A stretch of DNA of 45,873 nucleotides from Bacteroidia bacterium (GTDB lineage: Bacteria > Bacteroidota > Bacteroidia > Bacteroidales > Dysgonomonadaceae): contig BNXH01000006.1 of assembly GCA_025999435.1 (NCBI GenBank), positions 1 through 45,873 of the forward strand. Direction: 5' to 3'. The notes beneath the pieces were generated by a model. That model was not told the DNA's origin and did no database searches. It saw only the letters and a program-made list of their open reading frames with translations. This document shows, piece by piece, positions 1-45,873 of this stretch. Each line of letters begins with the position of its first letter. The stretch's first letter is position 1. A program made the translations under genes and the position numbers.

Positions 1-3000
1 CACGGACAATACGCTCGCCAGCGCGGGCGCAAAGGTGGTCGTGTTGAACGGCAGGGTGGTTTCCTGCATGTCGCCCGTAACGAAGGTAAAGCCGCTGCCG
101 AGCGTGTTGTCCGTGCCGGTGGCTTTGTCGGATACGTTGTAGCCGCCGGAGGTGCATGTCGATTGGGGGTAGTTTTGTACCACATTGCCGCGGTTTGAGG
201 CGGTGTTGCCGAAGAAGATATTGCCCGTGAGCGTTACGGCGCCGCTGTAACTGCATATTGCTCCGCCGGCGCTTGCGCTGTTGTTGTAGAAGGTGCAGCC
301 GCGCACATTCAGTGCAGCCGTACCGCCGGTGCTGTATATCGCTCCGCCGTCGGAATTGGTGTTGGTTGTTTGATTGCCGCTGAAGATGCACGATTCGAGG
401 TTGAGCGTGCCGCCACCGTTACGGATGGCTCCGCCGCCGCTTTCGGCTATGCCGTTCCTGAAATGCAGCCCGCTCAAGGTAATGATTTTACCGGGGGCGT
501 TGACACGGAGTATTTGCGAATCTGCGCCCGGGGCGATGCCGCTGCCGTCGAGCGTAACGCCGTTGCCGGAGATGGTTACGCTTTTGGCGATTTCCAGCCC
601 TGCGGTCGTCAGTGCGATGGTTTGCCCCGCCATACCGGGGGCAAAGGAGATAGCGCCGCCGTCGGCGATGTCGGCGATTGCCTGCCGCAGACTGCCTGCG
701 CCGTCGTTATTGCCGGTGGTTACGGTAATCATTAGCGTCGCGCTGAACGCGGCTGTTATATCCGCCCCCTGTGTTAGAAATTTTGTGCTGCCTGCGGTGC
801 GATACGAGCCGTTGTCGCCGAAGGTGAAGGTGTAACCGCTGCTGTAAGACGGCAGAAAATCCGTGCCGTTGATGGTAAAGCCCGTCAGGTTGTGGCTGGC
901 GTTGGGGGTTGCAAGGATGTCTAAGGCTTGACCGCCGCGTACAAGGGTTTTGCTCGATAAATCTCCTTCAGCCGACGAGACGGAGAGCGAACCGTTCGCC
1001 GGCAAATTAAAATTTACGGTATATCCGAATGTAGCGAAGATACTGTGCGGCAATCCGTCATTGGGGAATGTGTGAACGAAAGTTGCGCGGTCGGTGACTG
1101 TTTGCGCCACGCCGTCAACAAACACCTGGTCTATCACATATCCTGCAACTGTGGGCGTAACCGTGTAAGTATCATTAGCGCCCGCGCTGATTACCCCGCC
1201 GTAACCCGCCGTGGCGGTGATGTTGCTCGCGCCCGCCGCCGTCGCCGTAATGGTGAGCGTCAGAGTGGTTGTAGTCTGCTCTGTTCCTCCACCCTTGTTC
1301 AACTTAACCGTAAAGGTATAGTTGCCGTCCGTGCCGTCGGGATTGTCGGCTGTTCCGGCAACAGGCGCTGTGTAACTTACCTTTGTCACGGTTGCCGTTA
1401 CCCCGTTGAGCGCCAAATTGCCGATGATTTCGTTTATCTTTGCCAATGCCGCCTCTTCGTTTGCCGCCGCGGCTTGCGTTGTCGTGTATGCAGCGTTTTG
1501 TACAAGCGTTTTCGCCGCCGAAATGTCGGCGTTATCCTGTGCCGGGGAATACACCGCGTTCGTTACACTCAGCTTTGACGCTGCCTTTTGCGCGGCTGTG
1601 CCGCCGTAAAACACATTTAATTCGGGATAATAGGAATAATCATTGCTTCCGTCTGCGTCATTCGCCCGCTTAGTCCAATCGCTCGTGCCTAACGCGGACA
1701 GTTCGCCGGTCAACACGCCGTCAGCCGTCATTTGCGCTGTGGTCAGCCCGGTTATGCCTGTGGAGTTGCCTCCGCCTGTTGCGTTTGCCTGTTCCGAGGC
1801 TTGTGTGTCAAAATAGCAGTTGGCTACCGTCGCCGAGTTGTTTCTCGAACCGACCGCGCCCCCAACAGTTGCCGAAGCGGTGACGTGTCCTGCCGCATAG
1901 CTGCTTGACAGATTGCCGCTTGCCGTCAGCCAACCGACCAGCCCGCCGACAGTCCCGCTGCCTTTCGCGCTTGCTGTGGAATAGCAGTTGCTGATTGTAC
2001 CGGCTTGCTGCCCTGTGATGCCGCCGACTTGTGCGCCAACGCTTTCCACACTTCCCGCGGTGAAGCAGCCTGTGATAGCGCCTGCGGCGTTACGTCCCGC
2101 CAGCCCGCCGACATTGTTTCCTTGCCCGGTGACTTTGCCGACAACATAGCAGTTTTCGATAGAGCCGCCGTTATGGTATCCCACCAGTCCACCGACTTCG
2201 GCGTTCCCGGCGACGCCCTTTGTTTCTTCGGTTTTCACACCGAGATTTTTGATATCTGCCGTGTTTCCTGTGTACCCGAACAGTCCAATGTTACTGCTTG
2301 ATGTACGGTCAATCCACAGTCCGGTAATTTCATACCCGTCGCCATCGAAATGCCCGAAGAAACTATTAGCGGAGGTACCGATGGGCAGCCAGCCTGCGCC
2401 GCCTCCTGATAAATAATCGGTGAGGTCGATGTTGTTCGCCATCTTAAAATATTTATCCGAGTTTGCGCTGCCGAGATAGCTGCGTACCATATCAAGTTCC
2501 GCCGCCGTTGTTATCAGCCACGGACTTGCCTGCGTTCCCTCTCCCGATAGACTAATCGCGGCAAACGCGGCTGTTACATTGTGCGGGGTGGTGATGCCCG
2601 CAATCGTGTACGCCGCTGCCGTGCCGTTTACCTCCGCGCCGTTGTCCGTCCATCTTTGCATCGCGTAACCCGTGCCGGGCATTGCTGTGAATACGACGTT
2701 TTTACTCTGCTGAACAAAATCGCCGGAGGTTACGGCAGTGCCGCCCGCGTCGGCGGTAAGCGAGCCGCCCGCGCCGCTGCTGAACTGAACAAGGTGGTTT
2801 ACCGTGCCGCTGCCGGCTATCGTGCCGAGTTGGTTAAACGTGCCGCTGTTGTTGATTGTGCCGTTGTTCGTCAGTGTATTGCCGTTTGGAATGGTCAGGG
2901 TTTGCCCTGCGCCTATGGCAAGCGTTTTACCCGCCGGAATGGTAAAATCATCCGTCGGGGTAACGCTTCTGCCGTAAACCGCGCCGTCATTGCCTTTGAA

Positions 3001-4119
3001 AATCACGCCGCCTGAAAGAGTGCCCGCCACCGCCGACGAGATAGAGGAAGCGAACGCTACGGTGTTGCCGAAAATAAACACCTTGGCGTCATTGTTATCC
3101 TCACCCGCTCCGATTCCATAACCTCTATTGCTTGCGGCTTCAACCACGCCGCCGCTGATGGTTACCACGGTGCCGCTGTAATGCGTCCCCCCCATTGAAT
3201 ACCACCCGTCGCCGATACCCGCACCGTCACCGCTTGCCGCCGTGACCCTGCCGCCTGTGATAAATATCATATCAACTTTTCCCGCAGCGCCGCCGCCGAT
3301 TCCCGCGCCATACGAGGAATTCCTGCCTTTGGCGTCAACCACACCGCCGCTGATTGTGATTGTGCCGCCCGAAGACTTATAAGCGCCGCCGATTGCCGCG
3401 CCGACACTTCCGGTTAATGTTGCGGTCACGTGACCGCCGTTGATTATGATTGTGCCGCACTTACTATCCTCAACACCGCCACCACCGCCAATCCCGGCAG
3501 CCTGACCTGCGCTTGACACATTTATATTGCCGCCGTTGATGGTTATATTGCCGCCGTGAGCGCGCGCCACGTCATACGTATTTGGGGAACCGGATATCAA
3601 TCCGCTACCGCCGCCAATAGCCGCGCCATATACGTATGTGTTACCGCTGACCGTAACGTTGCCGCCGTCTATAATCAGCGTGCCGTTGGTGGTGTTAATT
3701 CCCGCTTGGTTGCCAAAGGAAGTCGGATTACTGGCGGGCACATTGAGTGTAATATTGAGACTGCCGCCGCTGCCGCCGTCGCTGATGGTAAAGGTAACGC
3801 CGGACAACAGTTTTATGCCGTTGCAGTTTCCGTCTGTCAGGTCAATCGACAGCGTTTTGCCGTTTAAGTCGAGGACGAGGTCGCTCTGGATAATCAGCCC
3901 CGCTGTTTCGCCGCTCACCGTGTAGAGGTCGTCGTCGGCAATGCTGATGTCGCCGGTCAGCCTGACCGTTCCGCCGCTTGCCGCCGCCGCTTGCAGCGCG
4001 GTAAGGTCGCCCGCGTCCGCCGCCAGCGCGGTCTGCGTCAAGCCGAGCAGCATAAGCGCTGTAAATACGATAGTGAGGATTTTGTGTCCCGCACTGTTTT
4101 TTTCTGTCATTGTCTTCAT
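1..4119 (-). CDS. Giant modular surface adhesin-like protein, beta-helix/GLUG/InlB-type repeats (3' end outside window)
   Basis: One minus-strand reading frame runs from the ATG at 4119 to the window edge, giving 1373 visible residues with no stop in the rows I translated. Residues 1 to about 34 form a Sec signal peptide ending TQTALA. Residues about 110-355 repeat the pattern GGxITISGGxVxA..GAGIGGG, typical of right-handed beta-helix surface proteins. Residues about 440-516 resemble a divergent InlB B-repeat (GTGYAMQRWTDNG). About 650-775 are GLUG-type repeats (VGGLVGYHNGGSIENCY and three relatives). About 840-955 is a FIVAR/Ig-like spacer, about 960-1050 a second InlB-like module, and about 1130-1330 another beta-helix beginning near SLRQAIADI. 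A role in adhesion or glycan contact at the cell surface is inferred from the modules. The C-terminus, where a type IX sorting domain might be, is not visible. GC content is far above the 7-45 kb part. A second ATG at 4110 is also possible as start. Confidence 0.85.
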   Translation of the reverse strand, partial: MKTMTEKNSAGHKILTIVFTALMLLGLTQTALAADAGDLTALQAAAASGGTVRLTGDISIADDDLYTVSGETAGLIIQSDLVLDLNGKTLSIDLTDGNCNGIKLLSGVTFTISDGGSGGSLNITLNVPASNPTSFGNQAGINTTNGTLIIDGGNVTVSGNTYVYGAAIGGGSGLISGSPNTYDVARAHGGNITINGGNINVSSAGQAAGIGGGGGVEDSKCGTIIINGGHVTATLTGSVGAAIGGAYKSSGGTITISGGVVDAKGRNSSYGAGIGGGAAGKVDMIFITGGRVTAASGDGAGIGDGWYSMGGTHYSGTVVTISGGVVEAASNRGYGIGAGEDNNDAKVFIFGNTVAFASSISSAVAGTLSGGVIFKGNDGAVYGRSVTPTDDFTIPAGKTLAIGAGQTLTIPNGNTLTNNGTINNSGTFNQLGTIAGSGTVNHLVQFSSGAGGSLTADAGGTAVTSGDFVQQSKNVVFTAMPGTGYAMQRWTDNGAEVNGTAAAYTIAGITTPHNVTAAFAAISLSGEGTQASPWLITTAAELDMVRSYLGSANSDKYFKMANNIDLTDYLSGGGAGWLPIGTSANSFFGHFDGDGYEITGLWIDRTSSSNIGLFGYTGNTADIKNLGVKTEETKGVAGNAEVGGLVGYHNGGSIENCYVVGKVTGQGNNVGGLAGRNAAGAITGCFTAGSVESVGAQVGGITGQQAGTISNCYSTASAKGSGTVGGLVGWLTASGNLSSSYAAGHVTASATVGGAVGSRNNSATVANCYFDTQASEQANATGGGNSTGITGLTTAQMTADGVLTGELSALGTSDWTKRANDADGSNDYSYYPELNVFYGGTAAQKAASKLSVTNAVYSPAQDNADISAAKTLVQNAAYTTTQAAAANEEAALAKINEIIGNLALNGVTATVTKVSYTAPVAGTADNPDGTDGNYTFTVKLNKGGGTEQTTTTLTLTITATAAGASNITATAGYGGVISAGANDTYTVTPTVAGYVIDQVFVDGVAQTVTDRATFVHTFPNDGLPHSIFATFGYTVNFNLPANGSLSVSSAEGDLSSKTLVRGGQALDILATPNASHNLTGFTINGTDFLPSYSSGYTFTFGDNGSYRTAGSTKFLTQGADITAAFSATLMITVTTGNNDGAGSLRQAIADIADGGAISFAPGMAGQTIALTTAGLEIAKSVTISGNGVTLDGSGIAPGADSQILRVNAPGKIITLSGLHFRNGIAESGGGAIRNGGGTLNLESCIFSGNQTTNTNSDGGAIYSTGGTAALNVRGCTFYNNSASAGGAICSYSGAVTLTGNIFFGNTASNRGNVVQNYPQSTCTSGGYNVSDKATGTDNTLGSGFTFVTGDMQETTLPFNTTTFAPALASVLSV

Positions 4120-4184
4120 AGAATATTTATTATTTATTTATTGAATTATTATTGTCTGTAGATATATTCATTTTATCCAATTTG

Positions 4185-4192
4185 CAAAAGTA
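4185..4192 (-). promoter_or_regulatory. Bacteroidetes -7 box (TACTTTTG) for the surface protein
   Basis: On the minus strand the octamer TACTTTTG matches the Bacteroidetes TAnnTTTG -7 consensus. It lies 65 bases before the ATG at 4119. I see no -33 TTTG at the expected spacing; instead the right edge of the box faces the palindrome at 4208-4241, which begins 16 bases upstream and so overlaps the -33 zone. Confidence 0.55.
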
Positions 4193-4207
4193 TAACATGT
4201 ATTTTTG

Positions 4208-4241
4208 AAAGTGGTCGCAATTCATGAATTGCGACCACTTT
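4208..4241. promoter_or_regulatory. Perfect 34-bp palindrome between divergent promoters (candidate operator)
   Basis: Each half is AAAGTGGTCGCAATTCA read towards the centre at 4224/4225, and both 17-base halves match as reverse complements without mismatch or spacer. It sits between the minus-strand -7 box at 4185-4192 and the plus-strand -7 box at 4320-4327. A regulatory protein site is the simplest reading. A bidirectional terminator is less likely because both flanking genes point away from it. Confidence 0.75.
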
Positions 4242-4319
4242 GTTACATTTGAGGAAGAAATGGAACAAAATGAAGCCGGCAGGGTGCCATGTTATTCCTG
4301 TTTACAAAATAATTATTAT

Positions 4320-4327
4320 TACCTTTG
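4320..4327 (+). promoter_or_regulatory. -7 box (TACCTTTG) for the TPR/AraC regulator
   Basis: TACCTTTG fits TAnnTTTG and ends 25 bases before the ATG at 4353. This supports the 4353 start over the longer reading frame that begins inside the palindrome at 4224. Confidence 0.6.
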
Positions 4328-4352
4328 CGGTCAAAAAACAATAAACATCGGT

Positions 4353-6089
4353 ATGAATAAAATCGTTACTCTTTTGCTCCTTGCAACCCAGTTTGTCCTA
4401 TCAGCGTCTGCACAAGCCGGGAGAGATACGCTTATTCACCTGCCCGCCTACACCGACCTGATGCTGTCTGCCCCGGTGAAAGTAAACCCCGATACCGTTT
4501 TCTATCATATCGCCACCCGCACGTATGCGGAAAACCTTGAAGAATTGTTCTGTTACTACGAAGAACGTGTGCTTAACCTTTCTCCTGAAGAATTGAAACA
4601 GGAAATCGAGCGTATGAAACAGGCTGCCCGCCGCTACCGCAGCGACAAACCGGAAGCCGAAGCGGAATACCTTGCCGCCTATTCCGAAGAAACCGACCCG
4701 GTTGCAGCCATGCAGTCGGTACTGAGCCATGCAGAGGCACGCGGAGATTTGTATATGACCCTTCGCGCCCGCGAGTTCATCATTGTGAGAGCTTACCGGA
4801 TGCAGTATTTCCATGTTCTTTTTCCGCTCATCCTGAAGCAGTTGGCTGATTTGGAAAAAGTTTCCCCGCAGGATTTCCCCGACAAACAATACTGCTATCA
4901 TCATATCGGCAAAATCTATCTCGACTTCGGCGACTACGACCGCGCCATCCCGCTGTTTCGGAAAGCCCTGCTCGACAACCCTGCATGGCGTACCTTTTAC
5001 GACCAGGGAAATATCCGGGCACGTTATTCGCTGGGGAGCTATTTTGCCTCTGTCAATGAGTTGGACAGCGCCGAATGTTATTTCCGTTCCATACTCGAAA
5101 GTTCCGACTCGGTAAAATTTCGTCCCATATACAACGCTCAGGCGGTCATCCAATTGGGACATATTGCCGTCCGCCGCAGGCAATATGACGAAGCCCTGCG
5201 CCTCTACCGGGAAGCCATTCCGGTGGTGACTGCCTATAAGAGCGACCTTTTGACCGTCGATATGCTTATCGGAACAGGAAACGCCAGTCTGGGGAAAGGC
5301 GACCTGAAGCAAACCAAAGCAATCATCGACTCCGTTCATATCCTGCTCAACCATTTCCCGTCCACCGGTCATGACCGCCACCTGACGGCTTTCTATCCGC
5401 TGCTGAGCAAGTATTATGCCCACACCGGCAACGAGCAGGCGGCATCGGCTTATCTCGACTCGACCCTCGCCGTCAATAAGCGAATAGAAAATCAATACAG
5501 CGTCATGCTCCTGCTGCGTGCCGAACAGGAAGATTTTCTGGCGCGGCAGCAACAGAAAGAACAGCAGATACGCCTGCGGGAACGGACGATAATAGCCGTT
5601 TCAGGTATTGTGCTGCTGCTTGCAATTACACTAAGCATCATTATCTATCTCTATCGCAAACGGCAAATCGCCTACCGCGAACTCGTCCGTAAAAACCTGC
5701 AATGGGCTGACGGCGGCAAAACAGCAACGCCTTCTGCGATGGACACAGCCTTAATGACCAAGATACGGAAACTGATGGTCACCGATAAAATATACACCAA
5801 TCCCGCACTGACTGTGGACTATTTGGCACGGGAACTGGGCGTTAGCATTACTTACGTTTCTGCGGCTGTCAATCGTTGCGAGCAGAGGAATTTCAACGCT
5901 TATATCAACGAATTTCGCGTGAAGGAAGCCATTCATCTGCTGTCGCAGCAGGCGAGCGCAGGCAAATCGGTCGATGAGATTGCCGATACGGCAGGCTTCA
6001 ACGACCGTAAATCATTCTACCGCGTATTCAAAAAAACAACCGGACTGTCGCCTACCGATTTCAGAAAGAACATGGGGAAAGAGGATTGA
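4353..6089 (+). CDS. Membrane-spanning TPR sensor with C-terminal AraC-type DNA-binding domain
   Basis: A 578-residue one-component regulator of a Bacteroidetes type. From the ATG at 4353 it starts with a signal peptide (MNKIVTLLLLATQFVLSASA). Residues about 150-400 carry helical TPR-like repeats, for example a unit ending DYDRAIPLFRKALLDNP. A transmembrane helix follows at about 412-434 (VSGIVLLLAITLSIIIYLY). The last about 95 residues are an AraC/XylS helix-turn-helix pair (LTVDYLARELGVSITYVSAA and IADTAGFNDRKSFYRVFKK). The expected topology is TPRs in the periplasm and DNA binding in the cytoplasm, so an envelope signal could be passed straight to DNA. It is divergent from the surface protein gene across a 233-bp gap holding the palindrome, so control of that gene is a reasonable inference. 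The frame is open upstream to 4224, but that part has no signal peptide, spans the -7 box and starts in the palindrome. GC content is high like its neighbour. Confidence 0.85.
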   Translation: MNKIVTLLLLATQFVLSASAQAGRDTLIHLPAYTDLMLSAPVKVNPDTVFYHIATRTYAENLEELFCYYEERVLNLSPEELKQEIERMKQAARRYRSDKPEAEAEYLAAYSEETDPVAAMQSVLSHAEARGDLYMTLRAREFIIVRAYRMQYFHVLFPLILKQLADLEKVSPQDFPDKQYCYHHIGKIYLDFGDYDRAIPLFRKALLDNPAWRTFYDQGNIRARYSLGSYFASVNELDSAECYFRSILESSDSVKFRPIYNAQAVIQLGHIAVRRRQYDEALRLYREAIPVVTAYKSDLLTVDMLIGTGNASLGKGDLKQTKAIIDSVHILLNHFPSTGHDRHLTAFYPLLSKYYAHTGNEQAASAYLDSTLAVNKRIENQYSVMLLLRAEQEDFLARQQQKEQQIRLRERTIIAVSGIVLLLAITLSIIIYLYRKRQIAYRELVRKNLQWADGGKTATPSAMDTALMTKIRKLMVTDKIYTNPALTVDYLARELGVSITYVSAAVNRCEQRNFNAYINEFRVKEAIHLLSQQASAGKSVDEIADTAGFNDRKSFYRVFKKTTGLSPTDFRKNMGKED

Positions 6090-6157
6090 GAATTATCAAT
6101 GATGTTATAAACTAAAAAAAACTATTTCATGCAATCAAGCTATTTAAATAAAATGCT

Positions 6158-6165
6158 TATCTTTG
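6158..6165 (+). promoter_or_regulatory. Orphan -7 box (TATCTTTG) without downstream gene
   Basis: TATCTTTG matches the Bacteroidetes -7 box exactly. The first downstream start, at 6187, gives only Met-Lys-Asn-stop. It may be the leftover 5' end of a lost gene or drive a short RNA into the repeat block. Confidence 0.35.
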
Positions 6166-6330
6166 CGGAAAGAGTTATTTGAAAGCATGAAAAACTAAGT
6201 GTATATCAGCACTTTCTCCTCTACTTATCCGTTGCCTTTTTCATGCGAAATTTTTCCAGATTGCTGAAAGTCAGGTGAATTAGCTTTGACTGTGACAATA
6301 GTATATAAAAATCTGTCATTGGTAGGGTTC

Positions 6331-6526
6331 GCCCGAAGCAATCCAGTGGCCCCACCCCAGCCCTCCCCGAAAGGAAGGGAGTTTCAAGGGAGGCTTTTCC
6401 CCCTTTGGGGGAAGTAAAGGGGCTCCCCCCGCTCGCGCAGACGTCCCGTCTGAGTGTTGCGTAGCAAAAGGAGATTTGCCCTTTCGGGCAACACAAGCAC
6501 AAAATGTCCGCGCGAGCGAGGGCACA
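6331..6526. repeat. GC-rich structured intergenic repeat with nested hairpins
   Basis: The right half is nested inverted repeats: CGCTCGCGC at 6430-6438 pairs with GCGCGAGCG at 6510-6518, and GTGTTGC at 6454-6460 with GCAACAC at 6488-6494. Two small hairpins lie inside: AGACG/CGTCT at 6439-6451, and TTGCCC/GGGCAA at 6476-6491 with loop TTTC. The left half is C-rich (CCCCACCCCAGCCCTCCCCG) with a CCCCC/GGGGG hairpin. Similar blocks are common as dispersed intergenic repeats in Bacteroidetes; copy number cannot be seen here. Confidence 0.55.
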
Positions 6527-6749
6527 TTAATCATTATCTTGTAGGGGATTTGTTTTCCCTATAGGAACAAGTGGGCAGGAGAAATCCCACTCCCCGGACA
6601 ACAAAAGAGATTACCGGCATGTATTTTGACACACCCTCTTCGTTTTCTTATAAGTAATGCCAATCAGCAGTTAAAGTTATTGCTGTAGTGTAAAAACGTT
6701 CGATTATCTTGAGCAGATAAACGTCTATTGCTTATATTCTCAACATATG

Positions 6750-7032
6750 CTCATCACTGCCCCGCCTGCGGAACTAATGCACGGGAGGCTGACGCACGAC
6801 AAGAGCCTGCCTTGTCTGGCTTTAGCCGCGCCGTTAGCTTCAAGTACGGGGTACCCATAGGACGAAAAAGGCGTTAAAAACAAAAACGTGTTTGAGCTTA
6901 TCAAATGATTCGTATTATACAAAACCCGGAGCGAGTTTTTTTGTTTAGCCTTTAAGTCCGTTATGGGTCGGACGTTGAAGCGGGGGCGCAAAAGCGTTTT
7001 TGGTTCCTTTTGCGGCTTTGGGCAAAAGGGAC
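6750..7032. repeat. Second probable dispersed intergenic repeat
   Basis: This mixed GC-rich block has the stretch GGTTCCTTTTGCGGCTTTGG near its right end and a GCCTGCCTTGTCTGGCTTTA-type stretch near its left. Its minus-strand translation (PFCPKPQKEPKTLLRPRFNV and SYGYPVLEANGAAKARQG) resembles spurious ORFs I recall from repeated intergenic DNA of Bacteroidales. That is recollection, not a search. Confidence 0.4.
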
Positions 7033-7152
7033 GCAAGCAATCTGTGATTGTGCGCAGAGAAGTTGATGCAAATAATCGAACAATTAATTACATACACTTC
7101 GTTCCTGTGATTATTAATTCAACTGCTGATTCACATAAGTTATGATTCTTTT

Positions 7153-7644
7153 TTAGAATCTTACGCCATAACCAACCATGATTGTCGCACAATCCCAATC
7201 TTGGAACGTATACTTGAATTCAAAGTTTGCATAGCTATTGTCTGAAAGATCGTAGCTGGCGCCTGCTCCCAAGTTGAATCCAAAATCTGTCATTCCATGC
7301 GATTCAGTTTTAACACCGCCTCCAAGATCAACGGAAGAAACTCGGTTGTTTATAACCCCAATACCGGCCAAAGGATATATAGATAATCCGTCTTGTACCT
7401 CAAATACATAATGAGCATTCAGGTTTATATCTAATCCTGTTGTATTACTTTTAGGAAAGAAGAAAGTTACATCCGGAGCTAAACGAATATTATCCGTAAT
7501 GTTGTAACGACCTTCCAGGCCTAGGCCAAATCTTTTATAATCTGTTTGATACCCGGCTTTCAATAATAAAGATTTAGTTCCTGTTTGTGCATTCACACCC
7601 ATGAAGATAGCGATTGACGCTATAAGGAGTAATAATTTTTTCAT
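7153..7644 (-). CDS. Small outer-membrane beta-barrel protein
   Basis: A 163-residue secreted protein. The ATG at 7644 begins a clean signal peptide (MKKLLLLIASIAIFMGVNAQ). A longer frame reaches 7713 but spans the promoter, so it was rejected. The mature part alternates polar and hydrophobic residues in strand-length segments rich in Gly and aromatics (FGLGLEGRYNI, LDINLNAHYVFEV, FGFNLGAGASYDL). It ends in an aromatic residue (VGYGVRF), the typical last-strand signal of outer-membrane barrels. It resembles the OmpX/OmpA-barrel-like porin families of Bacteroidetes with eight or so strands. No ligand can be inferred. It is monocistronic. Confidence 0.8.
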   Translation of the reverse strand: MKKLLLLIASIAIFMGVNAQTGTKSLLLKAGYQTDYKRFGLGLEGRYNITDNIRLAPDVTFFFPKSNTTGLDINLNAHYVFEVQDGLSIYPLAGIGVINNRVSSVDLGGGVKTESHGMTDFGFNLGAGASYDLSDNSYANFEFKYTFQDWDCATIMVGYGVRF

Positions 7645-7669
7645 AACGATTTGTGTTTTAAATTCGAGG

Positions 7670-7702
7670 CTAAAGTATATTAATTTTTTAATATTTACAA
7701 AA
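7670..7702 (-). promoter_or_regulatory. Promoter of the beta-barrel gene (-33 TTTTG, -7 TACTTTAG)
   Basis: On the minus strand TTTTG at 7698-7702 is followed after 20 bases by TACTTTAG at 7670-7677, one base off the TAnnTTTG consensus. The leader to the ATG at 7644 is about 20 bases. This excludes the longer start at 7713. Confidence 0.5.
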
Positions 7703-7849
7703 TAATATAGCACGGATTTTTTTCCTTATTGAAGGCTGAAGTATTGGTTGCGATGTTTAATCACATTGATATACAAATTATTATATCCGGTGATTTTTCT
7801 CTTGTATTTTCTCTCTCTAAATAGTCTATGAGTGTACAAAAAAAATTAT

Positions 7850-7857
7850 TACTTTTG
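7850..7857 (+). promoter_or_regulatory. -7 box (TACTTTTG) of the pRiA4b-like/miaA operon
   Basis: TACTTTTG ends 24 bases before the ATG at 7882. It lies inside the longer open frame that starts at 7828, so it decides in favour of the 7882 start. Confidence 0.6.
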
Positions 7858-7881
7858 GAGAAAAATACTAAACATACTAAA

Positions 7882-8433
7882 ATGATATTTCGTTTTTTAC
7901 TTTTATCAGACGAGGTTGAAGACTTCAAACGTGAAATTCAGATCAGTGCGGATGCGACATTTCTTGACCTGCATAAGGCTATTCTTAAATCGGTAGATTA
8001 TAAAGAAGGGGAAATGACGTCTTTCTTTATATGTAGTGACGATTGGGAAAAAGAACAGGAAATTACGCTTGTGGAAATGGATACAAGTTCAGATGAAGAT
8101 TCATACACCATGGATGTGTCGGTTTTGAACGACTTTTTAGAAGATGAAAGGCAAAAGCTCATGTATGTATTCGATTATCTGACAGAAAGAGCGTTTTTTA
8201 TGGAACTTCGCGAGATAATTACCGGGAAAGATATCGATGAGGCAGTATGTACAAAATCGATAGGTAATCCTCCGGCTCAGACTGTGGATTTTGATACTGT
8301 CGCGGCAAGCTCGACAGCCTTGGATACCGGTGAAAATTTTTACGGGGACGAAGGGTATGATCTTGATGAGTTGGATGCGGAAGGTTTTGACGGGCTGGAT
8401 GATGTCCGGTTGCCTGGTGACGAAGAATATTAA
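7882..8433 (+). CDS. Plasmid pRiA4b ORF-3-like / IS1096 passenger TnpR-like family protein
   Basis: A 183-residue acidic protein. The N-terminal about 130 residues ([55 protein letters not shown]) match the fold I associate with the pRiA4b ORF-3-like family, a domain named from plasmids and IS1096 but widespread as a chromosomal gene of unknown function. The C-terminal about 50 residues are low-complexity and very acidic ([20 protein letters not shown]). The -7 box at 7850-7857 and the poor N-terminus of the longer frame support this start. Its TAA shares one base with the ATG of miaA (TAATG), so translation is probably coupled. There are no transposon ends nearby, so the mobile-element name should not be taken literally. 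Confidence 0.7.
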
Positions 8434-9347
8434 TGAAAACCCTGATAGTACTGCTTGGCCCTACGGGTGTAGGGAAAACAGCGCTAAGTATAAATATTGC
8501 TGAATATTACAGGTCTTGTATCGTATCAGCAGATTCCCGGCAATTTTTTAAAGGATTGGAAATTGGTACTGCTGCCCCTACAGCGGAAGAAAAGTCTCGT
8601 GTCCGGCATTACCTTGTGGGGATGCTGGATGTGGCGGATTATTATAGCGCCAGTGAATTTGAGCAGGATGCGTTATCTATTATAGAGGAAGAGCACAAAT
8701 CTCAGGATGTTGTTGTCGCTTCCGGAGGATCGATGATGTATATCGATGCCTTATGCAAGGGAATTGATGATGTACCCACAATAGATGAGAAATTAAGGCA
8801 AGAAGTCTACGCTTTATACGAACGTGAAGGATTAGATCCTATTCGCTCTCAGTTAAAAATGCTTGATCCTGACTTTTATAATGAGGTTGACCTGAAAAAC
8901 TACAAGCGGGTAATTCATGCTTTGGAAGTCTGCCTGATGACGGGAAAACCTTATTCTTCTTTTCGTACAAATACAAAAAAATACCGGCCGTTTAATATCA
9001 TAAAGATAGGTTTGACGCGTAATCGTGAGGAGCTTTATGGACGTATTAACCGACGGGTGGATACGATGATGGCTGAAGGATTGTTAGATGAAGCCGGAAA
9101 ATATTATCCTCAACGACACCTCAATTCACTCAATACGGTAGGATATAAAGAACTTTTCAAATATCTGGATGGAGAATGGTCTCTCGAATTTGCAATAGAC
9201 AAAATAAAGCAAAATACACGTATATACTCTCGTAAGCAAATGACATGGTTTAAGCGGGATAAAGAAATACACTGGATAAACCTGTCAGAGATAAACGACA
9301 GCGATGCATTAAATCAAATAGTGGAATTAACCCGAATTTGTAATTAA
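8433..9347 (+). CDS. miaA: tRNA dimethylallyltransferase MiaA
   Basis: A 304-residue cytoplasmic enzyme that transfers a dimethylallyl group to N6 of A37 in tRNAs reading UNN codons, the first step to ms2i6A. It has the P-loop GPTGVGKT at residues 9-16, the substrate motif [19 protein letters not shown] with the conserved [14 protein letters not shown] in place of the usual GGTGLY, and the C-terminal TVGYKEL...[16 protein letters not shown] signature. Length is normal. It overlaps the upstream gene by one base and has no promoter of its own, so it is the second gene of a two-gene operon. Some Bacteroides carry two miaA copies; which one this is cannot be told here. Confidence 0.93.
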
Positions 9348-9381
9348 TTACCTTTCTATTGTTAAAATGAGATATATTGTT

Positions 9382-9389
9382 TACTTTTG
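9382..9389 (+). promoter_or_regulatory. -7 box (TACTTTTG) for the 153-residue lipoprotein
   Basis: TACTTTTG matches TAnnTTTG and ends 20 bases before the ATG at 9410. Confidence 0.5.
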
Positions 9390-9409
9390 ACTAAACTAAA
9401 AAAAACATT

Positions 9410-9871
9410 ATGAAGCTTTACAAATATTTGGTGATTATATCGGTTGCTATTTTTAGCACTATTGGTTTTACAAGTTGTGAAAAAAAATATTACGAGGTTG
9501 GTGCAAATATAGAATCTTTCATTTTTGAAGTAGACTATGATCATTGGGAGTGGAATACTTCGGCAAACCGTTACGAATATTCATTTTCTTTCCCGGAGTT
9601 TGATAATTATATGTTTGATCAGGGGTCTGTGGATGGCGCTGTTTATATTTGGAAAACTGTGGGAGCAACGGATTACCAGGTGTTGACACCATTGCCTTAT
9701 CAGCAATCTTATTATGATGGTAGCATAATGTATTCTGAAACTATAGGGATGGATCTACATTTAGAACCTGTAAAAAAAGTGGTTTTCTATATTCAAAGAA
9801 ATGATCTAACGGCTGAAAGTCGTTTTTTGGATGATTATAAGTTTAAAGTAGTCTTTACATATAGACAATAA
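9410..9871 (+). CDS. Small lipoprotein of unknown function
   Basis: A 153-residue protein with a lipoprotein signal: basic start MKLYKY, hydrophobic core and lipobox GFTSC with Cys23. The mature part is rich in Tyr, Asp and Phe and looks all-beta (YEYSFSFPEF, VDGAVYIWKTVG, KKVVFYIQRND). I do not recognise a family. It has its own -7 box and ends at a terminator shared with the convergent lipoprotein gene, so it is monocistronic. Confidence 0.75.
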   Translation: MKLYKYLVIISVAIFSTIGFTSCEKKYYEVGANIESFIFEVDYDHWEWNTSANRYEYSFSFPEFDNYMFDQGSVDGAVYIWKTVGATDYQVLTPLPYQQSYYDGSIMYSETIGMDLHLEPVKKVVFYIQRNDLTAESRFLDDYKFKVVFTYRQ

Positions 9872-9901
9872 CACTGTGACAGGAAGTTAAATTTATAAAT
9901 A

Positions 9902-9931
9902 AAAACAGGCATAATAGATTATGTCTGTTTT
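9902..9931. terminator. Bidirectional terminator between convergent lipoprotein genes
   Basis: Arms AAAACAGGCATAAT (9902-9915) and ATTATGTCTGTTTT (9918-9931) pair with a single G-U. The A-run and T-run at the ends give a U-tract in both directions. It separates the genes ending at 9871 (+) and 9958 (-). Confidence 0.75.
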
Positions 9932-9957
9932 CGTTTTATATGGCGCTTAATAAAAAC

Positions 9958-10347
9958 TTATTCTACTATTTTCTTGTACTTCCACAGACTATTTTCCCCT
10001 TTACTGAGAATCAGTGAATCTGCTGTCAGTAAATTTATATGGAGCGTATTATTTAATACGGAATCTGTATGTAGATTAAGCTCGAAATCACTGATTGTAA
10101 AGGTATATTCCGAAGTCTCATTCAGGTCTACCATTTGTTGAGAACATTTATTGCCGTTAAATATCAAATAAGTTATTTGCTTATTGTAATCAACATTAAT
10201 GGTATCGAACAGATTGCGCTCTGCATCTACAAGCATCCACTTACCCTGTATAAATTTGTGATTAGCTTCATCACTATTGTACGGTTTGCAGCATAGTAAT
10301 AAGCTGGTAAATAGTGTAAGAAGTATTATTTTGTTAGCCCGCAACAT
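9958..10347 (-). CDS. Small lipocalin-like lipoprotein
   Basis: A 129-residue protein with lipobox LLLCC (Cys near residues 19-20) after a short basic N-terminus (MLRANK). The mature part begins FIQGKWMLVDAE, and the G-x-W near the start followed by successive beta strands (ITYLIFNGNKC, YTFTISDFEL, LILSKGENSLWKY) resembles the lipocalin-like lipoproteins common in Bacteroidales. This family call is pattern recognition only. It is convergent with the preceding lipoprotein gene across a shared terminator and divergent from yccF. Confidence 0.7.
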   Translation of the reverse strand: MLRANKIILLTLFTSLLLCCKPYNSDEANHKFIQGKWMLVDAERNLFDTINVDYNKQITYLIFNGNKCSQQMVDLNETSEYTFTISDFELNLHTDSVLNNTLHINLLTADSLILSKGENSLWKYKKIVE

Positions 10348-10440
10348 ATTTTTGCAAATAATTTACTGCAAAAAAACAAATAATTTCCCGTAATAAGAAG
10401 TTCTGTTTCGTAAAAATTATAAGGTATCCGATTTTCATAT

Positions 10441-10448
10441 TATATTTG
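10441..10448 (+). promoter_or_regulatory. -7 box (TATATTTG) for the yccF gene
   Basis: TATATTTG is a full match to TAnnTTTG and ends 18 bases before the ATG at 10467. Confidence 0.55.
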
Positions 10449-10466
10449 TTTCTTATAATATAAAAC

Positions 10467-10838
10467 ATGAAAACATTAGGTAATATTATTTGGGTTATAT
10501 TCGGAGGATTCATGATTGCTCTCGAATATTTTATCGCGGGTTTTCTAATGTTGATAATCATAATAGGTATTCCTTTTGGTATACAAGCTTTCAAATTGGG
10601 GATTTTCGCTCTTTGGCCTTTTGGAAGTAAAGTTGTTGATGATAAGAGTTCTATAGGATGTTTAAGTCTTTTTTTTAACATCATATGGATTATAATAGGA
10701 GGCTTTTGGATAGCCCTCACTCATTTGTTTTGGGGGATTCTCTTTTGTATCACTATCATTGGCATTCCTTTTGGTAAACAACATTTCAAACTGGTGCATC
10801 TGGCATTGGTGCCGTTTGGGAAAAAAATAGAAACATAA
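10467..10838 (+). CDS. YccF domain inner-membrane protein
   Basis: A 123-residue protein made of two tandem YccF-type units, residues about 5-55 and 72-120. Each reads IIW-hh-GGF-hh-AL...G-hh-IIGIPFG-x-Q-x-FKL...PFG (IIIIGIPFGIQAFKLGIFAL and TIIGIPFGKQHFKL). Each unit has a hydrophobic hairpin, so about four membrane segments are expected. The IGIPFG motif is the family hallmark; the molecular function is unknown. The following gene starts 16 bases after the stop, so the two are probably cotranscribed. Confidence 0.85.
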   Translation: MKTLGNIIWVIFGGFMIALEYFIAGFLMLIIIIGIPFGIQAFKLGIFALWPFGSKVVDDKSSIGCLSLFFNIIWIIIGGFWIALTHLFWGILFCITIIGIPFGKQHFKLVHLALVPFGKKIET

Positions 10839-10854
10839 AACAAACCATAATATC

Positions 10855-12468
10855 ATGAGATATATAAATCTTCTTGTGCTGGTAATACTCATTATTGGCG
10901 CTACACCTAAAATATCGGGACAAAGCCGTAACTACCAGTCCGAGCGGCCTATGATAGAAACGCAGTCTGATAAATTGAGGACAGCTAAAGGATGGAAATT
11001 AGATATTCTGGGAAACTGGATCTCAAATGAGAATGCAATATCCGATACCGAATTAACAGAGGTGACCAAATATTCAGTTCCACAGAACTTTAAATGGTTG
11101 CAATTTGCTCTTCTCAAAAATAGGAAGCAAGATATATATGCTTTACTTTATGAAACCACAGCTTATATATCAGCCGGGCAAAGCGAAAGACGGGTATACT
11201 ATTTTTTGATGACCGGCCGGTCATATTCAAATATTGTTTCTACTATTCAAAAGAAAACAGGAGAAACTCTGACTATACATTCGTCATCTTTTGGTTATAT
11301 GTCAGACAGCGACGGAGTATATACCGCCGGTAAATTATTGAGACAGATGGAGCAGTCGATTCTGGATGCTGAAAAATCCCCTGTTTATAATTTAAATCTG
11401 AATGCACAACATGTGGATAACGAGGATGTTGTCCGGTTTAGACTGCCCGAACAAGCTTCTTTGATAAAAGATGAAAGTCTTAAGGAAAGCTATTTTGAAA
11501 CAAACCTGAAAGATATTCAACAAATTTTGTTACCTGTTTCTTCTCAAGCCGAAACGGGTGAATTCGATCTTGGAAATGTTACAGTTTCCCCTTCCCCTTC
11601 CGGTATAGCGCAATCTGTTGAGGATGGTATAGTAGATAGAATTCCGGCAAAACCTAAAGAGGAGGATTTTAATCTTACGGATCAAAAGCAGGTTTCACAA
11701 ACCGGAGATTCTATTGGTAATAGTGTGCAGCACGTTCCGGTGCAAGATACGATTGCCGCAATAAACGACAGGCCGGCGAAAGAAACAGCCATTGTTTCAG
11801 CGCCGATAGCTCAAATGTCTGATATAGAAGGTTGGTATTTAAATACTGAAGGGGAATGGGTGACAGAAAACAATCATAGCTATACGTTTGAAACTGTTGG
11901 AAAATACGAAATGCGTAATTTTAAGTACAGAGATAAGGACTATATACTGATTACCCGCTTCGAAAAATATGCAGGGGCATCATATTATCTGATATCCAAA
12001 GAAGCTTATTTGAATACATTGGTTGCATTGGAAAGGTCATCTATTCTTCGCTTTCCGGTAATAGCATATGCCGGCATTGGGAATACTCTCAGGGATATGA
12101 TAGAACTTAGTGAAAAGACCATTGATACTCCTGAAAATAAAGATGCGGTTGTATATCGCACAAATTATATGGTGATACAATATAAATTATCGTTACAGAA
12201 GAATATATCCCGTTTCTTTGTTTTCTATCAGGAATGTTCCAAATATGGCGCTGAAACGTCGAGGGAAAACTGTAATACAAAAGTTTCTAATAAAATAAAA
12301 TATGGAGACGAAGCTATATTAGGGTCAGATATCCTGTTTAATAAAGCTTACTATGAAAGCACATATAATAGCTTTGTGAATTTTTTTCGCAGGCCTGTGT
12401 CTTCGGACTCGTTGCCGGAACCTGCTCACCAAGAGGATAAAACGGAGTGGAATATAGAAACCAGATAA
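10855..12468 (+). CDS. Secreted protein with two diverged copies of one domain, function unknown
   Basis: A 537-residue protein with a signal peptide (MRYINLLVLVILIIGATPKISG). Two segments look like copies of one domain: residues about 44-190, starting KGWKLDILGNWISNENAI, and about 323-480, starting IEGWYLNTEGEWVTENNH. Each opens with GW.L...G.W...N and continues to a strand pair ending near YYFLMTGRSYSNIV in copy one and SYYLISKEAYLNTL in copy two. The linker (about 215-320) is rich in Pro, Thr, Gln and Asp and probably disordered. I do not recognise the family. It directly follows yccF and is closed by the terminator at 12501-12528. Confidence 0.7.
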   Translation: MRYINLLVLVILIIGATPKISGQSRNYQSERPMIETQSDKLRTAKGWKLDILGNWISNENAISDTELTEVTKYSVPQNFKWLQFALLKNRKQDIYALLYETTAYISAGQSERRVYYFLMTGRSYSNIVSTIQKKTGETLTIHSSSFGYMSDSDGVYTAGKLLRQMEQSILDAEKSPVYNLNLNAQHVDNEDVVRFRLPEQASLIKDESLKESYFETNLKDIQQILLPVSSQAETGEFDLGNVTVSPSPSGIAQSVEDGIVDRIPAKPKEEDFNLTDQKQVSQTGDSIGNSVQHVPVQDTIAAINDRPAKETAIVSAPIAQMSDIEGWYLNTEGEWVTENNHSYTFETVGKYEMRNFKYRDKDYILITRFEKYAGASYYLISKEAYLNTLVALERSSILRFPVIAYAGIGNTLRDMIELSEKTIDTPENKDAVVYRTNYMVIQYKLSLQKNISRFFVFYQECSKYGAETSRENCNTKVSNKIKYGDEAILGSDILFNKAYYESTYNSFVNFFRRPVSSDSLPEPAHQEDKTEWNIETR

Positions 12469-12500
12469 GAACTACGAGTAATTTTTATAATAAGAAAGAA

Positions 12501-12528
12501 GCTGTCCTAAAAGACCTTTTAGGACAGC
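12501..12528. terminator. Strong bidirectional terminator
   Basis: Arms GCTGTCCTAAAAG (12501-12513) and CTTTTAGGACAGC (12516-12528) pair perfectly, flanked by AAAGAA on the left and CTTCTTT on the right. It ends transcription of both the plus-strand secreted protein gene and the minus-strand YtxH-like gene. Confidence 0.85.
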
Positions 12529-12551
12529 CTCTTCTTTAATATTTTGATGGA

Positions 12552-12854
12552 TTAAGCTTTTGCTTTTGCCTTAGTCTCTATTTCAGAAAATTCTTCAGCG
12601 AGTTTTCCTGCAACATCCCCCGTTATCTGATTGATTTTTTGCTTCCCTTTTCTTATTTCCTGTCTTGCTTTTACTCCGGCTCTTAGCGCTTTGCTTCTAC
12701 CCACAATTAAGCCATGATCTAATTCTTCTTTAGCTTTACCCACAGTATTGCTCAATCTGCTGCGTAATTCTTCTCTGGTTTCCTCGTCTGACAACTTTAT
12801 TACTGCATATACACCCAATGCGCCGACAACCAATCCTAATAGAAATCCTCTCAT
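12552..12854 (-). CDS. YtxH-like membrane-anchored small protein
   Basis: A 100-residue protein. An N-terminal membrane helix (GFLLGLVVGALGVYAVIKL) is followed by SDEETREELRSRL and a long charged helical tail rich in Lys, Glu and Ala, ending EIETKAKAKA. This is the usual build of YtxH / general-stress-type proteins anchored to the inner membrane. The frame could be extended to a TTG at 12881, but that codon lies only 11 bases after the -7 box at 12893-12900, so I take the ATG at 12854. It is monocistronic. Confidence 0.75.
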   Translation of the reverse strand: MRGFLLGLVVGALGVYAVIKLSDEETREELRSRLSNTVGKAKEELDHGLIVGRSKALRAGVKARQEIRKGKQKINQITGDVAGKLAEEFSEIETKAKAKA

Positions 12855-12892
12855 AATGTGTTGATTTAATGAATTAGACAATCCTTGTTTAA

Positions 12893-12900
12893 CAAATATA
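12893..12900 (-). promoter_or_regulatory. -7 box (TATATTTG) for the YtxH-like gene
   Basis: On the minus strand TATATTTG lies 38 bases before the ATG at 12854. A TTG at minus 12919-12921, 18 bases upstream, could serve as the -33 element. Confidence 0.55.
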
Positions 12901-13036
12901 GGTATTTATTATTAATAACAACGAAGGAAATTAGATTGTTTATTGGTCTGTCGGGGATATTTTCATTTTATATATTCAAAAAAGGAATAGAATATCAGTT
13001 ATTTTTATAACTTGCACTTGCATTTTATAATCTGAT

Positions 13037-13420
13037 ATGAAACAACTGTTTTCTTGTTTTTCTCTGCTGTTCATCATTATGGCATGTAGTAGTAAACCGA
13101 ATATATCCGGTAGGTGGGCTATGGAGATGGATGGTAATCAGGATACAGCTATTATTATGTTTGGAGATACGATTGTCGCGCCGGAACTACGCATCAACAA
13201 CGACTCGGTATATCTGGAAATACGGAAAAACGGGATTGTTGATAAAGAAGAATTTATAGGTGTTTATACAATAAATGGAAACGAAATAACTGTAACTGAC
13301 CGCTATGGTAAGCAAAAAGTTCAGAATATCCTTTTTAAGGATGATATACTTGTTATAACCGATAAGGAAGACCCGGACAAAATAATAATGCGTTTGATAC
13401 GTATAAAGGAAGAGGGTTAG
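13037..13420 (+). CDS. Small lipoprotein, possibly lipocalin-like
   Basis: A 127-residue lipoprotein with lipobox IIMAC (Cys17) after a hydrophobic core. The mature part begins SSKPNISGRWAMEMDGNQ and continues in short strands (TAIIMFGDTIV, EFIGVYTINGNEITVTD, DDILVITDKEDP), with the G-x-W opening also seen in the lipoprotein at 9958-10347. Function is unknown. The stop overlaps the end of the convergent membrane-protein gene by four bases, with no terminator in between, so antisense read-through is likely. Confidence 0.7.
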   Translation: MKQLFSCFSLLFIIMACSSKPNISGRWAMEMDGNQDTAIIMFGDTIVAPELRINNDSVYLEIRKNGIVDKEEFIGVYTINGNEITVTDRYGKQKVQNILFKDDILVITDKEDPDKIIMRLIRIKEEG

Positions 13421-15183
13421 TTGTTTCCTTTTAATCTGAAACCATCTTGCAGAGACTTTCCCCGAGCTTCGATCTCTGTTACGTCCAAATATTTTATTCC
13501 TGCGCCGGAAGCCGAAATAGTGCAAGGAAATGGGCTGTCGAAACAAACATATCTGCCGTTGAGTACCTCCGGAGACTCACTTATATATACTGAAACATCT
13601 TTACTTATATGATATTCGTAAAAGCTGTCTTTGTATATGCCCGCAGACCTTAATAATTCTCTATACGGATAGGGACGCAACAAAATATCACTTACCGGAC
13701 GTTGATTCTCACGATGTGCCAATGACAGATTGAACATTTTCATAAACTTACCGGTGCGGACAACAGGCCACGCTGCCATTGTGACAACAAATAATCCGAC
13801 AATAAGTATACCTGTCTTTTTTAAATGTTTTTCCTCTTTTTTTTCTAATAATAGATATATTACAAAGTAAAACATTACGAATAATGCTCCACCGATAAAT
13901 CGCGGGTCCGGGCCTCCAATATACCAAACTGTAAAGATTAATACCAGGCTGATATATGCCAAATATATAATCTTGTTCAAATATTTTTTCCTTATAAGAT
14001 TATATACTACCACGAACGGGGAAATAACAGCAGAACCTACGAAAATAAAGCTGATAAGCCAGTTTTTTATGCCTTCTATAGTAAAGCTAAAAGTAGTCAG
14101 ATGATTAATTAAGTCATTGAAAATGCGTATTGCACACGATTTAATGAAATCGACTTCTTCTATGGCTACGCCTTCCGGTATTTTCCAATCTACGGTAAAT
14201 ATATCTATTCCTGAGAATGGGAAAATCAGATATCCCGATATGATGACATTTCTTATTAACCACAAAACGACTATAATAGTAGCAGTTGAGAGGGTAATGG
14301 TAATAGCCTTGTACTGCTTTGCTTTGAAGAAATAATAGATTGCAACCAGTGAAAGCAGTGATAATGGCAATATATTTATTTTAAATGTGAGAAGAACTGT
14401 GGGAATACAGACATAGAACAATAATTTTCCCTTTATTGAATCAGGATACAGCAATAGCCTTGAAATCAGATAGAATGAAACGATATTAGGTATTGCGTCT
14501 GTCGAAGTAGATGCCAGACTGTAGCCGAAAGTAAAGATATATCCGGTGAAGACAATTAGTAGCAACAGTCTTTTTATTTCGAATCCGGATGTGAATATTT
14601 CTTTTAATATCCAGCAGAGAACGTACACGAGAACCAGGACATGCAGACTGTAAACAGCTTCCCCGAATAAAAAACGGAAGCTAAAGATAGCCGAAAGTAA
14701 AAGATAGTTAGAATTAAAGGCGAATCTATGTTCCAGGTTTCCCAATCCGGGAACGATAGCAAACTCCTCATTCCAACGTATATTCTGTTGATGATAAAAA
14801 AGGGAATCAAAAACTCCTACTTGCCACAAGATAGCTACCATTATTGCCAAAACAGGAATAATAAAAGCGATTAATTGTAAAGTCTTGAAACGTTGGAGCC
14901 TTTGTCTGGACTGTTTTAGTATATTCCCGAAATGTTCTTTCCTTAATGCCCAATATATAATGCTGGGTAAAAGGTATGATAGAAGAATATATTGGTTGGA
15001 TGGGAACCGGAATGACAAGATGGATAAAGGTATAAGTGTAAAGCACATTCCTAATAGGAATGTATCGGTGAGTCCGTATCTTTCATTTTGTTTGCTCAGT
15101 TTGTTGTATATGAAAACAAAAAAGTCTCCGAAAGATAGAAATACAATAGATATGGAAATCCACGAAACAATAATTGCAAGCAT
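13417..15183 (-). CDS. LIC_10190-type multipass membrane protein
   Basis: A 588-residue inner-membrane protein with about a dozen hydrophobic helices up to about residue 475, then a soluble C-terminal part of about 110 residues. The segment FYHQQNIRWNEEFAIVPGL followed by GNLEHRFAFNSNYLLLSAIF is the signature I associate with LIC_10190 family membrane proteins. These resemble GT-C type glycosyltransferases in layout: an early large loop after two or more helices with conserved acidic residues. A role in surface glycan assembly is only an inference. It overlaps the plus-strand lipoprotein gene by four bases at its 3' end. Confidence 0.75.
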   Translation of the reverse strand: MLAIIVSWISISIVFLSFGDFFVFIYNKLSKQNERYGLTDTFLLGMCFTLIPLSILSFRFPSNQYILLSYLLPSIIYWALRKEHFGNILKQSRQRLQRFKTLQLIAFIIPVLAIMVAILWQVGVFDSLFYHQQNIRWNEEFAIVPGLGNLEHRFAFNSNYLLLSAIFSFRFLFGEAVYSLHVLVLVYVLCWILKEIFTSGFEIKRLLLLIVFTGYIFTFGYSLASTSTDAIPNIVSFYLISRLLLYPDSIKGKLLFYVCIPTVLLTFKINILPLSLLSLVAIYYFFKAKQYKAITITLSTATIIVVLWLIRNVIISGYLIFPFSGIDIFTVDWKIPEGVAIEEVDFIKSCAIRIFNDLINHLTTFSFTIEGIKNWLISFIFVGSAVISPFVVVYNLIRKKYLNKIIYLAYISLVLIFTVWYIGGPDPRFIGGALFVMFYFVIYLLLEKKEEKHLKKTGILIVGLFVVTMAAWPVVRTGKFMKMFNLSLAHRENQRPVSDILLRPYPYRELLRSAGIYKDSFYEYHISKDVSVYISESPEVLNGRYVCFDSPFPCTISASGAGIKYLDVTEIEARGKSLQDGFRLKGNN

Positions 15184-15206
15184 CTGCTATCTTATAAATT
15201 CAACTA

Positions 15207-15214
15207 CAAAAATA
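15207..15214 (-). promoter_or_regulatory. -7 box (TATTTTTG) for the large membrane protein
   Basis: TATTTTTG on the minus strand fits TAnnTTTG and lies 23 bases before the ATG at 15183. It almost touches the stop of the upstream lipoprotein gene (15220). Confidence 0.45.
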
Positions 15215-15219
15215 TAAAA

Positions 15220-15696
15220 TCATTTCCGATAGTCACACACAAAAAAGAAAGTATAGTCTCCAACCGTTTCTGTATCTACGTTTAACCATACAAAGGGCTT
15301 TTGGGGTGGTGTTATCTGTATTAATTTCCCATTCGAATCGTAATCTTCGACGGACAAAACCCGAAAACGTTTGTTTGTACATTCATACAAACAATTATAA
15401 ATACAAAAGTTGAAGTCTTTCCACTTATCCGCATTTTCCGGCTTCCCCATCTTGGCATACTCTTTCTTTATTTTTTCGATATAAGTTGCTCTGCTTTTGT
15501 CTGTTGTATAGACTCTTTTCTCCCGGGCATAGGCCACAGCTCCTTCAAACCGGATACTTGTTGTATCCGTAAAGACTTCTATCCCGTCAGTTACTACAAT
15601 ATTAAACCAGCCTTCCTGTTTGCTTTTGTTTTGAAATAGCGATCTGCAACCCGAAAGTAGAAATAGGCTTACAAATAAGAAAGAAATATATTTCAT
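15220..15696 (-). CDS. Lipoprotein of unknown function
   Basis: A 158-residue lipoprotein. From the ATG at 15696 it starts MKYISFLFVSLFLLSGC, giving lipobox LLSGC with Cys17. The longer frame to 15774 would include the -7 box at 15748-15755 and bury the signal peptide, so it is rejected. The mature part has mixed alpha/beta character (GWFNIVVTDGIEVFTDTTSI, NFCIYNCLYECTNKRFRVLS) and ends DYTFFFVCDYRK. The cysteines of CIYNCLYEC are unusual for a small lipoprotein and could form disulfides. I do not recognise a family. Confidence 0.7.
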   Translation of the reverse strand: MKYISFLFVSLFLLSGCRSLFQNKSKQEGWFNIVVTDGIEVFTDTTSIRFEGAVAYAREKRVYTTDKSRATYIEKIKKEYAKMGKPENADKWKDFNFCIYNCLYECTNKRFRVLSVEDYDSNGKLIQITPPQKPFVWLNVDTETVGDYTFFFVCDYRK

Positions 15697-15747
15697 TTTA
15701 AATTTCTTATAAATTATATCTATCAAATGTGAAATTAATTGTTTTGA

Positions 15748-15755
15748 CAAATATA
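15748..15755 (-). promoter_or_regulatory. -7 box (TATATTTG) for the 158-residue lipoprotein
   Basis: TATATTTG on the minus strand is a full match, 51 bases before the ATG at 15696. It settles the start choice. Confidence 0.55.
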
Positions 15756-15813
15756 ATGTTTCAAAAGTTTTCAACAGGGACTTTCTTTGCTAAATTTATA
15801 TAAGATTATTATT

Positions 15814-15821
15814 ATCTTTGT
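15814..15821 (+). promoter_or_regulatory. -7 box (TATCTTTG) of the LOG-bcp-recA operon
   Basis: TATCTTTG matches TAnnTTTG and ends 23 bases before the ATG at 15845. No other clear box was seen ahead of the next three genes. Confidence 0.6.
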
Positions 15822-15844
15822 TAGATGATCATTGATTATAATAA

Positions 15845-16420
15845 ATGAAATATATATCAGTTTTTTGCGGCTCCTCTTCTGGCGCAGAAAAAATATTTAC
15901 TGAACAAGCTACTATTTTAGGGAGAACAATAGCACGTAAAGGTTATGGGATCGTATATGGTGGGGCGCATGTAGGGCTAATGGGAGCAGTTGCCGATGGA
16001 GCCTTAAGCGAAGGTGGAGAAGTTATAGGAGTTCTTCCGGGATTCCTGCAAGAAAAAGAGTTGGAGCATAAGCGCTTGTCGCAGATATATATAGTAGATA
16101 CAATGCACGAGCGAAAAGCAATGATGAATAAGCTATGTGATGCTGTTATTGCCTTGCCCGGAGGTTACGGGACAATGGAAGAGCTCTTTGAAATGCTGAC
16201 ATGGGGACAATTATCATTGCATAAAAAACCTGTTGCTTTGCTTAATATAGAGGGCTTTTACGATCCTTTGATCGCTTTATCAGAAATAATGATTGAGAAG
16301 GGTTTCCTTAAAGAAGAATACCGGGATTTATTAATTGTAGATAATATTATAGACAAGCTTCTATTGAAGATGGAGAACTATGTTCCTCCCAAAAATGAAA
16401 AATGGTTTGAGACCAAATAA
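15845..16420 (+). CDS. LOG family nucleotide 5'-monophosphate phosphoribohydrolase (TIGR00730 type)
   Basis: A 191-residue Rossmann-like cytoplasmic protein of the LOG (formerly lysine decarboxylase-like) family. It has SVFCGSSSGAE at the N-terminus, VYGGAHVGLMGAVADGAL, the ERKAMMNKLCDA helix and the hallmark PGGYGTMEELFE near residue 105, which carries the catalytic Arg/Glu pair context. Family members cleave the N-glycosidic bond of nucleoside 5'-monophosphates, including cytokinin precursors; the bacterial substrate is usually AMP-like or unknown. The old lysine decarboxylase label should be avoided. It is the first gene of a co-directional run of four with gaps of 32, 1 and 21 bases. Confidence 0.88.
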   Translation: MKYISVFCGSSSGAEKIFTEQATILGRTIARKGYGIVYGGAHVGLMGAVADGALSEGGEVIGVLPGFLQEKELEHKRLSQIYIVDTMHERKAMMNKLCDAVIALPGGYGTMEELFEMLTWGQLSLHKKPVALLNIEGFYDPLIALSEIMIEKGFLKEEYRDLLIVDNIIDKLLLKMENYVPPKNEKWFETK

Positions 16421-16452
16421 GAACGACAAACACTAACACTAACAAAATCGAT

Positions 16453-17004
16453 ATGAAAAAGTATTTATTGATTACATTATCTATTTTGAGCTTTACAGGA
16501 ATATGGGCTCAAGAGAGTAGAGGGACAGTATCGAAACGGGTAGTAGAGAAAAACAAAAAAGCTGACTCTAAAACTACTTATAACTATATGCTATTAGATG
16601 CCGTTAATGATGCGGATGCATTCTATACCGAATATGAGAGTACGGTACAAATGGTGTGGGACGGAAAACTAAATGCGATTAGTATAAAGAATGAGAAAGG
16701 AAAAGCTATGAGAGGAATTCAGAATTGCCTCGATGTTGTTACAGGCACACCTGTATATCAGGGCGGGGATGAATACCAACTGGCTGTTATAAGATATATA
16801 ATTGCAGTAAAAGAAAAAATAGAATCATTGGAGACTCTTGGAGTTTTGGGCGCAGATAAGGATTCCAACGCAGAAACTTACAATAGGGCTTCTGTTAAAT
16901 TTACAGATATATCTAACGAAGCCATAGGCCTGAGAAATGCAGTTAGAGATAAGAAGGATATATATGAAAAGACTTTTTATGTGAACAGTAAAAAAAAGAA
17001 ATAA
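16453..17004 (+). CDS. Secreted helical protein of unknown function
   Basis: A 183-residue protein with signal peptide MKKYLLITLSILSFTGIWAQ and a mature part predicted mostly helical (DAVNDADAFYTEYESTVQMV, AVIRYIIAVKEKIESLE, ISNEAIGLRNAVRDKKDIYE). It ends in a lysine run (NSKKKK). This layout resembles small periplasmic or surface helical-bundle proteins such as the LIC11966 group, but that is a weak likeness. It lies between the LOG gene and bcp with a single base before the bcp ATG, so it is in the operon. Confidence 0.7.
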   Translation: MKKYLLITLSILSFTGIWAQESRGTVSKRVVEKNKKADSKTTYNYMLLDAVNDADAFYTEYESTVQMVWDGKLNAISIKNEKGKAMRGIQNCLDVVTGTPVYQGGDEYQLAVIRYIIAVKEKIESLETLGVLGADKDSNAETYNRASVKFTDISNEAIGLRNAVRDKKDIYEKTFYVNSKKKK

Positions 17005-17005
17005 C

Positions 17006-17467
17006 ATGGCGTTAACAATAGGAGATAAGATACCTGATATATTGGGAAAAGACCAAAACGGGAAAGAATTAAAAGCCGGTGATTTTGCAGGCAAAAAACT
17101 TGTGTTATATTTTTATCCGAAAGATAATACTCCGGGCTGTACAGCAGAGGCGTGTAGTTTCAGAGATAATTTCAGCAAATTACGCAAAGCCGGATATCAG
17201 ATATTAGGGGTGAGTGTCGATAATGAAAAGTCGCATCAGAAGTTTATAGAAAAGCAGCAATTGCCTTTTCCATTAATAGCAGACACGGATAAACGCCTTG
17301 TCGGATTATTTGGTGTCTGGGGTGAAAAAACTTTAGCCGGGCGGAAATATATGGGAACATTCCGTACTACTTTTTTAATAAATGAATCAGGTATAATAGA
17401 GAATATTATTGCACCGAAAGAAATAAAGACAAAAGAACATGCAGCGCAAATATTGAATCTAAAATAA
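17006..17467 (+). CDS. bcp: Thioredoxin-dependent thiol peroxidase Bcp/PrxQ
   Basis: A 153-residue atypical 2-Cys peroxiredoxin that reduces hydroperoxides with electrons from thioredoxin. The active site PKDNTPGCTAEACSFRD has the peroxidatic Cys45 and the resolving Cys50 five residues later, as in E. coli Bcp. YMGTFRTTFLI holds the conserved Arg of the active-site pocket. Length is normal and there is no signal peptide, so it is cytoplasmic. Its ATG is one base after the stop of the upstream gene, and recA follows after 21 bases. Placing bcp directly before recA links peroxide defence with DNA repair in one transcript. Confidence 0.93.
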   Translation: MALTIGDKIPDILGKDQNGKELKAGDFAGKKLVLYFYPKDNTPGCTAEACSFRDNFSKLRKAGYQILGVSVDNEKSHQKFIEKQQLPFPLIADTDKRLVGLFGVWGEKTLAGRKYMGTFRTTFLINESGIIENIIAPKEIKTKEHAAQILNLK

Positions 17468-17488
17468 TTAATTGAAATCAGAGAAATA

Positions 17489-18514
17489 ATGGCAGAAGAA
17501 AAAGACGGTAAAAAAGCGGTGCCGAATACGGAAAAGCTAAAGGCTTTGCACGCCGCGATGGATAAGATAGAAAAGAGTTATGGCAAGGGCTCTATTATGA
17601 AGATGGGCGATGAGAAGGTTGATGAAGTTGCCGTTATTCCCACTGGGTCAATAGCATTAAATGCTGCACTCGGTGTAGGAGGATATCCGCGTGGAAGAGT
17701 AATTGAAATATATGGACCCGAATCGTCCGGTAAAACTACTCTGGCTATACATGCGATTGCCGAAGCGCAAAAAGCGGGAGGTATAGCTGCATTTATAGAT
17801 GCAGAGCATGCTTTTGATCGTTTCTATGCCGAAAAGTTGGGTGTGGACATAGAGAATCTATATATATCTCAACCCGACAGCGGAGAACAGGCTCTCGAAA
17901 TAACGGAACAATTGATCCGTTCGTCGGCTATCGATATTATTGTAATTGACTCGGTTGCAGCACTGACACCGAAAGCAGAACTGGAAGGTGAAATGGGTGA
18001 TTCTAAGATGGGATTACAGGCTCGCCTGATGTCTCAAGCTTTACGTAAGCTTACGGCAGCAATCAGCAAAACAAGTACGACTTGTATATTCATCAACCAG
18101 TTGCGCGATAAGATCGGAGTGATGTTTGGTTCTCCCGAGACAACGACAGGAGGTAATGCACTGAAATATTATTCATCTGTACGTCTTGACATCCGCCGTA
18201 TAGGGCAACTGAAAGATGGTGAAGAGGTGAAGGGCAGTCAAACAAGGGTAAAAGTGGCCAAAAATAAAGTAGCTCCTCCTTTCCGTAAGGCTGAATTCGA
18301 TATTATGTATGGCGAAGGAATTTCACGATCCGGAGAGATAATAGATTTGGGCGCGGATCTCGGTATCATAAAGAAAAGCGGATCATGGTACAGCTACAAC
18401 GACACAAAGCTGGGACAAGGCCGCGAAGCTGCTAAAGAAACCGTAAGGGATAACCCTGAACTGGCTGAAGAACTTGAAGCTTTAATCTTTGCAGCACTTA
18501 AAGAGAAAAAATAA
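17489..18514 (+). CDS. recA: Recombinase RecA
   Basis: A 341-residue homologous-recombination ATPase that also triggers LexA-type self-cleavage where present. It has Walker [10 protein letters not shown] near residue 76, Walker [11 protein letters not shown], the loop-1 region [18 protein letters not shown] and loop-2 region [20 protein letters not shown], then the C-terminal domain with [16 protein letters not shown]. Family length is about 340-350. It is the last gene of the four-gene operon. A strong terminator follows at 18526-18566. I saw no obvious SOS box within the operon. Confidence 0.98.
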
Positions 18515-18525
18515 TATCTTATATG

Positions 18526-18566
18526 AAAAAACTCCGTAGTACGTTTTTCGTATTACGGAGTTTTTT
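18526..18566 (+). terminator. Rho-independent terminator after recA
   Basis: Arms AAAAAACTCCGTAGTACG (18526-18543) and CGTATTACGGAGTTTTTT (18549-18566) with loop TTTTT and one G-U pair. A T-run follows. Confidence 0.92.
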
Positions 18567-18627
18567 CTTTCGCACAAAACCCTTATCTTCATTCTGTCTA
18601 CAAGCAATATTCTATCAGGATATGAGT

Positions 18628-18635
18628 TATATTTG
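18628..18635 (+). promoter_or_regulatory. -7 box (TATATTTG) of the porE-like operon
   Basis: TATATTTG is a full consensus match, 31 bases before the TTG start at 18667. Confidence 0.6.
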
Positions 18636-18666
18636 TAGACTAATTGATCATTAAAGAGAAACATTC

Positions 18667-20649
18667 TTGAAAAGATACATATTTTACATACCCGGAGCTA
18701 TTGTTTTTTTGCTGTTTGCTTGGTCTTGCAAACAAATAAAACTGGAAGATGCCGACAGGAAGTTTGCGCAAGGCGAATATTTTGCTGCCGCAGACATGTA
18801 CCGTCAGATATATCGCCGGACATCCCCTAAAAAAAGGGAGTTACGGGGTGAAGTTGCTTTAAGAATGGCGGAAAGTTACCGGTTGATCAATAATCCTTTG
18901 CGGGCAAATGCTGCATATGCCAATGCTATACGTTATAAAGTAAACGACAGTATTGCCACTTTACAATATGCACGCTCGTTGCAAAAATCAGGAGATTACA
19001 AGGAGGCTATACGCTATTACAATGACTTTCTTAAGCTATATCCTGAAAATGAATTTGCCCGGAATGGGCTTGAGGGGTCGAAACTGGCTCCTGAATGGAA
19101 AGCTAATCCCACCCTCTATACTATAAAGCGGATAGAACTGCTAAATTCTAATCGGGGAGAATTTAGTCCTGCATTATTACCTCCCGATTATGATCAGGTA
19201 TATTTTACATCTAATCGCAAAGGTGTTGTCGGGGATACTATAAGTAATATAACCGGAGCCAGCTTAAATGATATTTTCATGTCTCGCAAAGATGAGAGTG
19301 GCAATTGGATGAGTACCGAACATGTGGATTCACCAATAAATACAAATGGAGACGAAGGCGCCGTATCGTTTTCATCACAAGGTACAGCTATGTATTATAC
19401 GCAGGCCCGGACCGATTCAGTCTCTGTGTCCCTGCCTTCGGTTTATGTTTCGTACCGTTCAGGCGGATCATGGGGAGCAGGTACTAAAATTGAAATAAAC
19501 AAACGCGATACCACCAGCGTATTTGCTCATCCTGCAATAGACCCGTCAGGCAACTTTCTATACTTTGTATCCGACATGTCCGGAGGCTATGGGGGCAAAG
19601 ATATTTGGCGGGCAAGTATGGTAGGCGACCTGGTCGAATATGTTGAAAATCTGGGTGCTGATATTAATACCGCGGGAGATGAGATGTTCCCTTATGTGAG
19701 GAATGATTCTACGCTTTATTTTTCATCCGATGGACATATTGGCATGGGCGGATTGGACATTTACAGGGCGGTTTACGATAAAAAATCTAAAAGGTGGACA
19801 GTGGAGAATTTAAAGTCGCCGGTCAACTCTATGGCCGATGATTTTGGGATCACCTTCGAAGGTGAGAAAGAATCCGGATTTTTCAGTTCTAATCGTAATG
19901 ATGCTAAAGGCTTCGATCATATTTATACTTTTGCCTATCCTGTAATAACTACGATAACTGAAGGTTATATAGTGGATACGGATGACGAATTTATTACCAA
20001 TGCTACCATACGTATGGTGGGCAGAGACGGTACAAATAAAAGATTTCAAGGGAAGAATGATGGTACATATAAGTTAGATGTAAACCGGGGTACCGATTAT
20101 GTTTTCCTGGCCAGTGCACCGAATCACCTGAACACACGAATGTCTTTAAAGACTGTGAATATGGAGAAAGACTCGACGTATTTAGTCGATTTCATACTTA
20201 CTCCGATAAATAAACCGGTAGTGCTGGAAAATATTTTTTATGACTATGATAAAGCCACTTTACGTCCCGAATCGAAAGAAGAATTGGACGGTCTGATAAC
20301 ATTATTGAACGATAATCCGAATGTAACGATAGAATTATCGGCACATACCGACCGGAAAGGTTCGATGGAATATAACGACAGGCTTTCGTTGCGACGTGCC
20401 GAATCTGTTGTTGACTATTTAATTAAGGCTGGTATTGCCAAGGATCGCCTTGTCGCAGTAGGTAAAGGGAAGTCTGTACCGAAAGTAGTTACTAAAGCCG
20501 TTGTAAAGAAATATGATTTTCTGAAGGAAGGAGATATTCTTACAGAAGAATTTATTGAAAAGTTGACTCCCGAGCAACAGGAAATGGCAGATCAGGTCAA
20601 TCGCCGGACAGAGTTTAAAGTGCTAAGTATAACATATAATCTGGAATAA
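18667..20649 (+). CDS. porE: PorE-like type IX secretion component (TPR, PD40 propeller, OmpA domain lipoprotein), TTG start
   Basis: A 660-residue outer-membrane lipoprotein with the PorE architecture. It has a signal with lipobox FAWSC (Cys21), TPR-like helices at about 25-140 (FAQGEYFAAADMYRQIY, SGDYKEAIRYYNDFLKLYPE) and a PD40/WD40-like propeller at about 165-430 (YFTSNRKG, FLYFVSDMSGGYGGKDIW, LYFSSDGHIGMGGLDIY). A carboxypeptidase-regulatory-like beta domain lies at about 435-520, and an OmpA peptidoglycan-binding domain from about 530 (ELSAHTDRKGSMEYNDRLSL and RRAESV). In Porphyromonas gingivalis PorE is thought to tie the secretion machine to peptidoglycan. The start must be TTG at 18667: an in-frame TAA lies 15 bases upstream and the next ATG would remove the signal peptide. 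The next gene starts two bases after the stop. Confidence 0.85.
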   Translation: MKRYIFYIPGAIVFLLFAWSCKQIKLEDADRKFAQGEYFAAADMYRQIYRRTSPKKRELRGEVALRMAESYRLINNPLRANAAYANAIRYKVNDSIATLQYARSLQKSGDYKEAIRYYNDFLKLYPENEFARNGLEGSKLAPEWKANPTLYTIKRIELLNSNRGEFSPALLPPDYDQVYFTSNRKGVVGDTISNITGASLNDIFMSRKDESGNWMSTEHVDSPINTNGDEGAVSFSSQGTAMYYTQARTDSVSVSLPSVYVSYRSGGSWGAGTKIEINKRDTTSVFAHPAIDPSGNFLYFVSDMSGGYGGKDIWRASMVGDLVEYVENLGADINTAGDEMFPYVRNDSTLYFSSDGHIGMGGLDIYRAVYDKKSKRWTVENLKSPVNSMADDFGITFEGEKESGFFSSNRNDAKGFDHIYTFAYPVITTITEGYIVDTDDEFITNATIRMVGRDGTNKRFQGKNDGTYKLDVNRGTDYVFLASAPNHLNTRMSLKTVNMEKDSTYLVDFILTPINKPVVLENIFYDYDKATLRPESKEELDGLITLLNDNPNVTIELSAHTDRKGSMEYNDRLSLRRAESVVDYLIKAGIAKDRLVAVGKGKSVPKVVTKAVVKKYDFLKEGDILTEEFIEKLTPEQQEMADQVNRRTEFKVLSITYNLE

Positions 20650-20650
20650 T

Positions 20651-21544
20651 ATGAGGCTAATCTTTATTCTGCTATTTCCATTTATATTTTCTGTTGCCGG
20701 ATATGCGCAGGAACTTAATGCAAAGCTAACACTGAACACAAGGAAAATCCCTGCGGCAAACAAAGACTTGTTTTCGTCGATGGAAACGGCTATCAATCAG
20801 TTGTTGAACGATCAGAAATGGACAACCGCGACTTTTAACAGGCGTGAACGAATAGATTGCTCTGTTACAATATCTATCAATGAAATGCCCTCCGAACATA
20901 CTTACTCTGCTGAAATTCAGATTACGGCGAGGCGTCCGGTATACAATTCCACTTATGTAACCACATTGATTAATTACAGGGATACCCAGTTCGAATTTAG
21001 TTATACGCCCGGACAATCGATGGATTATAGTAATATAAACGTGGACAATAATCTTGTTGCAATCATATCTTATTATGTAAATATTATTTTGGGGCTCGAT
21101 TTCGATTCTTTTTCTTTAGGTGGGGGTGCTCCGTATTTTGCCAAAGCCATGGAAATAGCTAATATGGCCCAATCCCTCAATACAAAGGGATGGGAGCCCT
21201 TTTCGGGCAGGAATAGCAGCAGGTACGATTTGGCTGTAGCTTTGACCGATGAGGGGGCGAAAAATTTTCACTCCATGTGGTACAATTATCATCGTACAGG
21301 ACTTGACGAAATGGCGGCTAATCCATCGCGGGGAAGAATAAGGATAATAGAATCTCTTAACGATCTGAAACAATTATATGATACCCGCCCTTCATCTCCA
21401 TTGGTATCGTTGATCGGTGAAGCAAAGTTGGAAGAAATAGTTCGCGTATGTTCTCAGGCCACTACCGAAGAAAAGCAAAGTGTGAAAAGACTATTGAATC
21501 AGATATTCCCTACGAAAGGATTTATAACTGATGCATTGAAGTAA
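20651..21544 (+). CDS. porD: DUF4835 family protein, type IX secretion PorD-like
   Basis: A 297-residue periplasmic protein with a signal peptide ending AGYAQ. It shows the DUF4835 pattern: INQLLNDQKWTTATFNRRER then IDCSVTISINEMPSEHTY, ITARRPVYNSTYVTTLINYR, DNNLVAIISYYVNIILGLDF then SFSLGGGAPYFAKAMEIANM, and YHRTGLDEMAANPSRGR. The family is annotated as PorD in type IX secretion gene sets, though its exact role is not established to my knowledge. It is cotranscribed with the porE-like gene (one base between them), which supports a shared secretion role. The gene symbol rests on family naming. Confidence 0.8.
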   Translation: MRLIFILLFPFIFSVAGYAQELNAKLTLNTRKIPAANKDLFSSMETAINQLLNDQKWTTATFNRRERIDCSVTISINEMPSEHTYSAEIQITARRPVYNSTYVTTLINYRDTQFEFSYTPGQSMDYSNINVDNNLVAIISYYVNIILGLDFDSFSLGGGAPYFAKAMEIANMAQSLNTKGWEPFSGRNSSRYDLAVALTDEGAKNFHSMWYNYHRTGLDEMAANPSRGRIRIIESLNDLKQLYDTRPSSPLVSLIGEAKLEEIVRVCSQATTEEKQSVKRLLNQIFPTKGFITDALK

Positions 21545-21594
21545 GAAGTTATGATACGGATAATGTGGCTGATAGATAGAAGTAAAAAGCGAAA

Positions 21595-21930
21595 GTTGCA
21601 CACATCGAGCATACATTCAAAGCTAATATCTACTACAAATACTCAATATTTTGAATATAGCCGTAGAAAAGAAAGTACAACGAGTAATACTAATAAGCTT
21701 TCCTCACGTGGAGGGCGAAACCATGCCGAATAATCCGGTTATTGGTGTCTTGAATGGTGAGCCTGAGTCAATGCATGCCCGTACCCGATTAGAGGAAGAA
21801 AAACTTTTGTTTCAATATGAAGGGAAATATAGATTCGAAGCCGTCTCCTTACGCGTCGGGATGATATACGGCAAGGGAATATTGATGATAGATGCAGGAC
21901 AATGGTTTGCCCGGTATTGGATATATTTAA
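21595..21930 (+). pseudogene. Remnant of an NAD-dependent epimerase/dehydratase (SDR) gene
   Basis: The middle part encodes LNIAVEKKVQRVILISFPHV, then EGETMPNNPVIGVLNGEPES, ARTRLEEEKLLFQYEGKYRF and VSLRVGMIYGKGILMIDAGQ, which is clear extended-SDR sequence after the catalytic region. Upstream, VAHIEHTFKANI sits in a different frame and runs into a TGA near 21652, so at least one frameshift is present. The N-terminal NAD-binding GxxGxxG part is missing, and similarity stops near WFARYW, after which the frame continues as hydrophobic nonsense to 22043. It is a decayed fragment, not a functional gene. Confidence 0.75.
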
Positions 21931-21969
21931 TCATACGAAAAAGGCTGATATTTTTATCGGTCTTTTTTG

Positions 21970-22161
21970 TTATAAACTCAATAATTTTTCTACTCTTACG
22001 ATGGAATAGAATAGGTCTGAGTCATCGTCACTCAATTCCTTAACCATGATATTCTCTATAATTTCCGAATGTAATACGTTCTCCATTAACTTATTGATGC
22101 AGGCATTGCGTATTGATTTGTACAAAGCGTGTTTCATTAGTTGTATGACAATCAGGTACAT
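21970..22161 (-). CDS. Short reading frame of doubtful status (63 residues)
   Basis: From the ATG at 22161 it encodes a helical, hydrophobic/acidic peptide (MYLIVIQLMKHALYKSIRNA ... KELSDDDSDLFYSIVRV). It starts 7 bases past the terminator hairpin of the glycan locus and runs antisense to the tail of the epimerase remnant. There is no recognisable family, no -7 box and no obvious partner. It could be a fragment of a lost gene or chance. Confidence 0.2.
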   Translation of the reverse strand: MYLIVIQLMKHALYKSIRNACINKLMENVLHSEIIENIMVKELSDDDSDLFYSIVRVEKLLSL

Positions 22162-22167
22162 AAATGC

Positions 22168-22200
22168 ATAAGGCTGCCGGAGAATTTACGGCAGCCTTAT
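22168..22200. terminator. Hairpin, terminator of the glycan-uptake operon
   Basis: Arms ATAAGGCTGCCG (22168-22179) and CGGCAGCCTTAT (22189-22200) pair perfectly around a 9-base loop. It lies 49 bases beyond the stop of the last minus-strand gene of the locus. The U-tract is weak on both sides. Confidence 0.7.
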
Positions 22201-22248
22201 CATGTTCATCCTAGTTAGGAGAGTATCAAATAATAAACAAAGCTCAAA

Positions 22249-23325
22249 TTATTTATCGAAATTTTTAATAGATTCTAAAAAAGATTTATCCGGCCTGCCA
22301 AAAAAGGCCAGACCTGCCGAGCCATTGTCCATAGCCAGACGGATAATCATTTTCGGGTCTGCCTGATCCTTTTTCAGATCGTTCAAGAAAATGGCTGAAA
22401 ATACCTTTGCAGGAGACACAGCATCCACATCTTCTTTCGTACAGGCGCCCATCCACTTATAGTCCTGATTATAAAATCCGTAATATATCATTGGCTGATA
22501 GAAATCAAGCTTCCATTTATCCCAGTCCTGCATAACGAGCAGACGCGATAAAGATGGAGTAGGAAACGGCGAGGCGCTTATTTTCATGCCATGCTTGTGC
22601 ACAATATCTACCAAAGGCGCTACACATTCGGTAACCTGATCGAGACGAAACTGGTGCCACGCACTATCCTGCGTAGGATCTTCCAATTCACGTGGATCAT
22701 AGTTATACAACGCTTTAAACTTGCCTATAGCAAACGGATGGTATCCATAATCCCATTCCGGATACACTTTATCCTGCTTAATATTATATTTGGGCTGTAT
22801 GCCTTCCGGCAATATGGCATCTACATAGCGCGTAAAGTCGAGACTGATTCCTTTCAGCCCATCAATATGGCACAGTTCCTCCACTTGAGCTTCGAGTTCT
22901 TTACGAAATTCAGGTATTGCCGGATTCATAAATTTATAATGGTCCACATAGGCCTTATGTGTAGCCATCGATTCTCCTTTGGCATTATAATCGAGCCATT
23001 CAGGGTGTTTTTCGGCTAGTTTCAACTGATTTATTCCCCAGAACCAAACATATACATCCACATTGTATTTGCCGGCAATAGGGATCACTTTTTTAAGAGC
23101 CTCGATATCACCTTTCGTATTTACATTAACACCCCTTACACCATGTGATGAGTAGAGAGAAAACAGCGAATCATAGTCACATGATTCTCTATAGTCGAGC
23201 CATGTCCAGAAACGGGGAAGCCCGTCCTCCGTGTAATATTTTTTATCATTGTCACTGCACGCCGACAGTATGACGATTGCCGTAACAAATAATACTCTCA
23301 GAATGACAGAATATATTTTTTTCAT
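22249..23325 (-). CDS. GHL10-type putative glycoside hydrolase lipoprotein
   Basis: A 358-residue lipoprotein with lipobox ILSAC (Cys22). It adopts a likely TIM barrel: LPRFWTWLDYRES at the first strand, HGVRGVNVNTKG, YNVDVYVWFWGINQ, HIDGLKGISLDFTRYVDAIL with an acidic active-site-like position, HKHGMKISASPFPTP and LDFYQPMIYYGFYNQDY. This order fits the glycoside hydrolase-like GHL10 group often annotated as family 10 glycosylhydrolase. Substrate is unknown. It is the only enzyme of the SusC/SusD locus in view and its lipid anchor suggests the outer membrane. A 71-base gap with a hairpin separates it from susD, so its expression may be tuned separately from the pair. Confidence 0.8.
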   Translation of the reverse strand: MKKIYSVILRVLFVTAIVILSACSDNDKKYYTEDGLPRFWTWLDYRESCDYDSLFSLYSSHGVRGVNVNTKGDIEALKKVIPIAGKYNVDVYVWFWGINQLKLAEKHPEWLDYNAKGESMATHKAYVDHYKFMNPAIPEFRKELEAQVEELCHIDGLKGISLDFTRYVDAILPEGIQPKYNIKQDKVYPEWDYGYHPFAIGKFKALYNYDPRELEDPTQDSAWHQFRLDQVTECVAPLVDIVHKHGMKISASPFPTPSLSRLLVMQDWDKWKLDFYQPMIYYGFYNQDYKWMGACTKEDVDAVSPAKVFSAIFLNDLKKDQADPKMIIRLAMDNGSAGLAFFGRPDKSFLESIKNFDK

Positions 23326-23358
23326 ATATCAAATTATTTAAGGTTGTAACATCAAAGT

Positions 23359-23388
23359 GTTCTTCCCATCCTGACAGACAGGAAGAAC
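23359..23388 (-). promoter_or_regulatory. Intercistronic hairpin between susD-like and GHL10 genes
   Basis: GTTCTT (23359-23364) pairs with AAGAAC (23383-23388), and inside it CCTG (23370-23373) pairs with CAGG (23379-23382), with a five-base bulge. It could be a processing or partial termination site that lowers expression of the downstream enzyme gene relative to SusC/SusD; that role is an inference. Confidence 0.35.
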
Positions 23389-23396
23389 TTATCTAA

Positions 23397-25034
23397 TTAT
23401 TTAAGAGTACCGTCCTCTTTATACGGATCCCACCACATAGGTTTGCGTACATAACCTACATACACGCCTCCGAGAGACTGCATGGCATTATCAAGATTAG
23501 CCTTGTTCAATGTTTGCTCCGAAACCGGATAGGCCGCCCGCCTGATATAATTCTGAGGTGAGTCTGTACCATTATATGTTCCCGGGAACCATTGAGTATT
23601 TACATTTTCGAAAGGAATAAACTTAGGCTTCTGCAAACGCCTGTGGTCTGACCATGCCTCCCATCCTCCTTCAGGGAAGAGCGCAATCCACTTCTGTGTG
23701 ATAATCTTATCCAATTCGGTATTATAGTTGCCTGCGGTGTGAGTATAGGCAACCGTAGTACCATTAATATTCGGATCGGTATTGGCCAGATATGTATCTA
23801 TACCTGTCGTAATCCCCCATTCTGCCATATTGCTGCGGATACCGTTCTTATACCAGTCTTCCGCTGTGCCGCTGCCCGTGTTCCATGCCGGAAAACGCAC
23901 TTTGGCTTCTGCCAGCAGGAAGCAGATCTCACTGTATTTAAGCACATAGAAACGACGATTAACATTACCATATACATACTTGCCAATACGTGAGTTGTTT
24001 ACAGTAGATGTCTCATCATTTGTCGCAGCCAGTCCCGGATTCGTCCCTGTCCACCGTCCCATATATGCAGCATTTGTTGTGCCCGAGTTGGAACTGGTAG
24101 GATCGAACATAACAGGCCCGCGAGGGTCCACTATTGCCGGATGGGTGGTAGCAGTAACTGAACTTGGCCAAGGCTGACCGCCCAATCCGGAAAGAATATT
24201 ATACATAGTCTTACTCATACTGAAACCACCCTGTGAAAATACATTAGCTATTGGATGCTGAGAGAATGACGAACTGTTGTCGCACAAGATAGATACGGTT
24301 TCCGCATCATTGGAAACAACACCTCCGGCAATAGCCGATTCGGCTTCTGTCTTCGCTTTTGCAGCATCTACATGCGAAATGCGTATAGCCATACGCAGAC
24401 GAAGCGAGTTCGCAAACTTAATCCACTTGGCATTCGTTCCATCAAATATAATATCCTGTTTACCTATATTTATTTTCGAGTCGTCAAACTTAGAAGCAGC
24501 ATCCGCTAAAGTAGTGAATATATCATAATAGATATCTTTCTGATTATCGTATGGAGCAGCTTCATTGCTTCCGTCACAAGCTTTGAAGTATGGGACATCA
24601 CCCCAGAAATCTGTTGCCCTGAGCATTAGCCAGCACTTCCATATCCGTGCCATTTGCACCATATTGGCATATTCAGGTTTATCGGAGAAATTGCGGATTA
24701 CAGTATTCAGACTATTCAGGTAATAATATACGATATCCGTCCAAAAACTGGATATGCCTCCATCTACCTGATTATACGAGTTATAAGTAATACCCAGGTC
24801 ATTTGCATAAAACTGTGCATAGATATCGGGATTCAGCAACTGGATATTCTGATAATTGGTAGATGCCAGCATGGTGCGGCTGAAAGTTGCTGTAAGCACA
24901 AACTTGGGATCTGTCTGCTCCGGAGTGGGATTGTTCGGATCTGTATTGAACTCCTCAAAGTTTCCTGTGCATCCGGCTAACAGAAGCACCAAACCTGATA
25001 ACAAAATGCTCTTCTTAATATTTAGCATTTTCAT
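23397..25034 (-). CDS. SusD-like glycan-binding lipoprotein (SusD/RagB, PF12771 type)
   Basis: A 545-residue surface lipoprotein. From the ATG at 25034 the signal MKMLNIKKSILLSGLVLLL leads to lipobox LLAGC with Cys22; an ATG at 25061 would add nine residues and is also possible. The mature start TGNFEEFNTDPNNPT is the mark of the SusD-like_2 subfamily. Other family features are the TPR-type helices with RIWKCWLMLRATDFWGDVPY, LRLRMAIRISHVDA, the FYVLKYSEICFLLAEAKVRF helix and KIITQKWIALFPEGGWEAWS. It forms a lidded pair with the SusC barrel encoded just upstream (38-base gap to the 25034 start). The glycan cannot be read from the sequence. Confidence 0.92.
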   Translation of the reverse strand: MKMLNIKKSILLSGLVLLLAGCTGNFEEFNTDPNNPTPEQTDPKFVLTATFSRTMLASTNYQNIQLLNPDIYAQFYANDLGITYNSYNQVDGGISSFWTDIVYYYLNSLNTVIRNFSDKPEYANMVQMARIWKCWLMLRATDFWGDVPYFKACDGSNEAAPYDNQKDIYYDIFTTLADAASKFDDSKINIGKQDIIFDGTNAKWIKFANSLRLRMAIRISHVDAAKAKTEAESAIAGGVVSNDAETVSILCDNSSSFSQHPIANVFSQGGFSMSKTMYNILSGLGGQPWPSSVTATTHPAIVDPRGPVMFDPTSSNSGTTNAAYMGRWTGTNPGLAATNDETSTVNNSRIGKYVYGNVNRRFYVLKYSEICFLLAEAKVRFPAWNTGSGTAEDWYKNGIRSNMAEWGITTGIDTYLANTDPNINGTTVAYTHTAGNYNTELDKIITQKWIALFPEGGWEAWSDHRRLQKPKFIPFENVNTQWFPGTYNGTDSPQNYIRRAAYPVSEQTLNKANLDNAMQSLGGVYVGYVRKPMWWDPYKEDGTLK

Positions 25035-25072
25035 ATATTTTGCTTTAATTACATGTTTCATAATCTACAGTA

Positions 25073-28000
25073 TTAGAATGATACATTTAAGTTAAACCCT
25101 AAACTTCTTGTCGACGGGAAAGAGGCTGTTTCTACCCCTTGTACATTCCCGCTGGAGTATGTTGATTCAGGATCGAATCCCGGTAGTTTATTGTAAATAA
25201 AGAACAGATTATTTCCAACAAAGCTGAGTTTCAACGATTTTATAGGTGTACGCTTAAACCATTTTGCAGGGAACAGATAACCGAATGTTACTTCCCTCAA
25301 ACGGATATTGGTCATGCTGTATATGTAATGATCCTGCCCATAGCGTCCGAAGAAATACTGAGGGTTGATATATCCTGCCATCGGCGTTACACCATCAGAA
25401 GCTTTCACTCCGTCCACATATACTCCGGCATGTGCAGCAGTAGCGGCATCATACAAGTCTTTGTAGCGGCTTGCCGTAGCGGTTGCATACGGATTATAGC
25501 CCTGATCCTTTATATATTCCTCAAAGAACGGATACCAGGTATCCCTGCCAGCCAAAGTTTCTTCTGTAGCTCCATTTCCATTTAGCCTGACCATAGAGTT
25601 CAGGTACAATTTTCCACCGGCACGAATATCGATAAGGAAGTTGATATAAAAGCCCTTGTATGATAATGTCGAAGAAATACCTCCCGTCCAGTCAGGATTC
25701 ATATTTCCTACATATGTATCGCGGGTAGAGGAAACAGTAGGCGAACCATAGTATGCATTGGTACCTTCGCCTGTATCGGATAGCAGTAATTTACCATCTT
25801 CATTCCTCAACTGAGAAGTCGAGTACATTTCACCAACAGGCCGTCCTACTATTGCTTTTATATCGAGCTGCGTAGCACCCGGGGTCTGCATTAAATATTC
25901 AGATTGCACACCATCCAGTTCTACCACCTTAGATTTATTCTTCGCGAAATTGAAAGTCATATCCCAATTCCAATCTTTGTTTCTTATAATAGAAGCATTC
26001 AGTATTGCCTCTATACCTTTATTGTCTATACGTCCGGCATTGATTATTTTACTCGAATAACCCGATGTCATAGATGTTGCCACCCTGAATATCTGGTTCT
26101 TGGCCTGTTTCTGATAATATGTAAAATCAAGTCCTATGCGATTATTTAACAGCCTGATCTCGGCTCCTAGTTCATATGACTTGATAATCTCCGGTTTTAG
26201 GTTAGCATTCGGCAAAGAGTATGGTAATACCACCCCATTCTGCCCTCCGGGCAGATTTTGCAGAGTGGAGTACACCGGATACAGATTGTAAGGATCGGTA
26301 TCATTACCTGCTTCGGCAACTGATGCGCGCAGTTTAGCAAAAGACAGCCATTTAGGGGCTTTCACATCCACCCTATCCAGCAATTCGGTAACAATAACAC
26401 CCAGACCTGCAGAAGGATAGAAAAAAGACCAGTTTCCTCTGGGTAAAGTAGATGACCAGTCGTTACGTGCCGTCAGGTCAAGATATGCCCAATTGTCATA
26501 ACTTAACTGTGCGAATCCGTAAAATGATTGTATCTGCTTTTTTGACTTTGAGTTATTAGTTGCTTTGGTAATACCGTTAGCAATAGTATATAATCCGTCG
26601 ATATTAAGGCCCTGTGCATCCGATATCAAATAATTAGATCTTCTGTCCATTATGTTTCCACCGAAGGATATATTACCAGAAAATTTGGAACTGAACAGAT
26701 TATCCTTTTTCGCAGAAAGAAGGAAGTCTCCGTTAATTTCGAGGAACCGGGTCATATTCTCCATATACCGTCCGTTGATAGATGTTGCGATAGATATATT
26801 GGAACCTTTGGCGTACCATTCTTCTACCCCATACTGGTAAGTATCGATACCTAATCGCCCCATAAGGCTCAGCCAGTCTGTAAACTGATACTTCAACGAA
26901 GCGAAACCGGTTATGCGGTCGGTAACATCCTCATTGCCCTTCATCTCTGTGGCAATATACGGGTTGAGAACAAGTGTAGGGGTTCCTGACTCAAACATTC
27001 TTGAATTGCCTGTACTCGGATCTATTACCGGATGAAAATCAGCCAGATTGATACTTCTTGGTACATACTGGTAGCCGAACATCGGGTTGTATCCATTTAC
27101 TGCCAAAGTCGGGCGGTTAGTGCCTACCTGCCTAGTGTAAGATATTTTAGTATCATACGTCAGATTCTTAAGCACATCCCCTGTAGCTCTTATAGTAGTG
27201 CCTGTTTTTACAAACTTATTGCCTGGTATTACACCTGTTGAGCGGGAATCGGATAAAGACGCACGGATACTTGATTTCCCGGAACTCAGGTTTAAATCGA
27301 CATTGTTGTTCCATGTATATCCTGTCTTCAGCAAATGATACATATCGTTATCGCTGTATGAGAAAGGACGTGACTGTCCGGTCCAGTCCAACAATAGGAC
27401 CGGATCATTACTGAGAATACCTGCCCATGTTGCATTATTGGCTTTCAGTATCTGCCCTTCCATTTTCGGCCCCCAGCTCGATCGCAGGTTATTCTGAAAT
27501 TCACCCAAAGTACCTTGCCCATACACATTCTGGTATTTAGGTTGGATCATCAGCTTTTCTACCGTGAAATTCGAGGTAAGTGAAACCCTTGGCCCTCCGT
27601 CCAATGTACCTTTCTTAGTAGTGATCAGGAGGACTCCATTACCGGCACGCGAACCGTAAAGTGCTGTAGCCGAAGGCCCTTTCAAAACGGAGATAGATTC
27701 AATATCATCTTGGTTCAGATTCGATATGCCATCGCCATAGTCAGTTCCTCCCCAGCTCACGTCTCCGGAAGTTCCCTGTTTGTTATCATAAGGGATGCCG
27801 TCGACAACAATAAGAGGCATATTGTTACCCATCAGGGAATTAGTACCACGCACCAGAATGCGGGTCGAACCTCCCGGAGTAGATGTTTTCGAAATGTTCA
27901 TACCGGCAACTTTTCCGGATAGTGCATTAACCACACTACTTGATCTGTTTTCAATAATCGCACCGGATTTTACTTCCTGTACCGAATATGTCAGAGCTTT

Positions 28001-28675
28001 CTTTTCCCGGGAAATGCCCAGGGCTGTTACTACCACTTCCTCCAGCATTTTCGAATCTTCATTCAACGAAATCGCATAATGGCTGACTTGTGTGATAGGC
28101 ACAACACGTGTGGTGTATCCCAAAAAAGAAATGGTTAAAGTAGCGTCCGACAGTAAGATGTTCAGTTCGAAGCGCCCTTCATTGTCGGTCATTGCCCCGT
28201 TAGTTGTTCCTGTCACGGTTACAGATGCACCTGCTACAGGGCCGCTTTCATCAGTTACTACTCCGGTAATTTTTCGTCTTGTCTGCTGTTGCCCTGCCGG
28301 GAGGCTGGTAACTTCAGCAACATTTTTCTTCGATATCAATGTGATATAATTATTGGATACAGTATAAGATAAGTTTGAATTCTGAAAGGATGCATCCAGA
28401 ACTTCAAAAAGATTCCTGTTGCCGGCATCAACTTTCACTTCCTGATCGGTATTCACATCTTTAGCATTGTATACAAACAGATAATTCGTTTGTTTCTCTA
28501 TTTCCGAAATCAGCTTTTTCAGCTTCATCGACTTACCTTTGATATTTATTATCGACTTCTGATTGTGTATGCTGCTGTTTATATTGTCTGCTTGCACCTG
28601 AAGTATATTGCATAAAAATAGAAGAATAAACATACACCACACTAGCTTGAAGCCCTTTAAATTGTGTTTTTTCAT
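25073..28675 (-). CDS. SusC/RagA TonB-dependent outer-membrane transporter with STN domain
   Basis: A 1200-residue TonB-dependent transporter. In order: signal peptide to about residue 29, STN domain at about 43-115 (LKKLISEIEKQTNYLFVYNA and ISLLSYT-like strands), carboxypeptidase-regulatory-like domain at about 133-210 (KITGVVTDESGPVAGASVTV), SusC box region LEEVVVTALGISREKKAL, plug at about 225-350 (LSGKVAGMNISKTSTPGGST, PLIVVDGIPYDN, SVLKGPSATALYGSRAGNGV) and the 22-strand barrel ending LGFNLNVSF. The STN domain is the part that contacts FecR-type anti-sigma factors, so this transporter is likely both importer and sensor for the ECF sigma/FecR genes upstream. It is complete, with no truncation. 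Confidence 0.95.
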   Translation of the reverse strand: MKKHNLKGFKLVWCMFILLFLCNILQVQADNINSSIHNQKSIINIKGKSMKLKKLISEIEKQTNYLFVYNAKDVNTDQEVKVDAGNRNLFEVLDASFQNSNLSYTVSNNYITLISKKNVAEVTSLPAGQQQTRRKITGVVTDESGPVAGASVTVTGTTNGAMTDNEGRFELNILLSDATLTISFLGYTTRVVPITQVSHYAISLNEDSKMLEEVVVTALGISREKKALTYSVQEVKSGAIIENRSSSVVNALSGKVAGMNISKTSTPGGSTRILVRGTNSLMGNNMPLIVVDGIPYDNKQGTSGDVSWGGTDYGDGISNLNQDDIESISVLKGPSATALYGSRAGNGVLLITTKKGTLDGGPRVSLTSNFTVEKLMIQPKYQNVYGQGTLGEFQNNLRSSWGPKMEGQILKANNATWAGILSNDPVLLLDWTGQSRPFSYSDNDMYHLLKTGYTWNNNVDLNLSSGKSSIRASLSDSRSTGVIPGNKFVKTGTTIRATGDVLKNLTYDTKISYTRQVGTNRPTLAVNGYNPMFGYQYVPRSINLADFHPVIDPSTGNSRMFESGTPTLVLNPYIATEMKGNEDVTDRITGFASLKYQFTDWLSLMGRLGIDTYQYGVEEWYAKGSNISIATSINGRYMENMTRFLEINGDFLLSAKKDNLFSSKFSGNISFGGNIMDRRSNYLISDAQGLNIDGLYTIANGITKATNNSKSKKQIQSFYGFAQLSYDNWAYLDLTARNDWSSTLPRGNWSFFYPSAGLGVIVTELLDRVDVKAPKWLSFAKLRASVAEAGNDTDPYNLYPVYSTLQNLPGGQNGVVLPYSLPNANLKPEIIKSYELGAEIRLLNNRIGLDFTYYQKQAKNQIFRVATSMTSGYSSKIINAGRIDNKGIEAILNASIIRNKDWNWDMTFNFAKNKSKVVELDGVQSEYLMQTPGATQLDIKAIVGRPVGEMYSTSQLRNEDGKLLLSDTGEGTNAYYGSPTVSSTRDTYVGNMNPDWTGGISSTLSYKGFYINFLIDIRAGGKLYLNSMVRLNGNGATEETLAGRDTWYPFFEEYIKDQGYNPYATATASRYKDLYDAATAAHAGVYVDGVKASDGVTPMAGYINPQYFFGRYGQDHYIYSMTNIRLREVTFGYLFPAKWFKRTPIKSLKLSFVGNNLFFIYNKLPGFDPESTYSSGNVQGVETASFPSTRSLGFNLNVSF

Positions 28676-28830
28676 AGATTTAAATATATTTAAATTAATA
28701 ATTCAATTAATTTATTTATTTGTAGTTGCAGTGCTTCCTACATGTTTTGTCTGACCGATACGGAGACAATGCAAAGCCTTTAACATTCAATCGTTTTCCA
28801 TAGGCGCCACCTTTTTTGTTTATATTACTC

Positions 28831-29793
28831 TCACTTATAGATGTATACTAACTTATCATTTATCATCTTGAATTTGTAACCGCTATCGCTCGAAGCCAGT
28901 ATCGCTTTCATTATATGATCTACTCTATCGCTTTGCCGTATTTTTCCGGAGACCTTCACATTAGACAGTTCTACATTGTTTTCCATCTTGAATTCGATAT
29001 CATACCAAAGAGACAGATATTCCATAATCAGGGAAATGGGTATCGACTGGAAATAGAATATACCTTCTTTAATATATCTCTCCTCGATATACTCAGATTT
29101 CGATTTAATCAAATGGTTGTTTGTAGAGCTCACCACCTTTTCTTGCGGAGCAAGATGCAAGCTATCACTTTCGCTCGTCCTGTTATATACAAATACCGAA
29201 CCTTCTAATAAGTTTACTTCAAATCTCGGATGATGCGAATAAGCAAAGACATTGAATTTGGTACCTAGCACTTTTATATCGTAGGTATGGGTATTCACGA
29301 TAAATGGCTTACCCTGATTATGCGCTACAGTAAAGAAGCCTTCACCCTCCAGTTCTACTCTGCGGTCGAATGGCGTAGGTATTTTCAGTTTCGAAAGTGG
29401 GCTCAACCAAACTTCGGATCCGTCGTTCAGCACAATACGTGTCCGCTGACCTTCGGGCGACATGATCTCTGTAAAGTCTTTCTTCGGTGTGTTTGATCCG
29501 AATATAAACCATGACAAACCTAATGTAAGGCAAGCAACGGCAGCATATTTCGATATTGTTATCAAAAACCGTTTCCTATTTTTGCGCCGTCTTCTCTTTT
29601 GCAAGTTATTCCATCCTTCAGAGACAAAGTCGTCACATTCTTCATCCCGGTAATAAGCTATTGAGGACATCAGGTTTTGTACACGGGCAAATTCTGCTTT
29701 TAATTCCTCATCTTTATCCAATGTCGCGAAAAGAATCTCCTGTTCTTTCGGAGTTCGTTCCTTCGAAAAATATTTATCTAATAATTCGTTCAC
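28831..29793 (-). CDS. FecR-type anti-sigma factor, GTG start
   Basis: A 320-residue inner-membrane regulator. N-terminal cytoplasmic anti-sigma part (1 to about 73; NELLDKYFSKERTPKEQEIL), one membrane helix at about 77-99 (YAAVACLTLGLSWFIFG), periplasmic FecR domain (about 110-215; MSPEGQRTRIVLNDGSEVWL then VELEGEGFFTVAHNQGKPFI, TYDIKVLGTKFNVFAY) and a C-terminal DUF4974-like domain (about 238-320; FYFQSIPISLIMEYLSLWYD), which probably meets the STN domain of SusC. The start codon is GTG at 29793; no in-frame ATG is available just upstream. The gap to the sigma gene is 226 bases and to susC 155 bases. Confidence 0.92.
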   Translation of the reverse strand: MNELLDKYFSKERTPKEQEILFATLDKDEELKAEFARVQNLMSSIAYYRDEECDDFVSEGWNNLQKRRRRKNRKRFLITISKYAAVACLTLGLSWFIFGSNTPKKDFTEIMSPEGQRTRIVLNDGSEVWLSPLSKLKIPTPFDRRVELEGEGFFTVAHNQGKPFIVNTHTYDIKVLGTKFNVFAYSHHPRFEVNLLEGSVFVYNRTSESDSLHLAPQEKVVSSTNNHLIKSKSEYIEERYIKEGIFYFQSIPISLIMEYLSLWYDIEFKMENNVELSNVKVSGKIRQSDRVDHIMKAILASSDSGYKFKMINDKLVYIYK

Positions 29794-30019
29794 AGTGGGT
29801 ATTTTTAAGTATGACGTAGAAAAATGATCTTACCACTATACACATTTCTATTTTTTTTAGTGAAAAATGTCAATCAGTAGTTAAAGGGGGCAAATAGTTA
29901 TCAGTTGTTTAGTAACTTAAAAGTTAAGTAGAAGAGTATATTGTTTGCTGCTGATTCGCTTGAAAAGATTATGTTTATTAAATTTATAAGAGTTAAGAGC
30001 CTGGGCAGATAGTTTCAGC

Positions 30020-30589
30020 CTAAAAAAAGAAAAAGAACAGAGGTAAATAATCCTTTAAACCTACCGATAGCCGCCTGATTGCCGATGACATGTGATTTTC
30101 TACAGTATTAGTCGAAATATTCAATCTTGCGGCTACTTGCTTATGACTGAGCCCCTCGAAACGGCAAAGGATAAAAACTTCCCGACAACGTGGAGGTAAT
30201 GTATCGATAGCCTTTTGCAGGACTATTTCCAGCTTTTCGTCCGATAACAACGTATCGTCAAAATTCTCAAGGGAATATAGTTTCATTTCCTTCTCCTTAT
30301 ATTCCAACTCTGTCAACGAAAGTTCTTTTAACTTAATTTGCCGGCGCAGATGGTTTATACATTGGTTTTTAACGGAAGTAAAGAAATAAGCATTATGATT
30401 TTTAACTGCGTGTAAAATATCCTGATGTTCCAATAAATGTAGAAAGATATCCTGAACCACATTTTTGGCATCGTCCAACGAGTCCAGATAGGCCAACGAA
30501 AAACGTACTAATCGGGGATAATATGTCTTATATATGTCCGAAAAGCTCTCGTCTTCCTTCTGAATCATCTTACGATAATGAGATTCCAT
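30020..30589 (-). CDS. ECF-type RNA polymerase sigma factor
   Basis: A 189-residue sigma factor of the Bacteroides ECF type. Region 2 spans about residues 20-90 (DIYKTYYPRLVRFSLAYLDS, DDAKNVVQDIFLHLLEH, KNHNAYFFTSVKNQCINHLR). Region 4 spans about 125-180 (IDTLPPRCREVFILCRFEGL, HKQVAARLNISTNTVENHMS). The C-terminus is a hydrophobic LPLFFFFF tail, seen in other members of this group. It is most likely held inactive by the FecR protein encoded next and released when the SusC transporter binds its glycan, then transcribes susC/susD. ATG at 30589 used; ATG at 30568 is an alternative. Confidence 0.93.
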   Translation of the reverse strand: MESHYRKMIQKEDESFSDIYKTYYPRLVRFSLAYLDSLDDAKNVVQDIFLHLLEHQDILHAVKNHNAYFFTSVKNQCINHLRRQIKLKELSLTELEYKEKEMKLYSLENFDDTLLSDEKLEIVLQKAIDTLPPRCREVFILCRFEGLSHKQVAARLNISTNTVENHMSSAIRRLSVGLKDYLPLFFFFF

Positions 30590-30684
30590 TATGACAAACT
30601 ACGTAAGTTTTTCAATATTCTGTATAATATATTCGTTTAAAACAAAGATGTGAAAAATTTAATTATTTTACAATTAATATTTAA

Positions 30685-30705
30685 GATATGAAAATTATTC
30701 ATATC
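30685..30705 (-). terminator. Possible terminator hairpin after clpC
   Basis: GATATGAA (30685-30692) and TTCATATC (30698-30705) pair around a five-base loop, 25 bases beyond the clpC stop. The stem is AT-rich and the U-tract on the minus strand is poor, so read-through into the sigma gene is possible. Confidence 0.4.
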
Positions 30706-30729
30706 TCTTTTCTTTTTATAGTTAAGCTA

Positions 30730-33243
30730 CTATTTGGCAATAGCTTTTAGTTTATTATTCTCTTTATCTACTTCGAAGCTTATAGTACCGCCCTCTTTTA
30801 CTACTCCTGAAAGTATCAGTTCGGCGATTTCATCTTCTACATAGTTCTGAATAGCGCGTTTTAGCGGACGGGCGCCGAATTGTACATCATACCCCTTATC
30901 AGCAAGGAAGTCTTTTACTTCCTGGCTTAGGTCAATGGTATATCCCAACTCGATCATACGCTTATAGAACCCTTTCAATTCGATGTCGATAATCTTCTCA
31001 ATGGATGTCTTATCCAACTGGTCGAATGTGATGATGTCATCCACACGATTTAGAAACTCGGGTGAAAAGGTCTTGTTCAATGCTTTTTGAAGCACGCTTC
31101 TTGAATATTCTCTGTTAGCCGCGTCATGTCTGTTGAACCCGATGCCTCCGCCAAAATCTTTCAGTTGACGTGTGCCTACATTGGATGTCATAATCAGGAT
31201 AGTATTTTTAAAGTCTATTTTACGTCCAAGACTATCCGTTAAATGACCTTCGTCCATCACCTGAAGCAAAATGTTATAAACATCAGGGTGGGCTTTTTCA
31301 ATTTCATCCAATAATATTACCGAATACGGTTTGCGGCGTACTTTCTCGCTCAATAATCCACCTTCTTCGTATCCTACATATCCCGGAGGCGCTCCGACCA
31401 GGCGCGATACGTTGAATTTCTCCATATATTCGCTCATGTCGATGCGAATAAGGGCATCAGCCGAATCAAACAGTTGTTCCGCGATCATTTTCGCTAAGTG
31501 AGTCTTACCGACACCTGTAGGGCCAAGGAACATGAACGAACCAATCGGACGGTTAGGATCTTTCAGCCCTATGCGGTTACGCTGTATAGCTTTTACTATT
31601 TTGTTAACAGCTTCATCTTGCCCCACAACAGAGGCTTTCAGGCTATCCTTCATGCCTACAAGTTTAAGGCCTTCCGATTCACCGATTCGTTGTACAGGTA
31701 TCCCCGACATCATAGAAACCACTGCCGCTACCATTTCTGCGTCTACAGTTTCCGGTTTCTCTTTCAATGAAGCTTTCCATTCCGCTTCCGCATTTTCCAG
31801 TTTAGCCATCAATTGTCGTTGCGTGTCACGGAAACTGGCAGCTAATTCATATTTCTGTGCCTTAACAGCTTCACCTTTTTGCTCTATTACACTATTTAGT
31901 TCTGCTTCTATATCTTCTATCTCTTTCGGTACCTGTATGTTGGCAATGTGCATACGCGATCCGGATTCGTCCAGGGCATCAATGGCCTTATCCGGGAAGT
32001 TGCGGTCTGTAATATACCTGTCAGTCAGTTTCACACAAGCTTCGAGGGCATCCTCTGTATATTTCACATTGTGATGTTCTTCGTATCTGTCCTTGATATT
32101 ATGTAATATCTGCAATGTTTCTTCGGCTGTGGTAGGGTCTACCATAACTTTCTGGAAACGACGCTCCAAGGCTCCGTCTTTTTCTATATTCTTACGATAT
32201 TCGTCCAGTGTTGTAGCGCCGATACATTGTATTTCGCCACGTGCCAGAGCCGGTTTCAGCATGTTAGCCGCATCCAGGGAACCGGTAGCGCCACCTGCGC
32301 CCACAATTGTATGGATCTCGTCGATGAACAGAATTATATTCGGGTTCTTCGATAGTTCGTTCAATATAGCTTTGATACGCTCTTCAAATTGTCCACGGTA
32401 TTTTGTGCCGGCTACAACCGAAGCCATGTCAAGAGCTATCACGCGTTTATCGAAGAGTATACGTGATACCTTTTTTTGAGTAATACGCAGGGCGAGTCCT
32501 TCTACTATAGCCGATTTACCTACACCGGGTTCCCCTATCAGTATAGGGTTATTCTTTTTTCGACGGCTAAGTATTTGTGCCAAACGTTCTATTTCTTTTT
32601 CGCGGCCAACTATCGGATCTAATTTATTCTCCATAGCAGCCTTGGTCATATCTGTACCAAAATTGTCAAGAACAGGTGTATCCGTTGCCTGACGCGACTG
32701 TGTGCCTACGTTTGAATTTCCGCTTACGACTTCATCGTCATCGTCATCGTCGTCCGTAAAATCAGCGCCCATGAGAGGTGATTGTTTATTATTATTGTTG
32801 TGTAGAATGTCACTCATACTTTTGATGTAGGTAAACGCTCCATTATAGTCCATATGATATTTTTCCAACAGCATCGCAGCCACATTGTCATGATCTTTAA
32901 GTATGGCCAGAAGAAGGTGTTCAGAATCGGTTTCCTGACTTCTGGTTAACCTGGCTTCCAATATGCTCATTTTCAAAATCTTTTCAGTGCTTTTATTTAA
33001 TACGATTTCACTGTTTGGGTATGCATCCTCCTGTTGCTTTAATATGTTATTATCAATATTGTCTTTTAACTCCAGTAAATCTATTCCGAAATCTTTTAAT
33101 GCCTGTATGGCTAATCCCTCTCCGTTGCGGAGAATCCCAAGCATCAAATGTTCCGGCGCAAGATAGTTTGTCTGTAGACGTCCGGCCTCCTCACGACTGT
33201 AAGTCATGATTTTGCGAACTCTTTGTGAAAAATTATTTTCCAT
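30730..33243 (-). CDS. clpC: ATP-dependent Clp protease ATP-binding subunit ClpC
   Basis: An 837-residue AAA+ unfoldase that feeds proteins to ClpP. It has the N-terminal double Clp_N repeat (1 to about 150; [34 protein letters not shown]), an acidic linker with seven Asp in a row ([11 protein letters not shown]), AAA-1 with Walker A GEPGVGKS near residue 238 and Walker [15 protein letters not shown]-like middle segment lies at about 450-485 ([20 protein letters not shown]), then AAA-2 with GPTGVGKT near 576, and the ClpP-docking loop GGGIGFN (the I-G-F tripeptide) near 700. It is a housekeeping gene with its own promoter, lying between two carbohydrate-regulation loci and not obviously part of either. 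Confidence 0.95.
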
Positions 33244-33275
33244 AACCGTTTATTTGATGTTTCCAACGCATGCTA

Positions 33276-33283
33276 CAAATATA
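33276..33283 (-). promoter_or_regulatory. -7 box (TATATTTG) for clpC
   Basis: TATATTTG on the minus strand is a full match, 32 bases before the ATG at 33243. Confidence 0.55.
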
Positions 33284-33506
33284 AGACTTAATTCTAATTG
33301 CTTTTGTCCAATAAATTCTTATTAACTCTAATTAATTTATTACAATTCAAACAAAAATGATGCCATAAAGTTTTTGTCTTTGATACAAAGCTAACTATTA
33401 TCTTTTAAATATGTTGTAAATTAGCTCTCTAAAATGACTTTTTGAATAATTATTTGTTTAGTTTGTGTTACATTGATGTTAAATGTTTAATTTTGATGTT
33501 ATTTTG

Positions 33507-33538
33507 TTTGTGTATATAAAAAATATCCTTTACATTTG
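33507..33538 (+). promoter_or_regulatory. Plus-strand promoter (-33 TTTG, -7 TACATTTG) without a protein gene
   Basis: TTTG at 33507-33510 is followed after exactly 20 bases by TACATTTG at 33531-33538, one of the best -33/-7 matches in the window. Downstream there is only a 25-codon frame (33552-33629) and the hairpin at 33584-33603. The next plus-strand gene is more than 4 kb away. Confidence 0.5.
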
Positions 33539-33583
33539 TAATGTATTTTTCATGGTATTAGATTTATGGTTAGGAGTGAAGAT

Positions 33584-33603
33584 TGGTTGTCGGGAGACAA
33601 CCA
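33584..33603. terminator. Tetraloop hairpin
   Basis: TGGTTGTC (33584-33591) pairs perfectly with GACAACCA (33596-33603) around the loop GGGA. On the plus strand it is followed by TTCCTATTTT, a moderate U-tract, so it could end a short plus-strand RNA. It also lies about 70 bases beyond the hybrid sensor stop and could serve that gene. Confidence 0.45.
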
Positions 33604-33675
33604 TTCCTATTTTAAGCCCTTACGTATAAATAATCATTGAAATTCAGCAATACACAAACTTGATGTATTCGTTAT

Positions 33676-36600
33676 TCAATGTTTTTTTATTTTTTCAGAA
33701 AATTCTTTGGGAGTCATACCATATTGAATTTGGAATAGCTTGATGAAATAAGAAGGAGAATTGATGCCCACAAGATGGCAAATCTCGTTTATGCGATATT
33801 TTCCATCCTGAATCAACAGAACAGCTTTTTGCAGGCGGATGAGGCGGATAAATTCGATAGGTGAAGAATTTGTGAGATTTTTAATTTTCCTATGCAGGCT
33901 CGACCGGCTGAGGTTCAGGCGTTCTGCCAAAGTCTCTACATTGAAGTCATAATCTGTAATATTCATATTGACCAGTTCTACGACTTTCTCTAAAAAATCT
34001 TTTTCTCCCTGATGAGATACTGAGAGGTATGGTTTCTTTAAAAACTGTTCTATATCGCGCTGCCTGTTCTTTATTAAAGTTTCGAGCAGGGACGTCAGGT
34101 ATTTAATAGAGAATGGCTTTTCCACATATGCGTTAGCCCCGATTTTCAAGCCTTCCACTTTACTTGGCAAGTCGTTTTTAGCAGTCAGTAAGATGAAGAT
34201 GATATTATTATAATCAGAGTTCTCCCTTACGATTTTGCATAATTCAAAACCATCCATATTGGGCATCATCACATCGCTTATTATTACATCTATCTGCTTC
34301 GATTTCAAAACATCCAAAGCTTCATAGCCATCACCTGCCGATTCGGTAATGTATTCGTCTTTAAGTTCTTTGGATATAAAATGAAGCATGTCTGTATTGT
34401 CTTCCACAATCAATATAGTTTGTTTGGGAGACGAGAAAAACGATAGGGCGATATTTTGTTGCGTCAACGATTCTTCTTTGGTTTCCTGATCTGCAAGGAG
34501 GATTTTAATCTGTTTATGCATCTTGTTTACTACCGGCATTTTCAGCGTGAACACATTCATATCTTGCTGATTTTCGTAATATACGTACCCCCCGTGCATT
34601 TCTACTAAAGACCTTGTGAGGGACAAACCTATACCTGACCCGTAAGTTTCCTTCTGGGAAGATTTGACCTGAAAGAAAGGTTCAAAAATTTTGTCCTTGA
34701 GATTGGCCGGTATTAATTCACCATCATTCATTATTGTTATGGTATAATAGTCGTCATCGGCAGTAACCAGTATATAAATTTTTGATTTGGAATATTTTAT
34801 AGCATTCGACAGTAAGTTGTTCAATATTTTGGTAAAGGCATCCTTGTCTGCTGCTGCCAGTATTGGCGATTCCCTTTCTTCCGTAAAGTTGAGCTGTATC
34901 TTTTTTAAGGTTATTTCTTTTTCGAACTGGGAGATTATTTCGGAAATAAACTGATTGACATTTATTTGCTGTATATCCAGCGTGAACTTGTTACTATCCA
35001 CTTTCCTGAAGTCCAGAAGTTGATTTATCAACTGCAATAGCTGATTGGTATTCCTGTTTATAATATCCAGATTGTACTTTATATCCTCGTTTTGGATATC
35101 ATATTCCATGATGGACTCCAATGGGCCATTGATGAGAGTTAACGGTGTACGGATTTCATGGGCAATGTTTGTGAAGAAATCAACTTTTGCCTCGTAGATT
35201 TCTTTATCCCGTTTAATCTCAAATATATGCTGATTTTCGATCGATTTGTCCCTGCTCTTTTTCAGGAAATAACAGACAAGTAAGGATATGGCCAAAACTA
35301 TTAGCAGGCAATAGGAAATATAAGCTAAGGTGGATTTCCACCAGGGAGGCAGTATGACAAGCTTGATAGAAGCCTCTTCATTGTTCCAAAGCCCGTCGTT
35401 ATTGCTGCCTTTTACCCTTAGCGTATATTCGCCGGGAGACAGTTTAGCGTACGATGCCGTGTAATTGTTATTTGTTGTTACCCAATTATCGTCGACATTT
35501 TCCAATTTGTAGGCATACAGGTTCGATTTAGGAGAAGTGTAGCTAAGAGCGATAAAATAGAACATGATATTAGACTGGTCATAATTCAATGTCAGCTCTT
35601 TTGTATAGATAATACTCTCCTGTATGGGGAAAACATCGGACTGGGGCGAAACTTCTTTATTCCCTATAGTCAATTTCGTAATATAGACGGGAGGAATAAA
35701 CTTATTGGTTTCGGAATAACCCGGCCTGAATGTAACCAAGCCATCCAGGCCCCCAAAGTAGAATGTCCCGTCATTTGCTATTAGCGCTGCTTTATAATTA
35801 AAACGGTTGGATAAAAGCCCGTCATTCTGGGTATATACCTTTACTTCGTTAGTATGAGGGGTCAGCCTGACCAGTCCTTTATTTGTGCCGAACCATAGGT
35901 TATGATCTTTATCTTCCAGTATTTTGTATGTAATATCATCGGGCAGGCCATCTTTTATTGTATATGTCTTAAAGCGCCTGTCCTTCTTGTTATACATACA
36001 AGCGCCTCCCCGGTCGGTCGAAAACCAGATGTTTCCTAAGTGGTCTTCGGTGATGCTGTTTACCGAGTTTGAACTTATTGAATTATCTTTATTTGACGTG
36101 AAATGTATTAACTCCTGATTGTCCGGATTGAATTGGAAGACTCCGTTGCCTAAGGTGGCAACCCATATATATCCCTCGGTATCTTCCATTATGTCGTGAA
36201 CGAAACACAGTCCAAATTCTTTCATTCCGGAAAATTTATCGTTTTGCCTGCCGGAAACAAAAATTCCCCAGGCATTCCCCAGCCAAATCTTACCTTTTCT
36301 GTCCTCGCACAAGGCATATATACTTTCTTCATTCAGCCCCAAGGTTTCGGATGAATAGTGTTTTACCGAATTATTTTGCAAATCTATAATATCCACGCCT
36401 CCTTTGAAATATCCGACCCATAGCTTCGAGTCTTGCATGAGCATCCCCAGAGTACGTTTATTATGTGTTGTTTTCGGAACTTTGCTAAAATGTTTTCGAG
36501 TAGTGTCGAAAAACATCAATCCGGCATCCTCAGTTCCAATCCATATATTTCCATTGTTATCTTCCCTCATCTCCCGTATACGGCTCGATAAATTTTTCTG

Positions 36601-37650
36601 TTCCGATTTTTGAGGGATATAACAATTAAAAATATTTTTCTTATTAGGGAAATAACATGCTCCACTAAAGTATGTACCGATCCATATCCCACCTTCGCTG
36701 TCCTGGTATGTTTTTTCTATGTAATTGTCAGACAACAGATGTTTTTGAAATGCCAGTTGTCCATTTGTTTTACTCAGTTTTATCTTGTCGAGGCTAACGC
36801 TGAATAAACCATCCTGCGTACTCACCCAAAGGTCTGAATCGTAGATCGCAAGATGCCTTATTATTTTGAAGTCTATTTCGGGAAGCCCCATATGGCTTAC
36901 TATTCCGTTCCGCTTATCCAAAAGTAGCAAGCGTTCTTCATGTATTCCAATTATTAACTGTTCCTCGTAGTGGCATATCGTAAAGATGTTTTTCCCCATA
37001 ACAGATTCTTTGCTGTTATCCATATCAGCATATTGGACAAAAGAATCATTTTTACTATCATATAAATATATACCCGAGCCATTTGTGCCTATCCATACCC
37101 GCCCGTTTTTTTCTATTGCAATGCATTGAGGATTGCTTACGCTGGGAAGCACTTCGTCTACGACCGAATACAATATCAGTTTTTCAGATCCCGGATTGAA
37201 TTTAAAGACCCCCTGGTTAGGTACAACAATCCACAAGAAACCATCATTATCCATTTGTATGTCTTCCACCCATTGAGTAATTTCAATGCCCTTTTCTGTT
37301 TTATAATCGAAAGAGGAAAATATCTCAGTTACAGGGTTGAATACAAAGACGCCTTTGTCTGTCCCTACCCATATCTTGTTTTTCGCGTCGACGAAGAGCG
37401 AACTGATATTGTTGTTCCGTTTGCCTGTGCGGGGAGAATAACAATCGTAAACTTCCATATTGACACCATCGAACCTGTTCAGCTTATTCAGCGTCCCAAA
37501 CCAAATGAAACCGTTGCCGTCCTGGATGATTGATTTTACATTATGGTGCGACAAGCCGTTCTGGTCGTTTATAGACATATAGTTATTTTGCGCGCATAAA
37601 GATGCAATCCCTTCAAAGATAATAAGGCAAAGGATAAATAGATGTTTCAT
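33676..37650 (-). CDS. Hybrid two-component system regulator (HTCS), sensor kinase fused to response regulator and AraC domain
   Basis: A 1324-residue inner-membrane one-protein signalling system. The ATG at 37650 starts the signal peptide (MKHLFILCLIIFEGIASLCA); a frame to 37740 has no signal and crosses the promoter. Two seven-bladed propellers of Reg_prop repeats fill about 25-680 (IIQDGNGFIWFGT, DAKNKIWVGTDKGVFVFNP, EDHLGNIWFSTDRGGACMYN). A Y_Y_Y domain follows at about 690-760, a membrane helix at about 770-795, HisKA with FFTNIAHEIRTPLTLINGP (phospho-acceptor His near 831), HATPase (NNLLSNAIKYSK, GSGIGLSLTRSLVEM), a receiver domain (ILIVEDN, DVMMPNMDGFE with Asp near 1126) and an AraC HTH at about 1220-1324. 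HTCS proteins sense an oligosaccharide in the periplasm and switch on a neighbouring glycan locus. The only neighbour of that kind is the divergent, broken alpha-galactosidase remnant. Confidence 0.95.
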   Translation of the reverse strand: MKHLFILCLIIFEGIASLCAQNNYMSINDQNGLSHHNVKSIIQDGNGFIWFGTLNKLNRFDGVNMEVYDCYSPRTGKRNNNISSLFVDAKNKIWVGTDKGVFVFNPVTEIFSSFDYKTEKGIEITQWVEDIQMDNDGFLWIVVPNQGVFKFNPGSEKLILYSVVDEVLPSVSNPQCIAIEKNGRVWIGTNGSGIYLYDSKNDSFVQYADMDNSKESVMGKNIFTICHYEEQLIIGIHEERLLLLDKRNGIVSHMGLPEIDFKIIRHLAIYDSDLWVSTQDGLFSVSLDKIKLSKTNGQLAFQKHLLSDNYIEKTYQDSEGGIWIGTYFSGACYFPNKKNIFNCYIPQKSEQKNLSSRIREMREDNNGNIWIGTEDAGLMFFDTTRKHFSKVPKTTHNKRTLGMLMQDSKLWVGYFKGGVDIIDLQNNSVKHYSSETLGLNEESIYALCEDRKGKIWLGNAWGIFVSGRQNDKFSGMKEFGLCFVHDIMEDTEGYIWVATLGNGVFQFNPDNQELIHFTSNKDNSISSNSVNSITEDHLGNIWFSTDRGGACMYNKKDRRFKTYTIKDGLPDDITYKILEDKDHNLWFGTNKGLVRLTPHTNEVKVYTQNDGLLSNRFNYKAALIANDGTFYFGGLDGLVTFRPGYSETNKFIPPVYITKLTIGNKEVSPQSDVFPIQESIIYTKELTLNYDQSNIMFYFIALSYTSPKSNLYAYKLENVDDNWVTTNNNYTASYAKLSPGEYTLRVKGSNNDGLWNNEEASIKLVILPPWWKSTLAYISYCLLIVLAISLLVCYFLKKSRDKSIENQHIFEIKRDKEIYEAKVDFFTNIAHEIRTPLTLINGPLESIMEYDIQNEDIKYNLDIINRNTNQLLQLINQLLDFRKVDSNKFTLDIQQINVNQFISEIISQFEKEITLKKIQLNFTEERESPILAAADKDAFTKILNNLLSNAIKYSKSKIYILVTADDDYYTITIMNDGELIPANLKDKIFEPFFQVKSSQKETYGSGIGLSLTRSLVEMHGGYVYYENQQDMNVFTLKMPVVNKMHKQIKILLADQETKEESLTQQNIALSFFSSPKQTILIVEDNTDMLHFISKELKDEYITESAGDGYEALDVLKSKQIDVIISDVMMPNMDGFELCKIVRENSDYNNIIFILLTAKNDLPSKVEGLKIGANAYVEKPFSIKYLTSLLETLIKNRQRDIEQFLKKPYLSVSHQGEKDFLEKVVELVNMNITDYDFNVETLAERLNLSRSSLHRKIKNLTNSSPIEFIRLIRLQKAVLLIQDGKYRINEICHLVGINSPSYFIKLFQIQYGMTPKEFSEKIKKH

Positions 37651-37674
37651 GGTGCATGAGTAATGTATCTTACA

Positions 37675-37682
37675 CAAAGATA
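37675..37682 (-). promoter_or_regulatory. -7 box (TATCTTTG) for the hybrid sensor gene
   Basis: TATCTTTG on the minus strand, 24 bases before the ATG at 37650. It falls inside the longer frame and so fixes the start. Confidence 0.55.
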
Positions 37683-37788
37683 AGTAATATGATTTATACG
37701 CTTTTGTCAATCTATGCAACAAATGTCGCAACGGATACAAAAGAAGCGGTTCTTAAAGCAAATATACTATTAATTGGCGCTTACAAGA

Positions 37789-37819
37789 TTGAGTTAAATG
37801 AATTAAAAAGATATATTTG
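37789..37819 (+). promoter_or_regulatory. Promoter of the GH36 remnant (-33 TTG, -7 TATATTTG)
   Basis: TTG at 37789-37791 and TATATTTG at 37812-37819 are separated by 20 bases. The ATG at 37900 follows 80 bases later, leaving a long leader. The promoter of the broken gene thus appears intact. Confidence 0.5.
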
Positions 37820-37899
37820 TGATAAATTGGCTATTGCGTACTTCTTTCATTCTGAAATTTATATTATACATATTATAATCATCTAACCAAAAAACTGCA

Positions 37900-39435
37900 A
37901 TGAAAAATTTCTTTTTAATTGTTTTATGCTGTTTCTCGCTTAATATTTGGGGAACAACACAAAAAGGCCTGATCGAAATATCGACAGAGAACACATCCAT
38001 AATATTGGGGGTATCCCTTGACGGGAAAGTTTGTTTTCTGCATTGGGGCGAAAAGATAAAAGATATACAAGCTTTTATGGATAAGCCATTCATAAAACAG
38101 CCCGATACAAATGACAATATGGCGCCTCAATTATACCCGGCGTATGGCGGTCGCTATTATCTTGAACCGGCATTGAAACTTACGCACAATGACGGAGCGC
38201 TGACAACAAGCCTGATATACGATTCACTCGATAAAGTGGAAATAGACGACAACCGTACCGAATTTACGATTAAGCTCAAAGACAAAATATATCCTGTGTA
38301 TGTTGATGTACGGTTTGTATGCTATAAAAAAGAAGATGTGATTTGTCAAAGCGTAACTATTTACCATAATGAAGATAAAACGCTGAAAGTTGAAAACCTG
38401 GCATCCTCATATATCCCGATCCATGCGGAATCTTACTACCTGACCCACTTTCATGGTACATGGGCAGCCGAAATGCAGATGGAAGAAGAAAAACTAAGGC
38501 ATGGTATAAAAGTAATAGAAACAAAGAAAGGGGTAAGAGCCACACAAGCCGAAAATCCATCTTTCCTTATTTCGGTAAACACTCCTTCTAATGAAGACGC
38601 CGGGGAAATATACGCGGGAACGCTGGCCTGGTCCGGCAACTACAAACTGGCTTTTGAGATCGGCGAAACAGGGGAACTATTTATCACAGGAGGAATGAAC
38701 CCTTTCGCATCCACATACAATCTCAAAGCCGGAGAAAAACTGACAAGCCCCGAAATGATACTGACATACAGTCCGGCTGGAAAAGGGGAGATATCAAGAA
38801 ATTACCATGATTGGGCACGGGCATACGGCATGGCGCATGGCGACAGAACTCGCCCTATACTCCTCAATAGCTGGGAAGGCGCATATTTCAGTTTTGAAGA
38901 AAACACAATAACCTCGATGATAGACAACGCAGCCAATTTCGGAATAGAAATGTTTGTTCTCGACGATGGCTGGTTTGGCAATAAATATCCCCGCAATGGC
39001 GATAACGCCGGGTTGGGTGACTGGCAGGTGAATGAGAAAAAACTGCCAAGAGGAATTAGTTATCTGGCCGGCTATGCCGTAAACAAAGGTTTACAGTTTG
39101 GAATATGGATAGAGCCCGAAATGGTAAACCCCGACAGCGAACTGGCAAAGAAACACCCCGAATGGATTGTGAAAAGCGGAAAACGGGATATTCTTCCTAT
39201 GCGCAACCAGTGGCTTCTGGATCTGAGTAACCCTGAAGTACAGGACTTTGTGTTCGAAACGTTCGACAATGTCGTTTCTCTATCGAAAAATATAACCTAT
39301 GTGAAGTGGGATGCCAATCGCCATGTCGATAATGCCGGGTCTGAATATCTGACAAAGGATAATCAAACACACTTTTGGTTATTCATGGTGGGACTCTGTA
39401 AAGGATGCGAAAGCGACCGAAATAGCTCCGTTTAA
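37900..39435 (+). pseudogene. GH36 alpha-galactosidase, 3'-truncated by a deletion
   Basis: The 511-codon frame begins with a signal peptide (MKNFFLIVLCCFSLNIWG) and covers the GH36 N-terminal beta domain and most of the TIM barrel: RPILLNSWEGAYFSFEEN, FVLDDGWFGNKYPRNGDNAG, LQFGIWIEPEMVNPDSELAK and ITYVKWDANRHV, where Asp471 is the expected nucleophile. GH36 enzymes normally continue for about 200 residues with the acid/base Asp some 60 residues after the nucleophile, in a C-x-GGGR...WTSD-type region. Here similarity ends at QTHFW (39378), followed by 19 residues from the wrong frame (LFMVGLCKGCESDRNSSV) and a stop. The acid/base is therefore absent and the product should be inactive. The sequence after the break belongs to GH110. 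Confidence 0.88.
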
Positions 39436-40627
39436 AGTCCGCTTCGACAACGACTTTTCGTATGTAGGTTATCAGGTTGGGAATGCCCTTACCATTCGCG
39501 ACCACGTCCGCGACCATGTAGGGGTATTTGTCAATCGCTCTGAAAATGTGACGCTCGAGAATATCAATCTGCATTATATGCATGGATTGGGGATAGTATC
39601 GCAGTTTTCTGAAAACCTGAACTACAATAAGGTGAATATAGCGCCGTGGAGGGGGCGGACAATCGCTGCCTTTGCCGATGGCATGCATTTTTCAGGATGC
39701 AAGGGACATGTCGAGATAAGTGATTGTAAGATAAAGGGGCTGCACGACGACCCGATAAATGTACATGGCACATACCTGAAGATAACAGGAGTAAAATCTC
39801 CAAATAAGCTGGTAATGCGCTTTATGCATGGCCAGACTTACGGGATGCAACCTTTCTTCGAAAACGACTCGGTAGCTTTTATCCGGTCGAAGACATTACA
39901 AAAAGTGGACTATGCAATAGTGGAAAATGTGAGACGGATATCCGGCAGGGAGGTGGAGTTGTCTTTATCGAAACCTTTGCCTGATGGTATGGGCGAAGGC
40001 GATTGTTTGGAAAATATAACGTGTACTCCCTCTCTGCGAATATCCGGTTGCCGGCTTGAAATGACAAATACACGGGGTATCCTGGTCTCCACGCCCCGGA
40101 AGGTAGTCATCGAAAACAATTATTTTTACCGGACAGGTATGTATGCTATCATGATTGCGGCCGATGCCAACAGTTGGTATGAGTCCGGGGCGGTAAGTGA
40201 TGTGCTTATCAGGAATAATATTTTTGATGCCTGCGCCTATAACCTCTATTATGATAACAACAGCTATGTAATATCCATAGAGCCCGAAAACCACGAAAGG
40301 GTAAGCAAACATTGGGTTCACCGTAATATCCGTATCGAAGGCAATATCTTTAAAATATATAATGATAACCTGATATTGAAGGCAAAGAGTACTCAGAATC
40401 TTTATTTCGGTAAAAACACAATTGAGAATACGGCATACCTTCCAATAGTTAAGGGTAGGACAAAAAACGAGTCGTCCAGCCCGTCTTTCCGATTTGAGGA
40501 TTGTACTGGAGTAAAAATGGAAAATAATGTATATAAACCCGGTACTTCAGGAGTGAAAGTAGAGACTACATATATGAAGAAGAAAGATATTGATATTGAG
40601 CGTAATATATCTTTTACTTTTAAATAA
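39371..40627 (+). pseudogene. GH110 alpha-1,3-galactosidase, 5'-truncated by a deletion
   Basis: About 400 codons in a frame different from the GH36 part. Similarity to GH110 (BtGal110-like, blood-group-B-cleaving alpha-1,3-galactosidases) is clear: VGNALTIRDHVRDHVGVFVN, LENINLHYMHGLGIVSQFSE, GRTIAAFADGMHFSGCKGHV, LHDDPINVHGTYLKITG, RFMHGQTYGMQPFF, TNTRGILVSTPRKVVIENNY and FYRTGMYAIMIAADANSWYE. The HDDPINVHG motif, which I believe holds catalytic aspartates, is kept. The family also has some 200-250 residues before this, with a signal peptide, which are missing. No ATG exists in the frame after the stop at 39350-39352 until deep inside the beta-helix; the first start is an internal GTG at 39548. 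It is therefore a remnant unless translated from the upstream frame by slippage. The C-terminus looks complete. Confidence 0.88.
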
Positions 40628-40771
40628 TTGGTGAAATTTAAACAGTTACTATAAAACTTTAAATGATTATCCGCAATTATACCCCCCCCTCATATCGGTT
40701 AATTTTTTGATTTTCAACCATATAAAATATAGAAAGAAATGAAAGTAAATATTGAAAAACACAATGAAGAA

Positions 40772-41185
40772 ATGAGAACACGATTTTTAACACTAATTCT
40801 ACTATTTTTTTTACTTGTTTCTCACTCACAAGCACAACAAGACAGTATAAAGTCGAATAAGAACGTACAAGCACATGATAGAATTTTACAACTTGAAGTA
40901 CCTATTTATAAATTGTTTCCAACGGAAAACTATTGGACTTTTATTAAATTAGATACTCGAAATGGGAAAATGTGGCAGGTATCAAACGATGGCGACGAAG
41001 GTGTACAAATATTAAATTCTCGTTCTCTTGTACGGACAGAAGAAGATGAAATCAACGGAAGATTTACTCTTTATCCTACGGAGAATAAGTACAATTTCCT
41101 ATTACTTGACCAAATAAGTGGTCGAACATATCAAGTACAATGGGATAATGATAGCTATGAGAGGTTTGTTACTCCAATTTTTTAA
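40772..41185 (+). CDS. Small secreted protein with tandem YPTxN...GRxxQVQW motif
   Basis: From the ATG at 40772 it is 137 residues with signal peptide MRTRFLTLILLFFLLVSHSQ; an ATG at 40739 would add eleven polar residues in front. The mature part has two related units: KLFPTENYWTFIKLDTRNGK followed by MWQVSNDG, and TLYPTENKYNFLLLDQISGR followed by TYQVQWDND. I recall similar repeat proteins in Bacteroidales genomes, without known function. It follows the galactosidase remnant by 144 bases and has no clear -7 box. Its codon use is AT-rich like the surroundings. Confidence 0.65.
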   Translation: MRTRFLTLILLFFLLVSHSQAQQDSIKSNKNVQAHDRILQLEVPIYKLFPTENYWTFIKLDTRNGKMWQVSNDGDEGVQILNSRSLVRTEEDEINGRFTLYPTENKYNFLLLDQISGRTYQVQWDNDSYERFVTPIF

Positions 41186-41324
41186 TTTTAAATGTTTATG
41201 AATGTTTTATCAATAATCATTTTAGTTGGTTGCATTTGTTGCATTTGAAAGTTGAGTTTGCCGAATCAGAGAAGGGGTATTTTTGCGGATAATCATTAAA
41301 CTTAATTGCAAGAGAGGTTTTTGA

Positions 41325-41373
41325 TTTCACCACAGAGTTGAGTTTTATGTTAATTATATACTCCGTGGTGAAA
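41325..41373. repeat. Imperfect inverted repeat (CACCACAGAG / CTCCGTGGTG)
   Basis: TTTCACCACAGAG (41325-41337) pairs with CTCCGTGGTGAAA (41361-41373) with one A-C mismatch and a 23-base AT-rich loop. This CACCACAGAG...CTCCGTGGTG type occurs widely in Bacteroidales intergenic DNA as far as I recall. It lies 37 bases before the -7 box of the YigZ gene. Confidence 0.55.
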
Positions 41374-41409
41374 AGTCAAGATGAGTTCAATGAAAGCTCT
41401 AAAAAACCT

Positions 41410-41417
41410 TATCTTTG
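41410..41417 (+). promoter_or_regulatory. -7 box (TATCTTTG) directly abutting the YigZ start
   Basis: TATCTTTG ends only six bases before the ATG at 41424. With the usual spacing of about 4-7 bases from this box to the transcription start, the mRNA would begin at or next to the start codon. Confidence 0.6.
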
Positions 41418-41423
41418 CAACTT

Positions 41424-42032
41424 ATGGAAGATATTTATAAAACCATAGCGGATATATCCAAAGCAGTTTACACCGAGAAGCGAAGCAAATTTATTGCTTA
41501 TGCAATTCCTGTGCTTTCGACTGAAGATGTGAGAAAAGAAATAGATAAGCTGAAAAAAGAATTTTACGATGCCCGTCATATATGTTGGGCGTATATGCTG
41601 GGGGCTGATAGGCTTGAATTTCGGTCGAATGATGATGGTGAGCCGTCCGGAACGGCAGGAAAACCTATACTTGGACAGATAAATTCGAATGAGCTGACAA
41701 ATATTCTTATTGCTGTTATTCGATATTTTGGAGGAATCAAGCTGGGAACCAGCGGGCTTATTGTCGCATATAAAGAGGCGGCGGCAGAAGTAATAGCTAA
41801 TGCCGATATTGTGGAAAAAACAGTTGATGCTCAGGTTTCGTTTGGTTTTGAATATCCTTTTATGAATGATGTGATGAAAATTGTAAAAGACTTAGAACCG
41901 GCTATTTTAGAGCAGTCTTATGATATGAATTGTTCGATGACATTGGAAATACGGAAAGCTAAGTTTGACGAATTAAGAAATAGACTGGAAAAGGTGGAGT
42001 CCCTGAGTTTTATTGAACAGTATGAAAAGTGA
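41424..42032 (+). CDS. yigZ: YigZ/IMPACT (UPF0029) family protein
   Basis: A 202-residue cytoplasmic protein of the YigZ/IMPACT family. The N-terminal domain (about 1-130) has TEKRSKFIAYAIPVLS, FYDARHICWAYMLG, SNDDGEPSGTAGKPILGQIN and VIRYFGGIKLGTSGLIVAYK, the family signatures. The C-terminal ferredoxin-like domain (about 135-200) ends ESLSFIEQYEK. It is linked to translation or ribosome interaction in other organisms, but its biochemical activity is unsettled. A TTG start at 41415 would lie within the -7 box, so the ATG at 41424 is chosen. It may be translated from a leaderless mRNA. It converges with the helicase-nuclease gene, 44 bases apart. Confidence 0.9.
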   Translation: MEDIYKTIADISKAVYTEKRSKFIAYAIPVLSTEDVRKEIDKLKKEFYDARHICWAYMLGADRLEFRSNDDGEPSGTAGKPILGQINSNELTNILIAVIRYFGGIKLGTSGLIVAYKEAAAEVIANADIVEKTVDAQVSFGFEYPFMNDVMKIVKDLEPAILEQSYDMNCSMTLEIRKAKFDELRNRLEKVESLSFIEQYEK

Positions 42033-42076
42033 GAAGTGAAACATTGTTCGGCGCTGGTTTTATCTATAAGGCTGAT

Positions 42077-45000
42077 TTATACTTCCTTTACTTTGCCCAA
42101 TGTGATATAGCAAATATATCCTTTAATGTCTGAGTAACCGATCTTGCGAATTTGATCGACATAATATTTCACCTGACGGATGTGTTTTTTGTCTTCTTTT
42201 TCTCCGAATTTATAATCTATCACAATTACTCTGTCACCTTTTATCATAACCCTGTCGGGACGGACAAATGTTCCTTTAGGCTGCAAAATCTGTACTTCGT
42301 TCAGAACCCGATATTCTCCCGAATACCAGGATGATACAAGAGGATTGGATAAATACGCATTTAAAATATTTCTAACCTCGCTTTTTTTACCTGCTGTTAT
42401 ATCTCCGTTAATGTAATACTCTTCAACAGCACTGTCTATATCATTTATTGTTTGCACTTTACTGATAATTTCATGCATTAAAGTACCATAGTCACGCTGT
42501 CCAGTGTCCGAAAAATAATATTTGTTTTTCAATAACAAACGTATCCTGTTGTCATACGATACACTCGATATATTCTCAACGCTGATTTCATTGATAATAG
42601 GACTCCTTTTTTTCTTTACAGAACGGTAGTTTTCTCCTGTCTCGAAAATACCGGTCTCTCTATCTAAATTTTGAGAGAGATTAACTATGTTTTCTATATC
42701 TATGGGCGAATTTATAGAAGCCCAAAGCAACGATGCAATATCTTTTACCTCTTCTTTTACCGGTTTGGGCACAAAAGCGATCAATTCATTTTTGGCACGG
42801 GTGAAGGCAACATAAAGAACATTTATATTGTCAATGAATGCGTGCAAACGTTCATCATAATATTCATAATCGAAAATTGTATTTTTCAATTTTGATGAAT
42901 ATTTTACAGGAACTAAATGTAAGCGGTTGAATGGTTCCGACTTAGGGTGGCACCAAAGTATTGTCGCTAGCTTATGATCAATTTCCCAGTTACAGAAGGG
43001 TATAATAACAACATTAAAACCAAGGCCTTTCGATTTATGTATGGTCATTATACGGATTGCATCCTGACCATCGGGAGTAAAAATAGTCTTTTTAATTCCC
43101 GATTCATCCCACCACTTGAGGAAAGCGTCGAGGTCTGATGAGTAACGGATGGTGAAGTCCAAAACCATATCCAAAAACGACTGGATATAGACCAGTTCGT
43201 CATTGTCCATCGCGTTATCGAACAGTTTAAACATTTCCTCCGTCATTTCATACAAAGGAAGTTCGCGTATCCTGTTCAGTTCTGTCATTATTTCTTCCGG
43301 CAGGTCGTCTTTTGCAGAAAAATATTTTAATAAAGCATCCTCTGCCGTAAGCTGGTTACTATATTTAAAATATTCGTAAACGGCTAACGCTTTAAGTGAA
43401 GCTTCCAGCGGATTGTGCAAATATTTCAGTAGCGCGACAATCAGTTTCACATTCTTGGCGTTGTTGACAAACAAGGCCTCGTCTGAAATAATATCGTAAC
43501 GATATTTCGGATCGGTATTTCGGCTTTTGTATTCCAACAGACGGTTTGCTACACTCGCTCCTTCTTTTTTTGTGCGGACAAGTATCGCTATATCTTTCAG
43601 GCTATAACCCTTATCCTGTAATTGCTCTATTTGCGAGGGTAATTGTTCCAATACATAATCTTGCCAGGCTTGTTCTGCGGTTTCTATAAACTCTACCTTT
43701 ACATGCCCTTCATTTTCTTCGTGGCTTTCAGGTATTTGTTGATATACTTCGTTATAAGCTTTTGTTATTCGGGAAGAAAATGGTTGTAAGCGTTTATCCG
43801 CATCGATATCCAAGGAACTATTATAAGTCTCTTGAAGAAGATGTGTTCCTGTTGTAAAAATCGCATTGTTAAAATTGATGACGTTTCGGGAGCTACGCCA
43901 GTTTGTATCCAAAGTTTCGTGGGTAATACCTCCCGAATCGAAATCCTTGTCCAGTTGCTCATCCAGTAATTTCCAATCAGAATTTCGCCAACGATAAATA
44001 CTTTGTTTTACATCTCCTACTATGAAATTCTTATTCCCTCCTGCCAAGCTGTCACGGACGAGAGGAAGGAAATTTTGCCATTGCATATCGGAAGTGTCCT
44101 GAAACTCATCGATCATGTAGTTATTTATGCGCAAACCCACCTTTTCATAAATAAAAGGAGATTCGTTTCCGGCGATGATCCGGTTCAGGAGTTCGGTCGT
44201 ATCCGATATGAGCATGATATTATTCTCGGCGGCATATTCCCGGATCTTTTTATCTACATCGCCCAATATGCCCAAAGCGAAAAAATAATGGTTTATTTCG
44301 CTGGCAGTCTGGTATGTACGTGAATTATCGAAATGAGAAATAATCTTTACAACCAATGGGTTTAATTCACTGAAAACATCTTCAATCTGATCTTTTAATG
44401 ATGTGGGCGTTTTTGTTGTATACCAATTAGATAAATTATCAGCCAGGGTACGGAATGTATTTGTCGGCTCGCTGACCGCACCATTGCCCCATCGTATAAA
44501 ACTAAAAAAAGGAGAACGTGCCCCGCCTTTGAAATCATCCGGCTTTAGTCCACGATTGGTCATTATATTCAGCGCTTTTTCAGCCATTTGTTGCAACTCA
44601 CTCTCAAAATTGCGGATGATGGTGAAAAGCATTTCTTTATAATCGGTCATCAGTTGCTTGTCGGCAATATCGGCCTGCACCTGATTGCTGTATGCTTTGT
44701 AGCCTTCCTTGAATATTTCGGAAGAAAGGGATTGAATATCGCTACGGATATTCCACGTGTCGCCGCTTTCTATTTTTTCTTCCGAAAAACGGATCAGCCA
44801 GTCGAGTAGGAGTTTGTTGTCGCTACGCTCTAAGTCGAATAACATAGAATCAACCGCTTGCCCTAAAACTTTTTCGGTATCCAGTTCTACATTATATCCT
44901 CCACCCAACCCGATTTCACGTGTGAAAGCGCGCATTGTTTGCTGGAAAAACTTATCAATGGTGCTGACAGAAAAAGAAGAATAATCGTGAAGTATGCGTA

Positions 45001-45304
45001 CCAAGATGTCATGCGCCTCTTTTCTTACTTGCTCTTCATTCAATCCATATTCATCGGAAAGCAAACCGACGTAATCCGATTTTCGTCCTTGAGCCAGATT
45101 GCCAAGCTCTTCTACGATGCGGGTTTTCATTTCATCGGTTGCCTTATTGGTAAAGGTAACCGCTAGTATATGGCGATAAGCGTATGGGGAAGAAAAAAGA
45201 AGGCATAGATATTCTGCGGTCAGGCGATGGGTTTTACCCGAACCTGCCGAAGCTTTGTATACAGAAAGATTTACTTCATCGTCAAATAATCCTTGCTTTG
45301 GCAT
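42077..45304 (-). CDS. UvrD-type helicase fused to RecB/AddA-like exonuclease domain
   Basis: A 1075-residue ATP-dependent exonuclease subunit of the AddA/RecB type, acting on double-strand DNA ends. Superfamily 1 motifs: Walker A KASAGSGKTHRL (residues 17-28), HILAVTFTNKATDEMKTRI, Walker B NYMIDEFQDTSDMQW, VGDVKQSIYRWRNSD, TLDTNWRSSRNVINF, RIMTIHKSKGLGFNVVIIPF and LYVAFTRAKNEL. A C-terminal PD-(D/E)XK nuclease follows: TLMHEIISKV, VRPDRVMIKGDRVIVIDYKF with the catalytic Asp and DYK, and RQVKYYVDQI. All parts are present, so it should be active. The usual AddB-like partner gene is not in view. Its ATG lies 23 bases inside the 3' end of the SUI1-like gene, so the two are probably translationally coupled. 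Confidence 0.92.
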   Translation of the reverse strand: MPKQGLFDDEVNLSVYKASAGSGKTHRLTAEYLCLLFSSPYAYRHILAVTFTNKATDEMKTRIVEELGNLAQGRKSDYVGLLSDEYGLNEEQVRKEAHDILVRILHDYSSFSVSTIDKFFQQTMRAFTREIGLGGGYNVELDTEKVLGQAVDSMLFDLERSDNKLLLDWLIRFSEEKIESGDTWNIRSDIQSLSSEIFKEGYKAYSNQVQADIADKQLMTDYKEMLFTIIRNFESELQQMAEKALNIMTNRGLKPDDFKGGARSPFFSFIRWGNGAVSEPTNTFRTLADNLSNWYTTKTPTSLKDQIEDVFSELNPLVVKIISHFDNSRTYQTASEINHYFFALGILGDVDKKIREYAAENNIMLISDTTELLNRIIAGNESPFIYEKVGLRINNYMIDEFQDTSDMQWQNFLPLVRDSLAGGNKNFIVGDVKQSIYRWRNSDWKLLDEQLDKDFDSGGITHETLDTNWRSSRNVINFNNAIFTTGTHLLQETYNSSLDIDADKRLQPFSSRITKAYNEVYQQIPESHEENEGHVKVEFIETAEQAWQDYVLEQLPSQIEQLQDKGYSLKDIAILVRTKKEGASVANRLLEYKSRNTDPKYRYDIISDEALFVNNAKNVKLIVALLKYLHNPLEASLKALAVYEYFKYSNQLTAEDALLKYFSAKDDLPEEIMTELNRIRELPLYEMTEEMFKLFDNAMDNDELVYIQSFLDMVLDFTIRYSSDLDAFLKWWDESGIKKTIFTPDGQDAIRIMTIHKSKGLGFNVVIIPFCNWEIDHKLATILWCHPKSEPFNRLHLVPVKYSSKLKNTIFDYEYYDERLHAFIDNINVLYVAFTRAKNELIAFVPKPVKEEVKDIASLLWASINSPIDIENIVNLSQNLDRETGIFETGENYRSVKKKRSPIINEISVENISSVSYDNRIRLLLKNKYYFSDTGQRDYGTLMHEIISKVQTINDIDSAVEEYYINGDITAGKKSEVRNILNAYLSNPLVSSWYSGEYRVLNEVQILQPKGTFVRPDRVMIKGDRVIVIDYKFGEKEDKKHIRQVKYYVDQIRKIGYSDIKGYICYITLGKVKEV

Positions 45305-45620
45305 ATCCCTCTTTTTGCAATAGTTCCAGTATCTTATTTCTGAAATCCCCTTGAACTATTATTTCTCCATCTTTGGCTGATCCGCCGACTCCGCATTTTA
45401 CTTTCAGAAATTTGCCTAGTTCCTCTAAGTCTGCGATTGTACCGGTGAATCCGGTAATCAGTGTCACGGCTTTTCCTTTGCGGTTACGTTTGTCCAGAGA
45501 AATACGAAGCTGTTGCTTCGTTTTATCCAGCGTATCTTCTTCTATGTTCTCTTCTTTTTCATATTTGAAGTCCGGATTTGTAGAATATACAACATTCAGA
45601 CGGTCTTTCCAGTCGCTCAT
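45282..45620 (-). CDS. SUI1/YciH-like translation initiation factor
   Basis: A 112-residue protein of the SUI1 (eIF1/YciH) family. The first about 40 residues are polar and acidic (NPDFKYEKEENIEEDTLDKT). The SUI1 domain follows (LRISLDKRNRKGKAVTLITG, LEELGKFLKVKCGVGGSAKD, GEIIVQGDFRNKILELLQKE), with the basic loop and the KCGVGGSAKDG turn that is the family hallmark. Bacterial YciH is thought to check start-codon choice on the 30S subunit. The ATG at 45620 is preferred to the one at 45644, because that lies inside the -7 box. It overlaps the start of the helicase gene by 23 bases. Confidence 0.9.
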   Translation of the reverse strand: MSDWKDRLNVVYSTNPDFKYEKEENIEEDTLDKTKQQLRISLDKRNRKGKAVTLITGFTGTIADLEELGKFLKVKCGVGGSAKDGEIIVQGDFRNKILELLQKEGYAKARII

Positions 45621-45641
45621 ATTAATGGATTTTGTTTGATG

Positions 45642-45649
45642 CAAAAGTA
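45642..45649 (-). promoter_or_regulatory. -7 box (TACTTTTG) of the SUI1-like/helicase operon
   Basis: TACTTTTG on the minus strand, 21 bases before the ATG at 45620. A TTTTG at minus 45672-45676, 22 bases further upstream, is a candidate -33 element. Confidence 0.6.
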
Positions 45650-45732
45650 CGGAATAATTTAAGCAGTTTTACAAAACTACCTAGGGCAATCGCATCAAAA
45701 TTTTGATCCCTACCGGAATAAACAGTCAACAA

Positions 45733-45832
45733 CTCGTACCTCGTATCTCGTCTACTCGTAACTTTTTAACTAAAAAGTAACAAACTTCTACAGTTATTTT
45801 TTAGCCGTTAGCAGATAGCTTTTAGCCGTTAG
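45733..45832. repeat. Short direct repeats in intergenic DNA at the right edge
   Basis: Degenerate CTCGTA-type units run from about 45733 to 45762. TTTTAGCCGTTAG occurs twice, at 45799-45811 and 45820-45832. The window ends in GTCATCCTGACCGC, another motif I recall from Bacteroidetes intergenic repeats. No gene is visible from 45650 to 45873. Confidence 0.45.
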
Positions 45833-45873
45833 TCCCTTGCTTGCGCGGCTACCCTCTTTGTCATCCTGACCGC

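Follow-up and report, generated by a model that had tools for sequence, protein, structure and literature searches.

Two truncated alpha-galactosidase genes, one of family GH36 and one of the differently folded family GH110, were found joined out of frame in a Dysgonomonas-like bacterium, and the join is very probably the scar of a deletion, likely made in a single step, in a polysaccharide utilization locus (PUL). The window, which is the whole stretch of 45,873 nucleotides that was analysed (G000:C6:1-45873), comes from a draft genome of 2.2 Mb that is divided into 278 contigs and 51% complete. Among the protein database matches listed, the named near relatives of the GH36 protein are Dysgonomonas. 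The comparison at the DNA level covered 61 genomes including the window's own, and 30 of them showed some match. With the window's own entry set aside, the best E-values were 2e-211 for DNA and 1e-247 (GH36) and 6e-216 (GH110) for protein, and chance is therefore excluded as the source of the matches. The features are listed in Table 1. The pair of truncated genes, their different folds and their different frames had all been proposed in the original prediction and were borne out by Pfam, the open reading frames (ORFs) and the alignments with relatives.

Table 1. Features of the GH36-GH110 join and its surroundings, in window coordinates.
Feature	Position	Strand	Basis or remark
Island between clp-FopS and UPF0029 (HTCS, both remnants, 148-aa ORF)	33615..41414		
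HTCS (hybrid two-component regulator)	33676..37740	-	Pfam; frame intact
GH36 alpha-galactosidase gene, 5' two thirds	37900..39379	+	Pfam; seven relative loci; alignment of intact G036 protein with AgaB
Novel junction (very probable deletion scar)	39379..39380	+	Ends and starts of DNA matches; base comparison
Out-of-frame tail of the truncated GH36 ORF, 18 residues and stop, read from GH110 DNA	39379..39435	+	
GH110 alpha-1,3-galactosidase gene, 3' two thirds	39380..40627	+	+1 frame relative to GH36

The GH36 ORF (37900-39435) encodes 511 amino acids and is GH36-like through codon 493 (39376-39378), which is the end of the motif QTHFW. In the Pfam search the GH36 N-terminal domain (PF16875) was nearly whole, with positions 2-253 of 253 matched, while the Melibiase domain (PF02065) was covered over profile positions 3-219 of 347 only and the C-terminal domain of full-length relatives (PF16874) was absent from the remnant. 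The complete GH36 architecture of N-terminal domain, whole Melibiase barrel and C-terminal domain is thus not present. Passages of PMC5094572 and PMC8509150 give the catalytic residues of GH36 as a nucleophile Asp in a KWD motif and an acid/base Asp in an SD motif. The KWD motif is kept at residue 471 of the remnant (Asp codon 39310-39312). The acid/base Asp, which the AgaB alignment places at residue 542 in the G036 protein, lies beyond the join and so is gone from the window, in agreement with the predicted loss of the acid/base half, and the remnant does not hold the two catalytic Asp residues together. Following HFW, the seven relative loci continue with YEYVKGLY and the window with 18 unrelated residues and a TAA stop; the odd residues and the stop had been described correctly, but their number had been given as 19. 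The remnant shares the N-terminal domain, the first part of the barrel and KWD with AgaA/AgaB of Geobacillus and BoGal36A of Bacteroides ovatus, and differs from them in lacking the acid/base Asp, the remainder of the barrel and the C-terminal domain. Among the matches listed, the closest GH36 relative was 71-72% identical and most relatives were 726-764 aa long. Judged from its sequence, the remnant would form an incomplete barrel without active enzyme.

The 5' end of the GH36 gene and the neighbouring regulator gene had been expected to remain, and both do: the start of the GH36 ORF resembles a signal peptide by eye and the HTCS frame is intact. Over 18-1350, the window HTCS shared 48% identity with the HTCS adjoining GH36 in G036, a genome of another genus of the family, and it was 55% identical to the HTCS of G082, which belongs to a further genus. 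The GH36 promoter presumably still works; a scan of the window with the sigma-70 consensus was set aside because this consensus is unsuited to the phylum.

The open GH110 frame spans 39353-40627, and similarity to the family begins at the Tyr codon 39380-39382. From 39380 the DNA of this frame encodes YSWWDSVKDAKATEIAPFKV, and its counterpart inside the GH110 protein of G025 is YSSWDAVKDAKATELEPFKV. The Tyr corresponds to residue 200 in all five aligned full-length relatives (609-615 aa), which confirms that the N-terminal third is missing: about the first 199 of some 614 residues are lost, comprising the signal peptide, the first helix turns and over half of beta-barrel domain I. PF23763, which was matched at residues 150-229 of the intact relative P0122, was unmatched in the window. 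The earliest start codons of the frame are GTG at 39548 and ATG at 39578, with none near the join, as the prediction of GH110-like sequence without an ATG at this point had implied. The N-terminal helix turns, barrel domain I and a start codon are therefore not found together in the remnant. An excerpt of PMC7939477 names D321, D344 and D345 as the catalytic residues of PdGH110B. Three putative catalytic Asp codons are kept in the window (39677-39679, 39746-39748 and 39749-39751), and their spacing of 0, +23 and +24 equals that of D321/D344/D345 as counted in the translation rather than by a direct alignment with PdGH110B. The window thus resembles PdGH110B in this part of the beta-helix and differs from it in the absence of the first 199 or so residues and of the start codon. 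The closest GH110 relative among the matches listed was 74-76% identical. From these features the remnant would be expected to make no active enzyme, and the out-of-frame join probably disabled both enzymes. It is very doubtful that the remnant is translated on the upstream transcript from an internal start such as GTG 39548 or ATG 39578 into a cytoplasmic protein that has the three Asp and binds galactose or is weakly active.

The position of the join was given by both sets of DNA matches. Four of the eight long GH36 matches ended at 39379 (G021, G023, G019 and G036), three at 39350-39351 (G018, G004 and G012) and one at 39341 (G035), and the two GH110 matches started at 39380 (G025) and 39512 (G036). 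Base by base, the window follows the GH36 relatives through the T at 39379; from 39380 on, beginning with TAT, it follows the GH110 relatives. By comparison with these relatives, about 0-3 bases are common to both sides of the join. No intact GH36/GH110 allele of the same species was found in the 61 genomes compared by DNA or among the protein matches listed, and the parental layout is for this reason borrowed from other genera.

In both cases with GH36 and GH110 on one contig, the two genes occurred in one locus with the order and strand seen in the window. The G036 locus (C11, L094) consists of an HTCS gene on the minus strand followed on the plus strand by GH36, GH2, a melibiase-like gene, GH95, GH92 and GH110, and the HTCS adjoins GH36 directly, as in the window. 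The G082 locus (C79, L138 and L131) begins with HTCS on the minus strand, a SusC-like gene, a 549-aa gene without assignment, a melibiase-like gene and GH36, and continues with GH2, GH92, a melibiase-like gene, two GH95 genes, a galactokinase-like gene, a nucleotidyltransferase-like gene and GH110. A related HTCS, GH36 and GH110 thus stand in like order in the three loci, and the window differs in having none of the four (G036) or seven (G082) whole genes that lie between the equivalent break points. These break points are 10.8 kb apart in G036 and 15.5 kb apart in G082. Two further contigs with both genes are hinted at by the longest-contig values shared by P0028 and P0125 (146406) and by P0040 and P0130 (142997). 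The original prediction had taken a deletion as the simplest inference, which stands as the best explanation in view of these layouts, but its estimate of about 1.3 kb between adjacent genes does not agree with the distances in G036 and G082. A relative with both genes intact and adjacent had been called for; a shared locus was found, but GH36 and GH110 were not directly adjacent in any of the loci examined, and 1.3 kb is therefore a lower limit for the deletion.

Several other loci were considered as the parental state or as layout evidence and rejected. By flanking genes the nearest genomes are G020 and G008 (82-92% DNA identity). In G020 other genes fill the 8.5 kb before UPF0029 (L149) and the GH36 found elsewhere (L152) was only 51% identical, and in G008 the contig starts about 240 bases before UPF0029, which leaves nothing further upstream to read, and the genome has no GH36 or GH110 match. 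For layout, GH110 of G025 runs off a contig end, GH36 of G023 lies near one and GH110 of G078 is 424 bases from a contig start. A wider contig search produced 72 related loci, many from Lachnospiraceae, and with a best identity of 51% these were not close enough to set the limits of the deletion. The four GH110 relatives nearest to the window among the genomes searched (L094, L095, L130 and L131) were all located at a contig edge, the gene being cut in G025, at the mentioned 424 bases in G078, interrupted by TAA or near the end in G036, where the contig stops inside or just past it, and 30 bases short of the contig end in G082. A repeat adjoining GH110 genes could be the cause of these positions.

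The ancestral locus would accordingly have read HTCS, GH36, then GH2, melibiase-like, GH95, GH92 and perhaps more genes, and finally GH110, and the window species would once have had a layout of the G036/G082 type. A one-step illegitimate recombination over about 0-3 bases common to both ends would probably have removed the stretch from GH36 codon 494 through about GH110 codon 199, and a single event appears sufficient to describe the loss. The own draft, in which absence is weak evidence at 51% completeness, gave no match to the missing GH36 half and only a 63-residue match of 35% on C5 to the missing GH110 part. When the draft was compared at the DNA level with the 10.9-kb stretch of G036, the matches were all short and confined to C29 and C5, and these were rejected as missing PUL pieces since they are paralogues (a 42%-identical GH92 relative and a 36%-identical GH95 relative). 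Neither remnant has a further stop or frameshift. Strongly conserved columns were altered at 0 of 135 in GH36 (mean among 119 relatives, 0.81) and at 0 of 64 in GH110 (mean among 119 relatives, 0.40), which limits replacement at these positions to about 1.5% (95% confidence). The loss looks recent on these grounds, but a remnant could stay unchanged for a while by chance. As in deletion-derived pairs of gene remnants generally, there are two truncated genes and one sharp out-of-frame join, and the case differs only in the coincidence that both are alpha-galactosidases with different folds. The event is ordinary gene loss and pseudogene formation. The literature searched contained no paper on pseudogenes in Dysgonomonas PULs.

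An assembly artefact, in which the contig misjoins GH36 to GH110 and skips the PUL genes between them, is unlikely. Such an error is suggested by the fragmentation and incompleteness of the draft and by the fact that the truncated proteins occur in the protein database from one 45,873-base contig only. Against this, no N occurs in 37600-41400, the longest word common to the two sides in G036 within 60 nt is 7 bases, and k-mer assemblers need overlaps far longer than 7 bases. A collapse inside the island is disfavoured because it would need a long repeat, yet the longest shared word is this one. Genes skipped by the assembler were also not recovered elsewhere in the draft, where the G036 stretch matched only the short paralogues on C29 and C5. 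The flanks agree as well: 3 of the 6 relatives checked keep clp and UPF0029 in the window's order at a distance of 41-775 bp, and because they are near neighbours there the contig appears to join the right ends. A random misjoin would hardly have restored this neighbourhood. The deletion may also be carried by only part of the population. Somewhat less probable than a misassembly is a rearrangement in which the GH36 gene acquired a GH110 fragment from elsewhere, by translocation or during horizontal transfer. Close GH110 relatives are indeed missing from the 24 other genomes of the genus (G001-G024): no GH110 match at E 1e-80 was found in any of them, and at E 1e-10 GH110-like matches were lacking in 20 of the 24 and reached only 27-36% identity in the remaining four. 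The genes around GH36 also vary among six same-genus loci. In two of these genomes (G018 and G012) GH36 sits with GH2, melibiase-like and GH95 genes and without a close GH110, and the GH110-containing locus is therefore not general in the genus. The co-location of GH36 and GH110 with like order and strand in both informative cases nevertheless speaks against such a rearrangement, and one deletion suffices.

A programmed +1 frameshift that joins the halves into one two-fold protein has next to no chance of being correct, in agreement with the original prediction, which had regarded it as remote. The two frames overlap at 39353-39433, and the first start codon of the GH110 frame comes only at 39548, as such a mechanism would allow. 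Single-remnant protein searches admitted candidates up to 1.75 times the query length, by which a fusion of about 910 aa was excluded, and a 908-aa read-through was searched for this reason; it was scored against the 7995 candidates sharing most words. None of the 120 matches listed, which include the window's own GH36 piece, carried domains of both families, and the top coverage among them (65%) belonged to a protein of 735 aa whose domains were all of GH36. The product would in addition miss the GH36 acid/base residue and part of the barrel. No GH36-GH110 fusion or frameshift was found in the literature searched.

The probable deletion scar lies in an island between clp and UPF0029 whose extent is variable within the genus. 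In 4 of the 6 relatives checked, a single contig carried the matches to clp and UPF0029 in the window's order, with a gap of 649 bp (G004), 775 bp (G019), 41 bp (G018) and 8532 bp (G021), compared to 7.8 kb in the window; in G020 and G008 they were on separate contigs. A FopS-family sRNA (RF04319) was identified beside clp at 33543-33616 (+) with 60.4 bits (cut-off 56), and a search of six relatives gave many matches to this stretch. In every one of them the similarity to the clp region ends at the FopS 3' end (about 33614), which is where the island begins. No tRNA was found in the window by ARAGORN, and a tRNA integration site was set aside. The 148-aa ORF at 40739-41185 (+), between the GH110 remnant and UPF0029, had no Pfam match. 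The short intergenic stretch 42024-42069 recurs six times elsewhere in the own draft at 82-97% identity. An adjoining cluster at 22249-30589 (-) encodes an ECF-type sigma factor, FecR, SusC-like and SusD-like proteins and a GHL10-type protein.

The data speak against the expectation of a two-fold enzyme at the GH36-GH110 join. Automatic annotation would give an alpha-galactosidase of 511 aa and a beta-helix protein of 359 aa, and both names would mislead predictions of alpha-galactoside use. The join is a small and clear case of the erosion of a carbohydrate locus in Bacteroidetes, in which one step can remove several glycosidase genes and spare the regulator gene as well as the core genes at the flanks.
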